The notes under the pieces were generated by a model. That model saw only the letters and a program-made list of their open reading frames with translations, was not told the DNA's origin and ran no database searches. From positions 1-64,000 of the forward strand of contig JAAEZT010000015.1 in assembly GCA_018222765.1 (NCBI GenBank): a DNA stretch of 64,000 bases. Reading direction: 5' to 3'. This DNA is from a bacterium. GTDB taxonomy: Bacteria > Verrucomicrobiota > Verrucomicrobiia > Verrucomicrobiales > Akkermansiaceae. Positions 1 to 64,000 of this stretch are shown here, piece after piece. The position numbers and the translations under genes were made by a program. The first letter of the stretch is position 1. Each line of letters opens with the position of its first letter.

Positions 1-439
1 GACCAATCCCAAGGAAGACATTCGCGATGGTCTGACCAACAAGTGTGCCACCATGGACAAGCCGGTGGCGGCTTTGATCAAAGATCTCAAGGAGCGCGGG
101 ATGTTCGACGATACCCTGATCATTCTGGGTGGGGAATTTGGGCGCACGCCCTTCCGCGAGGGACGGACTTCCAAAGGAAAAGTTCTCGGCCGCGATCACT
201 TCCCGGATTGCTACACCATGGTCATGGCTGGGGGAGGCGTGAAGGGTGGATATACGCATGGAGCCTCCGACGAACTCGGATTCTCGGTCGCTCGGGATAA
301 AGTGCACGTGCATGACTTGCAAGCCACCTGGATGCATCTTCTTGGATTCGACCACGAGAAGCTTACTTACCGCTTTCAGGGACGTGATTACCGTCTCACC
401 GATGTTCACGGGCACGTCGTCAAAGATCTTTTAGCCTGA
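1..439 (+). CDS. DUF1501 family protein, C-terminal part (5' end outside window)
   Basis: Reading frame 2 is open from the first base, so only the last 145 or so residues of a DUF1501 protein are present. The signature is GGEFGRTP followed by GRDHFPDCYT and a glycine-rich AGGGVKGG segment. It ends in the usual LTDVHGHVVKDLLA-type tail seen in this family. DUF1501 proteins have a sulfatase/alkaline-phosphatase-like fold, usually carry a Tat signal, and are encoded beside DUF1549/DUF1553 cytochrome proteins in planctomycetes and verrucomicrobia; their reaction is unknown. The stop TGA (437-439) overlaps the ATG of the following sulfatase by one base, so the two are probably co-translated. A DUF1549/DUF1553 gene is likely just upstream of the window, by analogy with the other pairs here. 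The family call is firm; the role is not known. Confidence 0.9.
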   Translation, partial: TNPKEDIRDGLTNKCATMDKPVAALIKDLKERGMFDDTLIILGGEFGRTPFREGRTSKGKVLGRDHFPDCYTMVMAGGGVKGGYTHGASDELGFSVARDKVHVHDLQATWMHLLGFDHEKLTYRFQGRDYRLTDVHGHVVKDLLA

Positions 440-1797
440 TGAAAAAATCAATCATCTCTCTGCTGATCGCTTCGGTGGTTCCGAGCTTCGCCGCCCTTCC
501 CAATATCGTGGTCATCATGGCCGATGATCTTGGATGGTGGGATACCCGCTTTCAGGGGAACAAAGATCTTGAGACTCCTTTTCTCGATCAGTTTGTGAAG
601 GAAGGAATGATCTTTCCGCAAGGTTATGCTGCCGCGTCGGTTTGCACGCCCACCCGGGCCGCGATGATGACTGGTATTTCTCCCGCGCGACTCGGGATAA
701 CCAATCATGCTCCCGGACATAAAGAAGGGATGGTTCCCAAAGGACGAGTTCAGGCCGGAGCCGCGAAGCTGACCTATCTGCCGCTCGCCGCGGAGACGAT
801 TGCGGAACGATTGAAGAAGGAGGCGGGATACGCCACCGGCTTTGTTGGGAAGTGGCATCTCTCTCATCGCAAAGGGAACAACGAGTCTGGAGAAAAGTGG
901 GAGCCGTTGCTGCGTCCGGAGTTTCAGGGATACGATTTGAATATCGGAGGCTGTGACCGTGGCGGGCCGCCAAGTTTCTTTGCTCCCTATCGTATTCCGG
1001 CGCTCGAGGATGGAGAGAAGGGTGAGTATTTGCCCGCGCGCATGGCGGATGAATGCATCTCTTTCCTGAAAAAGAACAAAGAGAAGCCTTTCTTCCTGAC
1101 CTTTTGGAATTACTCCGTGCATTATCCCATCGAAGCTCCCGAAGACCTGATTGAGAAATACAAGAAACGTGGAGTCGAGAATCCCGCCTATGCCGGGATG
1201 ATCGAAGGGATGGATCGTTCCATCGGGCGCGTGTTGAAATCGCTCGATGATCTTGGGGTCGCTGATAATACGCTCGTGATCTTCACCTCGGACAATGGCT
1301 CGCTCTTCACCAATGGTCCGCTCCGAGACAACAAAGGACACATCTACGAAGGTGGCATTCGCGTTCCCTGGGTCATTCGCTGGCCGGGCAAAGTGAAGCC
1401 GGGAAGCGAGAACGGCGTGCCCATTGTGACGACTGATGTCTTCCCGACTCTCCTCGAAGTGGCTGGCCTCAAGTCCAAGCCCGGAGTGCCCCAAGATGGC
1501 GAGAGCCTCATTCCTCTGATCACTGGAAAGAGTGTGTTGGAGCGTAAGTCGGTTTTCTTTCACTATCCAAACTACGCCTTTCACAAGAGAAATCGTCTTG
1601 CCGGAGCTGTGGTGACAGGGCGCTATAAGTTGATTCGATTCTACGATGACGATTCAATCGAGCTTTATGACCTCAAGGCTGATATTGGTGAGAAGAACGA
1701 TCTTTCCAAGTCGAAGCCAGAGCTTGCGCAGAAGATGCTCAAGGAACTCAACAATTGGTTAAAGGAGTCGAAAGCCAAGATGCCTTATCGACCATGA
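439..1797 (+). CDS. secreted type I sulfatase
   Basis: A 452-residue arylsulfatase-type enzyme that hydrolyses sulfate esters, probably on polysaccharides, outside the cytoplasm. The N-terminus is a Sec signal peptide (MKKSIISLLIASVVPSFA). Mature sequence begins PNIVVIMADDLGWWD, where the Asp pair binds calcium. The activation motif CTPTR is at residues 69-73, so Cys69 would be converted to formylglycine. Further sulfatase blocks are GKWHLSH, FTSDNGS and the GGIRVPWVIRWPG segment. Length is normal for family S1. The ATG overlaps the stop of the DUF1501 gene, and there is no Shine-Dalgarno sequence. Substrate cannot be told from sequence; the L-fucose operon at 13.7 kb makes a sulfated fucan plausible, but that is inference. 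The gene ends with two adjacent TGA codons. Confidence 0.93.
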   Translation: MKKSIISLLIASVVPSFAALPNIVVIMADDLGWWDTRFQGNKDLETPFLDQFVKEGMIFPQGYAAASVCTPTRAAMMTGISPARLGITNHAPGHKEGMVPKGRVQAGAAKLTYLPLAAETIAERLKKEAGYATGFVGKWHLSHRKGNNESGEKWEPLLRPEFQGYDLNIGGCDRGGPPSFFAPYRIPALEDGEKGEYLPARMADECISFLKKNKEKPFFLTFWNYSVHYPIEAPEDLIEKYKKRGVENPAYAGMIEGMDRSIGRVLKSLDDLGVADNTLVIFTSDNGSLFTNGPLRDNKGHIYEGGIRVPWVIRWPGKVKPGSENGVPIVTTDVFPTLLEVAGLKSKPGVPQDGESLIPLITGKSVLERKSVFFHYPNYAFHKRNRLAGAVVTGRYKLIRFYDDDSIELYDLKADIGEKNDLSKSKPELAQKMLKELNNWLKESKAKMPYRP

Positions 1798-1999
1798 TGA
1801 CCTCTTCCGAACCATGCGCTTGCCCAGTCTTGGGTTAAACGATCATTTCTTCTTCGCTCCTTTTAATCACGAAGGTCCAGAAGGGCACCAGCTTGATACC
1901 CTCGTGCGCGAGGTGCGCGACCAAGCCGCAGCGAGATAGTTGGATGTCCGCGTCAATACAGCATTCAGAGCGATTGCTATTTCTAATTATCCAGACTGA
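1798..1999. other. intergenic; possible coding relic on the minus strand
   Basis: No complete gene lies here. Reading leftward past the TAG of the DUF1501 gene at 2000, the same frame stays open for about 55 codons to a TAA near 1839. It reads like real protein, for example HLAHEGIKLVPFWTFVIKR, with no start codon of its own. I do not recognise it. It may be a decayed gene end or chance. No hairpin terminator was seen. Confidence 0.3.
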
Positions 2000-3469
2000 C
2001 TACGCAAAGAGATCCAGGACCGGTTTGGCTTTCACGAGTTCCCTCGGTTGGTTGAGGTGATTCATGACCATGGTTTCAGGGTCGATGCCGAAGGCGTGGT
2101 AGATGGTGGCGAGGAGTTCGCCGGGGTGGACGGGATTCTCAGTGGGGGCCGAGCCGGTGGCGTCGGATTTGCCGTGGACGTTGCCGCGTTTGATGCCAGC
2201 TCCGGCGATGACGCTGGTGTAGCAATAGGGCCAATGGTCGCGACCGTCGGCGCTGTTGTTGTTGCCGGAGGTGCTGACGCCTTTTTGCGGGCTGCGGCCG
2301 AATTCGCCAACGGCAACGACGAGGGTTTCGTCGAGAAGTCCGCGGTCATCGAGGTCGGAAATGAGAGAGGAGAGGCCGTTGTCGAGCATGGGGCCCGCTT
2401 GGTCCTTGATGCGTTTTGAGAGGCCTTTGTGGGTGTCCCAGGAATGGTTGTCGGAGTTGGCAACCTTGGGCCAGATGACCTCGACGACGCGAGTGCCGGC
2501 TTCGACGAGACGACGGGCCAGGAGGCAGCTGTCGCCAAAGGTGTTTTTGCCATAGGCTTCGCGGGTCTTCTCGGGTTCTTGTTCGAGAGCGAAGGCTTCA
2601 CGGGCGCGGCCGCTGACGATGAGGTTGAGCGCGCGTTCGTAATTTTCGTCGAGAGAGTATTCTTCGACAGCTTTATCGATGCTAGGCATCTGTGCGTTGA
2701 TGGCATTGCGAAGAGTAGCGCGACGTTTAAGGCGAAGAGAGAAGACGTCGGGACGCAATTGCAGATCGTCAATCTTGATGCGCGTCATCTTGTCCATGTC
2801 CATGTCGTCGCCGCTAGGATAGAGGGTGTAGGGGTCGTATGATTTGCCGAGGAATCCGGCGGCGCCACCTTTGCCGACGACGTTACTTTCCTGAAGCGGG
2901 CGGGGGAGCATCACGAAGGGAAGCATGGGATCCTCCATTGGTCGGATCTTGACCAGGTTGGAACCGAAGTTGGGGAAGTCCTTCGGGCTCGGTGGTTCGA
3001 GTTGGCCGGAGGGGCTCACCTTGTCGGTGGTGTAGCCGGTCATCATTTGATAGATCGCGGCGGTGTGGTTGAAGAGTCCGTTCGGGGTGTAGCTCATCGA
3101 ACGGATCATGGTGAACTTGTCGTTGATCTTGGCGAGCTTGGGCAGGATCTCGGTGAAGTGCGTGCCGGGGATTTTGGTGGGGATGGACTTGAAGGCACTC
3201 TTCACATTGTCGGGAACGTTCTCCTTCGGGTCCCATAGGTCGAGGTGACTGGGTCCGCCTTGCAGGTAAACCATGATGATGCTCTTGGCCTTGCCCCAAC
3301 CGGGAGCGCCACTGTGCTTTTTCTCCTCAGCGAGGGCTTTGGCCTGAAAGAGCGTGCCTAGCGACATGCCGAGCATGCCGGCGCCGCCCACTCGTAATAC
3401 ATCTCGTCGGGTGACTCCGGCGTTGGGGTCGCAAACGTCTTTGGCGGCTTGTCCTGGAATTCTAAACAT
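2000..3469 (-). CDS. DUF1501 family protein with Tat signal
   Basis: A 489-residue DUF1501 protein. The N-terminus carries a twin-arginine motif ([17 protein letters not shown], about residues 19-35) followed by a hydrophobic stretch ending at AKALA, so it is probably exported folded by Tat. The core begins [20 protein letters not shown], which corresponds to the metal-site region of sulfatase-like folds. It continues to VGEFGRSP and [10 protein letters not shown] near the C-terminus. It starts 18 bases after the stop of the 1697-residue PSC/DUF1549/DUF1553 gene and is clearly its operon partner; this pairing is a recurrent unit in planctomycetes and verrucomicrobia. Biochemical function is unknown. 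The ATG at 3469 has no Shine-Dalgarno sequence. About 40 percent identity-level similarity to the other DUF1501 genes here is apparent by eye but was not computed. Confidence 0.93.
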
Positions 3470-3487
3470 GGCTTTGGTGGGTGTCGG

Positions 3488-6400
3488 TTATCGGTTGAAG
3501 AGGAAGGCGGGTGTATTGATGAGAGCCCAAGCGAGATCCTGGGCACCGGTGAGGCGGCGTTGGGAGAGTTGCTTGGTGCTGAGGTCGAGATCGTATTGTA
3601 AGCGATCGTGCAGGGGGTCGGCACGCGGAACTTTCTCCATCGCGGTAAGATGGTTGCGAAGTTTGATCAGTTCGGGATCAATGGGGAGCGGCTTTTTGGC
3701 ATTTGCCATTTGTTCGTTGAGCGCCTTGAGCGCAGAGTCGTTATCGCGGAAATACTTGGTCAGCTCGGCAGACTGTTTGTCGTTTCGCTTGTCCGGAGCG
3801 AGGGCGAGAACAGCCTTCACATTATCGGGAATTGAGAAAGGCAGGGGGCCGGTCTTGGTGGTGACGGAGAGGCGGAATTTTCCGATGAGGTGTCGGTCGT
3901 CGAAGTGCTGCTTCAGGGTGAAGCGGAGAATGGTGCCTCCGTCGTGTCCGATGGGTTGACCAATACCGAAGATGGCGGTTTGGTTTTTGCCAACCTGCGG
4001 GGAGATGGCCCAACCGGCATTAGGGCCGCCGGGTTTGCCGTCGATGGCTTTGGCCACTTCGTAGCTCTTCTGACTAAAACTGGCCTTGGCGGTGTTGAAT
4101 TTAATTTTCTGGAATTTCGTGGGATCGGAAGTGGGAGCGACTTCTAATTCAAATTCGCCGAGCACGAAGTTACCACCTCCGAGTCCGGGCCCTTTGCCGG
4201 GGAGACGATCGTCGGCGAGCATTTCAAGCCGGACCGCGGTGATGCCGGTGAGTTTGGTGGGAGCGGTAACGATGTAGTCAGTTTTGGCATTCTTGCCGGA
4301 AGCGAAGATCGTCTGATCGGCTTCTACGGTGAGTTTGCTTCCGCTGGTGGACTTGAGTTCGCTTGCTTGCAAGTGAGCCCAGGGTGATGCGGCGTTGGCG
4401 AGGTCTTTTTCCCAGGCTGCGATCCTGGCTGAAAAGCTTTTGTCGTAGGCTTTCTTTTCGCTGTCGATTTTGGCAATGCGTTCCTTGCGTTGTTTTTCCT
4501 TCGCGTCGATATCGGGCTTAATCTCCTTCTCGCGATTGGTGATGGCGAGCTTGGCGGTATTGATGTCGTCTTCGCGCTTTGTTTCGGCGGCTGCCAAGGC
4601 GGGATCGCGTTTTTGCAGGTGTTCGGCGAGGGCTTTCTCCAAAGTGGCGTGGTCTTGATCAATGCCTTCGCTGAAGTGAGTGAGAGTGGCCTTAATCTCG
4701 GCCTCGGCGGGCGGGCGATTGAGGATGCGGTAAAAGAGTTCTTCGATCATCTGTCGATCATCTTTGCTGTCCTTGGCGATCTTGGAGATGGCGTTCTTGG
4801 GATCGTTGATGGCATTGCCGACAGTGGGTCCACTGAGAAGAGCCATGATGGGTCCGAGCTGCATATCGGTATTGCGTTCGCATTCGCAGGAGCTTTCACG
4901 AACGGGGCGACCGAAGTTGGAGAGGAAACCGTCTGGGAGTTTGACGCCGACGTCGGGCAAAGAGGCGGCGCGTGTTCCGGCGGGGACTCCGGGGAAGCGG
5001 CTGCTGGCTCCGGTGACGGCGTGGATGGAGTCGTAAAGAACCTCGGCGGGAAGACGGCGGGCCTTCGCGTGGGAGAAGTTGATCGTGTCGTCGTTATTCC
5101 ACTTGTTGGTTTCGATGGAGAGTTGGTAGGTGCGAGATTTACAAATGACGCGCATCAATTCGCGGACATCGAAGCCGCTCTCGACGAAGTGTTTCGTGAG
5201 CCAATTGAGAAGCTCGGGATTTGAGGGAGGATTGCCGGCGCGGATGTCATCGAGCGGTTCGATAATACCGGTGCCCATCATGTATCCCCAAACGCGGTTG
5301 GCGTAGCTGGAAGCAAAGTAACGGTTGTCAGGGGAGGTGATCCATCCGGCGAGCTTGTCGCGGCGCGGAGCGTCTTTTTTCTCGGCGTGCTTGGCGGGGT
5401 AGGGGAAGGCGGGGGTGATGATCTCGCCGGTACGCTCGTGTTTCACTTCGCCGCTTTTGTTTTGGTATACGATTTCGTAAAGCGGCTTGGCTCCCTCCAC
5501 CGCGGTGCCGCCGATCTTGCTCTTGCCGCTGGCGGGATCGCCTTTCAATCCGACATGCGCGAAGAATGAAGCCATCTCGTAGTAGTTGTCCTGCGTCCAG
5601 CGTTCGAAGGGATGATCGTGGCACTTATTGCAATTGAAGCGCGTGGCGAGGAAGAGGTGGGTCGTGTTTTCCATCGTCTCTTCCGGAGTGCGGAGGATCT
5701 TGTAGTAGGATGCGGCCGGGTTGTCCTTGTTGGAGCCGGTGGCGGTAATGACTTTGCGGGCGAACTCATCATACGGGGTGTTATCGGCAACTTCCTTGCG
5801 AATCCATTCACGGAAGATCTTGGCTCCTTGCGGCGCGAGGAACTTACGGTTGACCTGCAACATGTCGGCCCACTTGTTGGTCCAGAATTCCACGAATTCC
5901 GGGTTGCCAATGAGCGAGTCGATCAAGGCGTCGCGTTTGGCTCGGGAAGGGCGAACGTCGGCGAGGAATGCTTTGACCTGCCCGGCGGTGGGAGGGAGTC
6001 CGGTGAGGTCGAGATAAATGCGGCGGACGAAATCGATGTCGGTGCAGATTTCGGAAGGGAGGGTTTTCATGCGCAACCACTTTTTGGAGACGAGCGAGTC
6101 GATCTCGTTGAACTTGGGTGGATCGTTCCAAACGAAGCCGCTGCGGTCACCCATTGCGGTGACGGTGGTGGCAGCGTAGGCTCCTTCGTAACGCACGAGG
6201 ATGGGTGCTTCGCCACGGCGGAGGACCTTAACGAGCGCGGGATAGCCTTTGACGGTTTCGGCGACTTCGCCATTGCCGCTGGAGACAACGGCCTCGGTGG
6301 TGACGTCGCGGGTTTCGCCGTTCGGATAGGTGGCGGTGATTCGCATCTGCTGCATCGAGCCGATGTTCTGCACCACGGGGTTGAGTGGGAAGACGTCGAT

Positions 6401-8581
6401 CTTGGTGACCTTGGTGGTTTTCTCCTCGAGCTTGGCTCCTTTGGAAATCCACGAGCGGATGATCTTATAATAATCGTCGTGAGGCGTGGTGAGTTGGCCG
6501 CCTTCGTGGGGTACGGCCGAGGTCGCTTTGAGAAGCATCAGGCTGGCGTCCGGCGAAGCCAGGTTGACGCGGCGGGAGGCTACATCGTCGGTGAAGGCGC
6601 GGATGTCGTAGATGGGATCGTAGCCACGAAGGGAAAGCTTGAAGCCGTTTTTTCCGTCCTTGGCTCCATGACAGGTGCCAGCGTTGCAGCCCATTTTGGC
6701 TACGACGGGATTGACGTCCTTGGTCCAGGAGAGGGTGGTGTCTTGTTCCTGGTTGGAAACCTGAACTGCGATGCCCGCCGAGTGGCCGTTGATAGAGAAG
6801 TTGATTTTGGAACTACCATTGATCGCGCCCCGGACGATGCCGGTTTTGGAAATGGTAGTTCCTTTGCCTTGAACTTGTTTTTTGACGAGGCGGGTCACGT
6901 CGATGATGTCGCCGGAGTCGAGAGTGGCGGAAACGACGACCTGCGCGTAGCGGTAAGGCGTGTCGATAAGGATGTTCTTGGGCTCAACGCTGAGAGTGGT
7001 GATCTTGCGGCCGTCGGGGATCTTTTCGGCGTCGAGGGACTTACGTTTATCCAGAGCGGTTTTCTTGTTGGTTTTTTCTTTGGAGGTCAGTTTTTCAGGG
7101 TGGATTTCCACCGGGACGAATGACTTGATTTGCTTGCCGCTATTGGCATCAATGAGGCGGACTTGGCCATCGGCACCGGCGGCGGCAAGTCGGGAGCCAT
7201 CGGGATTGAAGGCGACGGCAAAGATGCCGCATTCCTCGACGGGAATAGCTGCGAGAGTTTTTACGCCGTCGGTGAAATATTTCTTCAGCGCCTTCTTCAT
7301 CTCCGCATTACGTTGATGAGTGGGCTGTTTGATGGCCGCGGCGACATTGTCTGGGATCTTCGCGTTGGGATCGACTTCGTAAATGTGGATCGCGCCCTTG
7401 CCATCGAGGCTGCTGCCGGCGGCGATGCGTTTGGCGTCCATGGAAATATCGACGGCGAAGATGCGGCCTTCGAGCGGTGGAAATTCGAAAAGCAGGTTGG
7501 CGTCGTCCCCGATCTTGCGCGCGGTGTTGCGGAAGATGCGATAGAGTTTTGGCACGCCGTCGGCGCCACCGACGACGATTTCATCGCGGGTGGGATGCGA
7601 GACCACCGCGCTGATTCCCCCGGAGAGAGCCTTCGGAGTGATTGAGGTAATATTATCGATGAGGCGTTCGGTTTTGAGTTCGGTGAGCTTGGCCGTCATG
7701 TCACGGCTGACGGAAATGACGTGATCACCTTTCGGGTTGAAAGCGGTGTCGAAAACCCAGTCGTTGTGACCGCCCTGGAAGAGGACTTGTTCGCCGGTTT
7801 TTGAATCGATGGCGCGCAGGGTATGGTCGGAGCCGCCGAAAGAAATCTTAGTGCCATCGGGTGACCATGCTGCGCCGTAAACGGTATCGAAAGTAACGGG
7901 CGCAGAGAGAGAGAGTTTTTTCTTCGCAACATCCCAGACTTGGACTTCGCCCATGCGACCGGGTAGGCCCCCGGTGACGGCGAGGCGCTTGCCATCGGGT
8001 GAAAAGCGGACAGACTCGATACGCTCGGAAAGTCCCACAAGCCGGGCAAGGCTTCCGGAGCCATCCGCTTTGTGAAGGAGGACTTCGTGGAAACCGGAAA
8101 CAGCGAGAGTCTTCCCGTCGGGCGAAAAATCGAGGGAGGTAATAACGGGCGGCTTGGTGTAAACGGGAAGGTTGTCTTGATCGTAACGCTGACGGGCGTT
8201 TTCCGGAGTATCGTTTTTTGCTCCTTCGGAGATCCAACGGGTGATGAGAGCGATCTCAACTTCGTGAAGCGGGTCCTTCTTCTTGGGCATCTCGGCCTTG
8301 CCTTCGGCATCGGGCGTGATTTCTTCGATGAGATAGCTTTCCTGCGGCTTTCCGGGAACAATTGCGACGTTCTCTTCGCCACCTTCAAGAAGACGGGCGA
8401 AATCGGTCATGATGTAACCACCCCTGTCCTTGGAAGGTTGGTGGCAGCCAACGCAGTTTGCCTCAAAAATCGGGCGAATGTCGGTGTGGTAGCTGACTGG
8501 TTTTTGAGACTCGGTAGCAGCTAAACTGTTGCTGATGAGACCAAAGAGGCAGCCAAGGAAGAGGAAAGTGCGGAAATGCAT
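3488..8581 (-). CDS. giant PSC cytochrome c / WD40 / DUF1549 / DUF1553 protein
   Basis: A 1697-residue exported protein. A Sec signal (MHFRTFLFLGCLFGLISNSLA) is followed by a planctomycete-type cytochrome c domain with haem motif CVGCH at residues 43-47. A WD40 propeller region of several blades runs about 145-490 (repeated FSPDG/FNPDG phrases). A Big2-like beta domain follows at about 540-620. A second cysteine-histidine motif (CNAGTCH) starts at 632. DUF1549 spans about 820-1030 with CNKCH at 984, and DUF1553 about 1070-1300. The last 350 residues include a charged, coiled-coil-like stretch, a beta-rich segment, and the usual end AWALINTPAFLFNR. Homologues are known only as predicted periplasmic or cell-surface proteins, often next to sulfatases; electron transfer or polysaccharide binding are guesses. 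The DUF1501 gene follows after 18 bases. The antisense frame of this gene is open for up to 500 codons, which is a base-composition effect. Confidence 0.93.
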   Translation of the reverse strand: MHFRTFLFLGCLFGLISNSLAATESQKPVSYHTDIRPIFEANCVGCHQPSKDRGGYIMTDFARLLEGGEENVAIVPGKPQESYLIEEITPDAEGKAEMPKKKDPLHEVEIALITRWISEGAKNDTPENARQRYDQDNLPVYTKPPVITSLDFSPDGKTLAVSGFHEVLLHKADGSGSLARLVGLSERIESVRFSPDGKRLAVTGGLPGRMGEVQVWDVAKKKLSLSAPVTFDTVYGAAWSPDGTKISFGGSDHTLRAIDSKTGEQVLFQGGHNDWVFDTAFNPKGDHVISVSRDMTAKLTELKTERLIDNITSITPKALSGGISAVVSHPTRDEIVVGGADGVPKLYRIFRNTARKIGDDANLLFEFPPLEGRIFAVDISMDAKRIAAGSSLDGKGAIHIYEVDPNAKIPDNVAAAIKQPTHQRNAEMKKALKKYFTDGVKTLAAIPVEECGIFAVAFNPDGSRLAAAGADGQVRLIDANSGKQIKSFVPVEIHPEKLTSKEKTNKKTALDKRKSLDAEKIPDGRKITTLSVEPKNILIDTPYRYAQVVVSATLDSGDIIDVTRLVKKQVQGKGTTISKTGIVRGAINGSSKINFSINGHSAGIAVQVSNQEQDTTLSWTKDVNPVVAKMGCNAGTCHGAKDGKNGFKLSLRGYDPIYDIRAFTDDVASRRVNLASPDASLMLLKATSAVPHEGGQLTTPHDDYYKIIRSWISKGAKLEEKTTKVTKIDVFPLNPVVQNIGSMQQMRITATYPNGETRDVTTEAVVSSGNGEVAETVKGYPALVKVLRRGEAPILVRYEGAYAATTVTAMGDRSGFVWNDPPKFNEIDSLVSKKWLRMKTLPSEICTDIDFVRRIYLDLTGLPPTAGQVKAFLADVRPSRAKRDALIDSLIGNPEFVEFWTNKWADMLQVNRKFLAPQGAKIFREWIRKEVADNTPYDEFARKVITATGSNKDNPAASYYKILRTPEETMENTTHLFLATRFNCNKCHDHPFERWTQDNYYEMASFFAHVGLKGDPASGKSKIGGTAVEGAKPLYEIVYQNKSGEVKHERTGEIITPAFPYPAKHAEKKDAPRRDKLAGWITSPDNRYFASSYANRVWGYMMGTGIIEPLDDIRAGNPPSNPELLNWLTKHFVESGFDVRELMRVICKSRTYQLSIETNKWNNDDTINFSHAKARRLPAEVLYDSIHAVTGASSRFPGVPAGTRAASLPDVGVKLPDGFLSNFGRPVRESSCECERNTDMQLGPIMALLSGPTVGNAINDPKNAISKIAKDSKDDRQMIEELFYRILNRPPAEAEIKATLTHFSEGIDQDHATLEKALAEHLQKRDPALAAAETKREDDINTAKLAITNREKEIKPDIDAKEKQRKERIAKIDSEKKAYDKSFSARIAAWEKDLANAASPWAHLQASELKSTSGSKLTVEADQTIFASGKNAKTDYIVTAPTKLTGITAVRLEMLADDRLPGKGPGLGGGNFVLGEFELEVAPTSDPTKFQKIKFNTAKASFSQKSYEVAKAIDGKPGGPNAGWAISPQVGKNQTAIFGIGQPIGHDGGTILRFTLKQHFDDRHLIGKFRLSVTTKTGPLPFSIPDNVKAVLALAPDKRNDKQSAELTKYFRDNDSALKALNEQMANAKKPLPIDPELIKLRNHLTAMEKVPRADPLHDRLQYDLDLSTKQLSQRRLTGAQDLAWALINTPAFLFNR

Positions 8582-8804
8582 GAAACTAGGAAACGGAACA
8601 ATCTCGAGGGAGCTATCGAAAGGGGTGAAATTAGAAGGATTTCAGTGTGTGGCAAGAGGGATGCTAGGCAAAGGAGGTTTTAGGACAATGACAGCACCTC
8701 ACCCGGCTTTGCTACAGGGGGCATAGGATGTCGAGGATGCTTTGGAGCGCTGTTTTGTCGGTGGGATAGGTCTGAAAAGTGGTGCCCTTAAGAGAGGGGA
8801 GACT
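8582..8804. other. intergenic between DUF1552 and PSC genes
   Basis: No gene was found in these 223 bases. On the minus strand, just past the DUF1552 stop (8805), the same frame stays open for about 31 codons to a TAG near 8714. It reads TTFQTYPTDKTALQSILDI, which looks protein-like but has no start codon. It may be a decayed 3' end or chance. The promoter of the leftward PSC gene should lie near 8590-8650, but I could not fix a -35/-10 pair. Confidence 0.3.
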
Positions 8805-10112
8805 TTATGACAAATTCAGCGCGCCGTCTTTACACCACTTTTCTTCACCGAAGGTGGTGATGTTGTGGCCCATCGATTGGGCGAGAGTGAGGAGCAGGCG
8901 GTTGTGGGGAACATTGTTGCCGACCTGACGATAGCCGGATTTGATGTTACAACCACCCCCTACGATGACAAAAGGAATGTCGTCGAGAGTATGGGTGTTG
9001 CCTTTGCCGAGTTCGTTGACCCAAACGATGGAGGTGTTGTCGAGCATGTTGCCATTGCCCCCGGGCTCCGGAGTGTCGCGGAGGCGTTTGGCGAGGTAGG
9101 CGAGTTGCTGGGCAAACCAGATGTTGATCTTCTCGAGCTTGGCTTGAGCGCCTTCGTTTTTGTCGGGTTCGTGGCTGAGGGAATGGTGACCGTCCTCGAT
9201 GCCGAGCCAGCGCATACGGGCTTGTCCGACCGAGCGCATGAACTGAAGCGTGCCCACGCGAGTCATGTCGTTGGCCATCGCATTGACGAGGAGATCCATC
9301 TGCATGCGGGCAAGCTGCGGGGTGTTGTCGTTGGTGAGTTCGATGTTGGGGTCGAGCTCGGGCTCGGGATGAACGAGCTTTCCTGACTTGGCCGCGGCGG
9401 CCATCTCCTGTTCCATTTCGCGCACGAGGGTGAGATGTTGCTCGAGGAGATGTCTGTCCTCCGCGCCGACGGTTTTTGAAATCTTTTTCAAATCCGAGCC
9501 GAGAGCATCGATGACCGAGGCGTAGGCTTCGCGGTCCTTCGACTGACCGTAGAGCTTGTTGAGCATCTGGTAGGGGTCGTCCAGGGGGGCGAGAGGCTGG
9601 TTGGAGCCCGCGTAGCTCATGCGAGTCCATGGATCCGCACGATCAGGGACGGCGACGCCGACCTCGAGTGAGCCGAAACGCGTGCGAGTCGCTTCGTTTT
9701 TCTGGAGAAAGTTTTTGAGTTCCTGGTCGATGGAGATGGCAGAAGCCCAGCCGGCAGGGGAGTCCGATCCGCCCTGAATGTTGCCGGGGTGGAGACGAGC
9801 TCCGGTGAGAAGGCAGGACATCCCGCGCATGTGACGGTCGCCGTCGCCGCCGACACGGTTCGAGAGGCCTTTCAGAACGGCAGTTTGGTTCTCGAAGGGA
9901 GCGAGGCAGGAAAGAATCTTGGAATTGACGAGCTTTCCGTCACCATCAGGCCAGAACTTGTCGGGTAAGGTTCCGTTGGGCGAGAACATGAAGATGATGC
10001 GCTGCTTGCGTCCGTCCGAGCCCGTGGAGGCGAATCCGGGGAGGCCAGTGAGGAAGGGCAGGGAGGCAGAGGAAATGCCTAGCTTGCGCAGGAAATCACG
10101 ACGGTTGTTCAT
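8805..10112 (-). CDS. DUF1552 family protein with Tat signal
   Basis: A 435-residue DUF1552 protein. The N-terminus NNRRDFLRKLGISSASLPFL is a Tat-type leader. The mature part starts RIIFMFSPNGTLPDKFWP and contains the family block RHMRGMSCLLTGARLHPG (about residues 93-110), where the histidines may bind metal. It continues through HHSLSHEPDKNEG and ends TFGEEKWCKDGALNLS. DUF1552 proteins are distant relatives of DUF1501 and are normally encoded with DUF1587/1592/1588 cytochromes. Here no such partner is adjacent: the neighbours are the PSC gene (223 bases downstream) and the 10.3-13.6 kb pair (145 bases upstream). The DUF1592 protein at 17.5-19.8 kb is the nearest candidate partner. Role unknown. 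There is no Shine-Dalgarno sequence before the ATG at 10112. Confidence 0.92.
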   Translation of the reverse strand: MNNRRDFLRKLGISSASLPFLTGLPGFASTGSDGRKQRIIFMFSPNGTLPDKFWPDGDGKLVNSKILSCLAPFENQTAVLKGLSNRVGGDGDRHMRGMSCLLTGARLHPGNIQGGSDSPAGWASAISIDQELKNFLQKNEATRTRFGSLEVGVAVPDRADPWTRMSYAGSNQPLAPLDDPYQMLNKLYGQSKDREAYASVIDALGSDLKKISKTVGAEDRHLLEQHLTLVREMEQEMAAAAKSGKLVHPEPELDPNIELTNDNTPQLARMQMDLLVNAMANDMTRVGTLQFMRSVGQARMRWLGIEDGHHSLSHEPDKNEGAQAKLEKINIWFAQQLAYLAKRLRDTPEPGGNGNMLDNTSIVWVNELGKGNTHTLDDIPFVIVGGGCNIKSGYRQVGNNVPHNRLLLTLAQSMGHNITTFGEEKWCKDGALNLS

Positions 10113-10223
10113 CTCGCTGTAGTATACGGTAAATTGAAAAAATTCTTACTTGCTGCTTAATTGATATTTTCCCTCGACTTTGGACGAGCGGCCCGGGCTG
10201 TGATGCGATTGATTCGAGTATAG

Positions 10224-10242
10224 CCAAATCTTGAAGATTTGG
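10224..10242 (-). terminator. possible 3' hairpin of the leftward DUF1501 gene
   Basis: CCAAATC (10224-10230), loop TTGAA, GATTTGG (10236-10242) is a perfect 7-base stem 16 bases past the DUF1501 stop at 10258. It lacks a U-tract on the minus strand, so it may be a weak terminator or an RNA-stabilising end. Confidence 0.35.
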
Positions 10243-10257
10243 AAGGCTCGACAAAGC

Positions 10258-11646
10258 TTACGCGAGGATTCCATCGACAATTTTCCCTTCGACGTCGGTG
10301 AGGCGAAAGTCTCTTCCGGCGTAGCGGTAGGTGAATTCCTCGTGGTCGATGCCCATGAGGTGGAGGATGGTGGCGTGGAGGTCGTGGAAGTGGACGGGTT
10401 TGTCTTCGGCGTAGTAGCCGTAGTCGTCGGTAGAGCCGTAAACGGAGCCGGGTTTGATACCGCCGCCAGCCATGAACATGGTGAAGCCGTGTGGATTGTG
10501 GTCACGTCCGTCTTTGCCTTGGGCGGTCGGGGTGCGTCCGAATTCGCCGCCCCAAAGAACGAGGGTTTCGTCGAGAAGGCCGCGTTGTTTTAAGTCGGTG
10601 ATGAGTCCGGCGACGGGTTTGTCCATTTCGGCGCTCAGCTTTTCGTGTTCCTTGGTCAGGTTGCCATGCGAGTCCCAGTAGCGGTGGGTGACTTGCACAA
10701 AGCGCACGCCAGCTTCGCTGAAACGTCGGGCCGCGAGGCATTGTTCGGCGAAGGATTTCGTGGGGCCGGCGTCGGCGCCATAGAGTTTCTTGATGTGATC
10801 CGGTTCACTGGAAATGTCCTGTACGCCAGGAACTTCCATCTGCATCTTGAAGGCGAGCTCGTAGGAGGCGATGCGCGATTCGAGTTCGCTGTCGACGCCG
10901 CGTTGCGCGAGGTGGTCCTTGTTGAAGGAAGCGAGAAGGTCGAGTTCCTTGCGTTGCTTTGAACGGTCCTTGAGAGGATTATCGATGAAGGGGACTTTCA
11001 TTGATGGGCCGCTGCCTTCGATGCGGGTGCCGGAATACTTGGCGGGAAGAAAAGCCGATGACCAGGCTCCTGCGCCGCCATGGCTGCCGCTGGGATTTAT
11101 GGTGATAAAGCCGGGAAGGTTTTCGTTTTCGCTGCCGAGACCGTAGTTGATCCATGAGCCCATCGAAGGTCGCGTGAAGGTATCGGAGCCGGTGTGGAGT
11201 TCGAGCAGCGCGCCGCCGTGACGGGAGTTCGAGCAATGCATCGACTTCACGAAGCAAAGGTCATCGGCGATGGAGGCGATATGCGGAAGAAGCTCGCAAA
11301 CCTGAGCTCCGCTTTCGCCGTGTTGCTGGCAGGACCAGGGCGATTTCAGGAGAAGGTTTTTTGATTTGTGTGAGACGATGCGCGGCGCTTTGAGTGGAAA
11401 GGCTTTTCCGGTGTCACGCGTGAGAAGCGGTTTGGGATCGAAGAGATCCACCGTCGACGGGCCGCCGTGCATGAAAAGGAAAATGACACGCTTGGCTTTT
11501 CCGGGAAGAGGCGGCGCCTGGGTTTTTGCGGCGGCTTCACGAGCGAGGAAGGAGTGCAGGGCGAGGGCTCCGAATCCGGTTCCGGAACGTTGCAACATTT
11601 CCCGTCGGGAAAGAGGGAAGCTTGTTCGGTGATTGCACAGGCTCAT
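10258..11646 (-). CDS. DUF1501 family protein with Tat signal
   Basis: A 462-residue DUF1501 protein. I chose the ATG at 11646 because it lies 2 bases after the stop of the upstream DUF1549/DUF1553 gene and gives the leader SRREMLQRSGTGFGALALHS, a Tat motif. The frame is open further upstream only because it shadows that gene. The core begins RVIFLFMHGGPSTVDLFDPK, with WGGEFGRTP and GRDHNPHGFT in the C-terminal third, ending FRLTDVEGKIVDGILA. Its end is very like that of the truncated DUF1501 gene at the left edge, so these two are closer to each other than to the one at 2000. It forms an operon with the gene at 11649. Function unknown; predicted to be exported. Confidence 0.93.
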   Translation of the reverse strand: MSLCNHRTSFPLSRREMLQRSGTGFGALALHSFLAREAAAKTQAPPLPGKAKRVIFLFMHGGPSTVDLFDPKPLLTRDTGKAFPLKAPRIVSHKSKNLLLKSPWSCQQHGESGAQVCELLPHIASIADDLCFVKSMHCSNSRHGGALLELHTGSDTFTRPSMGSWINYGLGSENENLPGFITINPSGSHGGAGAWSSAFLPAKYSGTRIEGSGPSMKVPFIDNPLKDRSKQRKELDLLASFNKDHLAQRGVDSELESRIASYELAFKMQMEVPGVQDISSEPDHIKKLYGADAGPTKSFAEQCLAARRFSEAGVRFVQVTHRYWDSHGNLTKEHEKLSAEMDKPVAGLITDLKQRGLLDETLVLWGGEFGRTPTAQGKDGRDHNPHGFTMFMAGGGIKPGSVYGSTDDYGYYAEDKPVHFHDLHATILHLMGIDHEEFTYRYAGRDFRLTDVEGKIVDGILA

Positions 11647-11648
11647 GG

Positions 11649-13592
11649 TTACTCGACGTATAAAAATTCGTTGGAGGAAAATAGCACTCTGGCGAAGGCG
11701 GCCCAAGCTTCCTTTTCGTCGCCGTAGTCTTGGACGAACTGCTCGCCTTTGAGGCATTCCCCGTCCGTGGCATCGCGGCCGAGGAGGTGTTTGATCATCC
11801 ATGAAGAGCGTTCGCGAATGGAGAGATTAGAGGTCTTTGAAAGGAGGGCCTTGGCGAGGTTCTTTGAGGACTCGTGAACCAATTCGCTGTTCATCAAGTA
11901 GAGAGCCTGGCTGGCGACTGCGGAAGTGCGGCGGTTCCCATCGGGGACGGCGGGGTCGGGTGCATCGAAGGCTTTTTGTCCGTCGTATCCGGAGCTGCGG
12001 TAGACGGGTAGATAAACAGTGCGGCGGGGAACGAGGGAGTGTTCTTTGAGTTTGCCGCGATCGACATAGGCGTTCGAACGGGAGACCAGCATCGAACCGC
12101 CCATTGTGAGATCGAGGCGATCGGACTTCATAAGAATGCTGTCGCGGATGACTTCGGATTCGACGCGGCGGCGTTGCCAGCGGGCGAAGAGTTTGTTATC
12201 AGGATCGTATTCCAAGAGCGCGAGATCGGCATGTGCGGATTGACGGTAGGTCGCGGAGTTCATCAAGAGGCGATGCATCGCTTTGATGGACCAGCCGGAT
12301 TCGGCGAATTTCTTAGCGAGGTGATCGAGGAGCTCGGGGTGGGTGGGTTTCTCGCCAAGGCCGCCGAAGTTGTCGGGCGTGGGGACGATGCCGCGTCCGA
12401 AATGCCAGCGCCAAAGTCGGTTGACGATGACACGGGAGGTGAGTGGGTTTTCGGCGGAGGCAATCCAGCGGGCGAGCTCGAGCCGTCCGCTTTGTTTTTG
12501 GGGCATAGTGATTTTTTCACCATGCGTCCAGGCGGCGGGGACACCACGCGGAGCTTCCTCGCCGAGGGTGAGATAATCGCCGCGAAGGTGAACTTTGACA
12601 TCCTGCGTCGGGTATTCCGTGACTCCCATGACTTTGAAGGGGGCGGGGAGGTCTTTTTTGAGAGCGGCGATTTGTTTACTCAGTTTCTCTTTCTCCTCCT
12701 TAGGCGTCTTCTTGTCCTTTCGCTTGGCTTCGAGTTTGTTAACTTCGGCCCAGGTTTTCTTGTGCTCTTCCTCGGTGAAGTCGTGTTCGTGAAACTGCGC
12801 GACCACAGAATACTTGGTGAGGGTTTTGGTCGACATGAAGATGCCGGCGAGGCCGTAGTATTCCTTGATTGAGATGGGATCGATCTTGTGGTCGTGGCAG
12901 CGGGCGCAACCGATGGTCATGCCGAGAAAGGTGCGGCCCATTGTGTCCATTTGTTCATCAATGATGTCACGGCGCATCTTGTCGGGATCGTCGCAGGCGA
13001 GCATCTTGGGTCCGACGGAGAGAAAGCCGAGGCCGACGGTCTTGGCGCGTCTTTCGGCGAGGTCCTTCGTGGGGAGGAGATCGCCTGCGAGTTGTTCGAT
13101 GATGAATTGGTCGAAGGGTTTGTCGTTGTTGAACGATTCAATGACGTAGTCGCGGTAGCGCCAGGCGGAGGGATGGGCGATGTCTTCGTCCATGCCGTTG
13201 GTGTCCGAGTAGCGGGCGACGTCGAGCCAGTGGCGTCCCCAGCGTTCGCCGTAGCGGGGGGATTTGAGGAGTTTGTCAATGAGGCGGGGCCAGGCGTCTT
13301 TGCGGGCGTCGGCGAGGAAGGCGTTGATTTGCTCAGTGGTGGGCGGAAGGCCGTGGAGGTCGAGATAGGCGCGCCGGACGAGGGTGAGTTTTTCGGCGGT
13401 CTTGGTTGGGCGGTAGTTGGCTTTCTCGATTCCTGAGAGAATGAAATGGTCGAGGTCCTCGCTGGGCCAGGCGGTGTTTTTGACAGAGGGGAGCCGGGGT
13501 GCTTCGATGGGACGATAAGCCCAGCCGTCTTCGTCTCCCAAGAGGGATCCGATTGTCAGTCCTAGGCAGGCGATGACCAGGTGAAACACCAT
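11649..13592 (-). CDS. DUF1549/DUF1553 secreted cytochrome-like protein
   Basis: A 647-residue exported protein with a signal peptide (MVFHLVIACLGLTIGSLLG). There is no N-terminal PSC domain, unlike the giant paralogue at 3488. DUF1549 spans about residues 35-245 (LVRRAYLDLHGLPPT, then RYGERWGRHWLDVARYSD) and includes a CARCHDH haem-type motif near residue 228. A charged coiled-coil-like segment (about 270-315) separates it from DUF1553 (about 365-600; NPLTSRVIVNRLWRWHFG). It ends EFLYVE. The DUF1501 gene follows after 2 bases, the classic pairing. Upstream, 133 bases separate it from the divergent L-fucose operon. Function of the family is unknown. The ATG at 13592 lacks a Shine-Dalgarno sequence. 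Confidence 0.92.
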   Translation of the reverse strand: MVFHLVIACLGLTIGSLLGDEDGWAYRPIEAPRLPSVKNTAWPSEDLDHFILSGIEKANYRPTKTAEKLTLVRRAYLDLHGLPPTTEQINAFLADARKDAWPRLIDKLLKSPRYGERWGRHWLDVARYSDTNGMDEDIAHPSAWRYRDYVIESFNNDKPFDQFIIEQLAGDLLPTKDLAERRAKTVGLGFLSVGPKMLACDDPDKMRRDIIDEQMDTMGRTFLGMTIGCARCHDHKIDPISIKEYYGLAGIFMSTKTLTKYSVVAQFHEHDFTEEEHKKTWAEVNKLEAKRKDKKTPKEEKEKLSKQIAALKKDLPAPFKVMGVTEYPTQDVKVHLRGDYLTLGEEAPRGVPAAWTHGEKITMPQKQSGRLELARWIASAENPLTSRVIVNRLWRWHFGRGIVPTPDNFGGLGEKPTHPELLDHLAKKFAESGWSIKAMHRLLMNSATYRQSAHADLALLEYDPDNKLFARWQRRRVESEVIRDSILMKSDRLDLTMGGSMLVSRSNAYVDRGKLKEHSLVPRRTVYLPVYRSSGYDGQKAFDAPDPAVPDGNRRTSAVASQALYLMNSELVHESSKNLAKALLSKTSNLSIRERSSWMIKHLLGRDATDGECLKGEQFVQDYGDEKEAWAAFARVLFSSNEFLYVE

Positions 13593-13725
13593 CGGGACAG
13601 TTACCGATTAGAGACGGTGGTTCTATCGTAGGAATGGAGATGTTTTGGTCGGGTGAAAAAGGGAGGATCTGTTATGGGCAAAGGGAACGGAAGATGTAAG
13701 CTCACGCCCGTTCCAGAGAGAGAAG

Positions 13726-14475
13726 ATGAAAAACGCGATTATTACCGGAGGAGGATCAGGGATTGGTCGGGCGATTGCCGAGCGGATTGCCCAGGATGGA
13801 AATCATGTTGTCATTCTTGATCTGCAAGAGGAAACGGGCGAAGAGACGGTGGCTTTGATCAAGGAGACAGGCGGGAGTGCGGAATGCCTCCAGTGCGATG
13901 TCTCTGATACCGAGTCGGTGCGAGCGGTTTTTGAAAAGATTCCGCGAGTGGATATTTTGGTGAATTGCGCGGGAATTGCCTCGATCGGAAATGTTACCAA
14001 TACCACACCCGAGGAGTTGGACAAAATCTACGGGGTGAATGTGAAAGGGATTTATCATTGCCTTCACTTCGCGGTTCCCAAGATGCTCGCGGAAGGTGGT
14101 GGTGCGGTTCTCAACATGGCGTCCATTGCGTCGAAGGTGGGAATTCAAGATCGCTTTGCTTATTCGATGTCGAAAGGAGCAGCTCTCTCGATGACGCTCT
14201 CGGTGGCCAAGGATTATATTGATCAGGGGATTCGCTCGAACTGCATTTGTCCGGCCCGGGTGCATACGCCCTTTGTTGATGGTTATCTTGAAAAGAACTA
14301 TCCCGAGGAAGAACGCGCGGAGATGTTTGAGAAGCTCTCGGAATATCAACCGATCGGACGAATGGGTAAGCCTTCGGAGATAGCTGAGTTGGCTTCTTTC
14401 TTATGCTCGGAAAAGGCCTCCTTTATTACGGGTTCGGCATATGACATCGATGGAGGATGCACGCTGCTTCGATAG
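13726..14475 (+). CDS. SDR dehydrogenase, probable 2-keto-3-deoxy-L-fuconate dehydrogenase
   Basis: A 249-residue short-chain dehydrogenase. The NAD(P) motif is GGGSGIGRA at residues 8-16. The catalytic triad is Ser in NMASIASKVG, Tyr in YSMSKGA and its Lys. It ends in the usual ITGSAYDIDGGCTLLR. On its own it could be any sugar SDR. Its place at the head of an operon with L-fuconate dehydratase, an FAH-family hydrolase and a second SDR fits the NAD-dependent oxidation of 2-keto-3-deoxy-L-fuconate to the 2,4-diketo acid, as known for the Xanthomonas-type pathway. It is one of the few genes here with a purine-rich ribosome site (GAGAGAG just before the ATG). The next gene starts 12 bases after its stop. 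Which of the two SDRs does which step is inference. Confidence 0.8.
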   Translation: MKNAIITGGGSGIGRAIAERIAQDGNHVVILDLQEETGEETVALIKETGGSAECLQCDVSDTESVRAVFEKIPRVDILVNCAGIASIGNVTNTTPEELDKIYGVNVKGIYHCLHFAVPKMLAEGGGAVLNMASIASKVGIQDRFAYSMSKGAALSMTLSVAKDYIDQGIRSNCICPARVHTPFVDGYLEKNYPEEERAEMFEKLSEYQPIGRMGKPSEIAELASFLCSEKASFITGSAYDIDGGCTLLR

Positions 14476-14487
14476 AAAATTTTCATT

Positions 14488-15345
14488 ATGAAACTGACGC
14501 GATATTATCACGGTGATGCGATTGTTCCGGGGGTCTTTGCTTCCGAATCCGAGATCTACAACTGTGCTGCCTTTGGCGAAGATTGGGACGAGAGCTTTTT
14601 TGAGAATGAAGGACTGAGTCGTCTTGCGGGCTTTCTCAAGGCGGAAGGCGACTCGCTTCCGAAAGTGCAAGCTGCTGAAGTGCGATTGGCTCCGTCAGTG
14701 GCGCGGCCTTCGAAGATTGTTTGCATAGGTTTGAACTATGCCAAGCATGCGGAGGAAGCGGGAATGGAGCCTCCAAGCGAGCCGGTGGTGTTTTTTAAAG
14801 CGACGACCGCTTGGGCCGGGCCGAATGATGCGATCGTCATTCCACGGGATTCCGATAAGACAGATTGGGAAGTGGAGTTGGCAGTTGTGATTGGAAAGCG
14901 AGCCAAGTATGTCAGCGAAGAGGACGCGCTGGATTACGTGGCTGGTTACGGCGTGCACAACGATTATTCCGAGCGCGAATGGCAGCTGGAAAAAGGTGGT
15001 CAGTGGGTGAAGGGGAAATCGGCGGATACCTACGCGCCCTTTGGTCCCTACATGGCGACTGCGGAAGAAGTGCCTAACCCTAATGAGCTGAATTTGTGGC
15101 TCAAGTTGAATGGCGAGAAGATTCAGGACAGCAGCACCTTGGATTTCATTTTTAATGTGCAGCAGGTTATTAGTTATCTGAGCAATTTCATGACGCTCCT
15201 TCCCGGGGATGTCATCTCGACGGGTACTCCGGCTGGAGTTGGTTTGGGGTTTGACCCTCCGGTTTATTTGAAAGAGGGCGATGTCGTGGAACTTGGGATT
15301 GATGGCCTGGGGGTTCAGAAACAAACTGCCGTTAAAGAGCGATGA
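14488..15345 (+). CDS. fumarylacetoacetate hydrolase family protein, probable 2,4-diketo-3-deoxy-L-fuconate hydrolase
   Basis: A 285-residue FAH-fold enzyme. The catalytic C-terminal domain starts near residue 70 (KIVCIGLNYAKHAEEAG). It contains the metal ligands of this family: VFFKATTAWAGPND, then DWEVELAVVIGK and GYGVHNDYSERE. The final block is GDVISTGTPAGVG. In the non-phosphorylative fucose route such an enzyme cleaves the C-C bond of 2,4-diketo-3-deoxy-L-fuconate to pyruvate and lactate. The family also does fumarylpyruvate and acylpyruvate hydrolysis, so the substrate rests on operon context. Its TGA overlaps the ATG of the dehydratase gene by 4 bases. No Shine-Dalgarno sequence precedes its ATG. 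Confidence 0.82.
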   Translation: MKLTRYYHGDAIVPGVFASESEIYNCAAFGEDWDESFFENEGLSRLAGFLKAEGDSLPKVQAAEVRLAPSVARPSKIVCIGLNYAKHAEEAGMEPPSEPVVFFKATTAWAGPNDAIVIPRDSDKTDWEVELAVVIGKRAKYVSEEDALDYVAGYGVHNDYSEREWQLEKGGQWVKGKSADTYAPFGPYMATAEEVPNPNELNLWLKLNGEKIQDSSTLDFIFNVQQVISYLSNFMTLLPGDVISTGTPAGVGLGFDPPVYLKEGDVVELGIDGLGVQKQTAVKER

Positions 15346-16670
15346 AAATCACTTCGGCCAAGGTGATCGATCTCCGTGTTCCGACATCGGATGACATGCT
15401 GGGATCCGATCCCTTTCACAAGGCTCCGGACTATGCCTCGGCAGTGTTACATTTGGAGACAGATGGCGGACTGCGCGGAGTATCGGTCGTCTTCACAGTA
15501 GGCGCGGGAACGGACTGGATTGGATACGGGATTGAAGATCTTGCCGGGTTGGTGATCGGTTCAACGCTCGAGGAGTTCACGGAAGATCCGCTGAAGTTGT
15601 ATCGTCGCTTGATTGACCACCATCAGCTTCGATGGTTGCATGACGGAGTGTTTCGCATGGCGTGCGGAGCGGTTCTCAATGCGATGTGGGATCTGTGGGC
15701 GAAGTCGGAAGGGAAACCGCTGTGGAAGTTGTTGGTCGATCTAGAGCCGGAGTTTGTCGTGGGCTGCATCGATTGGCGAAATTTGAAGGATGCACTCACA
15801 CCGGAAGAGGCACTGGAGATTTTACGCAAGGCGAAGAAGGAGGAGCGCGAACAGGAAATGGGCGAGATCGGACCGAAAGCCTATTGCACGGCCGGGTGGC
15901 TGGGTCTGAGTGATCAGACGATTCTCGATACGGTGAGAAAGTTGCAGGAGACGGGCTTTGATTCCTTCAAGGTAAAAGTCGGGATGGACCTGAATGATGA
16001 TGTCGCGCGGATCAAGTTCATGCGTGAGGCGATTGGGCCGGACCAATCGTTAATGGTCGATGCCAATCAATATTGGGGCGTGGGAGAAGCGACGGAGCAT
16101 GTGAGGCATTACGAGCCCTACAACCTTAAGTGGGTCGAAGAGCCGATTGCGCGGGATGATGTGCTGGGTTACGTCGAGTTGTCGGAGACCTTTAAGGATG
16201 CGTCGTTTGACTTTGCCTGCGGAGAGCATGCGGCCTCACCGGTGATCTTCAAGCAACTGCTCAAGAGCGGGGCGATCGGGTATTGTCAGATCGATGCGGT
16301 GCGCGTGGCGGGCGTGAATGATGTCATGGCGATCATTCTCATGGCCGCGAAGTATGGTGTGCCGGTTTGTCCGCACGGTGGCGGGATTGCCTTGTGCAAT
16401 ATGATCCAGCATTTCGGAATGTGGGATCAGATTGCAGTGAGCGGGCACTCGAACACGCAACTGGTGGAGTATATCGACTTTTTACAGGAAGCGGTTAAAG
16501 AACCTGTGCGGATGAAGGGCGGTCACTATCTTACTCCGCGGGCATTGGGTTGGGGCCTGGAATTTCATGAGGAGTTTCTGGCGGATCACACGTATCCTTC
16601 AGGGAAGATGTGGAAAGATCGCCCGAAGCATCGGAGCGGCACGCATTTTGAATGGCCACCGGAAAAGTAG
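15342..16670 (+). CDS. L-fuconate dehydratase (enolase superfamily)
   Basis: A 442-residue member of the mandelate-racemase branch of the enolase superfamily, and the key evidence for the operon's function. Length and sequence follow Xanthomonas FucD closely: FPTS-like start with a GSDPFHKAPDYASAV block, VFTVGAGTD, and QLRWL in the substrate-binding loop. The catalytic KVKVG motif is near residue 212. Metal ligands lie in VDANQYW, WVEEPIARDD and CGEHAASP, with the general-base His in VCPHGGGIALCN. It would dehydrate L-fuconate to 2-keto-3-deoxy-L-fuconate in the cytoplasm. The start overlaps the upstream stop (ATGA at 15342), and the next gene begins 8 bases downstream. Confidence 0.92.
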   Translation: MKITSAKVIDLRVPTSDDMLGSDPFHKAPDYASAVLHLETDGGLRGVSVVFTVGAGTDWIGYGIEDLAGLVIGSTLEEFTEDPLKLYRRLIDHHQLRWLHDGVFRMACGAVLNAMWDLWAKSEGKPLWKLLVDLEPEFVVGCIDWRNLKDALTPEEALEILRKAKKEEREQEMGEIGPKAYCTAGWLGLSDQTILDTVRKLQETGFDSFKVKVGMDLNDDVARIKFMREAIGPDQSLMVDANQYWGVGEATEHVRHYEPYNLKWVEEPIARDDVLGYVELSETFKDASFDFACGEHAASPVIFKQLLKSGAIGYCQIDAVRVAGVNDVMAIILMAAKYGVPVCPHGGGIALCNMIQHFGMWDQIAVSGHSNTQLVEYIDFLQEAVKEPVRMKGGHYLTPRALGWGLEFHEEFLADHTYPSGKMWKDRPKHRSGTHFEWPPEK

Positions 16671-16678
16671 AACAAGCG

Positions 16679-17455
16679 ATGAATTTAGGATTAGAAGATA
16701 AAGTAGTGATCGTCACCGGAGGGTCGAAAGGAATCGGAGCCGCGTGTGTGGAGCTCTTTGCTGAAGAGGGAGCGATTCCGGTGATCGTCGGGCGCTCGCC
16801 GGAGATGGGAAAAGCCCTCATCGAAAAATGTGGACGTGGAGTGGTGATTCAGGCGGAGCTGACCTCGGAAGAAGCTTGCGAGAATGCCATTGCGAAAACT
16901 TTGGAAGAGTATGGCAGGATCGATGGCCTGGTGCATAATGCAGGGATCAATGATCAGGTGGGATTGCGTGACGGAGTTGAGGCTTTCAAAGGGTCTCTGC
17001 AGAGGAATTTGATTCACCTATACGCCCTGACGCATCATGCGCTGGAGGCCTTGATTGCTTCGAAGGGCTTTATTGTGAATGTCACCTCCAAGGTGGCTGT
17101 GACCGGGCAGGGTGGGACCTCGGGTTATGCTGCATCGAAAGGAGCAATGAATGCGCTCACGCGGGAGTGGGCCTTGGACCTAGCGAAGCACGGTGTCCGT
17201 GTGAATTCCGTGGTGCCGGCCGAAGTCTACACACCGATGTATGAAGGACTCGCCGCAGCAGAGGAGGACCCGCAGAAATTTCTCGATGACATGAGCTCGG
17301 TGATTCCGCTGGGGAAGAGGATGACGACGACAGAGGAAATGGCGAACGCCGTGGTGTTTCTGGCGTCGGAGCGTTCAAGCCATACGACCGGGCAGATCAT
17401 TTATCCCGATGGCGGCTACGTGCATCTGGATCGGTCTTATCAACCGGGAGGATAG
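16679..17455 (+). CDS. SDR dehydrogenase, probable L-fucose 1-dehydrogenase
   Basis: A 258-residue short-chain dehydrogenase with cofactor motif GGSKGIGAA, HNAGIN, and catalytic Ser/Tyr/Lys in VNVTSKVAVTG and YAASKGA. The last residues VHLDRSYQPGG after YPDGGY are typical of the L-fucose dehydrogenase group, which oxidises L-fucose to the lactone. I start it at the ATG at 16679 (MNLGLEDKVVIVTGG), 8 bases after the dehydratase stop. An in-frame ATG at 16652 would add nine residues that overlap that gene. It is the last gene of the four-gene operon. A lactonase, mutarotase and transporter are missing here and must be elsewhere. The substrate is inferred from context. Confidence 0.83.
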   Translation: MNLGLEDKVVIVTGGSKGIGAACVELFAEEGAIPVIVGRSPEMGKALIEKCGRGVVIQAELTSEEACENAIAKTLEEYGRIDGLVHNAGINDQVGLRDGVEAFKGSLQRNLIHLYALTHHALEALIASKGFIVNVTSKVAVTGQGGTSGYAASKGAMNALTREWALDLAKHGVRVNSVVPAEVYTPMYEGLAAAEEDPQKFLDDMSSVIPLGKRMTTTEEMANAVVFLASERSSHTTGQIIYPDGGYVHLDRSYQPGG

Positions 17456-17524
17456 AGGGTAGCAGAGGTTTACAGTCTTTGATTTGGTGGCCTTTGTTGA
17501 CCTGAACCTCGGCGTTCGGGGGGC

Positions 17525-19768
17525 TTAGTTAATCGCGTTTGTTCTTGCGATGGTTTTGACGAGGTGGCGGATGTTGAAGTTGTTTTTGGCGAAGTCCTCG
17601 TGGAGTTTATCCATGGTGCCGAAGCCGTAGCTGTTGGTGGATTGTTGGACGAGGTGGTGGAAGAGGTGTTTGATGAAGGCGCGGTGGGCGCCGGGGCTTT
17701 CGACGGCGATCTTGGCGAGGTCGGGGGCGCCGTTGATGCGGATGGTTTTGTCGTCCGGGGTGGGGTAGTCGCTGGACGCGTTGATGGGCTTCTTCTTTTC
17801 GTGGGTGCGGAAACGGCCGACGGCGTCGTAGTTTTCCAAGCCGAAGCCAATCGGGTTGATGATCGAGTGGCAGGACATGCAGCTGCTGTCCTTGGTGATC
17901 TCGGTGACTTTCTCCCGCATGGTAAGGTTGGGTTTGAAGTCGGCGTCTTTAAATTCGATGGCATTGGGCGGTGGCTTGAGGAAACGCCCTAGAACATTGC
18001 GGCTTAGGTAAACGCCGCGATGGATGGGTGAGGTTTGTTTGTGGTAGGAGAAGGCGGAGAGGATGTAGGGATGAGTGAACAATCCGGCGCGGTGTTTGTT
18101 GGAGGGGACGTTGGCAAAGCCCCACTTGGGCGCTTCGGTGCCGTAGAACCTGGCGAGACGTTGGTTCACAGGAAGCTCGCCGGAGAGGAAGAGTTGGCGG
18201 TAGTCGGACTTTTCGGACCAGATGACTTGTTCGATGAAAAGAGTCAGCGAGGTGCGAAGATCGGCGATGATATTCTCATCGAAACCGGGGAAGGTTTCGA
18301 GGTCTTTGCTGAGGTCATCTTTTTCGGTGAGGTTGAGCCAAGTGAAGAAGAAGCGGTGGAGCTTTTCCTTTGAGCGCGGGTCCTCGAGCATGCGGTCGAT
18401 GCGCTGGTTGATTTGGTTTTCGTTGGCGAGATGACCTTTGTGTGCGGCATCAAGGAGAGTGCGGTCGGGAATGGAATCCCAAAGAGTGAGTGCGATCCTG
18501 GTGGCGAGAGTGAATTGATCGGGCTTGCCCTCGGAGTTGAGGTTGAGGTCAGGATAAAGAAAGTAGGGTGAGGTGAAGGTGAGGAGAAGTGAGCGTTTCA
18601 GAGCAGAGTCGGTATCGTCTTTGCTTTGTTCAAAGACCGCATCGACGTAGAGCTTGCGTTGCTCGGCGGTGAGTGGGCGGGCGAAGGCGCGTTCGGCAAT
18701 AGTTGCGCAGAAATCACGGAGCTTTTGATGGCGGTCTTTGTCGGTGGGTTTGCTGCGGGAAAGGCGGTCGATGTCTTCGAAAACGTGATTGGTGATTTCG
18801 ATGGCGGAATTGGTGACCGCTTCGCGCCAGGCTTTGGAAATGCTGGAGCCGCGTTCGTATCCCATCGAGGCGTCATCGGCGGGGAAGGGCGTGGTGGGGA
18901 TGGCGAGAAGGTGGGAGCGCTTCGGGGAGAGGTAACGCTGCGGGATGGGCTGCCAGGTGCCGTGGGGCGGCTTCCATTCGAACTGAATAGAGGAGACATT
19001 TTCCTTGTAGGAAACGTAGTCGAGGTAGATCGAAATCGAGTGGCCGCCCAGGAGGAAGGTGGATTCCTCAACTTGTCGCATCTTGTTGTTGGAGGAAACC
19101 CAGGCGTCGATCAAGGGGTCGGTTTTATTGTCAATATCGTTGAGCCAGAGGCGGGCGCCATTGGGGGTGCTGATACGAAAGCCGTAGGTGCCGGTTTCGG
19201 GAGGCATGATGGAGCCGCTCCAGTTGATGGAAAAAGCCTTGGGGTTGAGGTTCTTGATCTTGTGATCGGATTTGAGGTCGAAGCCAATCCAAGTATCGGT
19301 GCGTTCCGCCAACTTTCCCTTTTGGTTGTTCATTTTCTCCTTGTTGAAGTAACGGGCGTGGAGTCCGTTTTGGTCGCCGAGGTGATTGGTTCCGCGGAAG
19401 CTGGCAACGAGATCGGCGAGGGCGCGGCGATGCTGGTGTTGGGTGCGACGGAGGAGATCTTTGCGAACGGGCTTGAGCTTGGCCTGGGCCTCGGGGGAGT
19501 AGAAGGCGTGAAACATATACTCCGAGACGGCGCGGGCGTCGTCGTTGATGACGGCATCCTCATCGTCTTCGGGCATGGACTTGTGAATATACTTCGTCAA
19601 TGAAGCGATGCTCTTCTTGCCGACGAGAGCTTCATCGTATTCATCAGCTACACCCTGGCCTTTGTCGCCATGACAGGAGGCGCAGTGTTCCTTGTAAATC
19701 GCCGCGCCGTCCTTGGCCCCGGCTTGAAGAACCAGAGCAAGAAGGAGAATGAACCCGCTGAGTCGCAT
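17525..19768 (-). CDS. PA14-containing DUF1592/DUF1588/DUF1585 cytochrome c protein
   Basis: A 747-residue secreted protein. A signal peptide (MRLSGFILLLALVLQAGA) precedes a small cytochrome c domain with CASCH at residues 29-33. A PA14-type carbohydrate-binding beta domain lies at about 138-280 (GLHARYFNKEKM, then SGSIMPPETGTYGFRIST). Then come DUF1595 (about 340-400, FARPLTAEQRKLYVD), DUF1592 (about 425-550), DUF1588 (about 560-660, HRAGLFTHPYILSAFSYH) with a second haem-like CMSCHS at about 630, and DUF1585 at the end. The DUF1587 block usual in this family is replaced by PA14. It follows the sulfatase gene after 40 bases on the same strand, so polysaccharide binding plus desulfation is a reasonable picture, though the enzymatic role of the DUF modules is unknown. 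Confidence 0.91.
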   Translation of the reverse strand: MRLSGFILLLALVLQAGAKDGAAIYKEHCASCHGDKGQGVADEYDEALVGKKSIASLTKYIHKSMPEDDEDAVINDDARAVSEYMFHAFYSPEAQAKLKPVRKDLLRRTQHQHRRALADLVASFRGTNHLGDQNGLHARYFNKEKMNNQKGKLAERTDTWIGFDLKSDHKIKNLNPKAFSINWSGSIMPPETGTYGFRISTPNGARLWLNDIDNKTDPLIDAWVSSNNKMRQVEESTFLLGGHSISIYLDYVSYKENVSSIQFEWKPPHGTWQPIPQRYLSPKRSHLLAIPTTPFPADDASMGYERGSSISKAWREAVTNSAIEITNHVFEDIDRLSRSKPTDKDRHQKLRDFCATIAERAFARPLTAEQRKLYVDAVFEQSKDDTDSALKRSLLLTFTSPYFLYPDLNLNSEGKPDQFTLATRIALTLWDSIPDRTLLDAAHKGHLANENQINQRIDRMLEDPRSKEKLHRFFFTWLNLTEKDDLSKDLETFPGFDENIIADLRTSLTLFIEQVIWSEKSDYRQLFLSGELPVNQRLARFYGTEAPKWGFANVPSNKHRAGLFTHPYILSAFSYHKQTSPIHRGVYLSRNVLGRFLKPPPNAIEFKDADFKPNLTMREKVTEITKDSSCMSCHSIINPIGFGLENYDAVGRFRTHEKKKPINASSDYPTPDDKTIRINGAPDLAKIAVESPGAHRAFIKHLFHHLVQQSTNSYGFGTMDKLHEDFAKNNFNIRHLVKTIARTNAIN

Positions 19769-19808
19769 GCGGGTGATTACGCGAAGGAGGCCGGGAATTT
19801 ATCGCCGA

Positions 19809-21287
19809 TTAGTCCTTCTTTGCCGTTCCATCGTAGAGAGGAAGTTTGGCACGCGGATTGGGCGTGCGATCGGCGCGGTAGGCATCTTCAAGGCGCTTGA
19901 CAATTTCAGGGTGCTTGGCGGCGAGGTCGGTCTTTTCGCCGGGATCATCATTGAGGTTGTAGAGCTCCCAATTTCCGGGAGCGTTTTTCTTTTTGAGTCC
20001 GGTGCGCACCGCTTTGTAAGGGAAGTCGGTAATGGCGACCTGACACCCATAGCCGTGGAATTCCCAGACCATCGGTTTGCTGCGTTTGAATTTGTCGCCG
20101 AGGAGGGCGGGAGTGAGATCGGTGCCGTCGATTTTGGCTGGGGCTTTTACGCCAGCGGCCGAGCAGAGAGTAGGGAACCAGTCGGGAAAATAAGAAGGCG
20201 CGTTGGTCTCGCTCCCGGCTTTGGTTTTGCCGGGCCAGCGGACGATGGTGGGGACGCGGATGCCGCCTTCGTAAACCGAGCCTTTCCAGCCGCGAAGGTT
20301 TTGGGTGGAGTTGAAGAAGGGTGCATCGACGCCGCCGATATGGAATTTGGGATCGCGGCCAGGGTGGGTCGTTCCGTTATCGGAGGTGAAGATGACGAGG
20401 GTGTTGTCGTCGAGTCCGTGTTTTTTGAGGCGCTGCAAGACGGAGCCGATGTGTTCATCGAGATCAGAAATCATCGAGGCATAACCGGCGCGCGGACGTG
20501 GGTGGGGAAGGTAGCCGTTCTGGCCGCGGTAGGGGCCGTTTTTGTCGTCCCATTCCTTGGGGTATTTTTCGGTCCATTCGTTGGGCGGATGCATCGCGAC
20601 GTGCGGCTCGACGAAGGGAAGGTAGAGGAAGAAAGGTTTGTCTTTGTTTGAGTCGAGGAACTTTAGGGCCTCTTCGAGAATGCGGTCGGGCGCGTAGGTT
20701 TCGGCCTGATAGGTTTCGGCTTTCACTTCGCCTTCGGGTTGGCGCTTGTGGCCGGGGATGGGGTTTTTGTTAATCTCATCGATGCCCGCGTCGTCGTCGA
20801 GGTAGGGCGGGTAGAAGGAATGCGCGTTGCGCTGGCAATTATATCCGTAGAAGCGGTCGAAGCCCTGGGTCATTGGTGAGCCGGAGGAATCGGTGGGTCC
20901 GAGGCCCCACTTGCCAAATCCGCCGGTGGTGTAGCCGGCGGTCTTGAGGACTTCGGCGATGGTGAGTGCATTGGCAGTGATGGGCCATTGGCCGGGGAAT
21001 TGGCGGCCGTTTTTTGAGTCGCCGTTGTTGCGGATTTCGGCGTTGCCAAGGTGGCGGCCGGTGAGGAGAACGCATCGGGCCGGAGCGCACACGGGTGCTC
21101 CGGTGTAGTGGTGAGTGAACTTGAGACCGTCCTTGGCGAGTTGGTCAAGGTTGGGCGTTTTGATCTTGGTTTGGCCGTAGGCTCCGACTTCGCCGTAGCC
21201 GAGATCGTCGGCGAGAATGAAAACGATGTTGGGTTTTTCGGCTGCGTAAGTGGTTGAGACGAGGAGAATTGAAAGGAGTTTTTTCAT
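19809..21287 (-). CDS. secreted type I sulfatase
   Basis: A 492-residue sulfatase exported by a Sec signal (MKKLLSILLVSTTYA). The mature protein starts PNIVFILADDLGYGEVGAYG. The formylglycine motif CAPAR lies at residues 67-71 (Cys67), followed by CVLLTGRHLGN. Other active-site blocks are GFGKWGLG, YLPFVEPHVAMHPP and FTSDNGTTHPGRDP. It resembles the arylsulfatase A/GALNS-type subfamilies of S1. I use the ATG at 21287: the frame stays open far upstream, but that part is antisense to the SpoU gene and lacks signal-peptide logic. It leads an operon with the PA14/DUF1592 protein. The 76 bases to the divergent SpoU gene must hold promoters for both directions. Confidence 0.93.
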   Translation of the reverse strand: MKKLLSILLVSTTYAAEKPNIVFILADDLGYGEVGAYGQTKIKTPNLDQLAKDGLKFTHHYTGAPVCAPARCVLLTGRHLGNAEIRNNGDSKNGRQFPGQWPITANALTIAEVLKTAGYTTGGFGKWGLGPTDSSGSPMTQGFDRFYGYNCQRNAHSFYPPYLDDDAGIDEINKNPIPGHKRQPEGEVKAETYQAETYAPDRILEEALKFLDSNKDKPFFLYLPFVEPHVAMHPPNEWTEKYPKEWDDKNGPYRGQNGYLPHPRPRAGYASMISDLDEHIGSVLQRLKKHGLDDNTLVIFTSDNGTTHPGRDPKFHIGGVDAPFFNSTQNLRGWKGSVYEGGIRVPTIVRWPGKTKAGSETNAPSYFPDWFPTLCSAAGVKAPAKIDGTDLTPALLGDKFKRSKPMVWEFHGYGCQVAITDFPYKAVRTGLKKKNAPGNWELYNLNDDPGEKTDLAAKHPEIVKRLEDAYRADRTPNPRAKLPLYDGTAKKD

Positions 21288-21363
21288 GACCGGCAGCGAA
21301 GATGGCAGGTTTGGGGGGCGATTTGAACTTTGAAATTCAGGGAGTGGGGAGTTAGACACGGGT

Positions 21364-21963
21364 ATGCGCAAGCGACCGGGAGAAGCCCGAAAGAATCGAC
21401 ACAGTGGAGAACGCGGTGAGCGGGTGGACCGGGTTCGTGGAGAACGGGAAACGAGGGCTCTTAGCGAGGAGGACCTGGATGAGATTCTCGAAGGGGCGGA
21501 AGTGCCGCTGTTGTTGGTCCTGGATTGTGTACAGGACCCGAATAATTTAGGGGCGATTTTACGGACGGCCGACGGAGCCGGGGTCCATGCGGTGATTGCG
21601 CCGAAGGATAAGGCGGTGGGCCTGACCGATACGGTGCGACGGGTTTCGGTGGGGGCTTGGGAAAGTGTGCCTTTTGTGAAAGTGACGAATCTGGCGCGGA
21701 CGATGCGGGATTTAAAAGAACGGGGTATTTGGCTTGTGGGGACGTCGGACCGCGCCACGCAGTCCTTATATGAAACCGACTTGAAAGGACCGACCGCGAT
21801 CGTGATGGGGAGAGAAGGAGAAGGGATGCGCCGGCTGACCGAGGAGGAATGTGATTTTTTAATTCAGTTTCCCATGAAGGGAAAAGTGGATTGTTTGAAT
21901 GTTAGCGTGGCAAGCGGCGTGTGTTTGTATGAGGCGGTTCGCCAGCGCGAGCCGGGATCGTGA
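21364..21963 (+). CDS. SpoU/TrmH family RNA 2'-O-methyltransferase (RlmB-like, short)
   Basis: A 199-residue SPOUT methyltransferase that would use S-adenosylmethionine to 2'-O-methylate a ribose in rRNA or tRNA. The three family motifs are present: [14 protein letters not shown] (residues about 58-71), [10 protein letters not shown], and [13 protein letters not shown]. The first 40 residues are Arg/Glu-rich and do not form the L30e-like RNA-binding domain of full RlmB (about 245 residues), so target recognition must differ or rely on this charged tail. The start at 21364 is the first ATG, without a Shine-Dalgarno sequence. The stop overlaps the GTG of the metallophosphoesterase (GTGA), so the two are translationally coupled. 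Confidence 0.85.
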
Positions 21964-22757
21964 AGACGCGGATTTTATCGGATTTACATCTGGGGCATTC
22001 GGCGTCCCGGATTGAGGGCTGTGAAATGCTGGAGCCTTTGCTGGAAGGTGTGGATGATTTGATCTTGGCGGGGGATGTTTGGCAGGAGCGCATCGCGGGA
22101 GAGCGAGTCACGAATGCCGGGATTCTTTTTGCCCAGCTAAAGAAGATGGTTCATGACCGGAATCTTTCGGTGGAGATTTTGCGGGGAAATCACGACCCGG
22201 GAACGCCGCAGGGTGTGGCGTGGTGTGCGGATCGAGTGGTGCTCGTGACGCATGGCGATGCCGTTTACGATGAGGCCACGCCGTGGTCACGGGAGTTTGG
22301 GTATTACCGCGAGGAGATTCGCGAGATCGTGGATCGCTACGAATCGCAATCGCACTTGGCGCAGGCCTGCTCGGACCGGGCGTGTGAAATTGCCAATACC
22401 ATTCAAGCGAGGAAGTTGCCGAAGTTGCCGGTGCCGTTTAACTTTTTCGTGACCGCGCTTTGGCCACCGAGTCGGACTTTTGAAATAATTAGGGTGTGGC
22501 GAACGATGGGTAGGGAAGGGCTGAAGTTTCTCAAGAAGTCTGGTGAGGGCGCGAAAGTTTTGGTGTGCGGTCATTTTCATCGCGCGGGGATTTGGGAGGA
22601 TGGTGAACATGTCGTGATCAATACCGGTTCCTTTATGAAGGGAAGCAAGCCTTGGTTGGTGGATGTTGAGGGGGCGGAAGTGATCGCGCGGGCGGTTAAT
22701 CTGGACAAGGGCATGTTTGTTGAAGGTGAGGTAAAAGGGCGTTTTGGGATCGCTTGA
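21960..22757 (+). CDS. calcineurin-like metallophosphoesterase
   Basis: A 265-residue metallophosphoesterase with the dimetal motifs ILSDLHLGH (residues 5-13), [21 protein letters not shown] and VCGHFHRAG in the right order. The class resembles UDP-diacylglucosamine hydrolase-like (LpxH/YbbF) and other cytoplasmic phosphoesterases with the GD/GNH/GH layout. The central region ([18 protein letters not shown]) is not diagnostic. Start codon GTG at 21960 overlaps the previous stop. The helicase gene begins 49 bases after its TGA. The substrate is unknown: an LpxH-like lipid A role is possible, but the sequence is not close enough for me to assign it. Confidence 0.85.
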
Positions 22758-22806
22758 TTTCGGGAGCTTTCATTTACTCTTCTTTTGGGAGAAAGGTTTT
22801 TTGGTC

Positions 22807-25536
22807 ATGACAAGTGGCATGATCTCTCTAGGGTGGACTGAAGTAGTCATGGCGAGCACTCAAGAGTTGATCAGTTTCTTTCGTGGCTGCCTGCAGGAGG
22901 AGCGTTCGCAGTCGGGGGTGCCGAATCTTTTTGCGGGGCGGGTTTTGAAACGTTCGTTTTTGACAGGGTTCGATGCGGTGACGGGAAGTGAGTTTGAGTC
23001 GATCCCTCTGCCGAAGAAGGTCAAGCAGAGCATGTCCAATGCGGCAGAGTTGCGGAAGCGGGATACTGAGTTTTTATACGCCACGCTTCCGATTACGGGC
23101 TCTTTTGAGACGAAGGCCATCGTCTGTCCCCTCTTGTTGTATCCGATTAGGATTACCAAGGATGAGTTGTTTTTGGCCTTGGATCAGGTTCGGATTAATC
23201 CTGCGGTTTTCACGACCTTCGGCATTCCTAGTTCGGCGGAGTCTAATCTCCTGGAGCTGGTGCCGGAAGGTGTTATCGGGCCGGCCATTCCGATTCTTTT
23301 GGCGAAAGAGTTAAAAACCTACTTGTTGGATCTTGATATTTCCTGGGTTGACCGGTTCCCTGATCTCCTCGGTTCGGGGGAAGTTAAAAAGGCCTCGAAA
23401 AAGAAACACCTATCAATCCTGCCCGCCTCTGCGGTGATCATTTCCGAGCGGTCCAAAAATGTCGCGGGTTTGCTTCAGGAACTGGAACAAGTTTCGAAAT
23501 TGCCGGAAGAGAAATTTTCAATGCCGCTTCAAGCTTTACTTGGTTGTGCGGGCGAAGATTTGGTGATCAAGAAGAACAAGGGGAAGCCGGAATACATTCC
23601 CGCGCTTCTTTCCGATGCCCAGATGGCCTTGATTGATTCGATCAATGCGGCACCTCTCACCGTTTGTCAGGGGCCGCCGGGGACGGGGAAATCGTTTACG
23701 ATTGCGGCTGCGGCAACCGAGCAGGTCCTGATGGGGCGCTCGGTGCTGATTTGTTGTCGGACGAACGAAGCGGCGAATGTTTTGCATGAGAAGCTCGTGG
23801 AGATGATCCCGAATTCCAAGATGATTGTGCGTGCGGGAAGACGGGGGCATTTGAAGAAATTACGGAGTACTATTACCGAGCTTCTGGGGTCCTACCAGAC
23901 TTCCATTCTTGGAGACCGGCCTAAGACAATCAAACGAGAGCTCTCCAAAATTGTCTCGGATGTGTTTCGCTATGAGAAGTGGCTGAAGAGAGAAGTCGAT
24001 GAGGGATTGAAAACCGGTGAATGGTTTCAGACGCCCTCGGAATCGTGGTGGGTCAAGATGAGGAAGTGGATTCATCTCAAGACCTTAAAATCTTCACCGC
24101 TTCTCGCGGAAGTAGCGGCTACTTTCAGGCAGCTTCATGAAGCTCGATTGGAAAAGGCGCGGGAATTCAATATCTTGATGCATAAAGTGAATCTTCTCGA
24201 TGCGTTGGATGAGAAGAAGACCCGAAAATCGCTGAATATCTACTTGAAAAGTCTCAAAAGTCGTTATGCCAGGGATCAGGAAAAAGCGCTCAAAACCTTG
24301 GATCCCCGGGCTTTGTTGAAGGTGTGCCCGATTTGGATTACCACGACTGATGACCTCCACCGGGTGATTCCACTCAAGTCGGAGTTGTTTGATCTCGCCA
24401 TCATTGATGAAGCGACGCAGTGCGATTTGGCTTCGGTCATTCCGGTGTTGATGCGAGCCAAGAGAGGGTTGATTGCGGGAGACCCAAAGCAGCTGCGGCA
24501 TATTTCGTTTTTGTCCGAGGTCCGGCATTCCGAATTAGCGAAAATGTGGAATTTGGATTCCGAAGAGGTTGAGAAATATCACTACCGAAATGTCTCGCTC
24601 ATTGATCGGGGGCTTGAACAGGTCTTGGGAAGTAAAGCGTATGTCTTCCTCAACGAGCATTTCCGTTCGCTGCCCGAGTTGATTCGCTTCAGCAATAATC
24701 GTTTTTACCAAGGCAAGATGCATTTGATGCGGGAGCCCGAAGTGATGGAGGGAGATTTGGAGGCCTTGAAAGTTTTCAAAGTGCATGGAAAACGCGATGC
24801 GCTTGGGGTGAACCGGGAAGAGATATCGAAAGCAATCGAGATTTGCAGGGAGGTTCTGGATACGTCTCTCCCGATGTCTGTGGGTTTTCTTTCTCCCTTT
24901 CGGGCGCAGGTGGAGGCGTTTTTAAAGCTCATCACGGAGCGACTGACTCCTCAGGAGGTGGAGCTTCTGATTAAACGTCATCAATTGGTGGCGGGGACCG
25001 GACATTCTTTTCAGGGGGCAGAGCGTGATCATATGATCGTTTCGCTGGTGTTGACAAATTCCTCGCCAAACGGAGCGCATCGCTTTGCCGAGCGAGAGGA
25101 TGTTTTCAATGTCGCTGTAACGCGGAGTCGGGAAAAGATGTCGGTTCTTCATTCGCTTGAGCCGGGCAAGTTGAGGATGGGCTCCTTGCTGCGGGACTTT
25201 CTTTTGCAAGGAGGAGATTACCGGGAAGCGAAGGCCGGGACTCCGTCATTGGCGGATCTGATTCCGGCTCTTTTGGCGATTGGCTGGAAGGTCGTGCCAC
25301 GTGCGACTCTGTCGGGAGTGCCGGTGGACTTGCTTTTACTGAATGGTGGGAAATATATCGCGATTGATTTGATCGGAACCCCGGGAGCCGAGGGGAGCGC
25401 AATTCCCTTATCGAAAATGCTTTTGCTGGATCGGACCGGGGTCACGCTGGTGCCGTTGAGGCTGGATGAGTGGCTGCATCAGAAGAATGAGGTGATTGAA
25501 TTCCTGCGTCGCTTGCTGCCGGGAGCGAGCGCGTAA
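22807..25536 (+). CDS. superfamily 1 helicase (UPF1/AAA_11-AAA_12 type) with degenerate nuclease-like C-terminus
   Basis: A 909-residue ATPase. An N-terminal region of about 270 residues without recognisable domain is followed by Walker A GPPGTGKS at residues 289-296. Motif II is DEATQC near 534, motif III GDPKQLRHISF, then NEHFRSLPELIRFSNNRF. The C-terminal RecA domain has GFLSPFRAQVEAF, GHSFQGAERD and FNVAVTRSREKMSVLHS. Between Walker A and motif II lies a helical insert of about 200 residues. The last 85 residues (GVPVDLLLLNGGKYIAIDLIG and onward) match the DUF559/MTES_1575 restriction-endonuclease-like pattern, but the expected E-x-D/K residues are replaced. ATG 22849 is an alternative start; 22807 has a GAGAAAGG at fair spacing. 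Helicases of this build occur both in nucleic-acid maintenance and in phage defence; no other defence gene is adjacent. Confidence 0.85.
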   Translation: MTSGMISLGWTEVVMASTQELISFFRGCLQEERSQSGVPNLFAGRVLKRSFLTGFDAVTGSEFESIPLPKKVKQSMSNAAELRKRDTEFLYATLPITGSFETKAIVCPLLLYPIRITKDELFLALDQVRINPAVFTTFGIPSSAESNLLELVPEGVIGPAIPILLAKELKTYLLDLDISWVDRFPDLLGSGEVKKASKKKHLSILPASAVIISERSKNVAGLLQELEQVSKLPEEKFSMPLQALLGCAGEDLVIKKNKGKPEYIPALLSDAQMALIDSINAAPLTVCQGPPGTGKSFTIAAAATEQVLMGRSVLICCRTNEAANVLHEKLVEMIPNSKMIVRAGRRGHLKKLRSTITELLGSYQTSILGDRPKTIKRELSKIVSDVFRYEKWLKREVDEGLKTGEWFQTPSESWWVKMRKWIHLKTLKSSPLLAEVAATFRQLHEARLEKAREFNILMHKVNLLDALDEKKTRKSLNIYLKSLKSRYARDQEKALKTLDPRALLKVCPIWITTTDDLHRVIPLKSELFDLAIIDEATQCDLASVIPVLMRAKRGLIAGDPKQLRHISFLSEVRHSELAKMWNLDSEEVEKYHYRNVSLIDRGLEQVLGSKAYVFLNEHFRSLPELIRFSNNRFYQGKMHLMREPEVMEGDLEALKVFKVHGKRDALGVNREEISKAIEICREVLDTSLPMSVGFLSPFRAQVEAFLKLITERLTPQEVELLIKRHQLVAGTGHSFQGAERDHMIVSLVLTNSSPNGAHRFAEREDVFNVAVTRSREKMSVLHSLEPGKLRMGSLLRDFLLQGGDYREAKAGTPSLADLIPALLAIGWKVVPRATLSGVPVDLLLLNGGKYIAIDLIGTPGAEGSAIPLSKMLLLDRTGVTLVPLRLDEWLHQKNEVIEFLRRLLPGASA

Positions 25537-25607
25537 ATCGGAAAGGATTGTTTTTTAAAATATTTACTTTTTCGATGCTGAATCATTTTCTAAATTGGGC
25601 ATGAAAT

Positions 25608-26963
25608 ATGAGCGGCCTGATACCTACACACCTATGGGATGCGGATTTTGAGAAAAGGGCGGAAGAACACCCCGGCGGAACGCGCGGGATTCTGGCCCTG
25701 GGGCGGGAAGATGGAACGTGCTTTCACTACTCCTTTCCGCTTCTTCCTCACGAGGGAGCAATGCGGGTTGAGAATGAAAAGTATCTCGGTCGGGCTTTGA
25801 AGACCTTGTTTTGGTTGAAAGGCGGCTCCCGGGTGCACCTTCATGGGGATGCTGATTTGGTGAGCTTTCTTTCCGCGCTGTATTCGGCGACAGGCGAACG
25901 GCATTTTGATGCGGATTTCATGGGGCCTAAACTGTGCGGTGAGTCGCTGAGTTTTCATCACCATGAAACGGCGGATTCTCTTCCCGAGCCCAAATCGAAG
26001 GCGAATCCTCTGGGGCGTCACCTCGATGGCTGCCGGATTGGTTTTGATTTGGGCGGGTCGGATCGCAAGACGGCGGCGGTCATCGACGGGAAGGTTGTTT
26101 TCTCGGAAGAGGTTCCCTGGGATCCTTATTTCGAAGCGGATCCGAATTATCATTTGGAAGGGATTCGTCATTCGCTGAAGCGGGCGGCAGAGCATTTGCC
26201 ACAGGTGGATGCTATTGGTGGCTCAGCAGCTGGCAACTACATGAATAACGTCGTGCGGGTGGCGTCACTCTTTCGCGGGGTGACTGATGAAGAGCGCTAC
26301 GAAAAGGAAGTCCGTCCGATGTTTCTCAATCTGCAAAAAGAATGGGGAAATGTGCCTTTCGAAGTGATCAATGACGGCGACGTAACGGCCTTGGCCGCGG
26401 CGATGAATTTCAATATCGATTCCGTGTTGGGAATCGCGATGGGGACCTCGATGGCGGTGGGGTATTGTGATCCGCAAGGTCAATTGACACCTGGAATCAA
26501 CGAGTTGGCTTTCGCTCCGGTGGATGATGATCCGAACGCAGCGGTCGATGAATGGTCGGGAGATAGGGGATGTGGTGTGCAGTATTTTTCCCAGCAAGCG
26601 GTCGCGCGTCATGCCAAGGATTTGGGAATCGACTATGGAGACATGCCATTCCCCGAGCAGTTGATTGAAGTGCAGGATTTGATGAAGACGGGCGATGAAA
26701 AAGCGGCCACCATCTTTTCAAACATCGGAAGTGATTTGGGCCATTCGATCAAACACTACTCGCGCTTTTATGAGATTCGTAATCTTCTTGTTTTGGGGCG
26801 TGTGACCTCAGGAGAGGGTGGTCAGATTATCCTCGATAAAGCGACTGAGACGATGGCGGAACATTATCCGAACTTGCATGAGCAGATTTCCTTCGTGACG
26901 CCGGATGAAACGATGAAGCGTCATGGTCAGGCTATTGCGGCGGCCTCGTTGCCGGCCTTGTAG
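25608..26963 (+). CDS. divergent ROK-family kinase-like protein
   Basis: A 451-residue protein whose C-terminal 305 residues have the ROK/actin-like ATPase fold. The phosphate-1 motif is RIGFDLGGSDRKTAAVID (from about residue 144), followed by VINDGDVTALAAA with the catalytic-type Asp and the adenosine-side block IAMGTSMAVGY. The zinc-binding Cys cluster of ROK kinases is not present. The first 140 residues are an extra domain without a clear match (YLGRALKTLFWLKGGSRVHLHG). It may be a sugar kinase or a sugar-sensing protein. It stands alone between the helicase and metX, after a 72-base AT-rich leader. No Shine-Dalgarno sequence before the ATG at 25608. Confidence 0.75.
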   Translation: MSGLIPTHLWDADFEKRAEEHPGGTRGILALGREDGTCFHYSFPLLPHEGAMRVENEKYLGRALKTLFWLKGGSRVHLHGDADLVSFLSALYSATGERHFDADFMGPKLCGESLSFHHHETADSLPEPKSKANPLGRHLDGCRIGFDLGGSDRKTAAVIDGKVVFSEEVPWDPYFEADPNYHLEGIRHSLKRAAEHLPQVDAIGGSAAGNYMNNVVRVASLFRGVTDEERYEKEVRPMFLNLQKEWGNVPFEVINDGDVTALAAAMNFNIDSVLGIAMGTSMAVGYCDPQGQLTPGINELAFAPVDDDPNAAVDEWSGDRGCGVQYFSQQAVARHAKDLGIDYGDMPFPEQLIEVQDLMKTGDEKAATIFSNIGSDLGHSIKHYSRFYEIRNLLVLGRVTSGEGGQIILDKATETMAEHYPNLHEQISFVTPDETMKRHGQAIAAASLPAL

Positions 26964-27049
26964 GGGCCATGAATGGAGTCGAAGGTTTTTCTTTTGATAC
27001 CGCCGGAGCAGGGGATCTGAACCAAAACTGAAAATCTCGGCTAGATTCC

Positions 27050-28183
27050 CTAGGCGAGGATCTCCCGGATGTGAGGGGTGTAGAGGTGGGGCTCGAGGAG
27101 GAAGGAGTCGTGGCCTTTGGCGGAGTGCACGGTGATGTGGACAGTGGAGACGTTGGCTTGTTCGAGGTGGCCGACGAGTTCTGCTTGTTCTTCGGGGTAG
27201 AAGCAGAAGTCGGAGTCGATGGAGAAGACGAGGAACTTATGCCCGGCGGCTTTGCAGCGGGCGAAGAGTTCCTCGTGTGATTCGGCTTCGCCTTCGATGA
27301 CGGCACTGTAACGCGACCACATATCGATAATGCGGAGGTAGGTGTTGGCATCGAAGCGCTCGGTGAATTTTTTCCCTTGGTGGAGCATGTAGCTCTGGAA
27401 GGTGTCGCGAACCTGGAACCAGGAGAGCATTTCTTCTTCCTGGACGAGATCACGCCGAGCACGGCGCTCGAAGGTGTCGAGGTGGACGAAGGTCTTGTGG
27501 GAAATCATGCGCGCAAGGGCGAGGCCGATGCGGGGATCCTCGCTATCGTAGTAGTCACCGCCTTTGAAGTGACTGTCGTTTTCGATGGCAAGAATTTGCT
27601 CGAAGAGAATGAGGCGGTTGAGAACGGTGGTTTTGAATCCGCTCGCGATGGGGATGACGTTCTTGACGCGCTCGGGATGGCGGGTGGCCAGAGTGAGGGT
27701 AAGCAGACCGCCGACTGATGGGCCGATGGCAGTGTGGAGTTGCTTGATGCCGAAGTGATCGAGGAGAGGAATCTGGGCGTCGACGAGATCGGAGGCGTTG
27801 AGGTGGGGGAAGGTCGAGCCAAAGGGCTTGCCGGTTTCGGGATTGATAGAGGCCGGACCGGTGGAGCCGTAGCAGCCGCCGAGGTAGTTGGCGCAGATGA
27901 CAAAGAAGCGGTCGGTATCGATGGCCTTGCCGGGGCCGATAATGGAAGACCACCAGCCGGAATGGATTTCTTCGGTCCAGAGATCGACACCTTCCGGTGG
28001 GTGGGGGTGGGAGCCGGAGGCGTGATGGGTTCCCGAGAGCGCGTGGTTAAGAAGAATAGCGTTGGATCGGTCTTCGTTGAGGGTGCCCCAGGTGGAGTAG
28101 GCGAGTTGTGCTCCGGGAATGCGTCCGCCTTCGCGGAGAGTGAGGTCGCCGAGAGGGAGAAAAGAGGTGGTGTTGTTGGCCAC
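27050..28183 (-). CDS. metX: homoserine O-acetyltransferase
   Basis: A 377-residue alpha/beta-hydrolase-fold acyltransferase that transfers an acyl group from CoA to L-homoserine in methionine synthesis. Family blocks are AYSTWGTLNEDRSNAILLNHALSG near the start, the nucleophile elbow GPSVGG (Ser catalytic), FKGGDYYD, SIDSDFCFYPEEQ (Asp), and the terminal SAKGHDSFLLE (His). MetX normally has GGSMGG-like elbows; GPSVGG keeps the serine. It begins with GTG (28183). It is convergent with the ROK gene (87 bases apart) and divergent from the DUF1802 gene with 43 bases between starts. Acetyl versus succinyl use cannot be told safely by eye. Confidence 0.93.
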   Translation of the reverse strand: MANNTTSFLPLGDLTLREGGRIPGAQLAYSTWGTLNEDRSNAILLNHALSGTHHASGSHPHPPEGVDLWTEEIHSGWWSSIIGPGKAIDTDRFFVICANYLGGCYGSTGPASINPETGKPFGSTFPHLNASDLVDAQIPLLDHFGIKQLHTAIGPSVGGLLTLTLATRHPERVKNVIPIASGFKTTVLNRLILFEQILAIENDSHFKGGDYYDSEDPRIGLALARMISHKTFVHLDTFERRARRDLVQEEEMLSWFQVRDTFQSYMLHQGKKFTERFDANTYLRIIDMWSRYSAVIEGEAESHEELFARCKAAGHKFLVFSIDSDFCFYPEEQAELVGHLEQANVSTVHITVHSAKGHDSFLLEPHLYTPHIREILA

Positions 28184-28226
28184 GGGCAGAGAGTGAAGGG
28201 GAATTGAGGATTTTGAAAGATGAGAT

Positions 28227-28730
28227 TTGAATTCCCGCGTGGTGGAATTATCAAGCGGTGTGATTGCTTTTAAGGAATGGGACGTGATTTGTGAGGCCCT
28301 GGAGGGCGGACGCCAGTCGGTGATTTTGCGAAAAGGGGGGATTCATGAGGGGCGCGAGGGGTTTTCTTTTGCGCATGAGGAGTTTGTTTTGTTTCCGACG
28401 AGATTTCACGCGCAGGGTGAGTTTGTCACCGTGCCCGGGGTGACGGCGAAGCCGGAATGGGAAATTGGCGAGGAAGTGGTGATCACGAGCCGCGTGAAGG
28501 TGACGAAAGCGGTGACGTTGACGAACTGGGAGGAAGTGGCGAAGTTGTCGGACCAGCACATCTGGAAAGAGGATGTCATTCGCGATCGCTTTTTCTGGGA
28601 AGGCAAGGGAATGGCCTCGGGCAGCATTCATGTGGCTTACGTGACGGTTGAGAAACTCGACGAGCCGATCCGCTTCGAATACACCAAAAAATACGGCGGC
28701 TGCCGGAGTTGGGTCGAGTTGGACGTCTAA
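28227..28730 (+). CDS. DUF1802 family protein
   Basis: A 167-residue cytoplasmic protein of the DUF1802 family, recognised from AFKEWDVICEAL and RQSVILRKGGIHEG near the N-terminus, then FSFAHEEFVLFPTRFHAQ. These proteins are usually single genes of unknown function in cyanobacteria and other phyla. The start is uncertain: TTG at 28227 or GTG at 28239/28242 are the only candidates before the conserved segment, and none has a ribosome site. Its TAA (28728-28730) overlaps the complement of the ROK gene stop (28727-28729) tail to tail. No functional hint from the neighbours. Confidence 0.8.
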   Translation: MNSRVVELSSGVIAFKEWDVICEALEGGRQSVILRKGGIHEGREGFSFAHEEFVLFPTRFHAQGEFVTVPGVTAKPEWEIGEEVVITSRVKVTKAVTLTNWEEVAKLSDQHIWKEDVIRDRFFWEGKGMASGSIHVAYVTVEKLDEPIRFEYTKKYGGCRSWVELDV

Positions 28731-29683
28731 TGGTCGTCGACGTCAAAGCCGGCTTCTTCGAGCGCAAGAGTCGCGGCTCCTACGATTCCGGCTTCGTTGC
28801 CGAAGCGGGCGGGGAGGATGCGGAGGTTCTGCTTGAAGGCGGGGCTCAGCTGGTTGCGAAGATAGTCGTCGAGCGGTCCAAAGAGGAGTGATCCGGCTTT
28901 GGCGACGCCGCCGCCGATGATGATGGCTTCCGGGTTGAGGAGCCAGCAGCAGTTCATGAGGGCGGTGGAGAGTTTTTTGGCGATCCGGTCCCAGATTTCG
29001 AGGGCAACTTTGTCGCCGTCTTCGGCAACTTTGGCCAGATGAGCCGGAGAGCAGTCTTCGTCGGACTGGGGATTTCCGGCCGCTTCATAAGCGGCCTTGG
29101 CCATGTCGGTGATTTGTTGGTTCCCGATATAGTCTTCGAGTGCGCCGCGGTTGCCGTAGGTTCCGTCGGGCCCTTGGTAGTCGATGGAAGTTTGGCCGAG
29201 TTCGCCGGCAACGAAGTTGGCTCCGCGAACCATGCGGCCATCAACGACGAATCCGCCTCCGACTCCGGTGCCAAGGGTGAGGGCGACGAGGTGATTAAGG
29301 CCACGTCCGGACCCGCGCTTCCATTCGGCGTAGGCCATGCAATTGGCGTCATTTTCCACAGTTACGGGGAGATTGATGCGCTCGCTGAGTTCTTTCTTGA
29401 GGAAAATGCGCTTCCATCCTTTGACATTGGTCAGGTTGTGGACCATGCCGGTGGGGAAGTCGACGAAGCCGGGCATTCCGACGCCGACCGCTTCGATTTT
29501 GGGGTGGCGGGTGCGGAGTTCTTTGACGAGCTTGGCAATCTCCTCGATCAAGGGTGCGGCATCTTCGAATTTCTGGGTGTCGATCCTGGGAGCTTCCTCA
29601 ATGACATTGCCACGGTAAAGGACCCCGGTTTTCACCGAGGTTCCGCCAAAATCGATTCCAATTCCAAGAGGGACGTCACTCAT
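28727..29683 (-). CDS. ROK-family glucokinase-like sugar kinase
   Basis: A 318-residue ROK protein that probably phosphorylates glucose or a related sugar with ATP. Motifs are GIDFGGTSVKTGVL at the N-terminus, GVGMPGFVD, the catalytic VENDANCMAYAEW and LGTGVGGGFVVDG, and the C-terminal LNPEAIIIGGGV. The GELGQT segment is present, but the zinc-binding C-x-C-x2-C motif of canonical ROK kinases is absent (GTYGNRGALEDY in its place). This is known for a subset of ROK proteins. It lies 45 bases after coaX on the same strand and is probably the last gene of a VOC-coaX-ROK operon. The ATG at 29683 has no Shine-Dalgarno sequence. Confidence 0.88.
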   Translation of the reverse strand: MSDVPLGIGIDFGGTSVKTGVLYRGNVIEEAPRIDTQKFEDAAPLIEEIAKLVKELRTRHPKIEAVGVGMPGFVDFPTGMVHNLTNVKGWKRIFLKKELSERINLPVTVENDANCMAYAEWKRGSGRGLNHLVALTLGTGVGGGFVVDGRMVRGANFVAGELGQTSIDYQGPDGTYGNRGALEDYIGNQQITDMAKAAYEAAGNPQSDEDCSPAHLAKVAEDGDKVALEIWDRIAKKLSTALMNCCWLLNPEAIIIGGGVAKAGSLLFGPLDDYLRNQLSPAFKQNLRILPARFGNEAGIVGAATLALEEAGFDVDDH

Positions 29684-29728
29684 CGCGGAAAAATTAGAGG
29701 ATCGAAACGAAAGGGGAAACGCTTGTTT

Positions 29729-30463
29729 TTAAAAATCGTGATTTCTTTGCCCAATCAGGCGAATTCCATGGAGTGTGAGGTCAGGGGACATAATCTTTAT
29801 CTCTTTTAATCCGCTGCTAATCAATGGAGAGTCGCCTCCGGTGGCAATGATGTGGGGCTCGCCGCCTAGTTCCTGACGCATTTCCTCGAGGATTTCACGA
29901 ATGAGGCCTCGATAACCGATGACGGCCCCTATTTGCATGGCATCCTCGGTGCTTTTGCCGATAGCGGAAGTGGGCTCTTCGAGTTGGATCGAGGGAAGTA
30001 GAGCGGTGCGTCGGTGAAGGTAATCCCGCAGGGAAGCGGTTCCCGGGGCGATGGCGCCGCCGCAGTAGGCTCCGGATTGGTCGATCACGTCGAAAGTGAC
30101 CGCAGTCCCAAAGTCGATCACGATGGCGGGTGAACCGTGTTGGTCGGCGGCCGCGACGGAGTTGGCGAGGCGGTCGGCTCCAATCTGGGCCGGGTTGGAA
30201 TAGTTGATGGCGATGGGGAGATCCGATTGTTGGGAAATGCGGTGCATGGGGATTTCGCCAAGAGAGCTGGCGAGGAGTCTGGAGGCATCGGGAACCACGG
30301 AGCAGATCGTGGCGTGGGTGAAGGCGATGCCGTTCAAGGCCTTGCTGATCGATTCGGGGCTGAGTTCCGCGGTGGGAATGATGGCTCGCCACTCCGCGAG
30401 AGTGTCACCATCGGCCAAGGCAAACTTGGTGCGGGTGTTGGAGTTATCGATCAGGAGTTGCAT
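29729..30463 (-). CDS. coaX: type III pantothenate kinase
   Basis: A 244-residue pantothenate kinase of the CoaX (Bvg accessory factor-like) type, catalysing the first step of coenzyme A synthesis. The ATP motif DNSNTRTKFAL is at residues 6-16. The pantothenate-binding GADRLANSVAA follows at about 95, then VIDFGTAVTFDVID and GGAIAPG, and a late TGGDSPLI. The length is typical (about 250). The start at 30463 lies 9 bases after the VOC gene stop. The first motif usually reads D-x-G-N-T; here D-N-S-N-T, a conservative change. Confidence 0.93.
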   Translation of the reverse strand: MQLLIDNSNTRTKFALADGDTLAEWRAIIPTAELSPESISKALNGIAFTHATICSVVPDASRLLASSLGEIPMHRISQQSDLPIAINYSNPAQIGADRLANSVAAADQHGSPAIVIDFGTAVTFDVIDQSGAYCGGAIAPGTASLRDYLHRRTALLPSIQLEEPTSAIGKSTEDAMQIGAVIGYRGLIREILEEMRQELGGEPHIIATGGDSPLISSGLKEIKIMSPDLTLHGIRLIGQRNHDF

Positions 30464-30472
30464 GAAAAAGGA

Positions 30473-30847
30473 CTACTTTTCGAGGATCTCGACTTCGTAG
30501 CCGTCGGGATCGGTGATGAAGGCCATCTTGCGCTCGCCGGAAGAGAATTTTTCGCGCCAGCCACCTGGCCAGATTTCGATGCCGTCGTTTTCGAGTTGAT
30601 CGCAGTAGGCGATGATGTCTGGGACGCCGACGCAGGTGTGCATGAGGTCCTCGGGGAATTCGACTTTGTAGTCCGGCGAGTAGGTCAGTTCGAGGAAGTG
30701 TTCGTTGCCGGGGAGATTCATAAAGGCGAGTTCGTTGCCTTGGGGGGATTTCTTTTGCTCGCCAAGTTCGAAGCCGACTTTTTGGTAGAAGGCGATGGAG
30801 GCGGCGGGGTTGGAAACGCGGATGCGGGTGTGGAGAAACTTAATCAT
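30473..30847 (-). CDS. VOC / glyoxalase I-like protein
   Basis: A 124-residue vicinal-oxygen-chelate protein. It has the two beta-alpha-beta-beta-beta modules: FLHTRIRVSNPAASIAFYQKVGF at the start, ELTYSPDY, MHTCVGVPDI, and the closing FITDPDGYEVEILEK. Candidate metal ligands are His4 (HTRIRV), Glu in FLELTY, His in MHTCV and Glu in YEVEILE, the pattern of lactoylglutathione lyase. It could detoxify methylglyoxal, but many VOC proteins of this size have other substrates. First gene of the probable VOC-coaX-ROK operon, reading away from the LolC-type permease gene (105 bases between the starts). Confidence 0.85.
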   Translation of the reverse strand: MIKFLHTRIRVSNPAASIAFYQKVGFELGEQKKSPQGNELAFMNLPGNEHFLELTYSPDYKVEFPEDLMHTCVGVPDIIAYCDQLENDGIEIWPGGWREKFSSGERKMAFITDPDGYEVEILEK

Positions 30848-30952
30848 GGTGGAAGTTTGGAGTCTTCCGCAGATTTGAAAACCGCGAAATGAGAGAAATA
30901 CGTGAAAAGCTTGGTTGAGGGTGACGCTATAGAGGGGTAGAACTCGTCCGTC

Positions 30953-32563
30953 TTGAAATCGTTTAGTTGGACTCTCGCGCTGAGGTATCTCAATCCTCTG
31001 CGAACTTTTGTATCGATCATCACCTTAATCTCGCTGCTCGGGGTTGCTTTTGGCGTGATGGTGTTGATTGTCGTTCTCTCGGTGCACGCGGGGTTTGAGC
31101 GGAACCTGAAGGAGATCCTTTTGGGGTATTCTCCACATGTCACGGTGAGCTCTGCGATGGGGGGAATTGGAAATTGGCAGGAAATGGAGGAGGATCTGGC
31201 AAAGGAGCAGGGTATGAAAAGCGCCTACGCAGTCGTTGAGGGCTATGTCTTGCTGGATACGCCGATGTGGCGTCGGCCGGTGGGATTTCGGGCCTTCAAT
31301 ACGGAGAACGAGGGGAAGGTGAAAGAGATCGATGGCCTGTTGGACCGGGAAGGGTATCCCAGCAGTCAGGCTGACATGGGGTTGGATGATCGCTGCGTTA
31401 TTTCGCGTCAACTGGCCGAAGGCCTGGGGTTGCAGGTTGGTGACACGGTAAGAGTGCTGGCGGCGAGCAATTTAGATGCGGTGATGAAGGTCTACGATGT
31501 GCCAAAGGAAAAAGCCTGGGACCTTTATCCTGAGATCTTCACTGATTTCGAGGGCAGGGTGAGAGCGCTCTTTGAAACGAAGGATGATCGGGAAGTTGCG
31601 AAATCAGATGCGGTGACGGAAGCCTATCGCGTTCTGCAGGTGTTGTATCCAATTGAAGAGGGGGGTGGCCAACCGATGCGTCAGGTGGAAACCCGAATGA
31701 TTGGTGAGATTCTCGATGTTTTTGATACGGCCACGCGTCGCGACGATGGTACGGAGACGTATCCCGTCGGGGCGAAGGATGATTTGTTGGCCCGCTTGGC
31801 GGCCTTGCGGGAACTGGACACCGAAAAAGCGGACGTGGAAGCTTTTCGCAGTGTGGAGGAATTTGTTCTGCCGAAGGAGTTGACGGTTTATGGCGTCTAT
31901 GGCGATACCAAGAGAGCGGTGGGACCGGAGTTGTTTATCCCTCTCGTGATCGGGATGGAATTAAAAGGGCTGGAGGGTGTTTCGGAATCGATCGGAGTAT
32001 TGTGTGATGATCCATACACTGCGGGGGGAGTTGCTGCTGATCTTGAAAAGAAGCTGGGACCGGAGTGGATTGTTCGGAGTTGGATGGAAACCCACGCCCA
32101 GCAATTCCAGCTGGTGAAGACGGAGAAGATCATGATGAGTTTTGCGCTGTCGTTCATCACGGTGCTCTCGGCCTTTAGTATCATGGCGGTGATGTATACC
32201 GTGACGGTGCAAAAGCGTCAGGAGATCGGAGTGATGAAGGCACTGGGGGCTTCATCTTCGCAAATCGTGCGGGTATTCCTATACCAGGGCCTGATCGTGG
32301 GCATCGGCGGCGCCTTGCTGGGGCTGGGCATGGGGCTGACGGCGATTCATTATCGTGAATATATTGTGTCCCTCCTGCGAAAATTTGGAGTGGATCCTTT
32401 TCCTCCGGGCTTTCATGGCATGAGCGAATTACCGGCTGAGATTGTTCCTGAGCAACTTGTGCTGATTTGTCTCGTGGCGGTGGTGCTCTGTTTAGTGGCG
32501 GCCTTGATTCCGGCTCTGATGGCAGCCTTTCGTGATCCGGCGAAGTCCCTGCGCAACCTGTAG
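30953..32563 (+). CDS. LolC/LolE-type ABC transporter permease
   Basis: A 536-residue inner-membrane protein of the FtsX/MacB/LolC class. An N-terminal membrane helix (about residues 15-42, ISLLGVAFGVMVLIVVLSV) is followed by a large periplasmic domain (about 45-385) and three C-terminal helices with the FtsX signature IMAVMYTVTVQKRQEIGVMKALGAS. It ends with LIPALMAAFRDPAKSLRNL. This matches proteins that release lipoproteins from the inner membrane with the ATPase LolD. The periplasmic domain is longer than in E. coli LolC (about 400 residues in total). No LolD ATPase is adjacent. The start is TTG at 30953. The RDD gene follows after 9 bases. Confidence 0.87.
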   Translation: MKSFSWTLALRYLNPLRTFVSIITLISLLGVAFGVMVLIVVLSVHAGFERNLKEILLGYSPHVTVSSAMGGIGNWQEMEEDLAKEQGMKSAYAVVEGYVLLDTPMWRRPVGFRAFNTENEGKVKEIDGLLDREGYPSSQADMGLDDRCVISRQLAEGLGLQVGDTVRVLAASNLDAVMKVYDVPKEKAWDLYPEIFTDFEGRVRALFETKDDREVAKSDAVTEAYRVLQVLYPIEEGGGQPMRQVETRMIGEILDVFDTATRRDDGTETYPVGAKDDLLARLAALRELDTEKADVEAFRSVEEFVLPKELTVYGVYGDTKRAVGPELFIPLVIGMELKGLEGVSESIGVLCDDPYTAGGVAADLEKKLGPEWIVRSWMETHAQQFQLVKTEKIMMSFALSFITVLSAFSIMAVMYTVTVQKRQEIGVMKALGASSSQIVRVFLYQGLIVGIGGALLGLGMGLTAIHYREYIVSLLRKFGVDPFPPGFHGMSELPAEIVPEQLVLICLVAVVLCLVAALIPALMAAFRDPAKSLRNL

Positions 32564-32572
32564 AACTTATTG

Positions 32573-33343
32573 ATGCAATTTTGGCTAATTGAGAATGGCG
32601 AAAAGAGCGGCCCCTTGGAGGACTATGAAATCCGCGAATTGATCCGTAAGGGCGAGGTTTCGCCGGATCGGAAGATTTGGCACGAGGGGGCGGATGGCTG
32701 GGTTTCCGCAGGGGAGGTCGCGGTGTTAAAGAGTGAGTTTGAGAAGAAACTCGAACCGCCGGCGATTCCAGAGGAGTTGAAGGAGAAGCCGCCATTCTTG
32801 TACTGGAGGCGCTTTGGAGCCCGGTGGTTTGACTACATGCTCTATCACCTCATTCTTTTTGCTATTTTTCGGGCGGGAGGATTGTCGATCCTACCTGATC
32901 CGGAAGCAGAGCCATCAATGGGGAGGGTTTTTCTGATGATGCTTCCTCTGGTAATCATGGAAGGTGCGCTGATCGGAGCCCTCGGGCACACGCCAGGGAA
33001 GTGGCTGATGTCACTTCGAGTGACCAGACCGGACGGGGGATTGCTCTCGACGGGAGCCTCCGTGATCCGGTCTTTGAGAGTGTGGGTCTTGGGGATGGGG
33101 ATGGGGCATCCGATTCTTTTGCCTATTGGCCATCTCGTTGCACTTTGGATGGGGCATAAAAAGGGAGCGCCCCTGTGGGATTTTCCGCTGGGCCAGTTGG
33201 TGGGCGGGGAAAAACCATCGTCAAAGAAGATTGTGGCGTTCTTTCTTCTCTTTGCAGCGATATTTGTCGCAATTTCCATTCTGCTTTGGCCGGAGACCAA
33301 GCCGATGCACGAGGAAATCATGCGGCAGATTGAGCCTCGCTAA
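32573..33343 (+). CDS. GYF_2 and RDD domain membrane protein
   Basis: A 256-residue membrane protein. The first 50 residues form a GYF_2 domain (FWLIENGEKSGPLEDYEIREL, then HEGADGWVSAGEV), a short module common in PVC bacteria that probably binds protein. From about residue 70 an RDD domain follows: WRRFGARWFDYMLYH with the conserved Arg and Asp pair, and three to four hydrophobic helices, the last at about 225-242. RDD proteins are of uncertain function; ion transport has been proposed for some. I prefer the ATG at 32573 over the adjacent TTG at 32570. It lies 9 bases after the permease gene, so probably in the same operon. Confidence 0.85.
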   Translation: MQFWLIENGEKSGPLEDYEIRELIRKGEVSPDRKIWHEGADGWVSAGEVAVLKSEFEKKLEPPAIPEELKEKPPFLYWRRFGARWFDYMLYHLILFAIFRAGGLSILPDPEAEPSMGRVFLMMLPLVIMEGALIGALGHTPGKWLMSLRVTRPDGGLLSTGASVIRSLRVWVLGMGMGHPILLPIGHLVALWMGHKKGAPLWDFPLGQLVGGEKPSSKKIVAFFLLFAAIFVAISILLWPETKPMHEEIMRQIEPR

Positions 33344-33397
33344 TTTTACCAAGGCCGCGCTCTTGCGGTGGGGCGGGGCATTTCGTAAGACTCATTC

Positions 33398-33964
33398 GTG
33401 CCTGGAATCGTATACTTTGACCTAGAGACGCAGCGGAGTTTTACCGATGTGGGAGGAGCGTCCAATAAGGACAAGATGGGAATGTCGGTCGGGGTGACCT
33501 ACTCGACGGAAACCGGGCAGTATCATATTTTTGGTGAGGATCAGGCAGAGGACCTGGTGAATCAATTGATCAAGGCCGACCTGGTGGTAGGCTACAATCA
33601 TATCGGTTTTGATTATGGCGTTTTACAAGCCTACACGCTTTACGACTTGGTCGACCAGACGGTCAACTGCGACATGTTGGTTGATGTCGAGGAGGTGTTG
33701 GGGCATCGGCTCAAGTTGGACGCCATTGCTTCTGCCACGCTCAAGGCGAAGAAGACGGCAGATGGATTGGAAGCGCTGAAGTGGTGGCAAAAATACAAAA
33801 AGACCGGCGACATCGAGCACATGATGAACATCGCCGAGTATTGTTGTTTTGATGTCAAAGTGACCAAAGAGGTCTACGAATACGGAGTGAAGCATGGGCA
33901 TTTGAAATACGAGGACCGCGGCGGCAACGAGTTGGAGGTCGAAGTGAACTGGAATAAAGGATAG
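33398..33964 (+). CDS. predicted DEDD-type 3'-5' exonuclease (RNase H-like)
   Basis: A 188-residue protein with the exonuclease motif I YFDLETQRS at residues 6-14, motif II LVVGYNHIGFDYGVL with its Asp near residue 70, and motif III EYCCFDVKVTKEVY (tyrosine/Asp) near 150. The pattern fits the RNase_H_2 / predicted exonuclease family often fused to DEAD-box helicases, here free-standing. It would degrade single-stranded DNA or RNA from the 3' end. The start is GTG at 33398 (VPGIVYFD). It lies 54 bases after the RDD gene. No helicase is directly adjacent, though recJ and recG follow 1-3 kb downstream. Confidence 0.8.
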   Translation: MPGIVYFDLETQRSFTDVGGASNKDKMGMSVGVTYSTETGQYHIFGEDQAEDLVNQLIKADLVVGYNHIGFDYGVLQAYTLYDLVDQTVNCDMLVDVEEVLGHRLKLDAIASATLKAKKTADGLEALKWWQKYKKTGDIEHMMNIAEYCCFDVKVTKEVYEYGVKHGHLKYEDRGGNELEVEVNWNKG

Positions 33965-34305
33965 GCTTTTCAGCTGATGGTGAAGTAACGGGCATGGCTG
34001 TGTGGGATTTTTCTTTGTGCAACGCTGCTTCCTAGCGGAGAGAATGCCAAGCGATTGGAACCGGGGGAGTTCCGGTCGTTAAAACGCGGGATATCAAAAA
34101 GCACCGGTATTGTTACCGGAGCTTGAAAGATTAGTTGGCGAGGGATTTGGCGCAGTTGAGCCTGGCAAATTCTCCTCCAATGATGACGACGCGTTGAGGG
34201 CTTTTCATGACTGAAGCGGATGAGGATATTGAGAGATCGTACAGAGAGTTGACCGGCATTCGGCTTTCGCTTGCAGGTCGGAGGGAAGCGTGTCATTGGT
34301 TATCC
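33965..34305. other. 341-base gap holding a gene relic and a small hairpin
   Basis: No intact gene. On the minus strand 34131-34208 encodes a decayed N-terminus of a type II NADH dehydrogenase (separate entry). A perfect inverted repeat CCGGTA-TTGT-TACCGG lies at 34104-34119 inside the former gene's continuation. The rest (33970-34130) has a minus frame without recognisable similarity. The promoter for the secreted protein at 34306 should lie at the right end. Confidence 0.6.
34131..34208 (-). pseudogene. relic of a type II NADH dehydrogenase (ndh) N-terminus
   Basis: The minus strand from ATG at 34208 encodes 25 residues and stops at TAA (34131-34133). Residues 6-23 read RVVIIGGEFARLNCAKSL. 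That matches the FAD-binding N-terminus of Ndh-2 proteins, which reads close to RVVIIGGGFAGLNAAKSL. The glycines of the dinucleotide loop have become Glu and Arg, and the frame stops at once afterwards. The remaining 400 residues of the family are not found nearby, so this looks like the last recognisable piece of a deleted gene. The match is by eye and short. Confidence 0.55.
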
Positions 34306-34791
34306 ATGAAATCGTATTCACAGGTAATTCAGCTGCTGCTGATGCTGGGCTTGCTCAGCGGGTGGGCTGCAGCGCAGGAACCACTGGACACCGCCGGGAT
34401 CTATCCTTTCAAGGTTACCGTGGGTGGCCAGGAGGCCAAGATGCAAAAGAAAGGCGACCTCTTTGCGGTGATCGCCAAGCCGGTTAAGACTGATGCTCTT
34501 CTTAAAATCGAGAAGCAGTCTGATTTACTGATCGTAAATGCTTTTCGTCGCGAAGGCGACGGGACCGTTGCCAATGGGACCACTCCCGCAGCGATGTTTG
34601 CCCAGAAGGCCGATCAGGTGAAACTGAACGCGACGCTGGACAAGAAGGTTCTCAAACCAGGTCGATACCTTATGAATGTGGTGGCTCATAGTAAGACTTC
34701 CCGCGTGGTAGTCACCGTTGATGATCCCGAAGCGGAAGCGAAACTGCCGAGCCTCAAGCAGATCACGGAGGCTCTCCGTGAGGGAAAGTAG
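34306..34791 (+). CDS. hypothetical secreted protein
   Basis: A 161-residue protein. I start at the ATG at 34306 because it gives a clean signal peptide (MKSYSQVIQLLLMLGLLSGWAAAQ). The open frame upstream to 34207 overlaps the ndh relic and reads like non-coding DNA. The mature part is a probable single beta-rich domain (KVTVGGQEAKMQKKGDLFAVIAK, KLNATLDKKVLKPGRYLMNVVA) followed by a short helix. I do not recognise a family. It stands alone, 59 bases before the recJ start. No Shine-Dalgarno sequence. Confidence 0.65.
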   Translation: MKSYSQVIQLLLMLGLLSGWAAAQEPLDTAGIYPFKVTVGGQEAKMQKKGDLFAVIAKPVKTDALLKIEKQSDLLIVNAFRREGDGTVANGTTPAAMFAQKADQVKLNATLDKKVLKPGRYLMNVVAHSKTSRVVVTVDDPEAEAKLPSLKQITEALREGK

Positions 34792-34850
34792 TCGGGGGGC
34801 GGGTCTCCTCCTCCAAGGGGATCTCTCACGGCTCAACACACTAAAATTCT

Positions 34851-36548
34851 GTGAGCAAACAGGATCATAAGGTGGAGTGGATTCTCCGCGAAGCCCCGGA
34901 CGACTGGGAAAGTCTGGTGCCGGATGGTATGCCGAAAATTCTCGGGCGTCTTTTGGCGCAACGGGGAATCGAGGCAGAATCGGTTGAGAGATTTCTCCGG
35001 CCAAAGTTGGCGCAGCTTTCCGATCCTTTTGAGATCGCCGAAATGGATCTCGCTGTTGAGCGGGTTTTGTTAGCTATCGATGCCGGTGAGGAGGTTTGTA
35101 TCTACGGCGACTATGATGTTGATGGTGTGAGTTCGATTGCGGTTTTGAGTTCGGTGCTTCAGGCTTATGGATTGAGCCCGAGTTGTTTTGTGCCGCATCG
35201 CAGTGGCGAGGGATATGGCTTGAGCGATGGGGGCGTGGCGCGCTGCCTCCGGGAGAATCCCACGGTGAGTTTGTTGATCAGTGTTGATTGCGGCACGGTA
35301 TCGAACGATGCCATTGATGGGCTGGCGAAAAAGGGGGTTGAAACTGTCGTGGTGGATCACCATGAGATGGGGACGGTCGGTCGTCCGAATTGTGTCGCAT
35401 TGGTGAATCCCAAATCAGTGGAGGATAAGCGGGAATACCTTTGTGCGGCCGGAGTCGTTTTTAAGCTGGCTCATGCGCTGTTGAAACAGAGGCCTCTTCC
35501 GGATTTTGATTTAAAACAAGTCCTCGATTTGGTGGCGGTGGCCACGATTTCAGACATTGTTCCCCTGGTTGACGAGAACCGTTTGTTGGTTCGTCATGGA
35601 TTACGTTTGTTAGAAAAAACCCACCGGCCGGGAATGCAGGCTCTGCTGAAGCTGACCGGAGTCATGGGGCGGTTGAGTAGTGCGGATATTGGTTTTCGAA
35701 TCGGGCCGCGTCTTAATGCCGCCGGTCGCATGGATCAACCCGAGCAGGCCCTAGCGGTGTTGACTACCGAGAGCCAAAGTGAGGCGATGCAACTGGCTGA
35801 TGATCTGGAGGAGTTCAACCGAGTCCGACAACAATTGGATCAAAAGATTTTTGCCGAAGCTCAAAGCCTGATGCAGGAAAACGAAGATCTTCCCGTGATC
35901 GTGGTGGGTTCCCGTGGATGGCATGCCGGAGTGGTGGGGATTGTTGCGTCGCGTTTGATGCGGATGTTTCACAAGCCGACCTTTGTTATTTCCATTGATG
36001 AGGATGGGGTTGGGAAAGGAAGCGGAAGAAGTATCGAAGGAGTATCTTTGGTGGAAGCTATCGGAGCTGCTCGTGACTTATTGGTGGCCGGTGGTGGTCA
36101 TCACATGGCGGCTGGCTTGAGTATCGAAGAAGTAATGATCGATGACTTCAGAAAGCGCTTTGTGGAGTTTTATAATGAAACTTCTGTTGGGAAGGACCTC
36201 TCGCCGAAAGTCTACATTGATGCGGAAGTGGAGTTGGGCGATTTGTCGCTCGACTTCCTGCAGAGCTATGAACTCCTTCAGCCTTTTGGGAGCGGAAATG
36301 CGCAACCGATTTTTATGGCGCGCGGAGTCTGGCTGACCGAGCCTCCGCGAAGATTGAAGAATAATCACCTGAGGTTGTTTCTTCGGCAGGGCTATGAGGA
36401 GCGTGATGCGATTTTCTTCGGTGGGGGAGCGAATGATCTTCCCGATCCGCCTTGGGATGTGACCTTTACGGTCGACCGAAATGTCTTTCGAGGAAGGGTT
36501 TCGGTGCAGATTAGTATTCAACACGTGCGCGCGGCGAGTGACAATTGA
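34851..36548 (+). CDS. recJ: single-stranded-DNA-specific exonuclease RecJ
   Basis: A 565-residue DHH-family 5'-3' exonuclease acting in recombinational and mismatch repair. The motifs are in order: IYGDYDVDGVSSIAVL (about residues 83-98), SVDCGT, VVVDHHEMG (DHH), and DIVPLVDENRLLVRHGL. DHHA1 contains GSRGWHAGVVGIVASRL and the GGGHHMAAGLSIE block. An OB-fold C-terminal part follows (LLQPFGSGNAQPIF). Length is typical. The start is GTG at 34851, without Shine-Dalgarno. The TGA overlaps a TTG that could start recG, so recJ and recG are one operon. Confidence 0.95.
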   Translation: MSKQDHKVEWILREAPDDWESLVPDGMPKILGRLLAQRGIEAESVERFLRPKLAQLSDPFEIAEMDLAVERVLLAIDAGEEVCIYGDYDVDGVSSIAVLSSVLQAYGLSPSCFVPHRSGEGYGLSDGGVARCLRENPTVSLLISVDCGTVSNDAIDGLAKKGVETVVVDHHEMGTVGRPNCVALVNPKSVEDKREYLCAAGVVFKLAHALLKQRPLPDFDLKQVLDLVAVATISDIVPLVDENRLLVRHGLRLLEKTHRPGMQALLKLTGVMGRLSSADIGFRIGPRLNAAGRMDQPEQALAVLTTESQSEAMQLADDLEEFNRVRQQLDQKIFAEAQSLMQENEDLPVIVVGSRGWHAGVVGIVASRLMRMFHKPTFVISIDEDGVGKGSGRSIEGVSLVEAIGAARDLLVAGGGHHMAAGLSIEEVMIDDFRKRFVEFYNETSVGKDLSPKVYIDAEVELGDLSLDFLQSYELLQPFGSGNAQPIFMARGVWLTEPPRRLKNNHLRLFLRQGYEERDAIFFGGGANDLPDPPWDVTFTVDRNVFRGRVSVQISIQHVRAASDN

Positions 36549-36553
36549 GCGCG

Positions 36554-38563
36554 ATGAGGGCAGAGGACTCGTTACAAGATTTACCGGGACTGAAATCCCG
36601 GGAGTGGGAGGCGTGTGAGAAGGCTGGTTTTCATACGGGGCAGGAGTTGTTGGATTGGTTGCCGAAGCGCTACGAAGATCGGAGGCGCTTTGACGCGTTT
36701 CCAGCCCAGGCCGGAGGTTCGGCGGTGTGTTTACGGGGTGTCGTTCTGGATACACAGCGGAAAGGATTTGGCGGGAAGGGATTTTATGAAGCGGTCATCG
36801 AGGATGAGGCTGGTGGTGGTTTTTCGCGACTGACCTGCCGTTGGTTCAATATGCCTTACATGAGCAAGGTGATTGCCGCAGGGCAGGAGGTGGTGCTTTA
36901 TGGAAAACCGAAAGAGAATAATGGGCGGATTGTCATCGATCATCCGGAGATTGAGGTGATGAAGGAAGACGTGGAGTTGTCGCTTCATCTCGAACGCCTG
37001 GTTCCGATTTATCGAAATGTGAACGGCGTTCCCCAGCGGCGGCTGCGTGAGATTATTCATCGTATTTTGGAGTTGGTGGAGCCGGAGAGTTTGACTTCCA
37101 TATACGACGTTGATCCGACTTACCCGAGAATCGAAGCGTATCGCGAGTTGCACTTTCCGGGAGAGTTGGTGGAGGCTGAAACCGCACGGCGGTATTTTGC
37201 GAAGGAGGAGTTTTTTCTGCAGCAACTTAGGGTTGTCTGGAAGCGGGCGCGGCATGCGGAATTGAATGGGCGAGTGCTCGGGAAGAAGACGAATTTACTG
37301 ACGGAGTTTTATAAATCATTGCCCTTTGATTTGACGGGAGCGCAGAAGCGGAGCGTGAAAGAAATCGTCGGAGATATGCGAACAGCCCGACCGATGAATC
37401 GTTTGCTGCAAGGAGATGTCGGAAGCGGGAAAACCTTCGTGGCGATTTGCGCGATGTTGCTGGCAGTTGATTCGGGGTGTCAGGCGGCCTTGATGGCTCC
37501 GACCCAGATTTTGGCGGAACAACATTACCTGACATTTTCAAAATGGCTCGAACCGCTCGGAGTAAGGATTGGTTTGGCAACAGCAGACCGAAAGGAGGAC
37601 GTGAATTCGTCGCAGATCATTATCGGAACCCACGCGCTGCTCTATGAAGGCGTTGAGTTTGATGACTTGGGCTTGGTGGTGGTTGATGAGCAACACAAAT
37701 TCGGGGTGGCGCAGCGGGGGAGGTTAATTCAGCGCGGTGTGATGCCGGATGTGTTGGTGATGACTGCGACGCCGATTCCACGGACCTTGACGCTCACGAT
37801 TTATGGCGATTTGGATGTTTCGATTTTAGACGAGCTGCCGTCGGGGCGTGGGAAGATCATTTCGGGCGTGCGGGTGAAGCCGAAGGTGGGTGAGATGACG
37901 AGCTTTCTTAAGGATCAATTGGAAGAAGGACGACAAGTTTATCTGGTCTACCCGCTGGTGGAGGAAAGCGAGTCGGTGAAGGCGGCTTCGGTGATTCAAG
38001 AGCATCCGAAGTGGCAGAAGCGCTTTAAGCATTTCGAGGTGGAATTGCTTCACGGAAAGTTACCCTCGGAGGAAAAGGAGGCTGTGATGACGAGGTTTCG
38101 TGAGGGGAAATCGGAAGTGATGGTTTCGACGACCGTGATCGAAGTGGGAGTGGATGTTGCCAATGCCAATGTCATGGTGATTTTCAATGCCGAGAGATTT
38201 GGCCTGGCCCAGTTGCATCAGCTTCGGGGACGGATCGGCCGGGGCGAGCATAAGAGCTATTGTATTCTTGTGACTGATGGAAAGAGTGCCGATGGGGTGG
38301 AGAAGCTTAATATTCTCGCGAGCACGACGGATGGGTTTAAGATTGCGGAGGAGGATTTGCGGCTTCGTGGTCCTGGAGAGGTTTTGGGGATGCGTCAAAG
38401 TGGCGTGGGGGACTTGCGCTTTGTGGAGTTTTTGGCCGATACCAGTTTGATCCGGGAGGCGCGGGAAGTTGCCGAACAAGTGTTGCGGGACGACCTTGGG
38501 CTCGAGGCGTTACCGCAATTGAGAGCCTGGGTGGAAAAGCATGCTGAGATCGAAATGAGTTGA
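36554..38563 (+). CDS. recG: ATP-dependent DNA helicase RecG
   Basis: A 669-residue helicase for branch migration of stalled forks. An N-terminal helix-hairpin and OB wedge domain (about residues 1-240) precedes Walker A LLQGDVGSGKTFVAIC near residue 283, and LMAPTQILAEQHY. Motif II is VVDEQHKFGVAQRGRL (DEQH), motif III VMTATPIPRTL. The C-terminal RecA domain has STTVIEVGVDVANANVMVI and the RecG-specific QLHQLRGRIGRG, then LRGPGEVLGMRQSG. An in-frame TTG at 36545 overlaps the recJ stop; I prefer the ATG at 36554. A strong hairpin follows 8 bases after the stop. Confidence 0.95.
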   Translation: MRAEDSLQDLPGLKSREWEACEKAGFHTGQELLDWLPKRYEDRRRFDAFPAQAGGSAVCLRGVVLDTQRKGFGGKGFYEAVIEDEAGGGFSRLTCRWFNMPYMSKVIAAGQEVVLYGKPKENNGRIVIDHPEIEVMKEDVELSLHLERLVPIYRNVNGVPQRRLREIIHRILELVEPESLTSIYDVDPTYPRIEAYRELHFPGELVEAETARRYFAKEEFFLQQLRVVWKRARHAELNGRVLGKKTNLLTEFYKSLPFDLTGAQKRSVKEIVGDMRTARPMNRLLQGDVGSGKTFVAICAMLLAVDSGCQAALMAPTQILAEQHYLTFSKWLEPLGVRIGLATADRKEDVNSSQIIIGTHALLYEGVEFDDLGLVVVDEQHKFGVAQRGRLIQRGVMPDVLVMTATPIPRTLTLTIYGDLDVSILDELPSGRGKIISGVRVKPKVGEMTSFLKDQLEEGRQVYLVYPLVEESESVKAASVIQEHPKWQKRFKHFEVELLHGKLPSEEKEAVMTRFREGKSEVMVSTTVIEVGVDVANANVMVIFNAERFGLAQLHQLRGRIGRGEHKSYCILVTDGKSADGVEKLNILASTTDGFKIAEEDLRLRGPGEVLGMRQSGVGDLRFVEFLADTSLIREAREVAEQVLRDDLGLEALPQLRAWVEKHAEIEMS

Positions 38564-38570
38564 AATAAGA

Positions 38571-38598
38571 AAAGACCGCAGGCGAACCTGCGGTCTTT
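38571..38598. terminator. bidirectional intrinsic terminator between recG and ammonium transporter
   Basis: AAAGACCGCAGG (38571-38582), tetraloop CGAA, CCTGCGGTCTTT (38587-38598): a perfect 12-base stem lying between two convergent genes. The minus strand continues with CTTTTCTTATT, so it should end the leftward transporter transcript best. For recG the U-tract is short and inside the stem. Confidence 0.88.
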
Positions 38599-38626
38599 GG
38601 AATTGGTATCTGGTTTCCTGAACTTA

Positions 38627-40057
38627 TTATTCGTTGTAAGCGGGGACACCGTGCTCGGCAACATCGAGTCCTTCGGCCTCTTCCTCTTCGCTGACGCGCA
38701 CGCCCATGGTTGCTTTCAAGACCATGAAGAGAATGTAAGAGAAGATGAAGGCAAAGGCGTAAACTGCGATCACACCATAAATCTGGGACATGAAGTTAGC
38801 GCCACCGAAGATCGCGACAGCAATCGTTCCCCAAATTCCGACAACTCCGTGAACCGAGATCGCTCCGACGGGATCGTCAATCTTGATCTTATCGAGGAAT
38901 AGGATGGAGAATACTACGATGACTCCACCAATTGCCCCCATGAGGACAGCTTGCCATGGACCGACAGCGTCGGCTCCGGCAGTGATGGAAACGAGACCTG
39001 CGAGTAGTCCGTTAAGAGCCATTGAAAGGTCAGGCTTTTTGAGAACTACCATTGAGGTGAAGATTGAGGCGACAGCGCCAGCAGCAGCAGCAAGTGCAGT
39101 GGTGGTGAAGACAAGACCGAGAGGTCCTGGATTTGCAGAGAGAACAGATCCTCCGTTGAATCCAAACCATCCGAAGAAGAGCAGGAAGACACCGACAGCT
39201 GCAAGCGGCATGCTGTGTCCTAGAATTGGTCGGACCTGTCCGTTGACATATTTTCCGGCACGCGGTCCGAGAACAATGACAGCGGCGAGGGCTGCAGCAC
39301 CTCCGAAGCCGTGAACGACGGTAGAGCCTGCGAAGTCATAGAAAGGTTCTTCCATTTGGTTGAGGAAGCCTTCACCCCAGTGCCATGAACCGGCGATGGT
39401 ATAGCCGAAGGCAACGAGAATGGTAGAGTAGATCATGAAGGAAGAGAGCTTCACGCGCTCAGCAACGGCTCCGGAGACGATGGTTGCTGCGGTGGCGGCA
39501 AACATGGCCTGGAAGATAAAGTCGCCATAGGCAGTCATTGCCAAGCCGAGTCCGCCATATGCGAAAGTGTCGTTTTCTCCACCGGTGAGACCACTGATGG
39601 GACCGTTTATTCCGATGAAGTTTGCGATTTGCCAGTTGCCGCAAGGGTAGTGGGTATTAAAACCCACCGCAGCGTAGGTGAGGAGGCCGATGCTGATGAT
39701 CCAGACGTTCTTGAAGAGAATATTGACGGTGTTCTTCTTCTGGGTCAGGCCAGCTTCCAGAGTGGCGAATCCCAGGTGCATGATGAAGACCATTGCCGCT
39801 GCAATTACGGTCCAAAGCATGGAGGTTGTGAAGAAGTCGAAGGCGTAGGCTTCGTTGCCCTGCGCTTCGATCAAGGCGTCATAGTCTGCTTTGTTATCGC
39901 TGACCTCTTCCGCAGCAGGAGTTGCTACTGCACTTGTTTCTTCCGGAGTGGGCTGGGGAGTTTCGTCTTGCGCATTGACCTGACCGATCCCGGCCAAGAG
40001 CGACGCCGTCAGAGCAAGCAGCCATACTTTTGTCATTGTTTGTGTTAGCTTTCGCAT
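38627..40057 (-). CDS. amt: ammonium transporter (Amt/MEP/Rh family)
   Basis: A 476-residue ammonium channel in the inner membrane. A signal peptide (MTKVWLLALTASLLAGIGQVNA) and an acidic Pro/Glu/Ala linker of about 55 residues precede 11 predicted helices. The twin pore histidines are in STVVHGFGGAAAL and ISVHGVVGIWGT. The C-terminal cytoplasmic tail is short and acidic (SEEEEAEGLDVAEHG). The ATG at 40057 or the one 21 bases in (MTKVW) may be used. It reads away from a second Amt gene at 40202. A near-perfect sigma-54 element precedes it at 40093-40109. No glnK gene is adjacent, although PII proteins usually regulate Amt. Confidence 0.94.
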   Translation of the reverse strand: MRKLTQTMTKVWLLALTASLLAGIGQVNAQDETPQPTPEETSAVATPAAEEVSDNKADYDALIEAQGNEAYAFDFFTTSMLWTVIAAAMVFIMHLGFATLEAGLTQKKNTVNILFKNVWIISIGLLTYAAVGFNTHYPCGNWQIANFIGINGPISGLTGGENDTFAYGGLGLAMTAYGDFIFQAMFAATAATIVSGAVAERVKLSSFMIYSTILVAFGYTIAGSWHWGEGFLNQMEEPFYDFAGSTVVHGFGGAAALAAVIVLGPRAGKYVNGQVRPILGHSMPLAAVGVFLLFFGWFGFNGGSVLSANPGPLGLVFTTTALAAAAGAVASIFTSMVVLKKPDLSMALNGLLAGLVSITAGADAVGPWQAVLMGAIGGVIVVFSILFLDKIKIDDPVGAISVHGVVGIWGTIAVAIFGGANFMSQIYGVIAVYAFAFIFSYILFMVLKATMGVRVSEEEEAEGLDVAEHGVPAYNE

Positions 40058-40092
40058 TTTTTTCTGGGTTCTTGTTGAACGCAGAGAGGGTT

Positions 40093-40109
40093 AGCAACGG
40101 CTGTGCCAG
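40093..40109 (-). promoter_or_regulatory. sigma-54 (-24/-12) promoter of the leftward amt gene
   Basis: On the minus strand this reads CTGGCACAGCCGTTGCT, against the consensus YTGGCACGRNNNTTGCW: 1 mismatch (A for G at position 8), with the diagnostic GG and GC exactly spaced. Transcription would begin near 40082, about 25 bases before the ATG at 40057. Confidence 0.75.
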
Positions 40110-40132
40110 AGCAAGATGAGTGAAATTCATGG

Positions 40133-40149
40133 TTGGCATGAATCATGCT
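40133..40149 (+). promoter_or_regulatory. sigma-54 (-24/-12) promoter of the rightward amt gene
   Basis: TTGGCATGAATCATGCT matches YTGGCACGRNNNTTGCW except T for C at position 7 and A for T at position 13. GG (40135-40136) and GC (40147-40148) are correctly spaced. The start site would fall near 40160, 42 bases before the ATG at 40202. It lies back to back with the leftward element. Confidence 0.65.
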
Positions 40150-40201
40150 TCGAGTGGGTTTGAGAGGTGGAAACACCGGTAAATCAAGAACTCACAATTA
40201 A

Positions 40202-41533
40202 ATGAGAACAAACATACTCAGTAAAATCGGAGTAGGACTGATGGTCGGTCTTGCTGGAATGGGCATGGCTTCGGCTGAAGCTGCGGAAAAAGTGCCCACG
40301 GATACCGGCAATACCGCCTGGATGATCACGGCGACCGTTTTGGTCCTCTTAATGACTCTTCCTGGTTTGGCTCTCTTTTATGGGGGCTTGGTTCGTGCTA
40401 AGAACGTTCTTTCGGTGCTAATGCACTGTTATGCCATTGCTGCTCTCGCGTCGATCATGTGGGCAATTGGTCTTTATAGCCTGGCTTTTGATAATACCGG
40501 CGGAGACTGGCTCGGAGGATTCGGTCACTTCTTCATGAATGGCATCGGCGAAGGTGATTGGGGAAATGATTTCCCCGAGACCGTCATGGTGATGTTCCAG
40601 ATGACTTTTGCGATTATTACTCCTGGGTTGATTGTGGGCGCTTTTGTCGAGCGGATGAAATTCGCGGCGGTCATGGTCTTCACGGCCCTGTGGTTGATCT
40701 TGGTTTATGCACCGGCCGTTTACTGGGTCTGGGGTGGAGGAATCATGGCTCAATGGGGAGCTGTTGATCTTGCCGGTGGAATTGTGGTTCATGCCACGGC
40801 GGGTGTTTCCGCTCTGGTTTTGGCCAAGATGATTGGTCCTCGGAAAGGATTCCCTTCCCAGTTGAGCCCTCCGCATAGTCCTGGTTTGGTGATGATTGGA
40901 GCGTCCTTGCTCTGGGTCGGTTGGTTTGGCTTTAATGCCGGTTCACAGGGCGGAGCCAATGAAGCAGCCGGCATGACAATGTTGGTAACTCATCTATCGG
41001 CTGCCACGGCTGCAATCGTTTGGTGCCTTGTTGAGCGTCTGCAGACTGGAAAGACCGGAGTAGTGGGAATCGCCACGGGAATGGTGGCAGGACTAGCGAC
41101 CATTACTCCTGCTTCCGGTAATGTCGGCCCGATGGGGGCGATTGTGATTGGAGCAATGGCTGGTGTGATCTGCTACTTCATGTGCGGCATTGTGAGGAGT
41201 AAGTTAAAGATTGACGATTCACTCGACGTCTTCGCTGTTCACGGCGTCGGTGGTATTCTTGGAACCATTATGGTGGCATTTCTGGGGGTCGAAGGCGTCC
41301 TGGGTGGTGTCGGACTGGGCGAGAATCCAGCAACAGGGGAGACCTTCACCGCCATGGAGCAGTTGCTTGTTCAATTGAAATCTTTGGCGATTACGGTGAT
41401 TTGGTCCGCTGTTGCGACAGTGATTATCGTTTACATCACTCGTGCGATTGTGGGGCTGAGAGTTGACGAGGACACCGAGTTCGAGGGGCTTGACTCCGCC
41501 GAGCACGGGGAAACGGCGTATACTCTGGATTAA
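40202..41533 (+). CDS. amt: ammonium transporter (Amt/MEP/Rh family), second copy
   Basis: A 443-residue ammonium channel with a signal peptide (IGVGLMVGLAGMGMASAEA) and the classical AmtB layout: LPGLALFYGGLVRAKNVLSVLMH, then FVERMKFAAVMVFTALW. The twin histidines are in GGIVVHATAGVSALV and FAVHGVGGILGT. The cytoplasmic tail GLRVDEDTEFEGLDSAEHG resembles that of the neighbouring transporter, so both may be gated by the same PII protein. It is closer to E. coli AmtB than the copy at 38627, which belongs to a different subgroup, so this is not a recent tandem duplication. A sigma-54-type element lies at 40133-40149. No Shine-Dalgarno sequence. Confidence 0.95.
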   Translation: MRTNILSKIGVGLMVGLAGMGMASAEAAEKVPTDTGNTAWMITATVLVLLMTLPGLALFYGGLVRAKNVLSVLMHCYAIAALASIMWAIGLYSLAFDNTGGDWLGGFGHFFMNGIGEGDWGNDFPETVMVMFQMTFAIITPGLIVGAFVERMKFAAVMVFTALWLILVYAPAVYWVWGGGIMAQWGAVDLAGGIVVHATAGVSALVLAKMIGPRKGFPSQLSPPHSPGLVMIGASLLWVGWFGFNAGSQGGANEAAGMTMLVTHLSAATAAIVWCLVERLQTGKTGVVGIATGMVAGLATITPASGNVGPMGAIVIGAMAGVICYFMCGIVRSKLKIDDSLDVFAVHGVGGILGTIMVAFLGVEGVLGGVGLGENPATGETFTAMEQLLVQLKSLAITVIWSAVATVIIVYITRAIVGLRVDEDTEFEGLDSAEHGETAYTLD

Positions 41534-41622
41534 TAAATCGTCAGAGTTTTTAAGGTTTTTCTTGCAATCTGTCCTAAACTACTTCGGAAAGCTTTAAATT
41601 AGATAAAACTAAGTATTGCACA

Positions 41623-41639
41623 CTGGCACGTTAGCTGCT
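41623..41639 (+). promoter_or_regulatory. possible sigma-54 promoter of the TorF-like porin gene
   Basis: CTGGCACGTTAGCTGCT has the full YTGGCACG half, correct GG-to-GC spacing and T-G-C-T at -12, with mismatches at positions 9 and 13. The predicted start (about 41650) lies only about 4 bases before the ATG at 41654, so the mRNA would be nearly leaderless. That weakens the call. Confidence 0.45.
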
Positions 41640-41653
41640 TACCTCCCCCCGTC

Positions 41654-42358
41654 ATGAAAAAGACATCCACTATCCTAGCGATTACTTCCGGACTGTTTTT
41701 CGGCCAAGCACAGGCTGAAATCGAATCGGAATTCCATGTTGGCTTTAATTCAGATTACATCTACCGCGGCGCTGAGCTCGGGGAAGATGCTTATGAATAT
41801 GGCCTTGATTTTGCCGGTTCCAGCGACTGTGGCCTTGATTGGTCCGCAGGGATCTGGTCTATCTCACCTGACGGTGCAGGTGATGATGAACTCGATATTT
41901 ACGCGTCTGTCGGCAAAGATCTCGGTATTGGTTCCGTTGCAGCTGGTTTCACTGTTTACACCTACGACGGGGCAAGCGGACTCGATGACGACGCCGAAGT
42001 CTATCTCGGATTCTCCACCCAACAGGCAGGACTTGATCTTGGACTCACGGTGTTCTTCGGGACTGCCGGGGCGCTTGAGGACGCGGTCCTTCTTGAGGGA
42101 TCCATCGGATACTCGTTTGAATTAAGCAGCAAAACCACTGCGAACATCGGAATCGTATACGGTACGTTGCTAGATGAAGGCGATTTCGCCGACGATGGCG
42201 AAGTCTACGCTTCCGCTTCGATCTCACTCGACTATGCCGTCAGCGATACCATTACCTTCTCTCCTTATGTCTCATACAACGAGGGTGAGGAAGACATTCT
42301 TGGTGCTGCCGCTGCCGATGGTGCCCACGTTGGTGCTTCTGTTTCCTTCTCTTTCTAA
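41654..42358 (+). CDS. TorF-like putative outer-membrane porin
   Basis: A 234-residue exported protein with a signal peptide ending at GQAQA. The mature part is strongly beta-structured and acidic: SEFHVGFNSDYIYRGAELGEDAYEYG is the hallmark opening of the TorF / Gcw_chp family. It has alternating hydrophobic strands and a C-terminal VGASVSFSF with terminal Phe, as in outer-membrane beta-barrels. The position just after two ammonium transporters, and the sigma-54-like element upstream, suggest a porin for small nitrogen compounds made under nitrogen limitation; that is inference. A textbook terminator follows at 42391. Confidence 0.8.
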   Translation: MKKTSTILAITSGLFFGQAQAEIESEFHVGFNSDYIYRGAELGEDAYEYGLDFAGSSDCGLDWSAGIWSISPDGAGDDELDIYASVGKDLGIGSVAAGFTVYTYDGASGLDDDAEVYLGFSTQQAGLDLGLTVFFGTAGALEDAVLLEGSIGYSFELSSKTTANIGIVYGTLLDEGDFADDGEVYASASISLDYAVSDTITFSPYVSYNEGEEDILGAAAADGAHVGASVSFSF

Positions 42359-42390
42359 GAGTTGTTCAACCATATCTAATTTAACCTTTG

Positions 42391-42421
42391 GAACGGAGTC
42401 TTCGGACTCCGTTCTTTTTTT
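42391..42421 (+). terminator. intrinsic terminator after the TorF-like gene
   Basis: GAACGGAGTC (42391-42400), UUCG-type tetraloop TTCG, GACTCCGTTC (42405-42414), then seven T. A perfect 10-base stem with U-tract, 33 bases after the porin stop. Confidence 0.95.
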
Positions 42422-42476
42422 GTCTGAGAGGCGTTTTCCGCTGGTGGAGGTGGGTGGCTTCTTTAACTCTCCCGGT

Positions 42477-43541
42477 ATGTCGATTGATTTGCCCTTGTTG
42501 GAGAGAATTTGCAGGACTCCGGGTGCGCCCGGTTTTGAGAAAAGAATCCGTGATTTGATTCTCAAGGAGCTCAAGGATGGCAACCTCGCCGATGAGGTCC
42601 GGGTGGATGCAATGGGGAGTGTGGTAGCCCTGAAGAAGGGAAAATCCTCGGACAAATCAGTCATGGCAGCCGCGCACATGGATGAGATCGGCTTCATCGT
42701 GACCCATATCGACGATAATGGTTTCATTCGATTTAATCCCTTGGGCGGGTTTGATCCCAAGACGCTCAGTTCCCAGCGGGTGATTGTGCATGGGAAGAAG
42801 GATTTGGTTGGTGTAATGGGCTCGAAGCCAATTCACATCATGTCACCCGAGGAGCGGACCAAGGTTCCCAAGCTTACGGATTACTTCATTGATCTCGGCT
42901 TGTCGGCCAAGGAGGTTAAAAAAGTCATCAGCGTGGGCGACTCGGTGACACGAGAGCGCGAGCTGGTGGAGATGGGGGATTGCGTGAATGTGAAATCTCT
43001 CGATAACCGGGTGTCTGTATACGTTCTTCTGGAGGCTTTGAAGAAGTTGAAAAAAGGGCGCCGAAAGCCCAGCTATGATTTCTACGCCGTTTTCACGGTG
43101 CAGGAAGAAGTGGGTCTGAGAGGTGCCAATGCTTCTGCTCTGGAGATTCAGCCGGACTTTGGAATTGGACTCGATACGACGATCGCCTATGATACGCCGG
43201 GATCCCAGCCCCAGGAGCAGGTGACGAAGCTTGGCAAAGGTGCTGGGATTAAGATCATGGACGCCTCGACCATTTGCGATTACCGCATGATCGAATTCCT
43301 CAAGAGCACCGCGAAGGAAAAGAAAATCAAGTGGCAGCCGGAAATCTTAAAAGCTGGCGGAACAGATACCGCCGGCTTGCAAAGAATGTCTCCGGGTGGC
43401 TCGATTGCCGGAGCGATCTCAGTGCCGACCCGCCACATTCATCAAGTGATCGAGATGAGTCACAAGAAGGACATTGTGGCCTGTGTCGATCTTCTCACTG
43501 CCTCGATTTGCGGACTTGAGAAATGGGACTGGAGTTTTTAA
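42477..43541 (+). CDS. M42 family glutamyl aminopeptidase/endoglucanase-type peptidase
   Basis: A 354-residue metallopeptidase of family M42 (FrvX/TET-like), normally a large cytoplasmic complex trimming peptides. Metal ligands and catalytic residues are in AAHMDEIGF (His67, Asp69), CVNVKSLDNRVS, VQEEVGLRGA (Glu pair), GLDTTIAYD and the late PTRHIHQVIEM. The frame is open upstream to 42174, but that part runs through the porin gene and the terminator. The ATG at 42477, right before SIDLPLLERICRTPGAPGFE, matches the family N-terminus. The gene stands alone, with 123 bases before the next. Confidence 0.92.
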   Translation: MSIDLPLLERICRTPGAPGFEKRIRDLILKELKDGNLADEVRVDAMGSVVALKKGKSSDKSVMAAAHMDEIGFIVTHIDDNGFIRFNPLGGFDPKTLSSQRVIVHGKKDLVGVMGSKPIHIMSPEERTKVPKLTDYFIDLGLSAKEVKKVISVGDSVTRERELVEMGDCVNVKSLDNRVSVYVLLEALKKLKKGRRKPSYDFYAVFTVQEEVGLRGANASALEIQPDFGIGLDTTIAYDTPGSQPQEQVTKLGKGAGIKIMDASTICDYRMIEFLKSTAKEKKIKWQPEILKAGGTDTAGLQRMSPGGSIAGAISVPTRHIHQVIEMSHKKDIVACVDLLTASICGLEKWDWSF

Positions 43542-43664
43542 GAGTCTTCTTGGGTTTGTGGAGTGAGGAAAAGCGCGCAATGGATGGGGGCTCTTTGTAA
43601 TTGGGATTGATTAAGTCGTCCGAATCGAAAGACTCCGATCCGAAAACTCGTATTTTCCTCATCT

Positions 43665-45293
43665 ATGTCTGAAGAAGAACAAATTAACTACGATCTCGAA
43701 GATGACCTGGACGAAAAAGGCAGTGTTGCAGGGCTCGTTTTTCTCACTCTCTTTATTTTCGCGTTGGTCGGAATCACGGTGGCGATGCCATTTGTCGGGA
43801 AAGAAGACCCCGAACTCATCAGCAAGGTAATTCCCGCTGAGAAGTTTGCTCAAATCACCGGAGAATTTCACCCCTTGATTTTGCACCTTCCAATCGGAAT
43901 CGCCTTTCTCGTGTTCTCTTCAGAGGTTTTCGGATGGCTCTCTTTCGGGCGTTTCAAGCCCAAGACCGGCTTGGCTCTTTTCTTGGGCGTGATCACGGCG
44001 GTATTTGCCTGCATTACGGGATACGTCAGCATGGATTTGAATGGATATCAGGGTGAGGCTTGGGAAAATCACATGTGGGGAGGGGTGATCTTCGCGGGTG
44101 TTCTTGGGTTGGCCTATCTTGCCAAGCTCTGGGGTGCCCGAAATGACACTCATGGTCCGGTCTATGGAATTCTTTTGATCGCTTCGATGGGAGCTTTGGG
44201 TTACGGAGCCCACATTGGCGGGGAAAAAATTCACGGGACTGACCCGGTAAATGACCTCCTTGTGGAGCTGAAATTGCTTCCGGAGGAAGAAAGCGAAGAC
44301 GAAGTCAAGGATGGAGATCAGGGCAAAGTCACCAAGGCCCCCGAGGATCGTTTGGCTTATGCCGATGTGGTCGTTCCGATTCTCGAGGCAAAGTGCTTGG
44401 CTTGTCATGGCGAAGGGAAGGACCAAAAGAAAAAAGGTGGTCTTTTGATGGATAGTTGGGAAGGGCTTCTCGAAGGGGGAGAAGAGGCGGCCGCTCTTGT
44501 TCCAGGAGACGTGAAGGAAAGTTTCATGATCGAGGTGCTTCATCTTCCTGAAGATGATGATTACCACATGCCTCCTCCCAAAAAGGATCAGATGGAGGCT
44601 CATGAGATCGAACTTCTCGAGTGGTGGGTCGGAATTCTTCCCGATGGGGACAAGCAGCCTGAAGATAAGACTCTCAAAGAGTTGAATGCCCCACAGAATA
44701 TCATCGATGCGGCTGCAAAGTTGGTCACACCGGAAGAACTCGCGGCGGCCAAAGCTGCCGAGGAAGCGGCGAAGAAGCAGGCTGAGGACGAAGCGACTGC
44801 CAAGCGGGAAGCGATCGAGGGTGCTCTGAATGCCCTCAAGCAGGACGAGTTGTTCAAGACCTCCCTGATGTATGTCTCTCAGGATTCCACTAATCTTGAA
44901 TTTACTGCGGTGAGTCTTCGGAAATCGCTCAATGACGAGGGATTTAAAAAGCTGGCTCCAATCGCAGACTCGCTCACCACGGTGAAAATTGGCTCAACTT
45001 CGATCTCCGAAGGGGCCCTGCTCTCCGAATTGCCCAAGATGAAGAATCTGATAAGGCTTGATCTCAGTGACATGGAGATTGGAAATGGTTCACTTGAAGC
45101 CGTGGCCCAGCTTCCCAACCTTGAGTGGCTCAATCTTCACAACACTGAGGTGACGGATGAGGGGTTGCTGAAGCTCAAAACCCTTTCCAAATTAGAGAAG
45201 GTTTACTTATGGAATTCCCAGGCAACGCCCGAGGGTGCGGAGGCGCTCAAAGAGGAGATTCCTGAATTGGAGTTTTTCTTCGGGAGCAACTAA
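43665..45293 (+). CDS. DUF2231 membrane / PSC cytochrome c / leucine-rich repeat protein
   Basis: A 542-residue inner-membrane protein. An acidic N-terminus leads into about five helices (residues 22-195) containing a DUF2231 module (ITGEFHPLILHLPIGIAFLVF). From about 225 a planctomycete-type cytochrome c domain follows with CLACHG near 245, GGLLMDSWEGLLEGG and YHMPPPKKDQM. A charged coiled-coil (about 350-385, EELAAAKAAEEAAKKQAED) links to a C-terminal leucine-rich repeat region (about 430-540). The likely picture is a membrane-anchored periplasmic haem protein with a protein-binding tail. Genes of this build occur in Verrucomicrobia and Planctomycetes; the role is unknown. A shorter tandem paralogue follows. 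Confidence 0.88.
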   Translation: MSEEEQINYDLEDDLDEKGSVAGLVFLTLFIFALVGITVAMPFVGKEDPELISKVIPAEKFAQITGEFHPLILHLPIGIAFLVFSSEVFGWLSFGRFKPKTGLALFLGVITAVFACITGYVSMDLNGYQGEAWENHMWGGVIFAGVLGLAYLAKLWGARNDTHGPVYGILLIASMGALGYGAHIGGEKIHGTDPVNDLLVELKLLPEEESEDEVKDGDQGKVTKAPEDRLAYADVVVPILEAKCLACHGEGKDQKKKGGLLMDSWEGLLEGGEEAAALVPGDVKESFMIEVLHLPEDDDYHMPPPKKDQMEAHEIELLEWWVGILPDGDKQPEDKTLKELNAPQNIIDAAAKLVTPEELAAAKAAEEAAKKQAEDEATAKREAIEGALNALKQDELFKTSLMYVSQDSTNLEFTAVSLRKSLNDEGFKKLAPIADSLTTVKIGSTSISEGALLSELPKMKNLIRLDLSDMEIGNGSLEAVAQLPNLEWLNLHNTEVTDEGLLKLKTLSKLEKVYLWNSQATPEGAEALKEEIPELEFFFGSN

Positions 45294-45386
45294 TTGCTCC
45301 GAGCCGGCGAGGTGTAGCCGCACGATTTCCCAAAAAATCAATCGAAGGCTTTCTGTCGTTTATTTGCTATGCTAGACATTTCTCCT

Positions 45387-46430
45387 ATGCAATCTAAGTC
45401 GCTGTGGATCTCCCTGGCCAGTTTTTGGGGTGTGATTTTTGTAGGCTCGGGAGAGGAGTCAAAGAATTTCAAAGCTCCTGAGGATCGTCTGGCCTATGCC
45501 GATGTGGTCGTCCCTATCCTACAAGGCAAGTGCTATGACTGTCATGGCACCGGAAAAGATCAGAAGAAAAAAGGCGGTCTCTTGTTGGATAGTTGGGAAG
45601 GACTTCTCGAGGGGGGAGAGGAAGCCACAGCTCTTGTTCCGGGAGATGTGAAGGAAAGCTTCATGATCGAGGTGCTTCGTCTTCCCGAAGATGATGATTA
45701 TCATATGCCTCCCAAGAAGAAGACCCAAATGGAGGCTCCGGAAATTGCACTTCTCGAGTGGTGGGTAGGCAGCCTTCCAAAAGGAAACCAACAGCCGAAA
45801 GATCAAACTCTTAGGGAGCTGAACGCCCCGCAGAGCATTCTTGATGCGGCTGCTAAATTGGCGTCGCCGGAAGAGCTCGCTGCAGCGAAAGCAGCCGCAG
45901 AGTTGGCTAAAAGGAAGGTTGAAGACGAAGCGGCTGCCAAGCGGAAAGCCATTGAAGGGGCTTTGAATGCCCTCAAGCGGGACGAGTTATTCAAGACCTC
46001 CTTGATGTATGTCTCCCAAGATTCCACCGAACTCGAATTTACCGCAGTCAGCCTTCGGAAATCGCTTAATGACGAGGGATTCAAAAAGCTGGCTCCGATC
46101 GCGGACTCTCTCGCCACGGTGAAGGTTGGCTCAACCTTAATTTCCGAGAGCGTTTTGATATCCGAGTTGCCCAAGATGAAGAATCTCACGAGGCTGGATC
46201 TCAGCCAGACCGAGATTGGTGATGAAGGGCTCGATGCGGTTGCGCAGTTGAAAGAACTCGAATGGCTCAATCTCTACGGCAGTAAGGTGACTGATGCAGG
46301 CTTGCTGAAACTCAAGGTCTTGCCAAAGCTGCAGAAGCTTTACTTGTGGGATTCCAAAGCCACGCCGGAAGGTGCGGCCGCTCTTAAAAAGGAGCTTCCA
46401 GGACTGGAGACCTATTTTGGATTCAATTAA
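45387..46430 (+). CDS. PSC cytochrome c / leucine-rich repeat protein, tandem paralogue
   Basis: A 347-residue secreted protein that repeats the C-terminal 320 residues of the preceding gene almost unchanged: PSC domain with CYDCHG, GGLLLDSWEGLLEGG, coiled-coil linker, and the same LRR end. It lacks the DUF2231 membrane part. Instead it has a signal peptide MQSKSLWISLASFWGVIF, which is homologous to the leader of the amidase gene at 46562 (MQTKALWFALASLGVGIF), including matching bases around the ATG. The lipobox Cys of the amidase is a Ser/Gly here, so this protein is probably not lipidated. I chose the ATG at 45387 on that basis; 45369 is an alternative. Confidence 0.87.
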   Translation: MQSKSLWISLASFWGVIFVGSGEESKNFKAPEDRLAYADVVVPILQGKCYDCHGTGKDQKKKGGLLLDSWEGLLEGGEEATALVPGDVKESFMIEVLRLPEDDDYHMPPKKKTQMEAPEIALLEWWVGSLPKGNQQPKDQTLRELNAPQSILDAAAKLASPEELAAAKAAAELAKRKVEDEAAAKRKAIEGALNALKRDELFKTSLMYVSQDSTELEFTAVSLRKSLNDEGFKKLAPIADSLATVKVGSTLISESVLISELPKMKNLTRLDLSQTEIGDEGLDAVAQLKELEWLNLYGSKVTDAGLLKLKVLPKLQKLYLWDSKATPEGAAALKKELPGLETYFGFN

Positions 46431-46561
46431 CTCCCGAGGAATCTCTTTAAAATTACTTTCTTCTTTGAGTGTGAGGTGGGAGTTTTTCAAAAGTTGGGGA
46501 AATTTCAGAAAAGTGATCCCATGCTTTCTATCGGCTGTTTACTGTGTTAAACTCTCAGCTC

Positions 46562-47332
46562 ATGCAAACTAAGGCGCTATGGTTCGCTCTTGCCAGTCTG
46601 GGAGTTGGCATTTTTGTAGCGTGTTCTCCGGACCCGCCCATTGTCTCGGCGAGTGATGTCTACCGTCCCTTCGGCTATGGTTCGGGAAACAAGTATACCG
46701 GAATTCATGATCGGTCACAGAAAACGGCGTCTGTCTCGAAAACCGCTCCCTCCGTGAGGAGCAGCAGGATCAGCGCATCCAGTCTCATGAGGCAGGTTGG
46801 GATCAAGTATGATTACCTTTCTTATCGGGCGAGAGGTCGGTCTCGTAAGTCGATGAGCCCTCGTTATATCACCATACATTCGACCCAAAATTGGAGCAAA
46901 GGGGCCGATGCCCGCCGCCATTCTCTGGCGCTTAAGCGGGGTGCGCTGGGGCGTCTCTCGTGGCATTACACCGTTGATGAAAATATCGCAGTTCAGCATC
47001 TTCCGACGACCGAGCAGGGAAATCACGCCGATTATGATGGTCCGGGAAACCGATACAGCATTGGCATCGAAATGTGTGAGCATCCCGGCAATAGCAGATC
47101 GGCAACCACCGAGCGAACCGCGAAGCTGGCGGCTTGGTTAATGTATAAACACAAGATCCCTCTTTCCAAAGTGGTGCCGCATTACACGTGGCCCCGCAAA
47201 GGGAAGAATCCTCCTAACAAGAACTGCCCGCATTTCCTTCTGGACAATGGCCGCCCGGGATACAAGTGGAGAGGTTTTTTGCGTAAGGTGGACTTTTACC
47301 ATCGCAAGATTGCCTCCGGAGCTTATGGCTAA
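46562..47332 (+). CDS. N-acetylmuramoyl-L-alanine amidase, probable lipoprotein
   Basis: A 256-residue peptidoglycan amidase of the Amidase_2/PGRP type, which cuts the bond between MurNAc and the stem peptide. The leader ends IFVAC (Cys21), so it may be a lipoprotein, although the -3 residue Phe is not ideal. The catalytic domain begins at about residue 98. Zinc ligands are His in YITIHSTQNW, His in VVPHYTWP and Cys/His in NKNCPHFLL, and LSWHYTVDE and YSIGIEMCEH are the substrate-cleft blocks. The start at 46562 is chosen for the leader homology with the gene at 45387. Its stop overlaps the YkgJ start by 8 bases. Confidence 0.88.
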   Translation: MQTKALWFALASLGVGIFVACSPDPPIVSASDVYRPFGYGSGNKYTGIHDRSQKTASVSKTAPSVRSSRISASSLMRQVGIKYDYLSYRARGRSRKSMSPRYITIHSTQNWSKGADARRHSLALKRGALGRLSWHYTVDENIAVQHLPTTEQGNHADYDGPGNRYSIGIEMCEHPGNSRSATTERTAKLAAWLMYKHKIPLSKVVPHYTWPRKGKNPPNKNCPHFLLDNGRPGYKWRGFLRKVDFYHRKIASGAYG

Positions 47333-47675
47333 AGCAGGGGAAGGGCTTTGGTATCAATGCCAGCGCTGCACCAACTGTTGTAAGTGGGAAGGCGATGTCG
47401 TGTTGGAAGAAGGAGAGGTTGAGGTGATCGCCGATTATCTTGGAATTCCTCTCTATGAATTCGTGAAGGACTATACCCGGTTGCGCGAGAATCGCTTGGG
47501 CCTATCTCTCATCGATAAGTCGGGGACTACCGAGTGTATCATGCTCGATGGGAGAAATTGCCGTCTTCAAGAGGTCAAACCGGTGCAGTGTGCCGGTTTC
47601 CCCAATCGATGGAATTTTCCTAACTGGCGGGAGGTGTGCGAGGCCACTCCCATTGTTTGTGAACCAAAAGTCTAA
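47325..47675 (+). CDS. YkgJ family cysteine-cluster protein
   Basis: A 116-residue zinc- or iron-binding protein of the YkgJ/UPF0153 family. The Cys cluster is WYQCQRCTNCCKWEG near the N-terminus, then CIMLDGRNCRLQEVKPVQCAGFP and a final VCEATPIVCEP. Function unknown in general; members have been linked to metal handling and flagella in other groups. The ATG at 47325 lies inside the last codons of the amidase gene (8-base overlap), so the two are coupled. It converges with msrA, with only 3 bases between the stops. Confidence 0.87.
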   Translation: MAKAGEGLWYQCQRCTNCCKWEGDVVLEEGEVEVIADYLGIPLYEFVKDYTRLRENRLGLSLIDKSGTTECIMLDGRNCRLQEVKPVQCAGFPNRWNFPNWREVCEATPIVCEPKV

Positions 47676-47678
47676 CTC

Positions 47679-48278
47679 CTACTTTTCCAAGTTAAGCTTT
47701 TCGAGCTTGGGAGTGATGACCGCCCGACAGTAGGGGTTTTTGTTCTTCATCCGAGCGTAGTAGTTTTGATGGTCTTCCTGCGCCTTGTAGAAAACTCCGA
47801 CTTTACGGATCCTCGTTACAATCGGCTTTGCGAAGGCCTCCTGAGCGGTCTTTTTGGACCATTCGGCATCCGCTTTTTGCTCGTCGTTGTGGTAGAAAAT
47901 GTTGCTAGTATAATGCTCGCCGATATCGGCGCCCTGGCCAAGCGGGTTGGTGGGGTCATGGGCTTTCCAGAACCATTTTAGGATGGTTTTGGTTGAGATG
48001 ATCTTGGGATTGTATACCACGTTAATCACTTCGATGTGACCGGTCGTTCCCTCGCAAACTTGCTTGTAGGTGGGGTTGGGGATATGCCCCCCCATGAATC
48101 CGGAGGTCACGGAAGCCACGCCGTCGAGTTGCTGGAAGACGGCTTCGACGCACCAATAGCAGCCTCCGCCTAGGGTAATGGTAAGGTGGTCTTTGGGCAC
48201 GGTGTCTTTGTCGGCTTCGGATTTACAGGCTGCGATACTCAATGCGAAAAATGCAATGATGATATAGAGGGTTTTCAT
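47679..48278 (-). CDS. msrA: peptide methionine sulfoxide reductase A, lipoprotein form
   Basis: A 199-residue MsrA that reduces methionine-S-sulfoxide. The leader MKTLYIIIAFFALSIAAC has a proper lipobox with Cys18, so the enzyme is probably attached to a periplasmic membrane face. The catalytic motif GGGCYWCVEAVFQQLDGV has the nucleophile Cys40, followed by VTSGFMGG, HIEVINVVY, and WKAHDPTNPLGQGADIGEHYTS. No fused MsrB. Resolving cysteines must lie in the C-terminal part (NPYCRAVI). It overlaps the upstream solenoid gene by 4 bases (ATGA), so the two are one operon. Confidence 0.94.
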   Translation of the reverse strand: MKTLYIIIAFFALSIAACKSEADKDTVPKDHLTITLGGGCYWCVEAVFQQLDGVASVTSGFMGGHIPNPTYKQVCEGTTGHIEVINVVYNPKIISTKTILKWFWKAHDPTNPLGQGADIGEHYTSNIFYHNDEQKADAEWSKKTAQEAFAKPIVTRIRKVGVFYKAQEDHQNYYARMKNKNPYCRAVITPKLEKLNLEK

Positions 48279-49579
48279 GGTCTTTGCTTACTTTGATTTT
48301 GGGACTCTTTGAGTTGGTATTCGAGGCGTTTCTGAATGCCGTCGGGGACGGGATTGTTTTGCACGTATTCATAGGCTCCCTCCATGTCCCTTCTGGCCCA
48401 ATCTCCGATGGTGCGGTGGGCGGTGCGGGCGCGCTCGCGCTCGTTGGTCATTTTCATAATCCAATCAAACCCAAGCTCCGGGGTTTCGCGCATGGAATTC
48501 CAGACGAGGGTTTGCACCGTGCGGTCAAATGCGGGGTTTCCTTCGTGTTGCGAAAGCCAGGCGGAGGCCGCGATGACTCCGCTCTGATCAATGATGGCGT
48601 CGATGAGCTCGGGAGCTGCCGAAGACGCGATTTCGGTGGGTTGGCTGTCCACCCAGGCTTGTGCTCCTTTTAAGTCATTCTCAGCCCACTTTTCGACAAT
48701 ATCGTCAGCGGAATTTTTGAGAGCTTCCTCGCTGACACTGCCAGCCCATTCGATCGCTTCTTGAGGATTGATCTCGGCCATTTTTTCGGCGAGGCGGGAG
48801 GCGGCCCCGGCTTGAAGTTGTTCGTCCGAAAGACGGGAAATCCACTCCTTGGTGGCCTCGGTTCCCTGGCGGTTGAGGGAGTCGAAGATAGAGTCCAGGG
48901 CCTCGGAGCGTCCACGGGAGTATGGCAGCTCTTCGAGGAGTTGGGTGGCGCGCGGCATGTCCTGCGAGACGATTCCTTTGATCACCCCGACGAGCCATGG
49001 ATTGGCCGGATCCCGGGAGTCATTTCCTTCTTCGAAGTTTCCCTTGGCCCAGGAAATAGCGGATTCAGGATCATTTTTGGCCCAGGATGCGAGAATTGTT
49101 TGGCGGGCGAAAGAGCCTCTTGTTTTCTCGCTGGCGTAGGTGAGGGCTTGAAGTGGGTCGACCTTGGCCCAGGCGGTGAGGAGGATGCCGTACTCTCCAA
49201 ATTGTTGGTCATCGACGCCAAAACTGCGGTAGTAGTCCACGACCGAGAGAAATTGGTCGGGGCTCAGGTTTTCGACCAATTCGAGAAATCCCTGGGTCCG
49301 AGAAATCGGATCGGCGATGGCGAGTAGATCGTCAACGGACAACTGGAGTTCGTCCGGAGTTTCGCTGCCCGTGAGAGTGCGTCCACTTCGAGTTGAAGAT
49401 TTGGAAGAGGTGGCGGTGTTCCGGGAAATGGTTCGGCTTGGGCCTGAGGAGGACACCTGGGCGCTTTTGCTCGCTTCTGTCGAATTGGATGGAGCGTCGA
49501 AGCTTGTCCGTCCAATGAAGAAGGCGGCTCCGCAGCTGAGAGCCCATCCGGCGGCGATAAAAGTAGTTTTGTTGTCCAT
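48275..49579 (-). CDS. membrane-anchored alpha-solenoid repeat protein (paralogue A)
   Basis: A 434-residue protein with an N-terminal membrane anchor (about residues 7-24, FIAAGWALSCGAAFFIG), a Ser/Thr-rich linker to about 75, and then a row of about ten helical repeats of 30-40 residues. The repeats share a W-A-x-x-D-P-x-x-A-x-x-W pattern (AWAKVDPLQALTYA, SWAKNDPESAISWAKG, MAEINPQEAIEWAG). This looks like a TPR/Sel1-like solenoid for protein binding in the periplasm. Its neighbour at 50566 is a clear paralogue. It overlaps msrA by 4 bases and is divergent from the YlbF gene. No function is known to me. Confidence 0.75.
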   Translation of the reverse strand: MDNKTTFIAAGWALSCGAAFFIGRTSFDAPSNSTEASKSAQVSSSGPSRTISRNTATSSKSSTRSGRTLTGSETPDELQLSVDDLLAIADPISRTQGFLELVENLSPDQFLSVVDYYRSFGVDDQQFGEYGILLTAWAKVDPLQALTYASEKTRGSFARQTILASWAKNDPESAISWAKGNFEEGNDSRDPANPWLVGVIKGIVSQDMPRATQLLEELPYSRGRSEALDSIFDSLNRQGTEATKEWISRLSDEQLQAGAASRLAEKMAEINPQEAIEWAGSVSEEALKNSADDIVEKWAENDLKGAQAWVDSQPTEIASSAAPELIDAIIDQSGVIAASAWLSQHEGNPAFDRTVQTLVWNSMRETPELGFDWIMKMTNERERARTAHRTIGDWARRDMEGAYEYVQNNPVPDGIQKRLEYQLKESQNQSKQRP

Positions 49580-49673
49580 CTCGCGTTATTTTATCATAGA
49601 TTTACCCAAACACAGACGGGATTTTTTCAATCTAACGGTTGCCGGATCGGAAAGTCGTGACTATGGCTTCCTC

Positions 49674-50111
49674 ATGCAGATCCTTGAAGATGATTCCGCA
49701 GTGATGCTGAAAGCACGCGAACTTTGCTCCACGATTGCCGAAGATGCGGATTATCAGCAATTATTGGCGAAGGTTGAGACTTTTCTCAACAATGATGAAG
49801 CCCGGTTGGCCTATCAGTCGGTGCACGAAAGCGGTCAGGCCCTGAATCAAAAACAGCAGGCCGGACTGGAGCTTGCCGATTCGGAAATCGCTCAATTTGA
49901 GTCGGCTCGTGAATCTTTGATGGCCAATCCGATCGCTTCGGAATTTCTCGGAGCCCAAAAGGATCTCGAGATCCTTCAAACGACTGTTGGTCGTTTGGTT
50001 GGGATGACGCTTGAGCTGGGACGCGTTCCGACGTCAGAAGACATTGCCCAAACCCAAGGCGGCGGTTGTTGCGGCGGTGAGGGTGGCGGCGGCGGCGGCG
50101 GTGGTGGATGA
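49674..50111 (+). CDS. YlbF/YmcA family protein with Gly/Cys tail
   Basis: A 145-residue helical protein of the Com_YlbF family. The body is two to three long helices (VMLKARELCSTIAEDADYQQL, then MANPIASEFLGAQKDLEIL). In Firmicutes YlbF, YmcA and YaaT form a complex that controls mRNA processing by RNase Y and binds iron-sulfur clusters. The C-terminus here is GGGCCGGEGGGGGGGGG, a Cys pair in a glycine tail. I start at the ATG at 49674; the frame is open further upstream only because it shadows the divergent gene. A second small gene follows with a possible GTG overlap. Confidence 0.78.
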   Translation: MQILEDDSAVMLKARELCSTIAEDADYQQLLAKVETFLNNDEARLAYQSVHESGQALNQKQQAGLELADSEIAQFESARESLMANPIASEFLGAQKDLEILQTTVGRLVGMTLELGRVPTSEDIAQTQGGGCCGGEGGGGGGGGG

Positions 50112-50142
50112 GGTTGCTGATTTATTCCTGAGTTTCAGGAAC

Positions 50143-50565
50143 ATGATACCGGAAGGGATTTCCCCGGAAGACTGGAAGCCTTTGCAAGAGGCGGCCATGA
50201 AGGTTGTCAATGCGTCATTGTCTGGTGATAGTGCGCTTGATGAGAATTCCACCAAAGAGCTGTTTTTCTTATTGGATGGGTTGGAAGAGAAGTATGGTCG
50301 GGTGTCGGCCTTGATTTCTACCCGGGCGGATTTCTCACCCGATCCCGGGGAGGCGATCAATCTTTACGAGGAGGTGTTGGATGGTGAGTCTGACGAAACG
50401 ACACGGATCTTGGCCCTGCAGTCTCTTGTCACTTTGCTCATCGAAGAAAAGTCTGGAGATCAATTAATCGAATCCCGATTGGCGGAACTCAAAGAGATCT
50501 CAAAAGAGGATTCTCCCGAGTGGGAAGAGTATCTCGATTTGCTCGAAGAATACCACCTCAGCTAA
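50143..50565 (+). CDS. small hypothetical acidic protein
   Basis: A 140-residue acidic, helical protein (WKPLQEAAMKVVNASLSG, YGRVSALISTRADFSPDPGEAINLYEE, then DQLIESRLAELKEISKEDSPEWEE). I do not recognise it; it could be a short TPR-like fold. The start is uncertain: the ATG at 50143 has an AGGA just before it, while GTG codons at 50101 and 50104 would overlap the YlbF stop. It is probably cotranscribed with YlbF. It meets the convergent solenoid gene end to end, with the two stop codons directly adjacent. Confidence 0.65.
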   Translation: MIPEGISPEDWKPLQEAAMKVVNASLSGDSALDENSTKELFFLLDGLEEKYGRVSALISTRADFSPDPGEAINLYEEVLDGESDETTRILALQSLVTLLIEEKSGDQLIESRLAELKEISKEDSPEWEEYLDLLEEYHLS

Positions 50566-51855
50566 TCACTTAGGACGTTGGTCCTTCGGTACGATCGATT
50601 TGACAATTTTGGGGGGTAAGGTTGCGGCGTTGTCGATGGCCCAGGCGATGGCCGCCTGCTTGTCGGTCTTGGACCAGGTCTTCAAGATATCACGGTAGTA
50701 TCGTTCCTGGTCGGAGCTTTTTGAGAGGGTGGGGACACTATCGAGCGCGATTTGCGGATCCTGACTGCCTGCTTCGCGAAGGAACAGGACGCGCGCGCCA
50801 TCGAGGTCGGGGTCATCTCCCAAATTCTGGAGCCATTGTGCGGCTTCGGCCGGGTCTTGGCGGGCCAGATGTTTGGCGACTCCCTCCGCTGCCTCTGTCA
50901 TGGTGTCCAGTGGTAGGCTTTCGGTCCATAGCTTGGCTCCTTCAATATCGTTCGCGGCGTAGACGTCGGCAACGACCTCCGAGGCGTCCCGCCGGGCGCC
51001 GACGGTATTTATTTCCCGGATCCACTCGGCAGCTGCGACCGGATCGCGGTCCGCCAGCGGGCGGGCCAGACGGGTGGCAGCTTCCCGCTGGAGTTTGGGC
51101 TCTTCGATCATCTCAACCCATTCTCCGGCGAAATCAGTCCCTCGGGATACGACTTCTGGGAGGATGGTGCGGATAGCTTGTTTGCGGGTTTCATCAGCGG
51201 GAAGTCTTTGTAAGGTCTGCAAAGCTCCGGCGGGATCATTTCGGGCCATACCCTGAGCCAATCCAACGATCCAATCGTTGACGTCGCCTTCATCCTTCAG
51301 TCCGTCAATGGCACCTGCGGCAGCTTCCGGGTCCTGGGCGGCCCAAGCGGCGATAGCGGTTTTACGACTCCATCCATCGGGTTCGCTTTGTTCGAAATAG
51401 TCGATCGCAGAGTGGGGATCCTGGCTCATCCAGGCTGAGATGAGCATAACATACTCGCTGCGATTGTAGTCGACCCACCCCGATTCCCGGAATCCCGAGA
51501 CGATACCTTCATATTCAGAGGGGTCGAGTTGATCGATGAATTGAATGAGTTGCCGGGTGCGCTCGACACGGTTGCTGGTATTGAGGATTTCCGCCATCTG
51601 AAAGCGCGCGGCTTCAATTCGGTCGTGTTGTTCAGGGGAGGAAACAGAGCGTTTTCTGGTGAGGCTGGAGTTTTGATTGGCTAGAGATGGTGAACCACTG
51701 CGCTTATTTGAGCTTGCCCCAGAAGTTGCCGGAGCGTCCTCTGAGACTGAGACTTCGCGGGAGGAAGGAGATTGTTGCCTCCCAATCATAATCCCGATTC
51801 CCAGCGCTAGAGGCCAGAGACCGATCAGAAGGAGTCCGCGTGGGGTGACTTTCAT
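50566..51855 (-). CDS. membrane-anchored alpha-solenoid repeat protein (paralogue B)
   Basis: A 429-residue paralogue of the gene at 48275. The N-terminal anchor is LLLIGLWPLALGIGIMIG (about residues 8-25), then a Ser-rich linker and about ten helical repeats with the same W-x-x-D-P-x-x-A signature (AWMSQDPHSAIDYFEQ, AWAAQDPEAAAGAID, ADRDPVAAAEWIREI, ARQDPAEAAQWLQNL). Both share the segment near residue 90 on surveying an SEYVMLISAW / GEYGILLTAW match. It is convergent with the small gene at 50143 and divergent from the SNF2 gene. Function unknown; a periplasmic scaffold is a reasonable guess. Confidence 0.75.
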   Translation of the reverse strand: MKVTPRGLLLIGLWPLALGIGIMIGRQQSPSSREVSVSEDAPATSGASSNKRSGSPSLANQNSSLTRKRSVSSPEQHDRIEAARFQMAEILNTSNRVERTRQLIQFIDQLDPSEYEGIVSGFRESGWVDYNRSEYVMLISAWMSQDPHSAIDYFEQSEPDGWSRKTAIAAWAAQDPEAAAGAIDGLKDEGDVNDWIVGLAQGMARNDPAGALQTLQRLPADETRKQAIRTILPEVVSRGTDFAGEWVEMIEEPKLQREAATRLARPLADRDPVAAAEWIREINTVGARRDASEVVADVYAANDIEGAKLWTESLPLDTMTEAAEGVAKHLARQDPAEAAQWLQNLGDDPDLDGARVLFLREAGSQDPQIALDSVPTLSKSSDQERYYRDILKTWSKTDKQAAIAWAIDNAATLPPKIVKSIVPKDQRPK

Positions 51856-51951
51856 GAGTGATCAGAAGAATGTACTCAATAGAAACAAGCCGGAGCGCGA
51901 GAATCTTTCAGCTATCTGAAATGTCTCCTCTGTAAAACAGTAAGCTTTTAG

Positions 51952-51981
51952 TTGCACGAAACTCAAAGTGTGGTTTAGAAT
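51952..51981 (+). promoter_or_regulatory. possible sigma-70-type promoter of the SNF2 gene
   Basis: TTGCAC (51952-51957) and TAGAAT (51976-51981) are separated by 18 bases. The start would be near 51988, giving a leader of about 64 bases to the ATG at 52052. That argues against the upstream in-frame TTG at 51968 as start. Confidence 0.45.
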
Positions 51982-52051
51982 GGGCGCCTCGCCGTCGTTT
52001 TGTCCTTTTTTGAGACAAGCGTCGGTCTATTTGCATCCCCATCGAGAGAAA

Positions 52052-55000
52052 ATGGCCAGTAACATGTCAGCGTTGAACCCGGACCGGGCAACCCTCAATT
52101 TCCTTAATAGTTTCCCCGAAGCTGTGCGAAAGCGCGGTGAGCATTTACAGGAAGAGGGGGCTGTGACCCAGATTTTTGGAAATCACCTCTTTATTCAGGG
52201 GCGCGTTGAGGATAAATCCGGTGTGCATCGAACGACCCTGCGACTGCAGGGGAACCGTTGGTTTGGTAGTTGCTCCACCGACGACGATGAAACAGCCGGG
52301 GCGGTCATGTTTGCGGCCATGCTGGAGCGTTTGCACCGTGGGGAAGATCTTCCGGAATCTCCCAATGAATTTGATGATACTCCGATTGTTGACCTGATTG
52401 AGGAGAAGCTTGATCGGGAATTGGACGACAAAGAGGCCGAGTTTGTCTCCAAAGTGGAGAAGCGCTATCGCCGATATGTCATCGAGGGTGAAATTCACGA
52501 TCACGATATGGTTCGCTTAAATCCCCGCTGGGAGATCGCAAGTTACGAGCCGCTTGAACTCTGGCCTGTCCCTCCGGGGGATATTTTGGAGTTCTGGAAC
52601 TACCTCGCCTACGCCTTCTATAAGAAGAAACTGCCATATGCTGACTTCATGGAGTGCATCACTGATCTCGAAGGAGTTCAGCGCCGGATGCACGACTGGG
52701 AGCAGGAGCGCGAGGTGGCAGCTTGGTATGACCGGATCGAAAGTGTTAATGACCGTCCTCCCCAGGAAATTCCTCATAAGATTGAATTTCGGCTTCTCTC
52801 GACGATTAACGAAGCTCGGGTTGAAGCTCGTGAAGAGGGAGAGGAAGAATGGACCTCGCTCCGCGAAAAAGGGGAGATTGAACGTATTCTGAAACTCTTT
52901 GATGCCGCCGCCCTGAGGATGGATGCCGCCAGCCGGATTTTGTGGGAACACTTCCTGCGCTTTTCCGAGAGGAGTGGGGAGACCTACCTCGATCTTGAGC
53001 AAGAAGAATCCTGTCGCTTCATGAACCTGCTGTTCCATCAGAAGGAGTTGGCTGGATACCTCGTGAACCTCGATGAACGTCCGTTCAAGGTGGTTGATGA
53101 AAAGCTGAGTTGGATTTGTGACGATGACGCCATGGATCCAAATTCCTTCGCTCTCCAATTGGTGACGAAGTCAGGGGATTTCGTGTCTCACTCCGTTCGT
53201 TTGCTCCCTGGTCGGACCGAACTATACCAGTCAGATGAAACCGTCTTCCCCGGTCCTCCCCGTTGGTTGGAGGACACCGAGATCATGCCGCGCTACTCTA
53301 TCCCCAAGTCGGTGATCGACAGCCTGGAAGGGGTGGAATTCCTGCGCAAAATTGGATCAAGTCTGCCTCCTTCGATGAAGCGTCGGGTGACGGATTTGGA
53401 TCTCTTCCCCCACTTCAAATTGTGGGTTGAGCAGGGGTTGACCGCTGCGGAAACCGAGCACCTTGTCGTTGATGTGAAGGCATTTGAAGCCAAAGGACGG
53501 CGGGAAGAGAAATTGATTAAAGCCGGATGGGATCTTATCGACCAAAAGCCGGTAAAAGGGAAAGCCCTACTGCGTTTCGCTCGGGAGAAACTTTATCCCG
53601 TGCCAAGTCTTCTTCTGGAGATGGGTCTGACCTATGACGAGAAGCTGGAAGCCTTCAAAGGACGGATTACCAAGCAGTTTCCTGAAAAATTCGCGGAATG
53701 GATTGAGTCCATGCCGGATTACCTCGAGTTGGACATCGAGCAGAAGCTCAAGACGATTTTGGCCGATCCGGTGACCGCCGCAATTCGCTTCGAGGTCGTG
53801 AATCAGGAAATCGATTGGTTCGATCTCCGCGTTGTCATCGACGTCGAAGGCGTGAATCTTTCCAAAGCGCAGATCCGTCAACTGGTTGCCGCTCGTGGTG
53901 GTTATGTTCGCATGGATGATGGTTCGTGGATGCGACTGGAAATTAAACTTGATCCCGATCAACGCGATGCCGTGACCAGACTGGGGCTCGATCCCTTCGA
54001 TCTCTCTGGCGAAACCCACCGCATGCACGCCATGCAATTGGCAGATCCCAAGGCAGCCGAGGTCTTCGACCCAAAAGCCTGGAAGCGAATCAAGGATCGC
54101 GCCCGCGATATTCAGATCGATATCAAACCCGATGTTCCTGATGAGTTGAACGCAAAGTTGCGTCCGTATCAGGTCGAAGGATTCCAGTTCTTGGCTTACC
54201 TTTCGACCAATGGCTTCGGTGGAATCCTTGCGGATGACATGGGTCTTGGTAAAACGATTCAGAGTATTACTTACATTCTTTGGTTACGCAAAAACGCCGA
54301 GTCTGACACGAAGATGAAGCGCCTCGGACCGGCTCTCGTGGTTTGTCCGAAATCCGTGCTTGATGTCTGGGCGACCGAGGCCGGGAAATTTGCTCCGGAA
54401 TTAAAGGTAAAGGTCCTTCGCACTCGCGATGATCTTGATCTCAAGGAGGTCCGCGAAGAGCTCGACATTCTCGTTCTGAACTACGCTCAACTTCGCGTCT
54501 GCGGGGAGGAGTTGAACAAGATCCGCTGGCTAACCGTAATTCTCGATGAGGGACAGCAGATCAAGAACCCGGATTCAAAGGCTGCGAAGTGTGCCCGCGA
54601 ACTGGATGCGGAAAATCGCCTTGTCCTCACTGGTACCCCGATTGAGAACCGTCTCATGGACATGTGGTCGTTGATGGCCTTTGCGATGCCCGGTGTTCTG
54701 GGAACCCGCGCTTATTTTAAGCGCCGCTTTGACAAGCGGAAGGACCCGAGCAGTCAGAATCGTCTCGCTGCTCGTTTGCGTCCTTTCCTTCTTCGCCGGA
54801 CCAAAGGTCAGGTGGCAAAAGATCTTCCGCCAAGAACGGAGGAAGAGGTTTTTGCTGGAATGGACGGAATTCAGGAAGAGCTCTATAAAGCCGAACTTAA
54901 GCGTATTCAGAAGGCTCTTCTCGGTCTCGATTCAGACGAAGCGGTTAAGAAGAACAGCTTCGCGATTCTTCAAGGGTTGATGCGTTTGCGTCAGATTTGT

Positions 55001-55690
55001 TGTCACCCTGGTCTTATCGATCCAAAGTGGCTCAAGGAGGAAAGTGCCAAGATGAACGCATTGTTCTATCTGCTCGACCAGCTTCGCGAAGAAAACCACA
55101 AGGTGCTCGTCTTCTCGCAGTTCGTTTCCATGCTCGACATCATTAAGACGCGTCTTGAGGTTGAGAGTCGTCCGTTCAATTATCTCACTGGTCAAACTAA
55201 GGACCGGAAAGGGGAGATTGAAAAATTTCAAACGACCAAGGATCCATCGGTCTTCCTTCTCTCGCTCAAAGCGGGTGGTGCTGGTCTCAACCTGACCTCG
55301 GCGTCCTACGTGATCCTTTACGATCCATGGTGGAACCCTGCCGTAGAGAATCAGGCCATCGACCGGACGCATCGAATTGGACAGAAGAACAAGGTGATCG
55401 CCTATCGTCTCCTGACCCGCGATTCCGTGGAGGAGAAGATTCGGATCCTGCAACATCAGAAGACGGCGCTCGTGACCAATATTCTCGGAGACGAAGGTTT
55501 TGCCTCGAATCTTGGAATGGAGGATCTCCAGTTTATCCTCAGCCACGGAGGTGGAGATGAAGAGGACATGACGCCTCCGCCACCTAAGCCCCCGGCAGCG
55601 AAAAAGGCAGCTGTTAAGAAAGTCACTACTGTGACCAAGGTTGCCAAAAAAGCAGCCAAGAAGACGGCCAAAAAGACCCCCAAGAAATAG
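52052..55690 (+). CDS. SNF2/RapA-type DEAD-like ATPase with lysine-rich tail
   Basis: A 1212-residue Swi2/Snf2 translocase. The first 500 residues are a bacterial-type N-terminal region with a SWIM-like start (IFGNHLFIQGRVEDKSGVH) but no zinc-binding cysteines. The ATPase core has ADDMGLGKT at residues 727-735, ALVVCPKSVLDVW, the motif II variant LDEGQQIKN (DEGQ), and VLTGTPIENRLMDMWSLM. The C-terminal lobe has VLVFSQFVSMLDIIK, LLSLKAGGAGLNLTSASYV and DRTHRIGQKNKVIAYRL. The last 35 residues are KKAAVKK- and TAKKTPKK-type Lys/Ala/Pro repeats like bacterial histone H1 tails. It may remodel protein-DNA or RNA polymerase complexes. The start follows from the promoter position. Confidence 0.92.
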   Translation: MASNMSALNPDRATLNFLNSFPEAVRKRGEHLQEEGAVTQIFGNHLFIQGRVEDKSGVHRTTLRLQGNRWFGSCSTDDDETAGAVMFAAMLERLHRGEDLPESPNEFDDTPIVDLIEEKLDRELDDKEAEFVSKVEKRYRRYVIEGEIHDHDMVRLNPRWEIASYEPLELWPVPPGDILEFWNYLAYAFYKKKLPYADFMECITDLEGVQRRMHDWEQEREVAAWYDRIESVNDRPPQEIPHKIEFRLLSTINEARVEAREEGEEEWTSLREKGEIERILKLFDAAALRMDAASRILWEHFLRFSERSGETYLDLEQEESCRFMNLLFHQKELAGYLVNLDERPFKVVDEKLSWICDDDAMDPNSFALQLVTKSGDFVSHSVRLLPGRTELYQSDETVFPGPPRWLEDTEIMPRYSIPKSVIDSLEGVEFLRKIGSSLPPSMKRRVTDLDLFPHFKLWVEQGLTAAETEHLVVDVKAFEAKGRREEKLIKAGWDLIDQKPVKGKALLRFAREKLYPVPSLLLEMGLTYDEKLEAFKGRITKQFPEKFAEWIESMPDYLELDIEQKLKTILADPVTAAIRFEVVNQEIDWFDLRVVIDVEGVNLSKAQIRQLVAARGGYVRMDDGSWMRLEIKLDPDQRDAVTRLGLDPFDLSGETHRMHAMQLADPKAAEVFDPKAWKRIKDRARDIQIDIKPDVPDELNAKLRPYQVEGFQFLAYLSTNGFGGILADDMGLGKTIQSITYILWLRKNAESDTKMKRLGPALVVCPKSVLDVWATEAGKFAPELKVKVLRTRDDLDLKEVREELDILVLNYAQLRVCGEELNKIRWLTVILDEGQQIKNPDSKAAKCARELDAENRLVLTGTPIENRLMDMWSLMAFAMPGVLGTRAYFKRRFDKRKDPSSQNRLAARLRPFLLRRTKGQVAKDLPPRTEEEVFAGMDGIQEELYKAELKRIQKALLGLDSDEAVKKNSFAILQGLMRLRQICCHPGLIDPKWLKEESAKMNALFYLLDQLREENHKVLVFSQFVSMLDIIKTRLEVESRPFNYLTGQTKDRKGEIEKFQTTKDPSVFLLSLKAGGAGLNLTSASYVILYDPWWNPAVENQAIDRTHRIGQKNKVIAYRLLTRDSVEEKIRILQHQKTALVTNILGDEGFASNLGMEDLQFILSHGGGDEEDMTPPPPKPPAAKKAAVKKVTTVTKVAKKAAKKTAKKTPKK

Positions 55691-55708
55691 GGCTAAGCTC
55701 AGAATTTC

Positions 55709-55745
55709 AAAGCCCCGGAATGCGATTCGCAACCGGGGCTTTTTG
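55709..55745 (+). terminator. intrinsic terminator after the SNF2 gene
   Basis: AAAGCCCCGG (55709-55718) pairs with CCGGGGCTTT (55733-55742) around a small inner hairpin TGCG-ATT-CGCA (55721-55731), with five T at the end. It lies between convergent genes and could act in both directions, but the U-tract favours the SNF2 transcript. Confidence 0.9.
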
Positions 55746-55755
55746 TCGGGATGAA

Positions 55756-57321
55756 TTAAACTTCTTTCTCTTCCGCCTGAATGCGGGGGAAGACCGGCTT
55801 GGGCTTGCCGGTTTGGTGGCCGGCGGTGAGGAGGCCCCAGGAGAGTTGGTCGATGGTGAGGTCTTTGAGCGCCTCCTTTTTCAGTTGACCGAAAATTTTG
55901 TCTGCTGCTTCCGGAAGGATGGGGCGCAGCATTAGGGCGAGATGTGCGCAGGATTCAGCGGTGTGGGAGAGGACCTCGCCGACGCGTTTCATTTTTGATT
56001 CGTCTTTTTTCATTTCCCACGGCTTGTTCCGCTCGAGGTAGCCGTTGCAGTGAGTGACGTGGTCGTTGATTGCTTGGAGGGCTATGCTGACTTCGCAATT
56101 GTCCATTGCCGTTTTGTAGGCTGCGGTGCAGGAGGCGAGCGATTTCCGGAGGGCAATGTCTCCTTCGTCATTAGTGTCGGTCGCGCTGATGGTGGAGTTG
56201 CAGAATCCCTTGGTCATGTTGATCGACCGGTTGAGCAGATTGCCAAGATCGTTGGCAAGTTCGGTATTGAAGAGCATGACAAGCCGCTCGATGTCGAAGT
56301 CGCTGTCTTTCCCCGAGTTGATGTCACGGCAGAGGTAGTAGCGTAGGGCAGCCGTGCCGAACTTGTCCGAGAGTTCGTCGGGATCGACAATGTTGCCGAG
56401 GGACTTGGACATTTTGTCCCCGCGAATATTCCAAAATCCGTGAACGAGAAGGGTAGGCATCTCTTTAGCCTCAAAGCCCATCGCGTGGAGCATACAGGGC
56501 CAGTAAATCGCATGTGCCGGAACAAGAATATCTTTGCCGATGATTTGAAGGTCGGCGGGCCAGAGTTCTTCGAAATCAGGGAGGTCACTTCCGCCGGGCT
56601 TCTTGTATCCTGCGAGGGAGATGTAGTTAATCAGGGCATCAAACCAAACGTAGGTCACGAAGTCGGGATCAAAGGGAAGGGGAATTCCCCAAGACATACG
56701 CTCCTTGGGACGGGAAATGCAAAGGTCGGTTTCGCCGGCGCGTTCGATAGCATTGAGGACCTCGCTTTTACGGAAGGTAGGGATGATTTTGAGGGCATCG
56801 TTTTCGATGGTGGACTTGAGCCAAACGGCGTGATCAGAGAGTTTAAAATACCAGTTCTCTTCTTCTCGCTCTTCGACCTCCCCCCATTCGGGACCAAATT
56901 CGCCTTCTTCATTCCGATCGCGGTCGGTGAGGTATTGTTCCTGTCGGACGGAGTAGAATCCGGCGTAGGATTTCTTGTAGAGAGATCCTTTGGCCTCGAG
57001 TTCGGTGAGGATGGCCTGGACGCAGGCCTTGTGGCGATCGTCGGTTGTTTCGGCCCAGCCGTCGTAGCGGACGTCGAGCTTGTCCCAGAGCTTGATAAAG
57101 CCCTTCGTGTTGCGCTTTGTTAATGTCGCAACATTGACGCCTTCGGCCTCTGCTGTCTTAACCATTTTCTGCCCGTGCTGATCAACCCCGGTCAGGAAAT
57201 AAGCTTCCTCGCCTCGAAAGCGGCGATAGCGGGTAAGAACATCCGCGAGAATTTTTTCGTAAGCGTGGCCAATGTGGGGCTTACCATTTGGGTAGTCGAT
57301 CGCGGTGGTAACAAAGAACAT
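55756..57321 (-). CDS. metG: methionyl-tRNA synthetase (zinc-free short type)
   Basis: A 521-residue class I synthetase. The start MFFVTTAIDYPNGKPHIGHAY carries HIGH at residues 16-19, and KMSKS is at 303-307 (GDKMSKSLGN). The anticodon-binding helical domain follows (FNTELANDLGNLLNRS). The connective-peptide knuckle that normally has zinc-binding cysteines reads GFYSVRQEQYLTDRDR, so this is the zinc-free type seen in Bacillus. There is no C-terminal EMAP/tRNA-binding domain; the protein ends at AEEKEV. I chose the ATG at 57321, 13 bases after the TPR gene; the open frame upstream runs through that gene. Third gene of the PpiD-TPR-metG operon. Confidence 0.95.
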   Translation of the reverse strand: MFFVTTAIDYPNGKPHIGHAYEKILADVLTRYRRFRGEEAYFLTGVDQHGQKMVKTAEAEGVNVATLTKRNTKGFIKLWDKLDVRYDGWAETTDDRHKACVQAILTELEAKGSLYKKSYAGFYSVRQEQYLTDRDRNEEGEFGPEWGEVEEREEENWYFKLSDHAVWLKSTIENDALKIIPTFRKSEVLNAIERAGETDLCISRPKERMSWGIPLPFDPDFVTYVWFDALINYISLAGYKKPGGSDLPDFEELWPADLQIIGKDILVPAHAIYWPCMLHAMGFEAKEMPTLLVHGFWNIRGDKMSKSLGNIVDPDELSDKFGTAALRYYLCRDINSGKDSDFDIERLVMLFNTELANDLGNLLNRSINMTKGFCNSTISATDTNDEGDIALRKSLASCTAAYKTAMDNCEVSIALQAINDHVTHCNGYLERNKPWEMKKDESKMKRVGEVLSHTAESCAHLALMLRPILPEAADKIFGQLKKEALKDLTIDQLSWGLLTAGHQTGKPKPVFPRIQAEEKEV

Positions 57322-57334
57322 TGAAAAGAATGAA

Positions 57335-57676
57335 TTAGAGATTGGTAACTTTGCCTCCCATCGAGAGGATGCGGGCGTTTCCTTTGGCGTGTTCGGCTTC
57401 GGCGATCTGGCCGTTGCGAACATACATTTGGGAGAGGCCGGTCCAGGCGAGGAGGTCGTTGGGTTCAAGCATGGTGGCTTTAATGCCGCAGCCGATGGCT
57501 TCCTTGACTTTTTCAAGTTTGAGGAGAGTCATGGCGAGAGCCTGCCAGCCGTCGAAGAAGTTGTCGTCGAGTTCGGTGGACTTCCGATAACAGGCTTCCG
57601 CGTGATCCAGCTCACCCATGGCGAGGTGCGTGTGACCCTGCTCGATGGCTTCGTCGCGTGCAGTGGTGTCGGCCAT
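57335..57676 (-). CDS. small TPR protein
   Basis: A 113-residue protein made of three tetratricopeptide repeats: HTHLAMGELDHAEACYRKSTELD, WQALAMTLLKLEKVKEAIGCG with ATMLEPN, and WTGLSQMYVRNGQIAEAEHAK. No signal peptide, so cytoplasmic, probably a protein-binding adaptor. It lies 14 bases after the PpiD-like gene and 13 bases before metG, so all three are one operon. Function otherwise unknown. Confidence 0.82.
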   Translation of the reverse strand: MADTTARDEAIEQGHTHLAMGELDHAEACYRKSTELDDNFFDGWQALAMTLLKLEKVKEAIGCGIKATMLEPNDLLAWTGLSQMYVRNGQIAEAEHAKGNARILSMGGKVTNL

Positions 57677-57690
57677 GGTTTGGAGAGTTG

Positions 57691-59889
57691 CTATTGCTGT
57701 TTGTCTCCAACAAGGATCACTTGGTTCTTTTCGTATTGCTCGTAGAGCCAGTTTTGGAAGGCGAGATAGCGGGCAAGACCGGACTGGTTATCGATCGAGC
57801 GATTGAGTTCCGAATTGTAGGCATCACTGACGGTGACTTCGCGTTTTTCGACGAAAACGATGAGTGCTTTCTCCGGGTTGTCTTCACTCGGAGTGAATTT
57901 AACCTCGGCGATCTCTCCCGGATTGACATACTGGGCTGCCTCGAACGCTGGGGGAGCCTGCCCGCCAAACTGGGCCCGATACTGGATGGGGATTCCGCTG
58001 AGGTCGGGCTTGGCGAGATTGGGTTGCTTGCTAACAACAATTTTCTCATCGATGGCTTTGGCGGCTTCTTCGAAGGTTTTGCCTTCTTTGACGCTGGCGC
58101 TGAGCTTTTCGTGAAGTTCTTTGGCGCGGGCGATCATTTTATCTCGGGCGATTTTCTTCTTGAGGTCCACCGTTGCGCGGACTTTGGCTTCTTCATAGCT
58201 GAGCTGAACTGGAGCCACCGCTTCGTCAAGACGGCCAACGAACCAACCATCGCTGGTGCGATAAGGGTAGGTCAGTCTTTCATCCGGTTCACCATCGACA
58301 GGGGCGCGGAAGACGGCATCGGCGAGGGTGCTGATTCCGGAATCAGTATTTTTGCTGGTGATGCGTTGATCCAGTCCTTCGGCGGGTTTGCTTTGGGAGA
58401 AGAGTTCGCTGGTTTTCACCTCATATCCGGCATCAGCGGCATGCTTTTCAAAGTCGTTGCCGCCGTCGTTGATAAGGTCATCGAAGAAGTCCGAGATGTC
58501 ATTACTCAGAGAGTCGACGGCCTTTTCCTTGTTCTGGAACGAGAGTTTGTCCCTGGGACTTTTTTCTGGGGCCGGTGCCGGCTTGGTCTCTACTTTCGGC
58601 TTGGCAGGGGCTTCTTTGATTTCTTCGGGAGTAGCTTTGGTCTCTTCAGCGGATTCAGCAGGTTTTTCATTAGTTTCCTTGGCTTCATCTTTGGCTTTTT
58701 CGGGTTCCGCAGCTTCTTTGGCGGGAGGGGCCGTTGTCTCTTCGCTTTTTGGAGCAGGGGTTTCTTCCTTCGTCGGAATTTCCGGGGCTGGTTCGCCCTG
58801 GGCTCCTGGATCGCCTTCTGCACCTTCTTCGGTGGTTTCGGCGGGAACTTCAGCTGGTTTCTCAGAAGATTCAGCGGTTTCTGTAGTTTCTCCGGACTCG
58901 GTAGTCTTTTCCGGAGTTGAGGGGGCTTCGCCATTCACCTCAGGCGCGGTAGTTTCTTCGCCTTTTTTCTTTTCAGCGTCGGCTTTGGCTTTCGCTTCTT
59001 CGGCTTTTTTCTTGGCCTCCTCGGCCGCCTTTCTCTCCTCTTCGGCCGCTTTAGCTTTTTCTTCTTCCTGCTTGTCGTATGCGGCCTGCCAATCTGGCTC
59101 GGCAAAGATATAAGTCGTCTTGCGGAGTTCGTCGGAGAAGTAGTTTTCTTTGTTTTCCTCGTAGAATGCTTTGATTTCCTCCTCGGTAGGCTTGAGGTCT
59201 TTCTCGAAGTCGAGCATGTCGAGCGTGACTTGCTGGGCGGTGATGTTTTGCTTGTCGAGACTGTAGTGGGTGGCTGCGGTCGAGGAGTCGACGGCGATAC
59301 CGGCACCGAGGATCTTGGCAATGTTTTGCGCGGTCAGGAGGTCGCGAATATATTCGTTGAATCCGCGACTGCCGATGCCGAGGCGTCCGATCTTTTTCTC
59401 CATGAATTCGGAGAAGGCGACCTGGTCAAAATTTCCGTCCTGGTCAGCGAAGAGGACTTTTTCGATGAAGGATTCGACCTCGTCGGGCCCCGGGGTGGCT
59501 CCATAGTCGAGTCCAGCTTCGCGAACTGCGATCCGATTGGCTAGGAATCGCCCGGGGTCACTGCCCTGGAGGTATTCGGTCATCTCGGTGAGAATTGAGG
59601 CGGCCGAAGTCATGGGGTTGGCGAGGACGCTGTCGCCGAGATAATGGCTCGCGATTACCTTGCTGGATTGGGAAAGGGGACTTGCTTGCGCCAATGCGGA
59701 TGGAATTTGCAAGGCGTTACCGGACATCCGGTCGAATTCCTTTTGGGAAACGGCGACGCCATTGACTTCCATGACGGGTCTGCCGGCGAAACTATTGCGG
59801 GCAGTGTCGCCGAGGAAGACGAGTCCGATAAAGAGGAGGACCAGCACAACAATCATGAGGCCGGTGTATTTGCGGATATTTTCAATCAT
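57691..59889 (-). CDS. PpiD/SurA_N-like membrane-anchored chaperone with long acidic-basic insert
   Basis: A 732-residue protein with an N-terminal single membrane helix (LMIVVLVLLFIGLVFLG, about residues 11-27), followed by a SurA_N_3 region (MEVNGVAVSQKEFDRMSGNALQI) as in PpiD. The foldase-type helices run to about 270. Then comes an Ala/Glu/Lys stretch (KAAEEERKAAEEAKKKAEE) and a 170-residue low-complexity Pro/Glu/Thr region to about 450. The C-terminal part has YRTSDGWFVGRLDEAVAP, a parvulin-like strand, but not a clear full rotamase domain, so it may be a chaperone rather than an isomerase. The ATG at 59889 is chosen because it precedes the helix; the longer frame adds only non-membrane residues. 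Confidence 0.8.
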   Translation of the reverse strand: MIENIRKYTGLMIVVLVLLFIGLVFLGDTARNSFAGRPVMEVNGVAVSQKEFDRMSGNALQIPSALAQASPLSQSSKVIASHYLGDSVLANPMTSAASILTEMTEYLQGSDPGRFLANRIAVREAGLDYGATPGPDEVESFIEKVLFADQDGNFDQVAFSEFMEKKIGRLGIGSRGFNEYIRDLLTAQNIAKILGAGIAVDSSTAATHYSLDKQNITAQQVTLDMLDFEKDLKPTEEEIKAFYEENKENYFSDELRKTTYIFAEPDWQAAYDKQEEEKAKAAEEERKAAEEAKKKAEEAKAKADAEKKKGEETTAPEVNGEAPSTPEKTTESGETTETAESSEKPAEVPAETTEEGAEGDPGAQGEPAPEIPTKEETPAPKSEETTAPPAKEAAEPEKAKDEAKETNEKPAESAEETKATPEEIKEAPAKPKVETKPAPAPEKSPRDKLSFQNKEKAVDSLSNDISDFFDDLINDGGNDFEKHAADAGYEVKTSELFSQSKPAEGLDQRITSKNTDSGISTLADAVFRAPVDGEPDERLTYPYRTSDGWFVGRLDEAVAPVQLSYEEAKVRATVDLKKKIARDKMIARAKELHEKLSASVKEGKTFEEAAKAIDEKIVVSKQPNLAKPDLSGIPIQYRAQFGGQAPPAFEAAQYVNPGEIAEVKFTPSEDNPEKALIVFVEKREVTVSDAYNSELNRSIDNQSGLARYLAFQNWLYEQYEKNQVILVGDKQQ

Positions 59890-60061
59890 GGCAGGAGTAT
59901 CTGTGAAGCGGAATAGGTGATCTTGCTCCGAGAGCGGAGAGTTAAGGGGCAAGGGGGCCCCGGGGCAAGTCTGTTGGCGGAAATTTCAGTGTAAATTTGC
60001 CTTTCGGCAACCCGGGAAGAATTAAAATTCCGTTTTTTGTGCTCCGGTGTAGGTTTTCGCC

Positions 60062-62179
60062 ATGATTCGCAAGGTGGTCTTAATGACGTTGGTTGTTTTT
60101 TCTTCAATTGCTCCATGTTTTGGAGAGGAAAAGAGGGCGAATCGCCTGGTTAAGGAAAAATCACCTTATTTGTTGCTCCATGCCCATAATCCGGTGGATT
60201 GGTATCCTTGGGGCGAGGAAGCCTTCGCGAAGGCAAAGAAGGAAAATAAGCTAATCCTTCTGAGTGTGGGCTATTCTACCTGCCATTGGTGTCATGTCAT
60301 GGAGCGGGAATCGTTCGAAAACGAGGAGATCGCGAAATTTCTCAATGAAAATTACGTGTCGATCAAATTGGATCGGGAAGAGCGGCCGGACGTGGACCAG
60401 GTCTACATGACCGCTTTGCAGGCTCTGACCCGTCAAAATGGCGGCTGGCCTCTGAATATGTTTCTTACGCCGGATCTCAAGCCGTTTTTCGGAGGGACGT
60501 ATTTCCCGCCCAAGGATCAACAGGGTAGGATGGGATTCAAGACAGTGCTTTCGGAAGTTCAGAAGGTATGGAAAACCAAGCCCGAGGAGATTTTAAACCA
60601 GGCCAAGTTGGGGCATGGTCAAATGGAGGAATATTTTACCGGGGCCCTTAAGCTTTCCGCAGCTAAGGAAGATTTGAATCAAGTCTTGGTCGATGAATCT
60701 GTCGCGCAGGCTTTGGATCAAATTGATCCGGCTTGGGGTGGATTGGGAAAAGAGATGAAATTTCCCCAGGTGAATACTTTCAGGTTGATGCTGCAATCGG
60801 TGGACAAAGAAACCCGCCAAGCTGCCATCATGACCTGCCAGAAGATGATGAACGGCGGGATTCACGACCAAGTGGGTGGAGGATTTCATCGGTATGCCGT
60901 CGACCGGGAATGGCTGGTGCCTCATTTTGAGAAAATGCTCTATGATCAAGCCCAGCTTCTGGACTTGTATCTGGATGCTTGGTTGGTAAGTGGCGAGAAG
61001 GATTTTCAAGAAGTGGCACGTGGTATTGCCGACTATGTTTTGCGAGATCTGACACATCCGGAAGGAGGCTTCTATTGTGCGGAGGACGCCCAGAGCGAGG
61101 GGAAGGAAGGTAAATATTTTTGTTGGACGCTGGAGGAATTGAAGAAGGTTCTATCCGGGGACGAAGTGAAGTTGGCGCGAGATGTTCTTGGTGTGACCGA
61201 GCAGGGAAATTTTGTTGATCATAGTGATCCCGAAGCTTTGCCGAATCAGAATGTCCTCCATTACAAGAAAGTGCGGGCATCCTTGAGTGGCGAGGAGACT
61301 GTCGCAGTAAAAGGGATTCTGGAGAAGCTGGCAAAAGTGAGGGCGAAGCGCGTGCCGCCGCCGACAGACGACAAGGTATTGGCGTCGTGGAATGGATTAA
61401 TGATTGGATCAATGGCCAGAGCCGGAAGAGTGCTCGGTGAGCAGAAGTATCTGCAGGCCGCCGAAAAAGCGCATCGCTTTGTGAAGGCAAAGCTGTGGGA
61501 TGCCGAGAAGGAACGTCTTTCCCACCGCTGGAGGGACGGCGAAAAGGATGAGACCTTACAAGCGGAGAGTTATCTCTTTTTTCTGCGGGGAACACGTCAA
61601 TTGTATGAAGCGACCCTTGATGCTGGGGTGCTGGCATTTGCGGTGAAGTTGGCAGAGGAATCAAAAAAGCATTTTTACGATGAGGAGAATGGGGGATTTT
61701 TTCAGGGGGAGAAGCGTGATGATTTGGTGCTCAGGTTGAAAGGTCAGCACGATTCGGCCATCCCCACAGAGAGTTCGGTGGCGGTGAGGGAATTTTTGAT
61801 TCTAGCCGAAATTACCGGGAGAAAGGATTTTTCGGAGGTAGCGGAAAAGACCCTTCGGGCTTATGTCCCTCTGATTCGGGAGGCTCCGGGTGGAATGGGG
61901 GAAATGATTCGAGGAATGAGGATGTATCTCAAGAAGCCTGCCCGCCTCGTAATTGTGGGTCAGGAGGGACAGCAGGAGATGTTGAATTTGGCGGCGAAGC
62001 ATCCCGATCCCAATATGATTTTGCTAAGCTCGAATGGACCGGTCAGTGACTTTACCAAGACCTTGAAGCCGAGAGGGGACAAAGCGACAGCCTATTATTG
62101 TGAAGGGGAAACCTGTCAGCTGCCGGTCAACACGCCTGAAAAATTACAGGCTTTGCTTCTCAAGCAGAGCGCAAAGTAA
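60062..62179 (+). CDS. DUF255 thioredoxin-like protein (YyaL / SPATA20 type), exported form
   Basis: A 705-residue protein of the YyaL family. The N-terminal thioredoxin-fold DUF255 domain has [21 protein letters not shown] and the hallmark CHWCH at residues 74-78, then [20 protein letters not shown] and [13 protein letters not shown]-terminal (alpha/alpha)6 barrel of the N-acylglucosamine 2-epimerase type follows (about 210-690). Most members are cytoplasmic, but this one starts with a Sec signal ([21 protein letters not shown]), so it should act outside the cytoplasm. The reaction is unknown; thiol redox and sugar isomerisation are both possible. Its last 20 bases overlap the convergent metallophosphoesterase gene. 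Confidence 0.9.
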
Positions 62180-63017
62180 GGATGGCGAGTTCCGGCGAGC
62201 AGGCAAAGCGAACGCGCAGGCCTACAGTGCCGATGCCTCGCCCGACCCAGAGCTGGGATTGCTCTTTCTCGTAGTGTCCGTAGATATAGTTTTTGCCGTA
62301 CTTTACCTTGGCCGGGGCGTATCCGATCAGAGGGACGCGGCATTGTCCTCCGTGGGTATGGCCAGAGAGTTGAAGGTCGATGCGATGGGAGGGGCGTAAA
62401 TGGTCGAAGGCATCCGGTTCGTGGACGAGCGCGATGACGGGCTGGTGTCTTTGATGCCCGCTCCAGGTTTTTGAGGGGTCCGGGGTGCCTCCCCAAATGG
62501 AGTCGATACCGGCGATGAAAACATCCTCACCTTTGATTGAAAGGGTCGTTCCGGCATTCGCGAGATAGCTCACTCCGGATTTTTCGATGGTCTTGCGGAG
62601 AAGTGATTGGGAGCAGTGCCAGCGATCATGGTTTCCCGGGCTGGCGATGATTCCGTGCGGTGCGGAGAGGGCTTTGAGTTCACGGAATAACTCGGGAAGC
62701 GAGGATTGATCTTGAATGATAAAGTCTCCGGTGAGGGCAATGAGGTCCGGAGATTCCTCTTTGAGCGCGGCGATGACTTTGGCGAGGAGTTTGTCATCAG
62801 AGCCTGGTCGGTAGTGAAGGTCAGTCACCTGGGCGATCTTAAATCCGTTGAGAGCCTTGGGCCAGCGGGGCAGGGTGATTTCGCGATGGGTGGTCGAGAG
62901 TTGGTCGGGCTCGATCGCTCCAGCCCAAATGCCGCTGGGTATGCTGGCGGCAAGAAGTCCGATTGAGCTGCGGCGGGTGATTTTTCTCAGGGACTCGAGT
63001 TTCGGCTTGCTGGACAT
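62160..63017 (-). CDS. Tat-exported metallophosphoesterase
   Basis: A 285-residue phosphoesterase of the YkuE-like class. A twin-arginine leader ([17 protein letters not shown]) precedes the dimetal motifs: [11 protein letters not shown] (DxH), [15 protein letters not shown] (GNHD), and LSGHTHGGQ (GHxH). YkuE-type enzymes are Tat-exported and cleave pyrophosphate lipids or other phosphoesters at the cell surface. Tail-to-tail overlap of 20 bases with the DUF255 gene at 62179, and divergent from the dCMP deaminase with 17 bases between starts, so the promoters must lie inside the coding regions or be shared. The start at 63017 is the only ATG giving the Tat leader. Confidence 0.9.
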
Positions 63018-63034
63018 CTAGGCGGGTTTTCTTT

Positions 63035-63472
63035 ATGGTAAAACGTATGAGTGAGGCAAGGTTGTCTATTCCAGAGTATGCCATGGCACTGGCAGAGGTG
63101 GCGAGTTTGCGCTCTGAGGACCCGTTTCGAAAAGTGGGGGCGGCCGCGCTCGATTGGGATAACCGCGTTATTGCTACAGCATACAACGGATTGGCGCCGG
63201 GATTTGATGCGCCAGGAGGATTCTGGGATGACCGAGATGGCCGGCAGAAATATATGCTCCATGCCGAGGTAAATCTTTGCAGCCTCTTTAAGCGCGGCGA
63301 AGCAAAATTGGTTGCGACGACGACGATGCCATGCACTGCTTGCATGCAGACCCTGTGTGCCTACGGGATCAAGGAAATCTACTATCGTGAGATTTACCGG
63401 GAGTCGGATGCTCCCGAGATTGCCAAATTATATGGCATTCATCTGGAGCAAGTTGCACCAACCGACGTTTAA
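63035..63472 (+). CDS. dCMP/cytidine deaminase family protein
   Basis: A 145-residue zinc-dependent deaminase with the catalytic HAE motif (MLHAEVNLC) near residue 77 and the zinc-binding PCTACMQTLCAYG. YNGLAPGFDAPGGFWDD is characteristic of deoxycytidylate deaminases, which make dUMP for thymidylate synthesis. The start may be the ATG at 63035 or at 63047 (MSEARLSIPEYAMALAEVA). Only 17 bases separate it from the divergent metallophosphoesterase. It converges with the TPR gene after 4 bases. Confidence 0.87.
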   Translation: MVKRMSEARLSIPEYAMALAEVASLRSEDPFRKVGAAALDWDNRVIATAYNGLAPGFDAPGGFWDDRDGRQKYMLHAEVNLCSLFKRGEAKLVATTTMPCTACMQTLCAYGIKEIYYREIYRESDAPEIAKLYGIHLEQVAPTDV

Positions 63473-63476
63473 GTGA

Positions 63477-64000
63477 TTATTCTCCCGTCGGTGGGCCGCT
63501 TTCGAGTTCTAGGTCTCCGCCGTAGAAGCTCTTGACGTAACCAAATTCAATTAAGGTGTCCTGCCAGGGAGCGAGGATCTTTGGGTTGCCGAAGACACGC
63601 CGTGCCCGAGCCAGCCATTTTTCGGCCTCGGCACCGTTGTCGTTATTGTATTCGAGCGCGGCATTTCCGTAGTAGTAAATTGGCGAGTCGGAGAGGAAAT
63701 CGGTATCCGCGATGTATTCCTTTGCTCCATCGGCGTCTTTGAGTTTCAATTTACAAAGGAGGCTCTTGAACTTGATCAGCGGAATCATGCTGGCGTAATT
63801 AGAGTCTCCGGAGGCCTCTTTGAGGAGTGATTCGAGATCAGCCAATGACTCCTGATATTTCTGGGAGACGAATTTGATTTCGGCGATGTTGAAGCGGACG
63901 TTAAAATCGCCCTTTTGAATTTCCAAGGCAGTTTTGAAAGCGTCCAGAGCTTTGTCGAAATTACGGAATTCAACGTAGCAGGCACCCCGGAGATTCAGGA
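63477..64000 (-). CDS. TPR-repeat protein, C-terminal part (5' end outside window)
   Basis: The last 174 or so codons of a larger protein; the frame is still open at the right edge (ACYVEFRNFDKALDAFKTALEI is at the boundary). TPR-type helices recur: DFNVRFNIAEIKFVSQKYQ, IPLIKFKSLLCKLKLKDADGAKEY, and PIYYYGNAALEYNNDNGAEAEKWLARA. It ends GDLELESGPPTGE. Probably a periplasmic or cytoplasmic scaffold; the missing N-terminus prevents more. Convergent with the deaminase gene. Confidence 0.8.
   Translation of the reverse strand, partial: LNLRGACYVEFRNFDKALDAFKTALEIQKGDFNVRFNIAEIKFVSQKYQESLADLESLLKEASGDSNYASMIPLIKFKSLLCKLKLKDADGAKEYIADTDFLSDSPIYYYGNAALEYNNDNGAEAEKWLARARRVFGNPKILAPWQDTLIEFGYVKSFYGGDLELESGPPTGE

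Follow-up and report, generated by a model that had tools for sequence, protein, structure and literature searches.

The open reading frame at 45387-46430 (+) of the 64,000-nucleotide stretch of Akkermansiaceae DNA analyzed here (the window) is a chimera of the C-terminal body of the gene upstream, denoted as gene A, and the start region of the amidase gene downstream. The two parts have separate identifiable parents, the body coming from A and the leader together with its upstream bases from the amidase gene. We consider it probable that the body of A came to lie behind the promoter, start codon and signal sequence of the amidase gene, most likely by one tandem duplication. A preliminary description of this DNA had proposed that a partial cytochrome/leucine-rich repeat (LRR) duplicate was joined to the leader of its downstream neighbor, and both halves of that proposal held up, since the body matches A and the leader matches the amidase.

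Domain organization of gene A and the chimera

Gene A (43665-45293, +; 542 aa) is the parent of the body. Based on Pfam matches and the hydrophobicity profile, its architecture from the N- to the C-terminus comprises hydrophobic segments with DUF2231 (E 4.3e-6), a PSCyt1 cytochrome c domain (E 8.6e-12), a coiled region, and LRRs (LRR_4, E 7.4e-6, where the 26.5 bits lie slightly under the cut-off of 27). The hydrophobic segments span residues 21-39 and about 68-158. The duplicated portion of A runs from KAPEDRLAYAD to the gene end (44334-45290, +), as judged from the body comparison and from a direct repeat at a spacing of 1137 bases, in which 44333-44632 and 45470-45769 are 81% identical over 300 bases. 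At the protein level, residues 20-347 of the chimera are 78% identical to A. The copy is thus C-terminal as first described, but it covers about 320 of 542 residues, which is three fifths of A rather than the two thirds initially assumed.

The chimeric gene, delineated by leader alignment, Pfam, and orthologues, encodes 347 aa. Its body (45471-46427, +) retains the CxxCH heme motif (C49, C52, H53), the HMPP motif, the coiled region and the LRRs, and both CxxCH and HMPP were invariant columns in an alignment of six sequences. Pfam matches were PSCyt1 (E 2.5e-12), LRR_4 (E 1.3e-6) and LRR_6 (E 2.1e-6). With 47.6 bits against the Pfam cut-off of 22 and an intact CxxCH, the chimera belongs to PSCyt1 (PF07635). 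It has neither a DUF2231 match nor a strong hydrophobic segment. An NCBIfam search with the proteins of A, the chimera and the amidase returned no families. The predicted structure of the chimera, computed from a six-sequence input, had a mean pLDDT of 55, with values of at least 70 at residues about 221-340 and below 50 at residues 1-159; the model is thus of low confidence outside the LRR part. When the genome of the window was searched with the chimera, 31 matches were obtained, and the 29 beyond A and the chimera itself were to the N-terminal, PSCyt1-containing part and were spread over many contigs. The genome thus harbors a large PSCyt1 family.

The leader and 5' region match those of the amidase gene

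The amidase gene (46562-47332, +; Amidase_2, Pfam E 7.9e-19) starts with a lipobox-like leader containing FVAC, a leader type that recurs in its orthologues in the genus. The leader of the chimera, MQSKSLWISLASFWGVIFVG (45387-45446, +), matches the amidase leader MQTKALWFALASLGVGIFVA with 43 of 57 bases identical. The promoter-like 5' region of the chimera (45327-45386, +) is likewise homologous, by alignment against shuffles, to the corresponding 60 bases upstream of the amidase start codon (46502-46561, +), its source. In total, the match spans about -60 to about +60 around the two ATGs. Local DNA alignment of 45290-45480 with 46440-46660 gave a score of 271, while 2000 dinucleotide shuffles gave a mean of 110.9 (sd 16.8) and a maximum of 202.

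As a control for signal peptides, we took the 470 ATG starts of open reading frames of at least 100 aa in the window, 26 of which were signal-peptide-like by a simple rule; these include the chimera and the amidase, leaving 24 control starts. Against the chimera, the controls scored at most 91 over leader and upstream region, with at most 30 of 57 leader bases identical, whereas the amidase start scored 258 with 43 of 57. Among all starts in the window, a score of 510 was that of the chimera's own alternative upstream ATG at 45369, and the next best beside the amidase was 99. The alignment of the leader and the bases around the ATG with those of the amidase, as originally reported, is therefore well above both shuffles and controls, and considering the distance between 258 and 91, signal-peptide likeness alone does not account for it. 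A DNA search of the genome with the leader recovered the chimera only and missed even the amidase leader, so this search is too insensitive for a dispersed leader family.

By eye, both the chimera (45368-45386) and the amidase gene (46543-46561) have a TRTGNT element some 14-19 bases upstream of the ATG, with no obvious ribosome-binding site in either. It may serve as the -10 element for transcripts that are leaderless or nearly so.

Distribution across the genus

The order A-chimera-amidase occurs in four of 27 genomes of the genus, namely the window's genome (G000) and three of the 26 others (G017, G008 and G004, with chimera orthologues at loci L043, L044 and L045). Three chimera counterparts also appear under NHEN01000058.1, JAQWZU010000004.1 and PBTU01000127.1, which are metagenome-assembled Verrucomicrobiales and were equated with G017, G008 and G004. 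A Planctomycetota sequence (L046) was rejected as a further counterpart, being 39% identical over part of the query. In the four genomes both parents are intact and flank the fusion, with a contig end cutting off the start of A in G017. The 60 bases proximal to the ATG are alike between chimera and amidase in all four: 1, 0, 0 and 35 of 1000 shuffles reached the observed score in G000, G017, G008 and G004, respectively, so that the weakest case is G004 (p = 0.035). The intergenic stretch between chimera and amidase measures 52 bases in G008 (L044, 4106-4157) versus 126-132 in the other three, and in G008 the promoter-like region of the amidase gene begins immediately after the chimera stop codon.

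With a threshold of E 1e-30, 25 of the 27 genomes yielded a PSCyt1-LRR relative. In fifteen genomes this is a single long A-like gene; five genomes combine a long gene with a short one on a different contig, and G014 (81% complete) has a short gene only. These short genes, present in six genomes (L082-L087 in G013, G014, G016, G019, G023 and G025; at about 2950-4060 of the oriented stretch), encode 334 aa with a different signal-peptide-like leader, e.g., MKHCYLLLCFVLVLESKGA. In five of the six, the gene directly follows what we take to be a sulfatase-like gene, while at L083 the called open reading frame differs. The six form their own clade (100/100) inside the tree of A. As this clade is independent of the chimeras, the membrane domain has been replaced at least twice in the genus, whose PSCyt1-LRR bodies occur either with a membrane domain or with a signal-peptide-like leader only. 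No donor of the L082-L087 leader was found among the neighboring gene starts in the fetched stretches, and the highest score, 116 (L087), belonged to an ATG inside the body of the same gene.

The junction and loss of the lipobox cysteine

Identity profiles over 15 bases in the four genomes place the junction zone, where the sequence passes from amidase-like to clearly A-like, at 45447-45470 (+). In each of the four, identity to the amidase gene is raised up to about +60, though more weakly in G004, and from about +90 onward the identity to A is strong. Self-alignment, suggested at the outset for locating breakpoints, revealed the repeat; since the junction alignments differ among the four genomes, the breakpoint is given here as a zone.

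At the junction, Ser replaces the lipobox Cys of the amidase: the amidases read VAC, and the four chimeras read VGS, VAS, VGS and ASS. None of the four chimeras retains this Cys, and accordingly none was classed as a lipoprotein. The G004 chimera has another Cys at residue 18, which is preceded by V-I and falls outside the lipobox pattern. The change of the lipobox Cys to Ser, as first noted, is thus correct as an outcome, but a single Cys-to-Ser substitution is unsupported, given that amidase-like sequence gives way to A-like sequence at that very site. The Cys may have disappeared in the joining itself or afterwards.

Signal peptidase I prefers small residues at -3 and -1, and the V-x-S or A-x-S preceding a Gly in the chimeras fits this rule. 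The chimera leaders are weakly hydrophobic: over 19-residue windows, three of the four stay at or below 1.5 and the G004 chimera peaks at 1.54, compared with 1.83 in the amidase. From the sequence features, the chimera probably makes a secreted form of the cytochrome-LRR protein, which would be exported by Sec, with signal peptidase I cleaving it behind the Ser. The product would then be a soluble periplasmic or surface heme protein with an LRR interaction surface, where heme binding is predicted from the conserved motif. The chimera is probably expressed in an amidase-like manner alongside membrane-bound A. Of the conversion proposed earlier, from a membrane-anchored protein to a soluble secreted form, the absence of both the membrane domain and the lipobox Cys is observed, and soluble export is the putative consequence.

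Direction of transfer and origin of the locus

We searched 18 of the 27 genomes for the amidase (all except G018-G026) and found it in 17, of which four are the chimera clade and 13 lie outside it; G006 gave no match. Leaders were compared for 11 of these 13, as the start in G007 lies beyond the contig end and the leader in G011 is more diverged, though its lipobox Cys is kept. All 11 extracted leaders are of the type Mxxx(S/A)L... with a lipobox Cys, e.g., MRRKSLWFTLASLGVGVFVACSADPP in G012, with G005 and G001 more diverged. Against amidases within its own clade, the leader of the window's chimera is identical at 43 of 57 bases, and against those outside at no more than 38 of 57; for its upstream region the values are 28-30 of 48 and at most 18 of 48, respectively. 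For the other three chimeras, the amidases of their own clade are likewise the nearest. Given that amidases of chimera-free genomes carry the same leader type, the leader passed from the amidase gene to the chimera together with the promoter-like region, which bears out the claim that it came from the downstream gene.

Both parents are older than the chimera, as A and the amidase gene occur without it in other genomes of the genus, in agreement with the tree described below. In none of the 13 non-clade genomes did the best amidase match share a contig with one of the listed PSCyt1-LRR relatives; G011 has no such relative. A CxxCxxCC-domain gene (47325-47675, +; Pfam CxxCxxCC, E 1.6e-7) is a conserved partner of the amidase, adjoining it in 12 of the 13 non-clade loci, with the thirteenth stopping at a contig end. 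Considering this conservation, the amidase locus is an old context. By comparison, 18 of 19 non-clade A loci adjoin a gene for a 179-aa protein and/or a gene that is presumably methyltransferase-like (A of G015, L077, was included in the tree and not among these 19). In the window's genome, the presumed methyltransferase-like gene lies on contig C12 beside a partner that we take to be PBP-like, and a relative of the 179-aa gene lies on contig C35, both without A. The window's amidase gene keeps its CxxCxxCC partner, and genes further downstream are common to G005 (L121). Since A and the amidase gene elsewhere lie apart in contexts of their own, gene A is most likely a newcomer that moved to the amidase locus.

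Two of the downstream genes, encoding 434 aa (48275-49579) and 429 aa (starting at 50566, minus strand), have counterparts downstream of the G005 amidase (L121). The proteins cross-match weakly (25-29%), and the two genes are therefore probably distant paralogues. An open reading frame at 49317-50111 has a translation ending in CCGGEGGGGGGGGG.

Age and selection

The maximum-likelihood tree covered 48 bodies, L031 being left out as a duplicate of L083. In it, the four chimeras form one clade (100/100) and the four A genes of the same loci another (100/98), and the two clades are sisters. Nei-Gojobori dS between A and the chimera body is 1.05-1.43, and between the leaders of chimera and amidase it is 0.77-1.32. 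Synonymous divergence is therefore similar in the two halves, although with only about 14 synonymous sites in the leader their equal age is weakly tested. Between orthologues of the species, whether of A, chimera or amidase, dS is 0.15-0.28. Because the divergence of the copies far exceeds that of the orthologues and the tree places the event before the split of the four species, the chimera is old relative to them and the suggestion of a recent origin was dropped. Between orthologues, dN/dS is 0.08-0.17 for the chimera and 0.04-0.10 for A, and the chimera is thus under purifying selection and evolves slightly faster than its parent A.

Proposed mechanism and alternative histories

In the history that we propose, gene A would have come to lie directly upstream of the amidase gene in the ancestor of the four species. 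A single tandem duplication of about 1.14 kb, starting inside A just before its duplicated portion and ending within the leader of the amidase gene close to the lipobox, would then have left both parent genes whole and created a new in-frame fusion where the two copies join. The lipobox Cys would have been lost at or near the joint, and purifying selection would have kept the chimera. One such duplication accounts for the observed gene order, in which neither parent is disrupted and the joint coincides with the fusion. A single-step mechanism of this kind is what we infer from the arrangement of the locus. It also predicts that the whole stretch between A and the amidase gene was repeated. When the distal intergenic stretches between A and chimera were compared with those between chimera and amidase, 12 pairs gave p values from 0.015 to 0.704, and a local test of the intergenic stretches gave p values of 0.078 (G000), 0.657 (G017) and 0.009 (G004), in which coding ends of known homology were included; G008 was too short for this test. 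As dS is above 1, saturation may mask homology there and may be the reason for the weak likeness. Synteny in relatives without the copy, the comparison recommended in the preliminary description, provided A loci and amidase loci free of the chimera but no A next to an amidase: within the examined flanks, this state was seen at none of 19 A loci and none of 13 amidase loci outside the clade (the upstream side in G007 lies beyond the contig end). That no such intermediate was sampled is not evidence against the fusion.

Since the distal stretches are not clearly alike, a two-step history has to be weighed, in which the tandem duplication of A (or just of its C-terminal part) first placed a copy beside the amidase gene and a separate, later short recombination copied the amidase promoter and leader onto it. 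Such a history would suit both the lack of clear distal homology and the shortness of the homologous block, about -60 to +60. However, it calls for two separate rare events, one of which had to preserve the reading frame, when a single event is enough; the synonymous divergence of leader and body is similar, at the roughly 14 leader sites available; and its intermediate was not seen among the 25 genomes of the genus with a match. We therefore regard it as unlikely, though it is the most serious competitor to the single duplication.

Far less probable is a transfer in the reverse direction, with the amidase gene taking its promoter and leader from the chimera. The homology itself is symmetrical and would permit this, but all 11 amidases extracted from chimera-free genomes carry the same leader type and lipobox, and it is A and the chimera that arrived late at this site; the old leader type of the amidase led us to reject it. 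Equally improbable is that the leaders resemble each other merely as signal peptides do. Both are short, contain Lys and are hydrophobic, but the 60 non-coding bases upstream match too, and the 24 other signal-peptide-like starts score at most 91 against 258. Convergent signal peptides were rejected on these window controls together with the shuffles (271 against a maximum of 202).

Relation to known gene fusions

Tandem duplication is described as placing a coding region behind a neighbor's promoter at the joint, as in the Salmonella his genes (Anderson and Roth 1978, cited in PMC11111574), and the section of PMC11111574 on such events cites Li and Bock 2019 for promoter capture by tandem duplication without classical homologous regions. 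The single duplication proposed here resembles the promoter capture of PMC11111574 in that a coding region comes to lie behind a neighbor's promoter at a duplication joint. The cases described there are experimental, whereas the chimera is natural, old, common to four species, and includes a coding leader. As the coding leader is part of the fusion, the address of the chimera probably changes in addition to its expression. Bacterial fusion genes born by deletion, as outlined in PMC12803068, also join pieces of two genes at a rearrangement joint; in those fusions, however, the deletion removes material, while here both A and the amidase gene are intact. Planctomycete-specific cytochrome c (PSCyt) proteins, which include those with the PSCyt1 domain, are reported as numerous in many Verrucomicrobia genomes and of unknown function (PMC5615132). 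In the combinations given in that report they occur with PSD domains and carbohydrate-binding modules, in contrast to DUF2231 with LRRs or a borrowed leader here. No title on the A-chimera gene pair was found among the best matches in open-licence literature. One study, judging by its title, reportedly deals with a fusion that alters a protein's destination.

The chimera is a clear natural case of an already known fusion type, in which the donor, the recipient and the direction are readable. Signal peptides and promoters are short, and their donors are hard to trace. Here the donor, the recipient, the direction, the age relative to the species, and the later selection can all be read from the sequence. 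We lean towards the view that one natural tandem duplication gave a cytochrome-LRR body both a new promoter and a new address, from membrane-bound to free in the periplasm, and that selection retained this arrangement as the four species split. As such, the locus illustrates, in a natural setting, how gene fusion may move a bacterial protein to another location.
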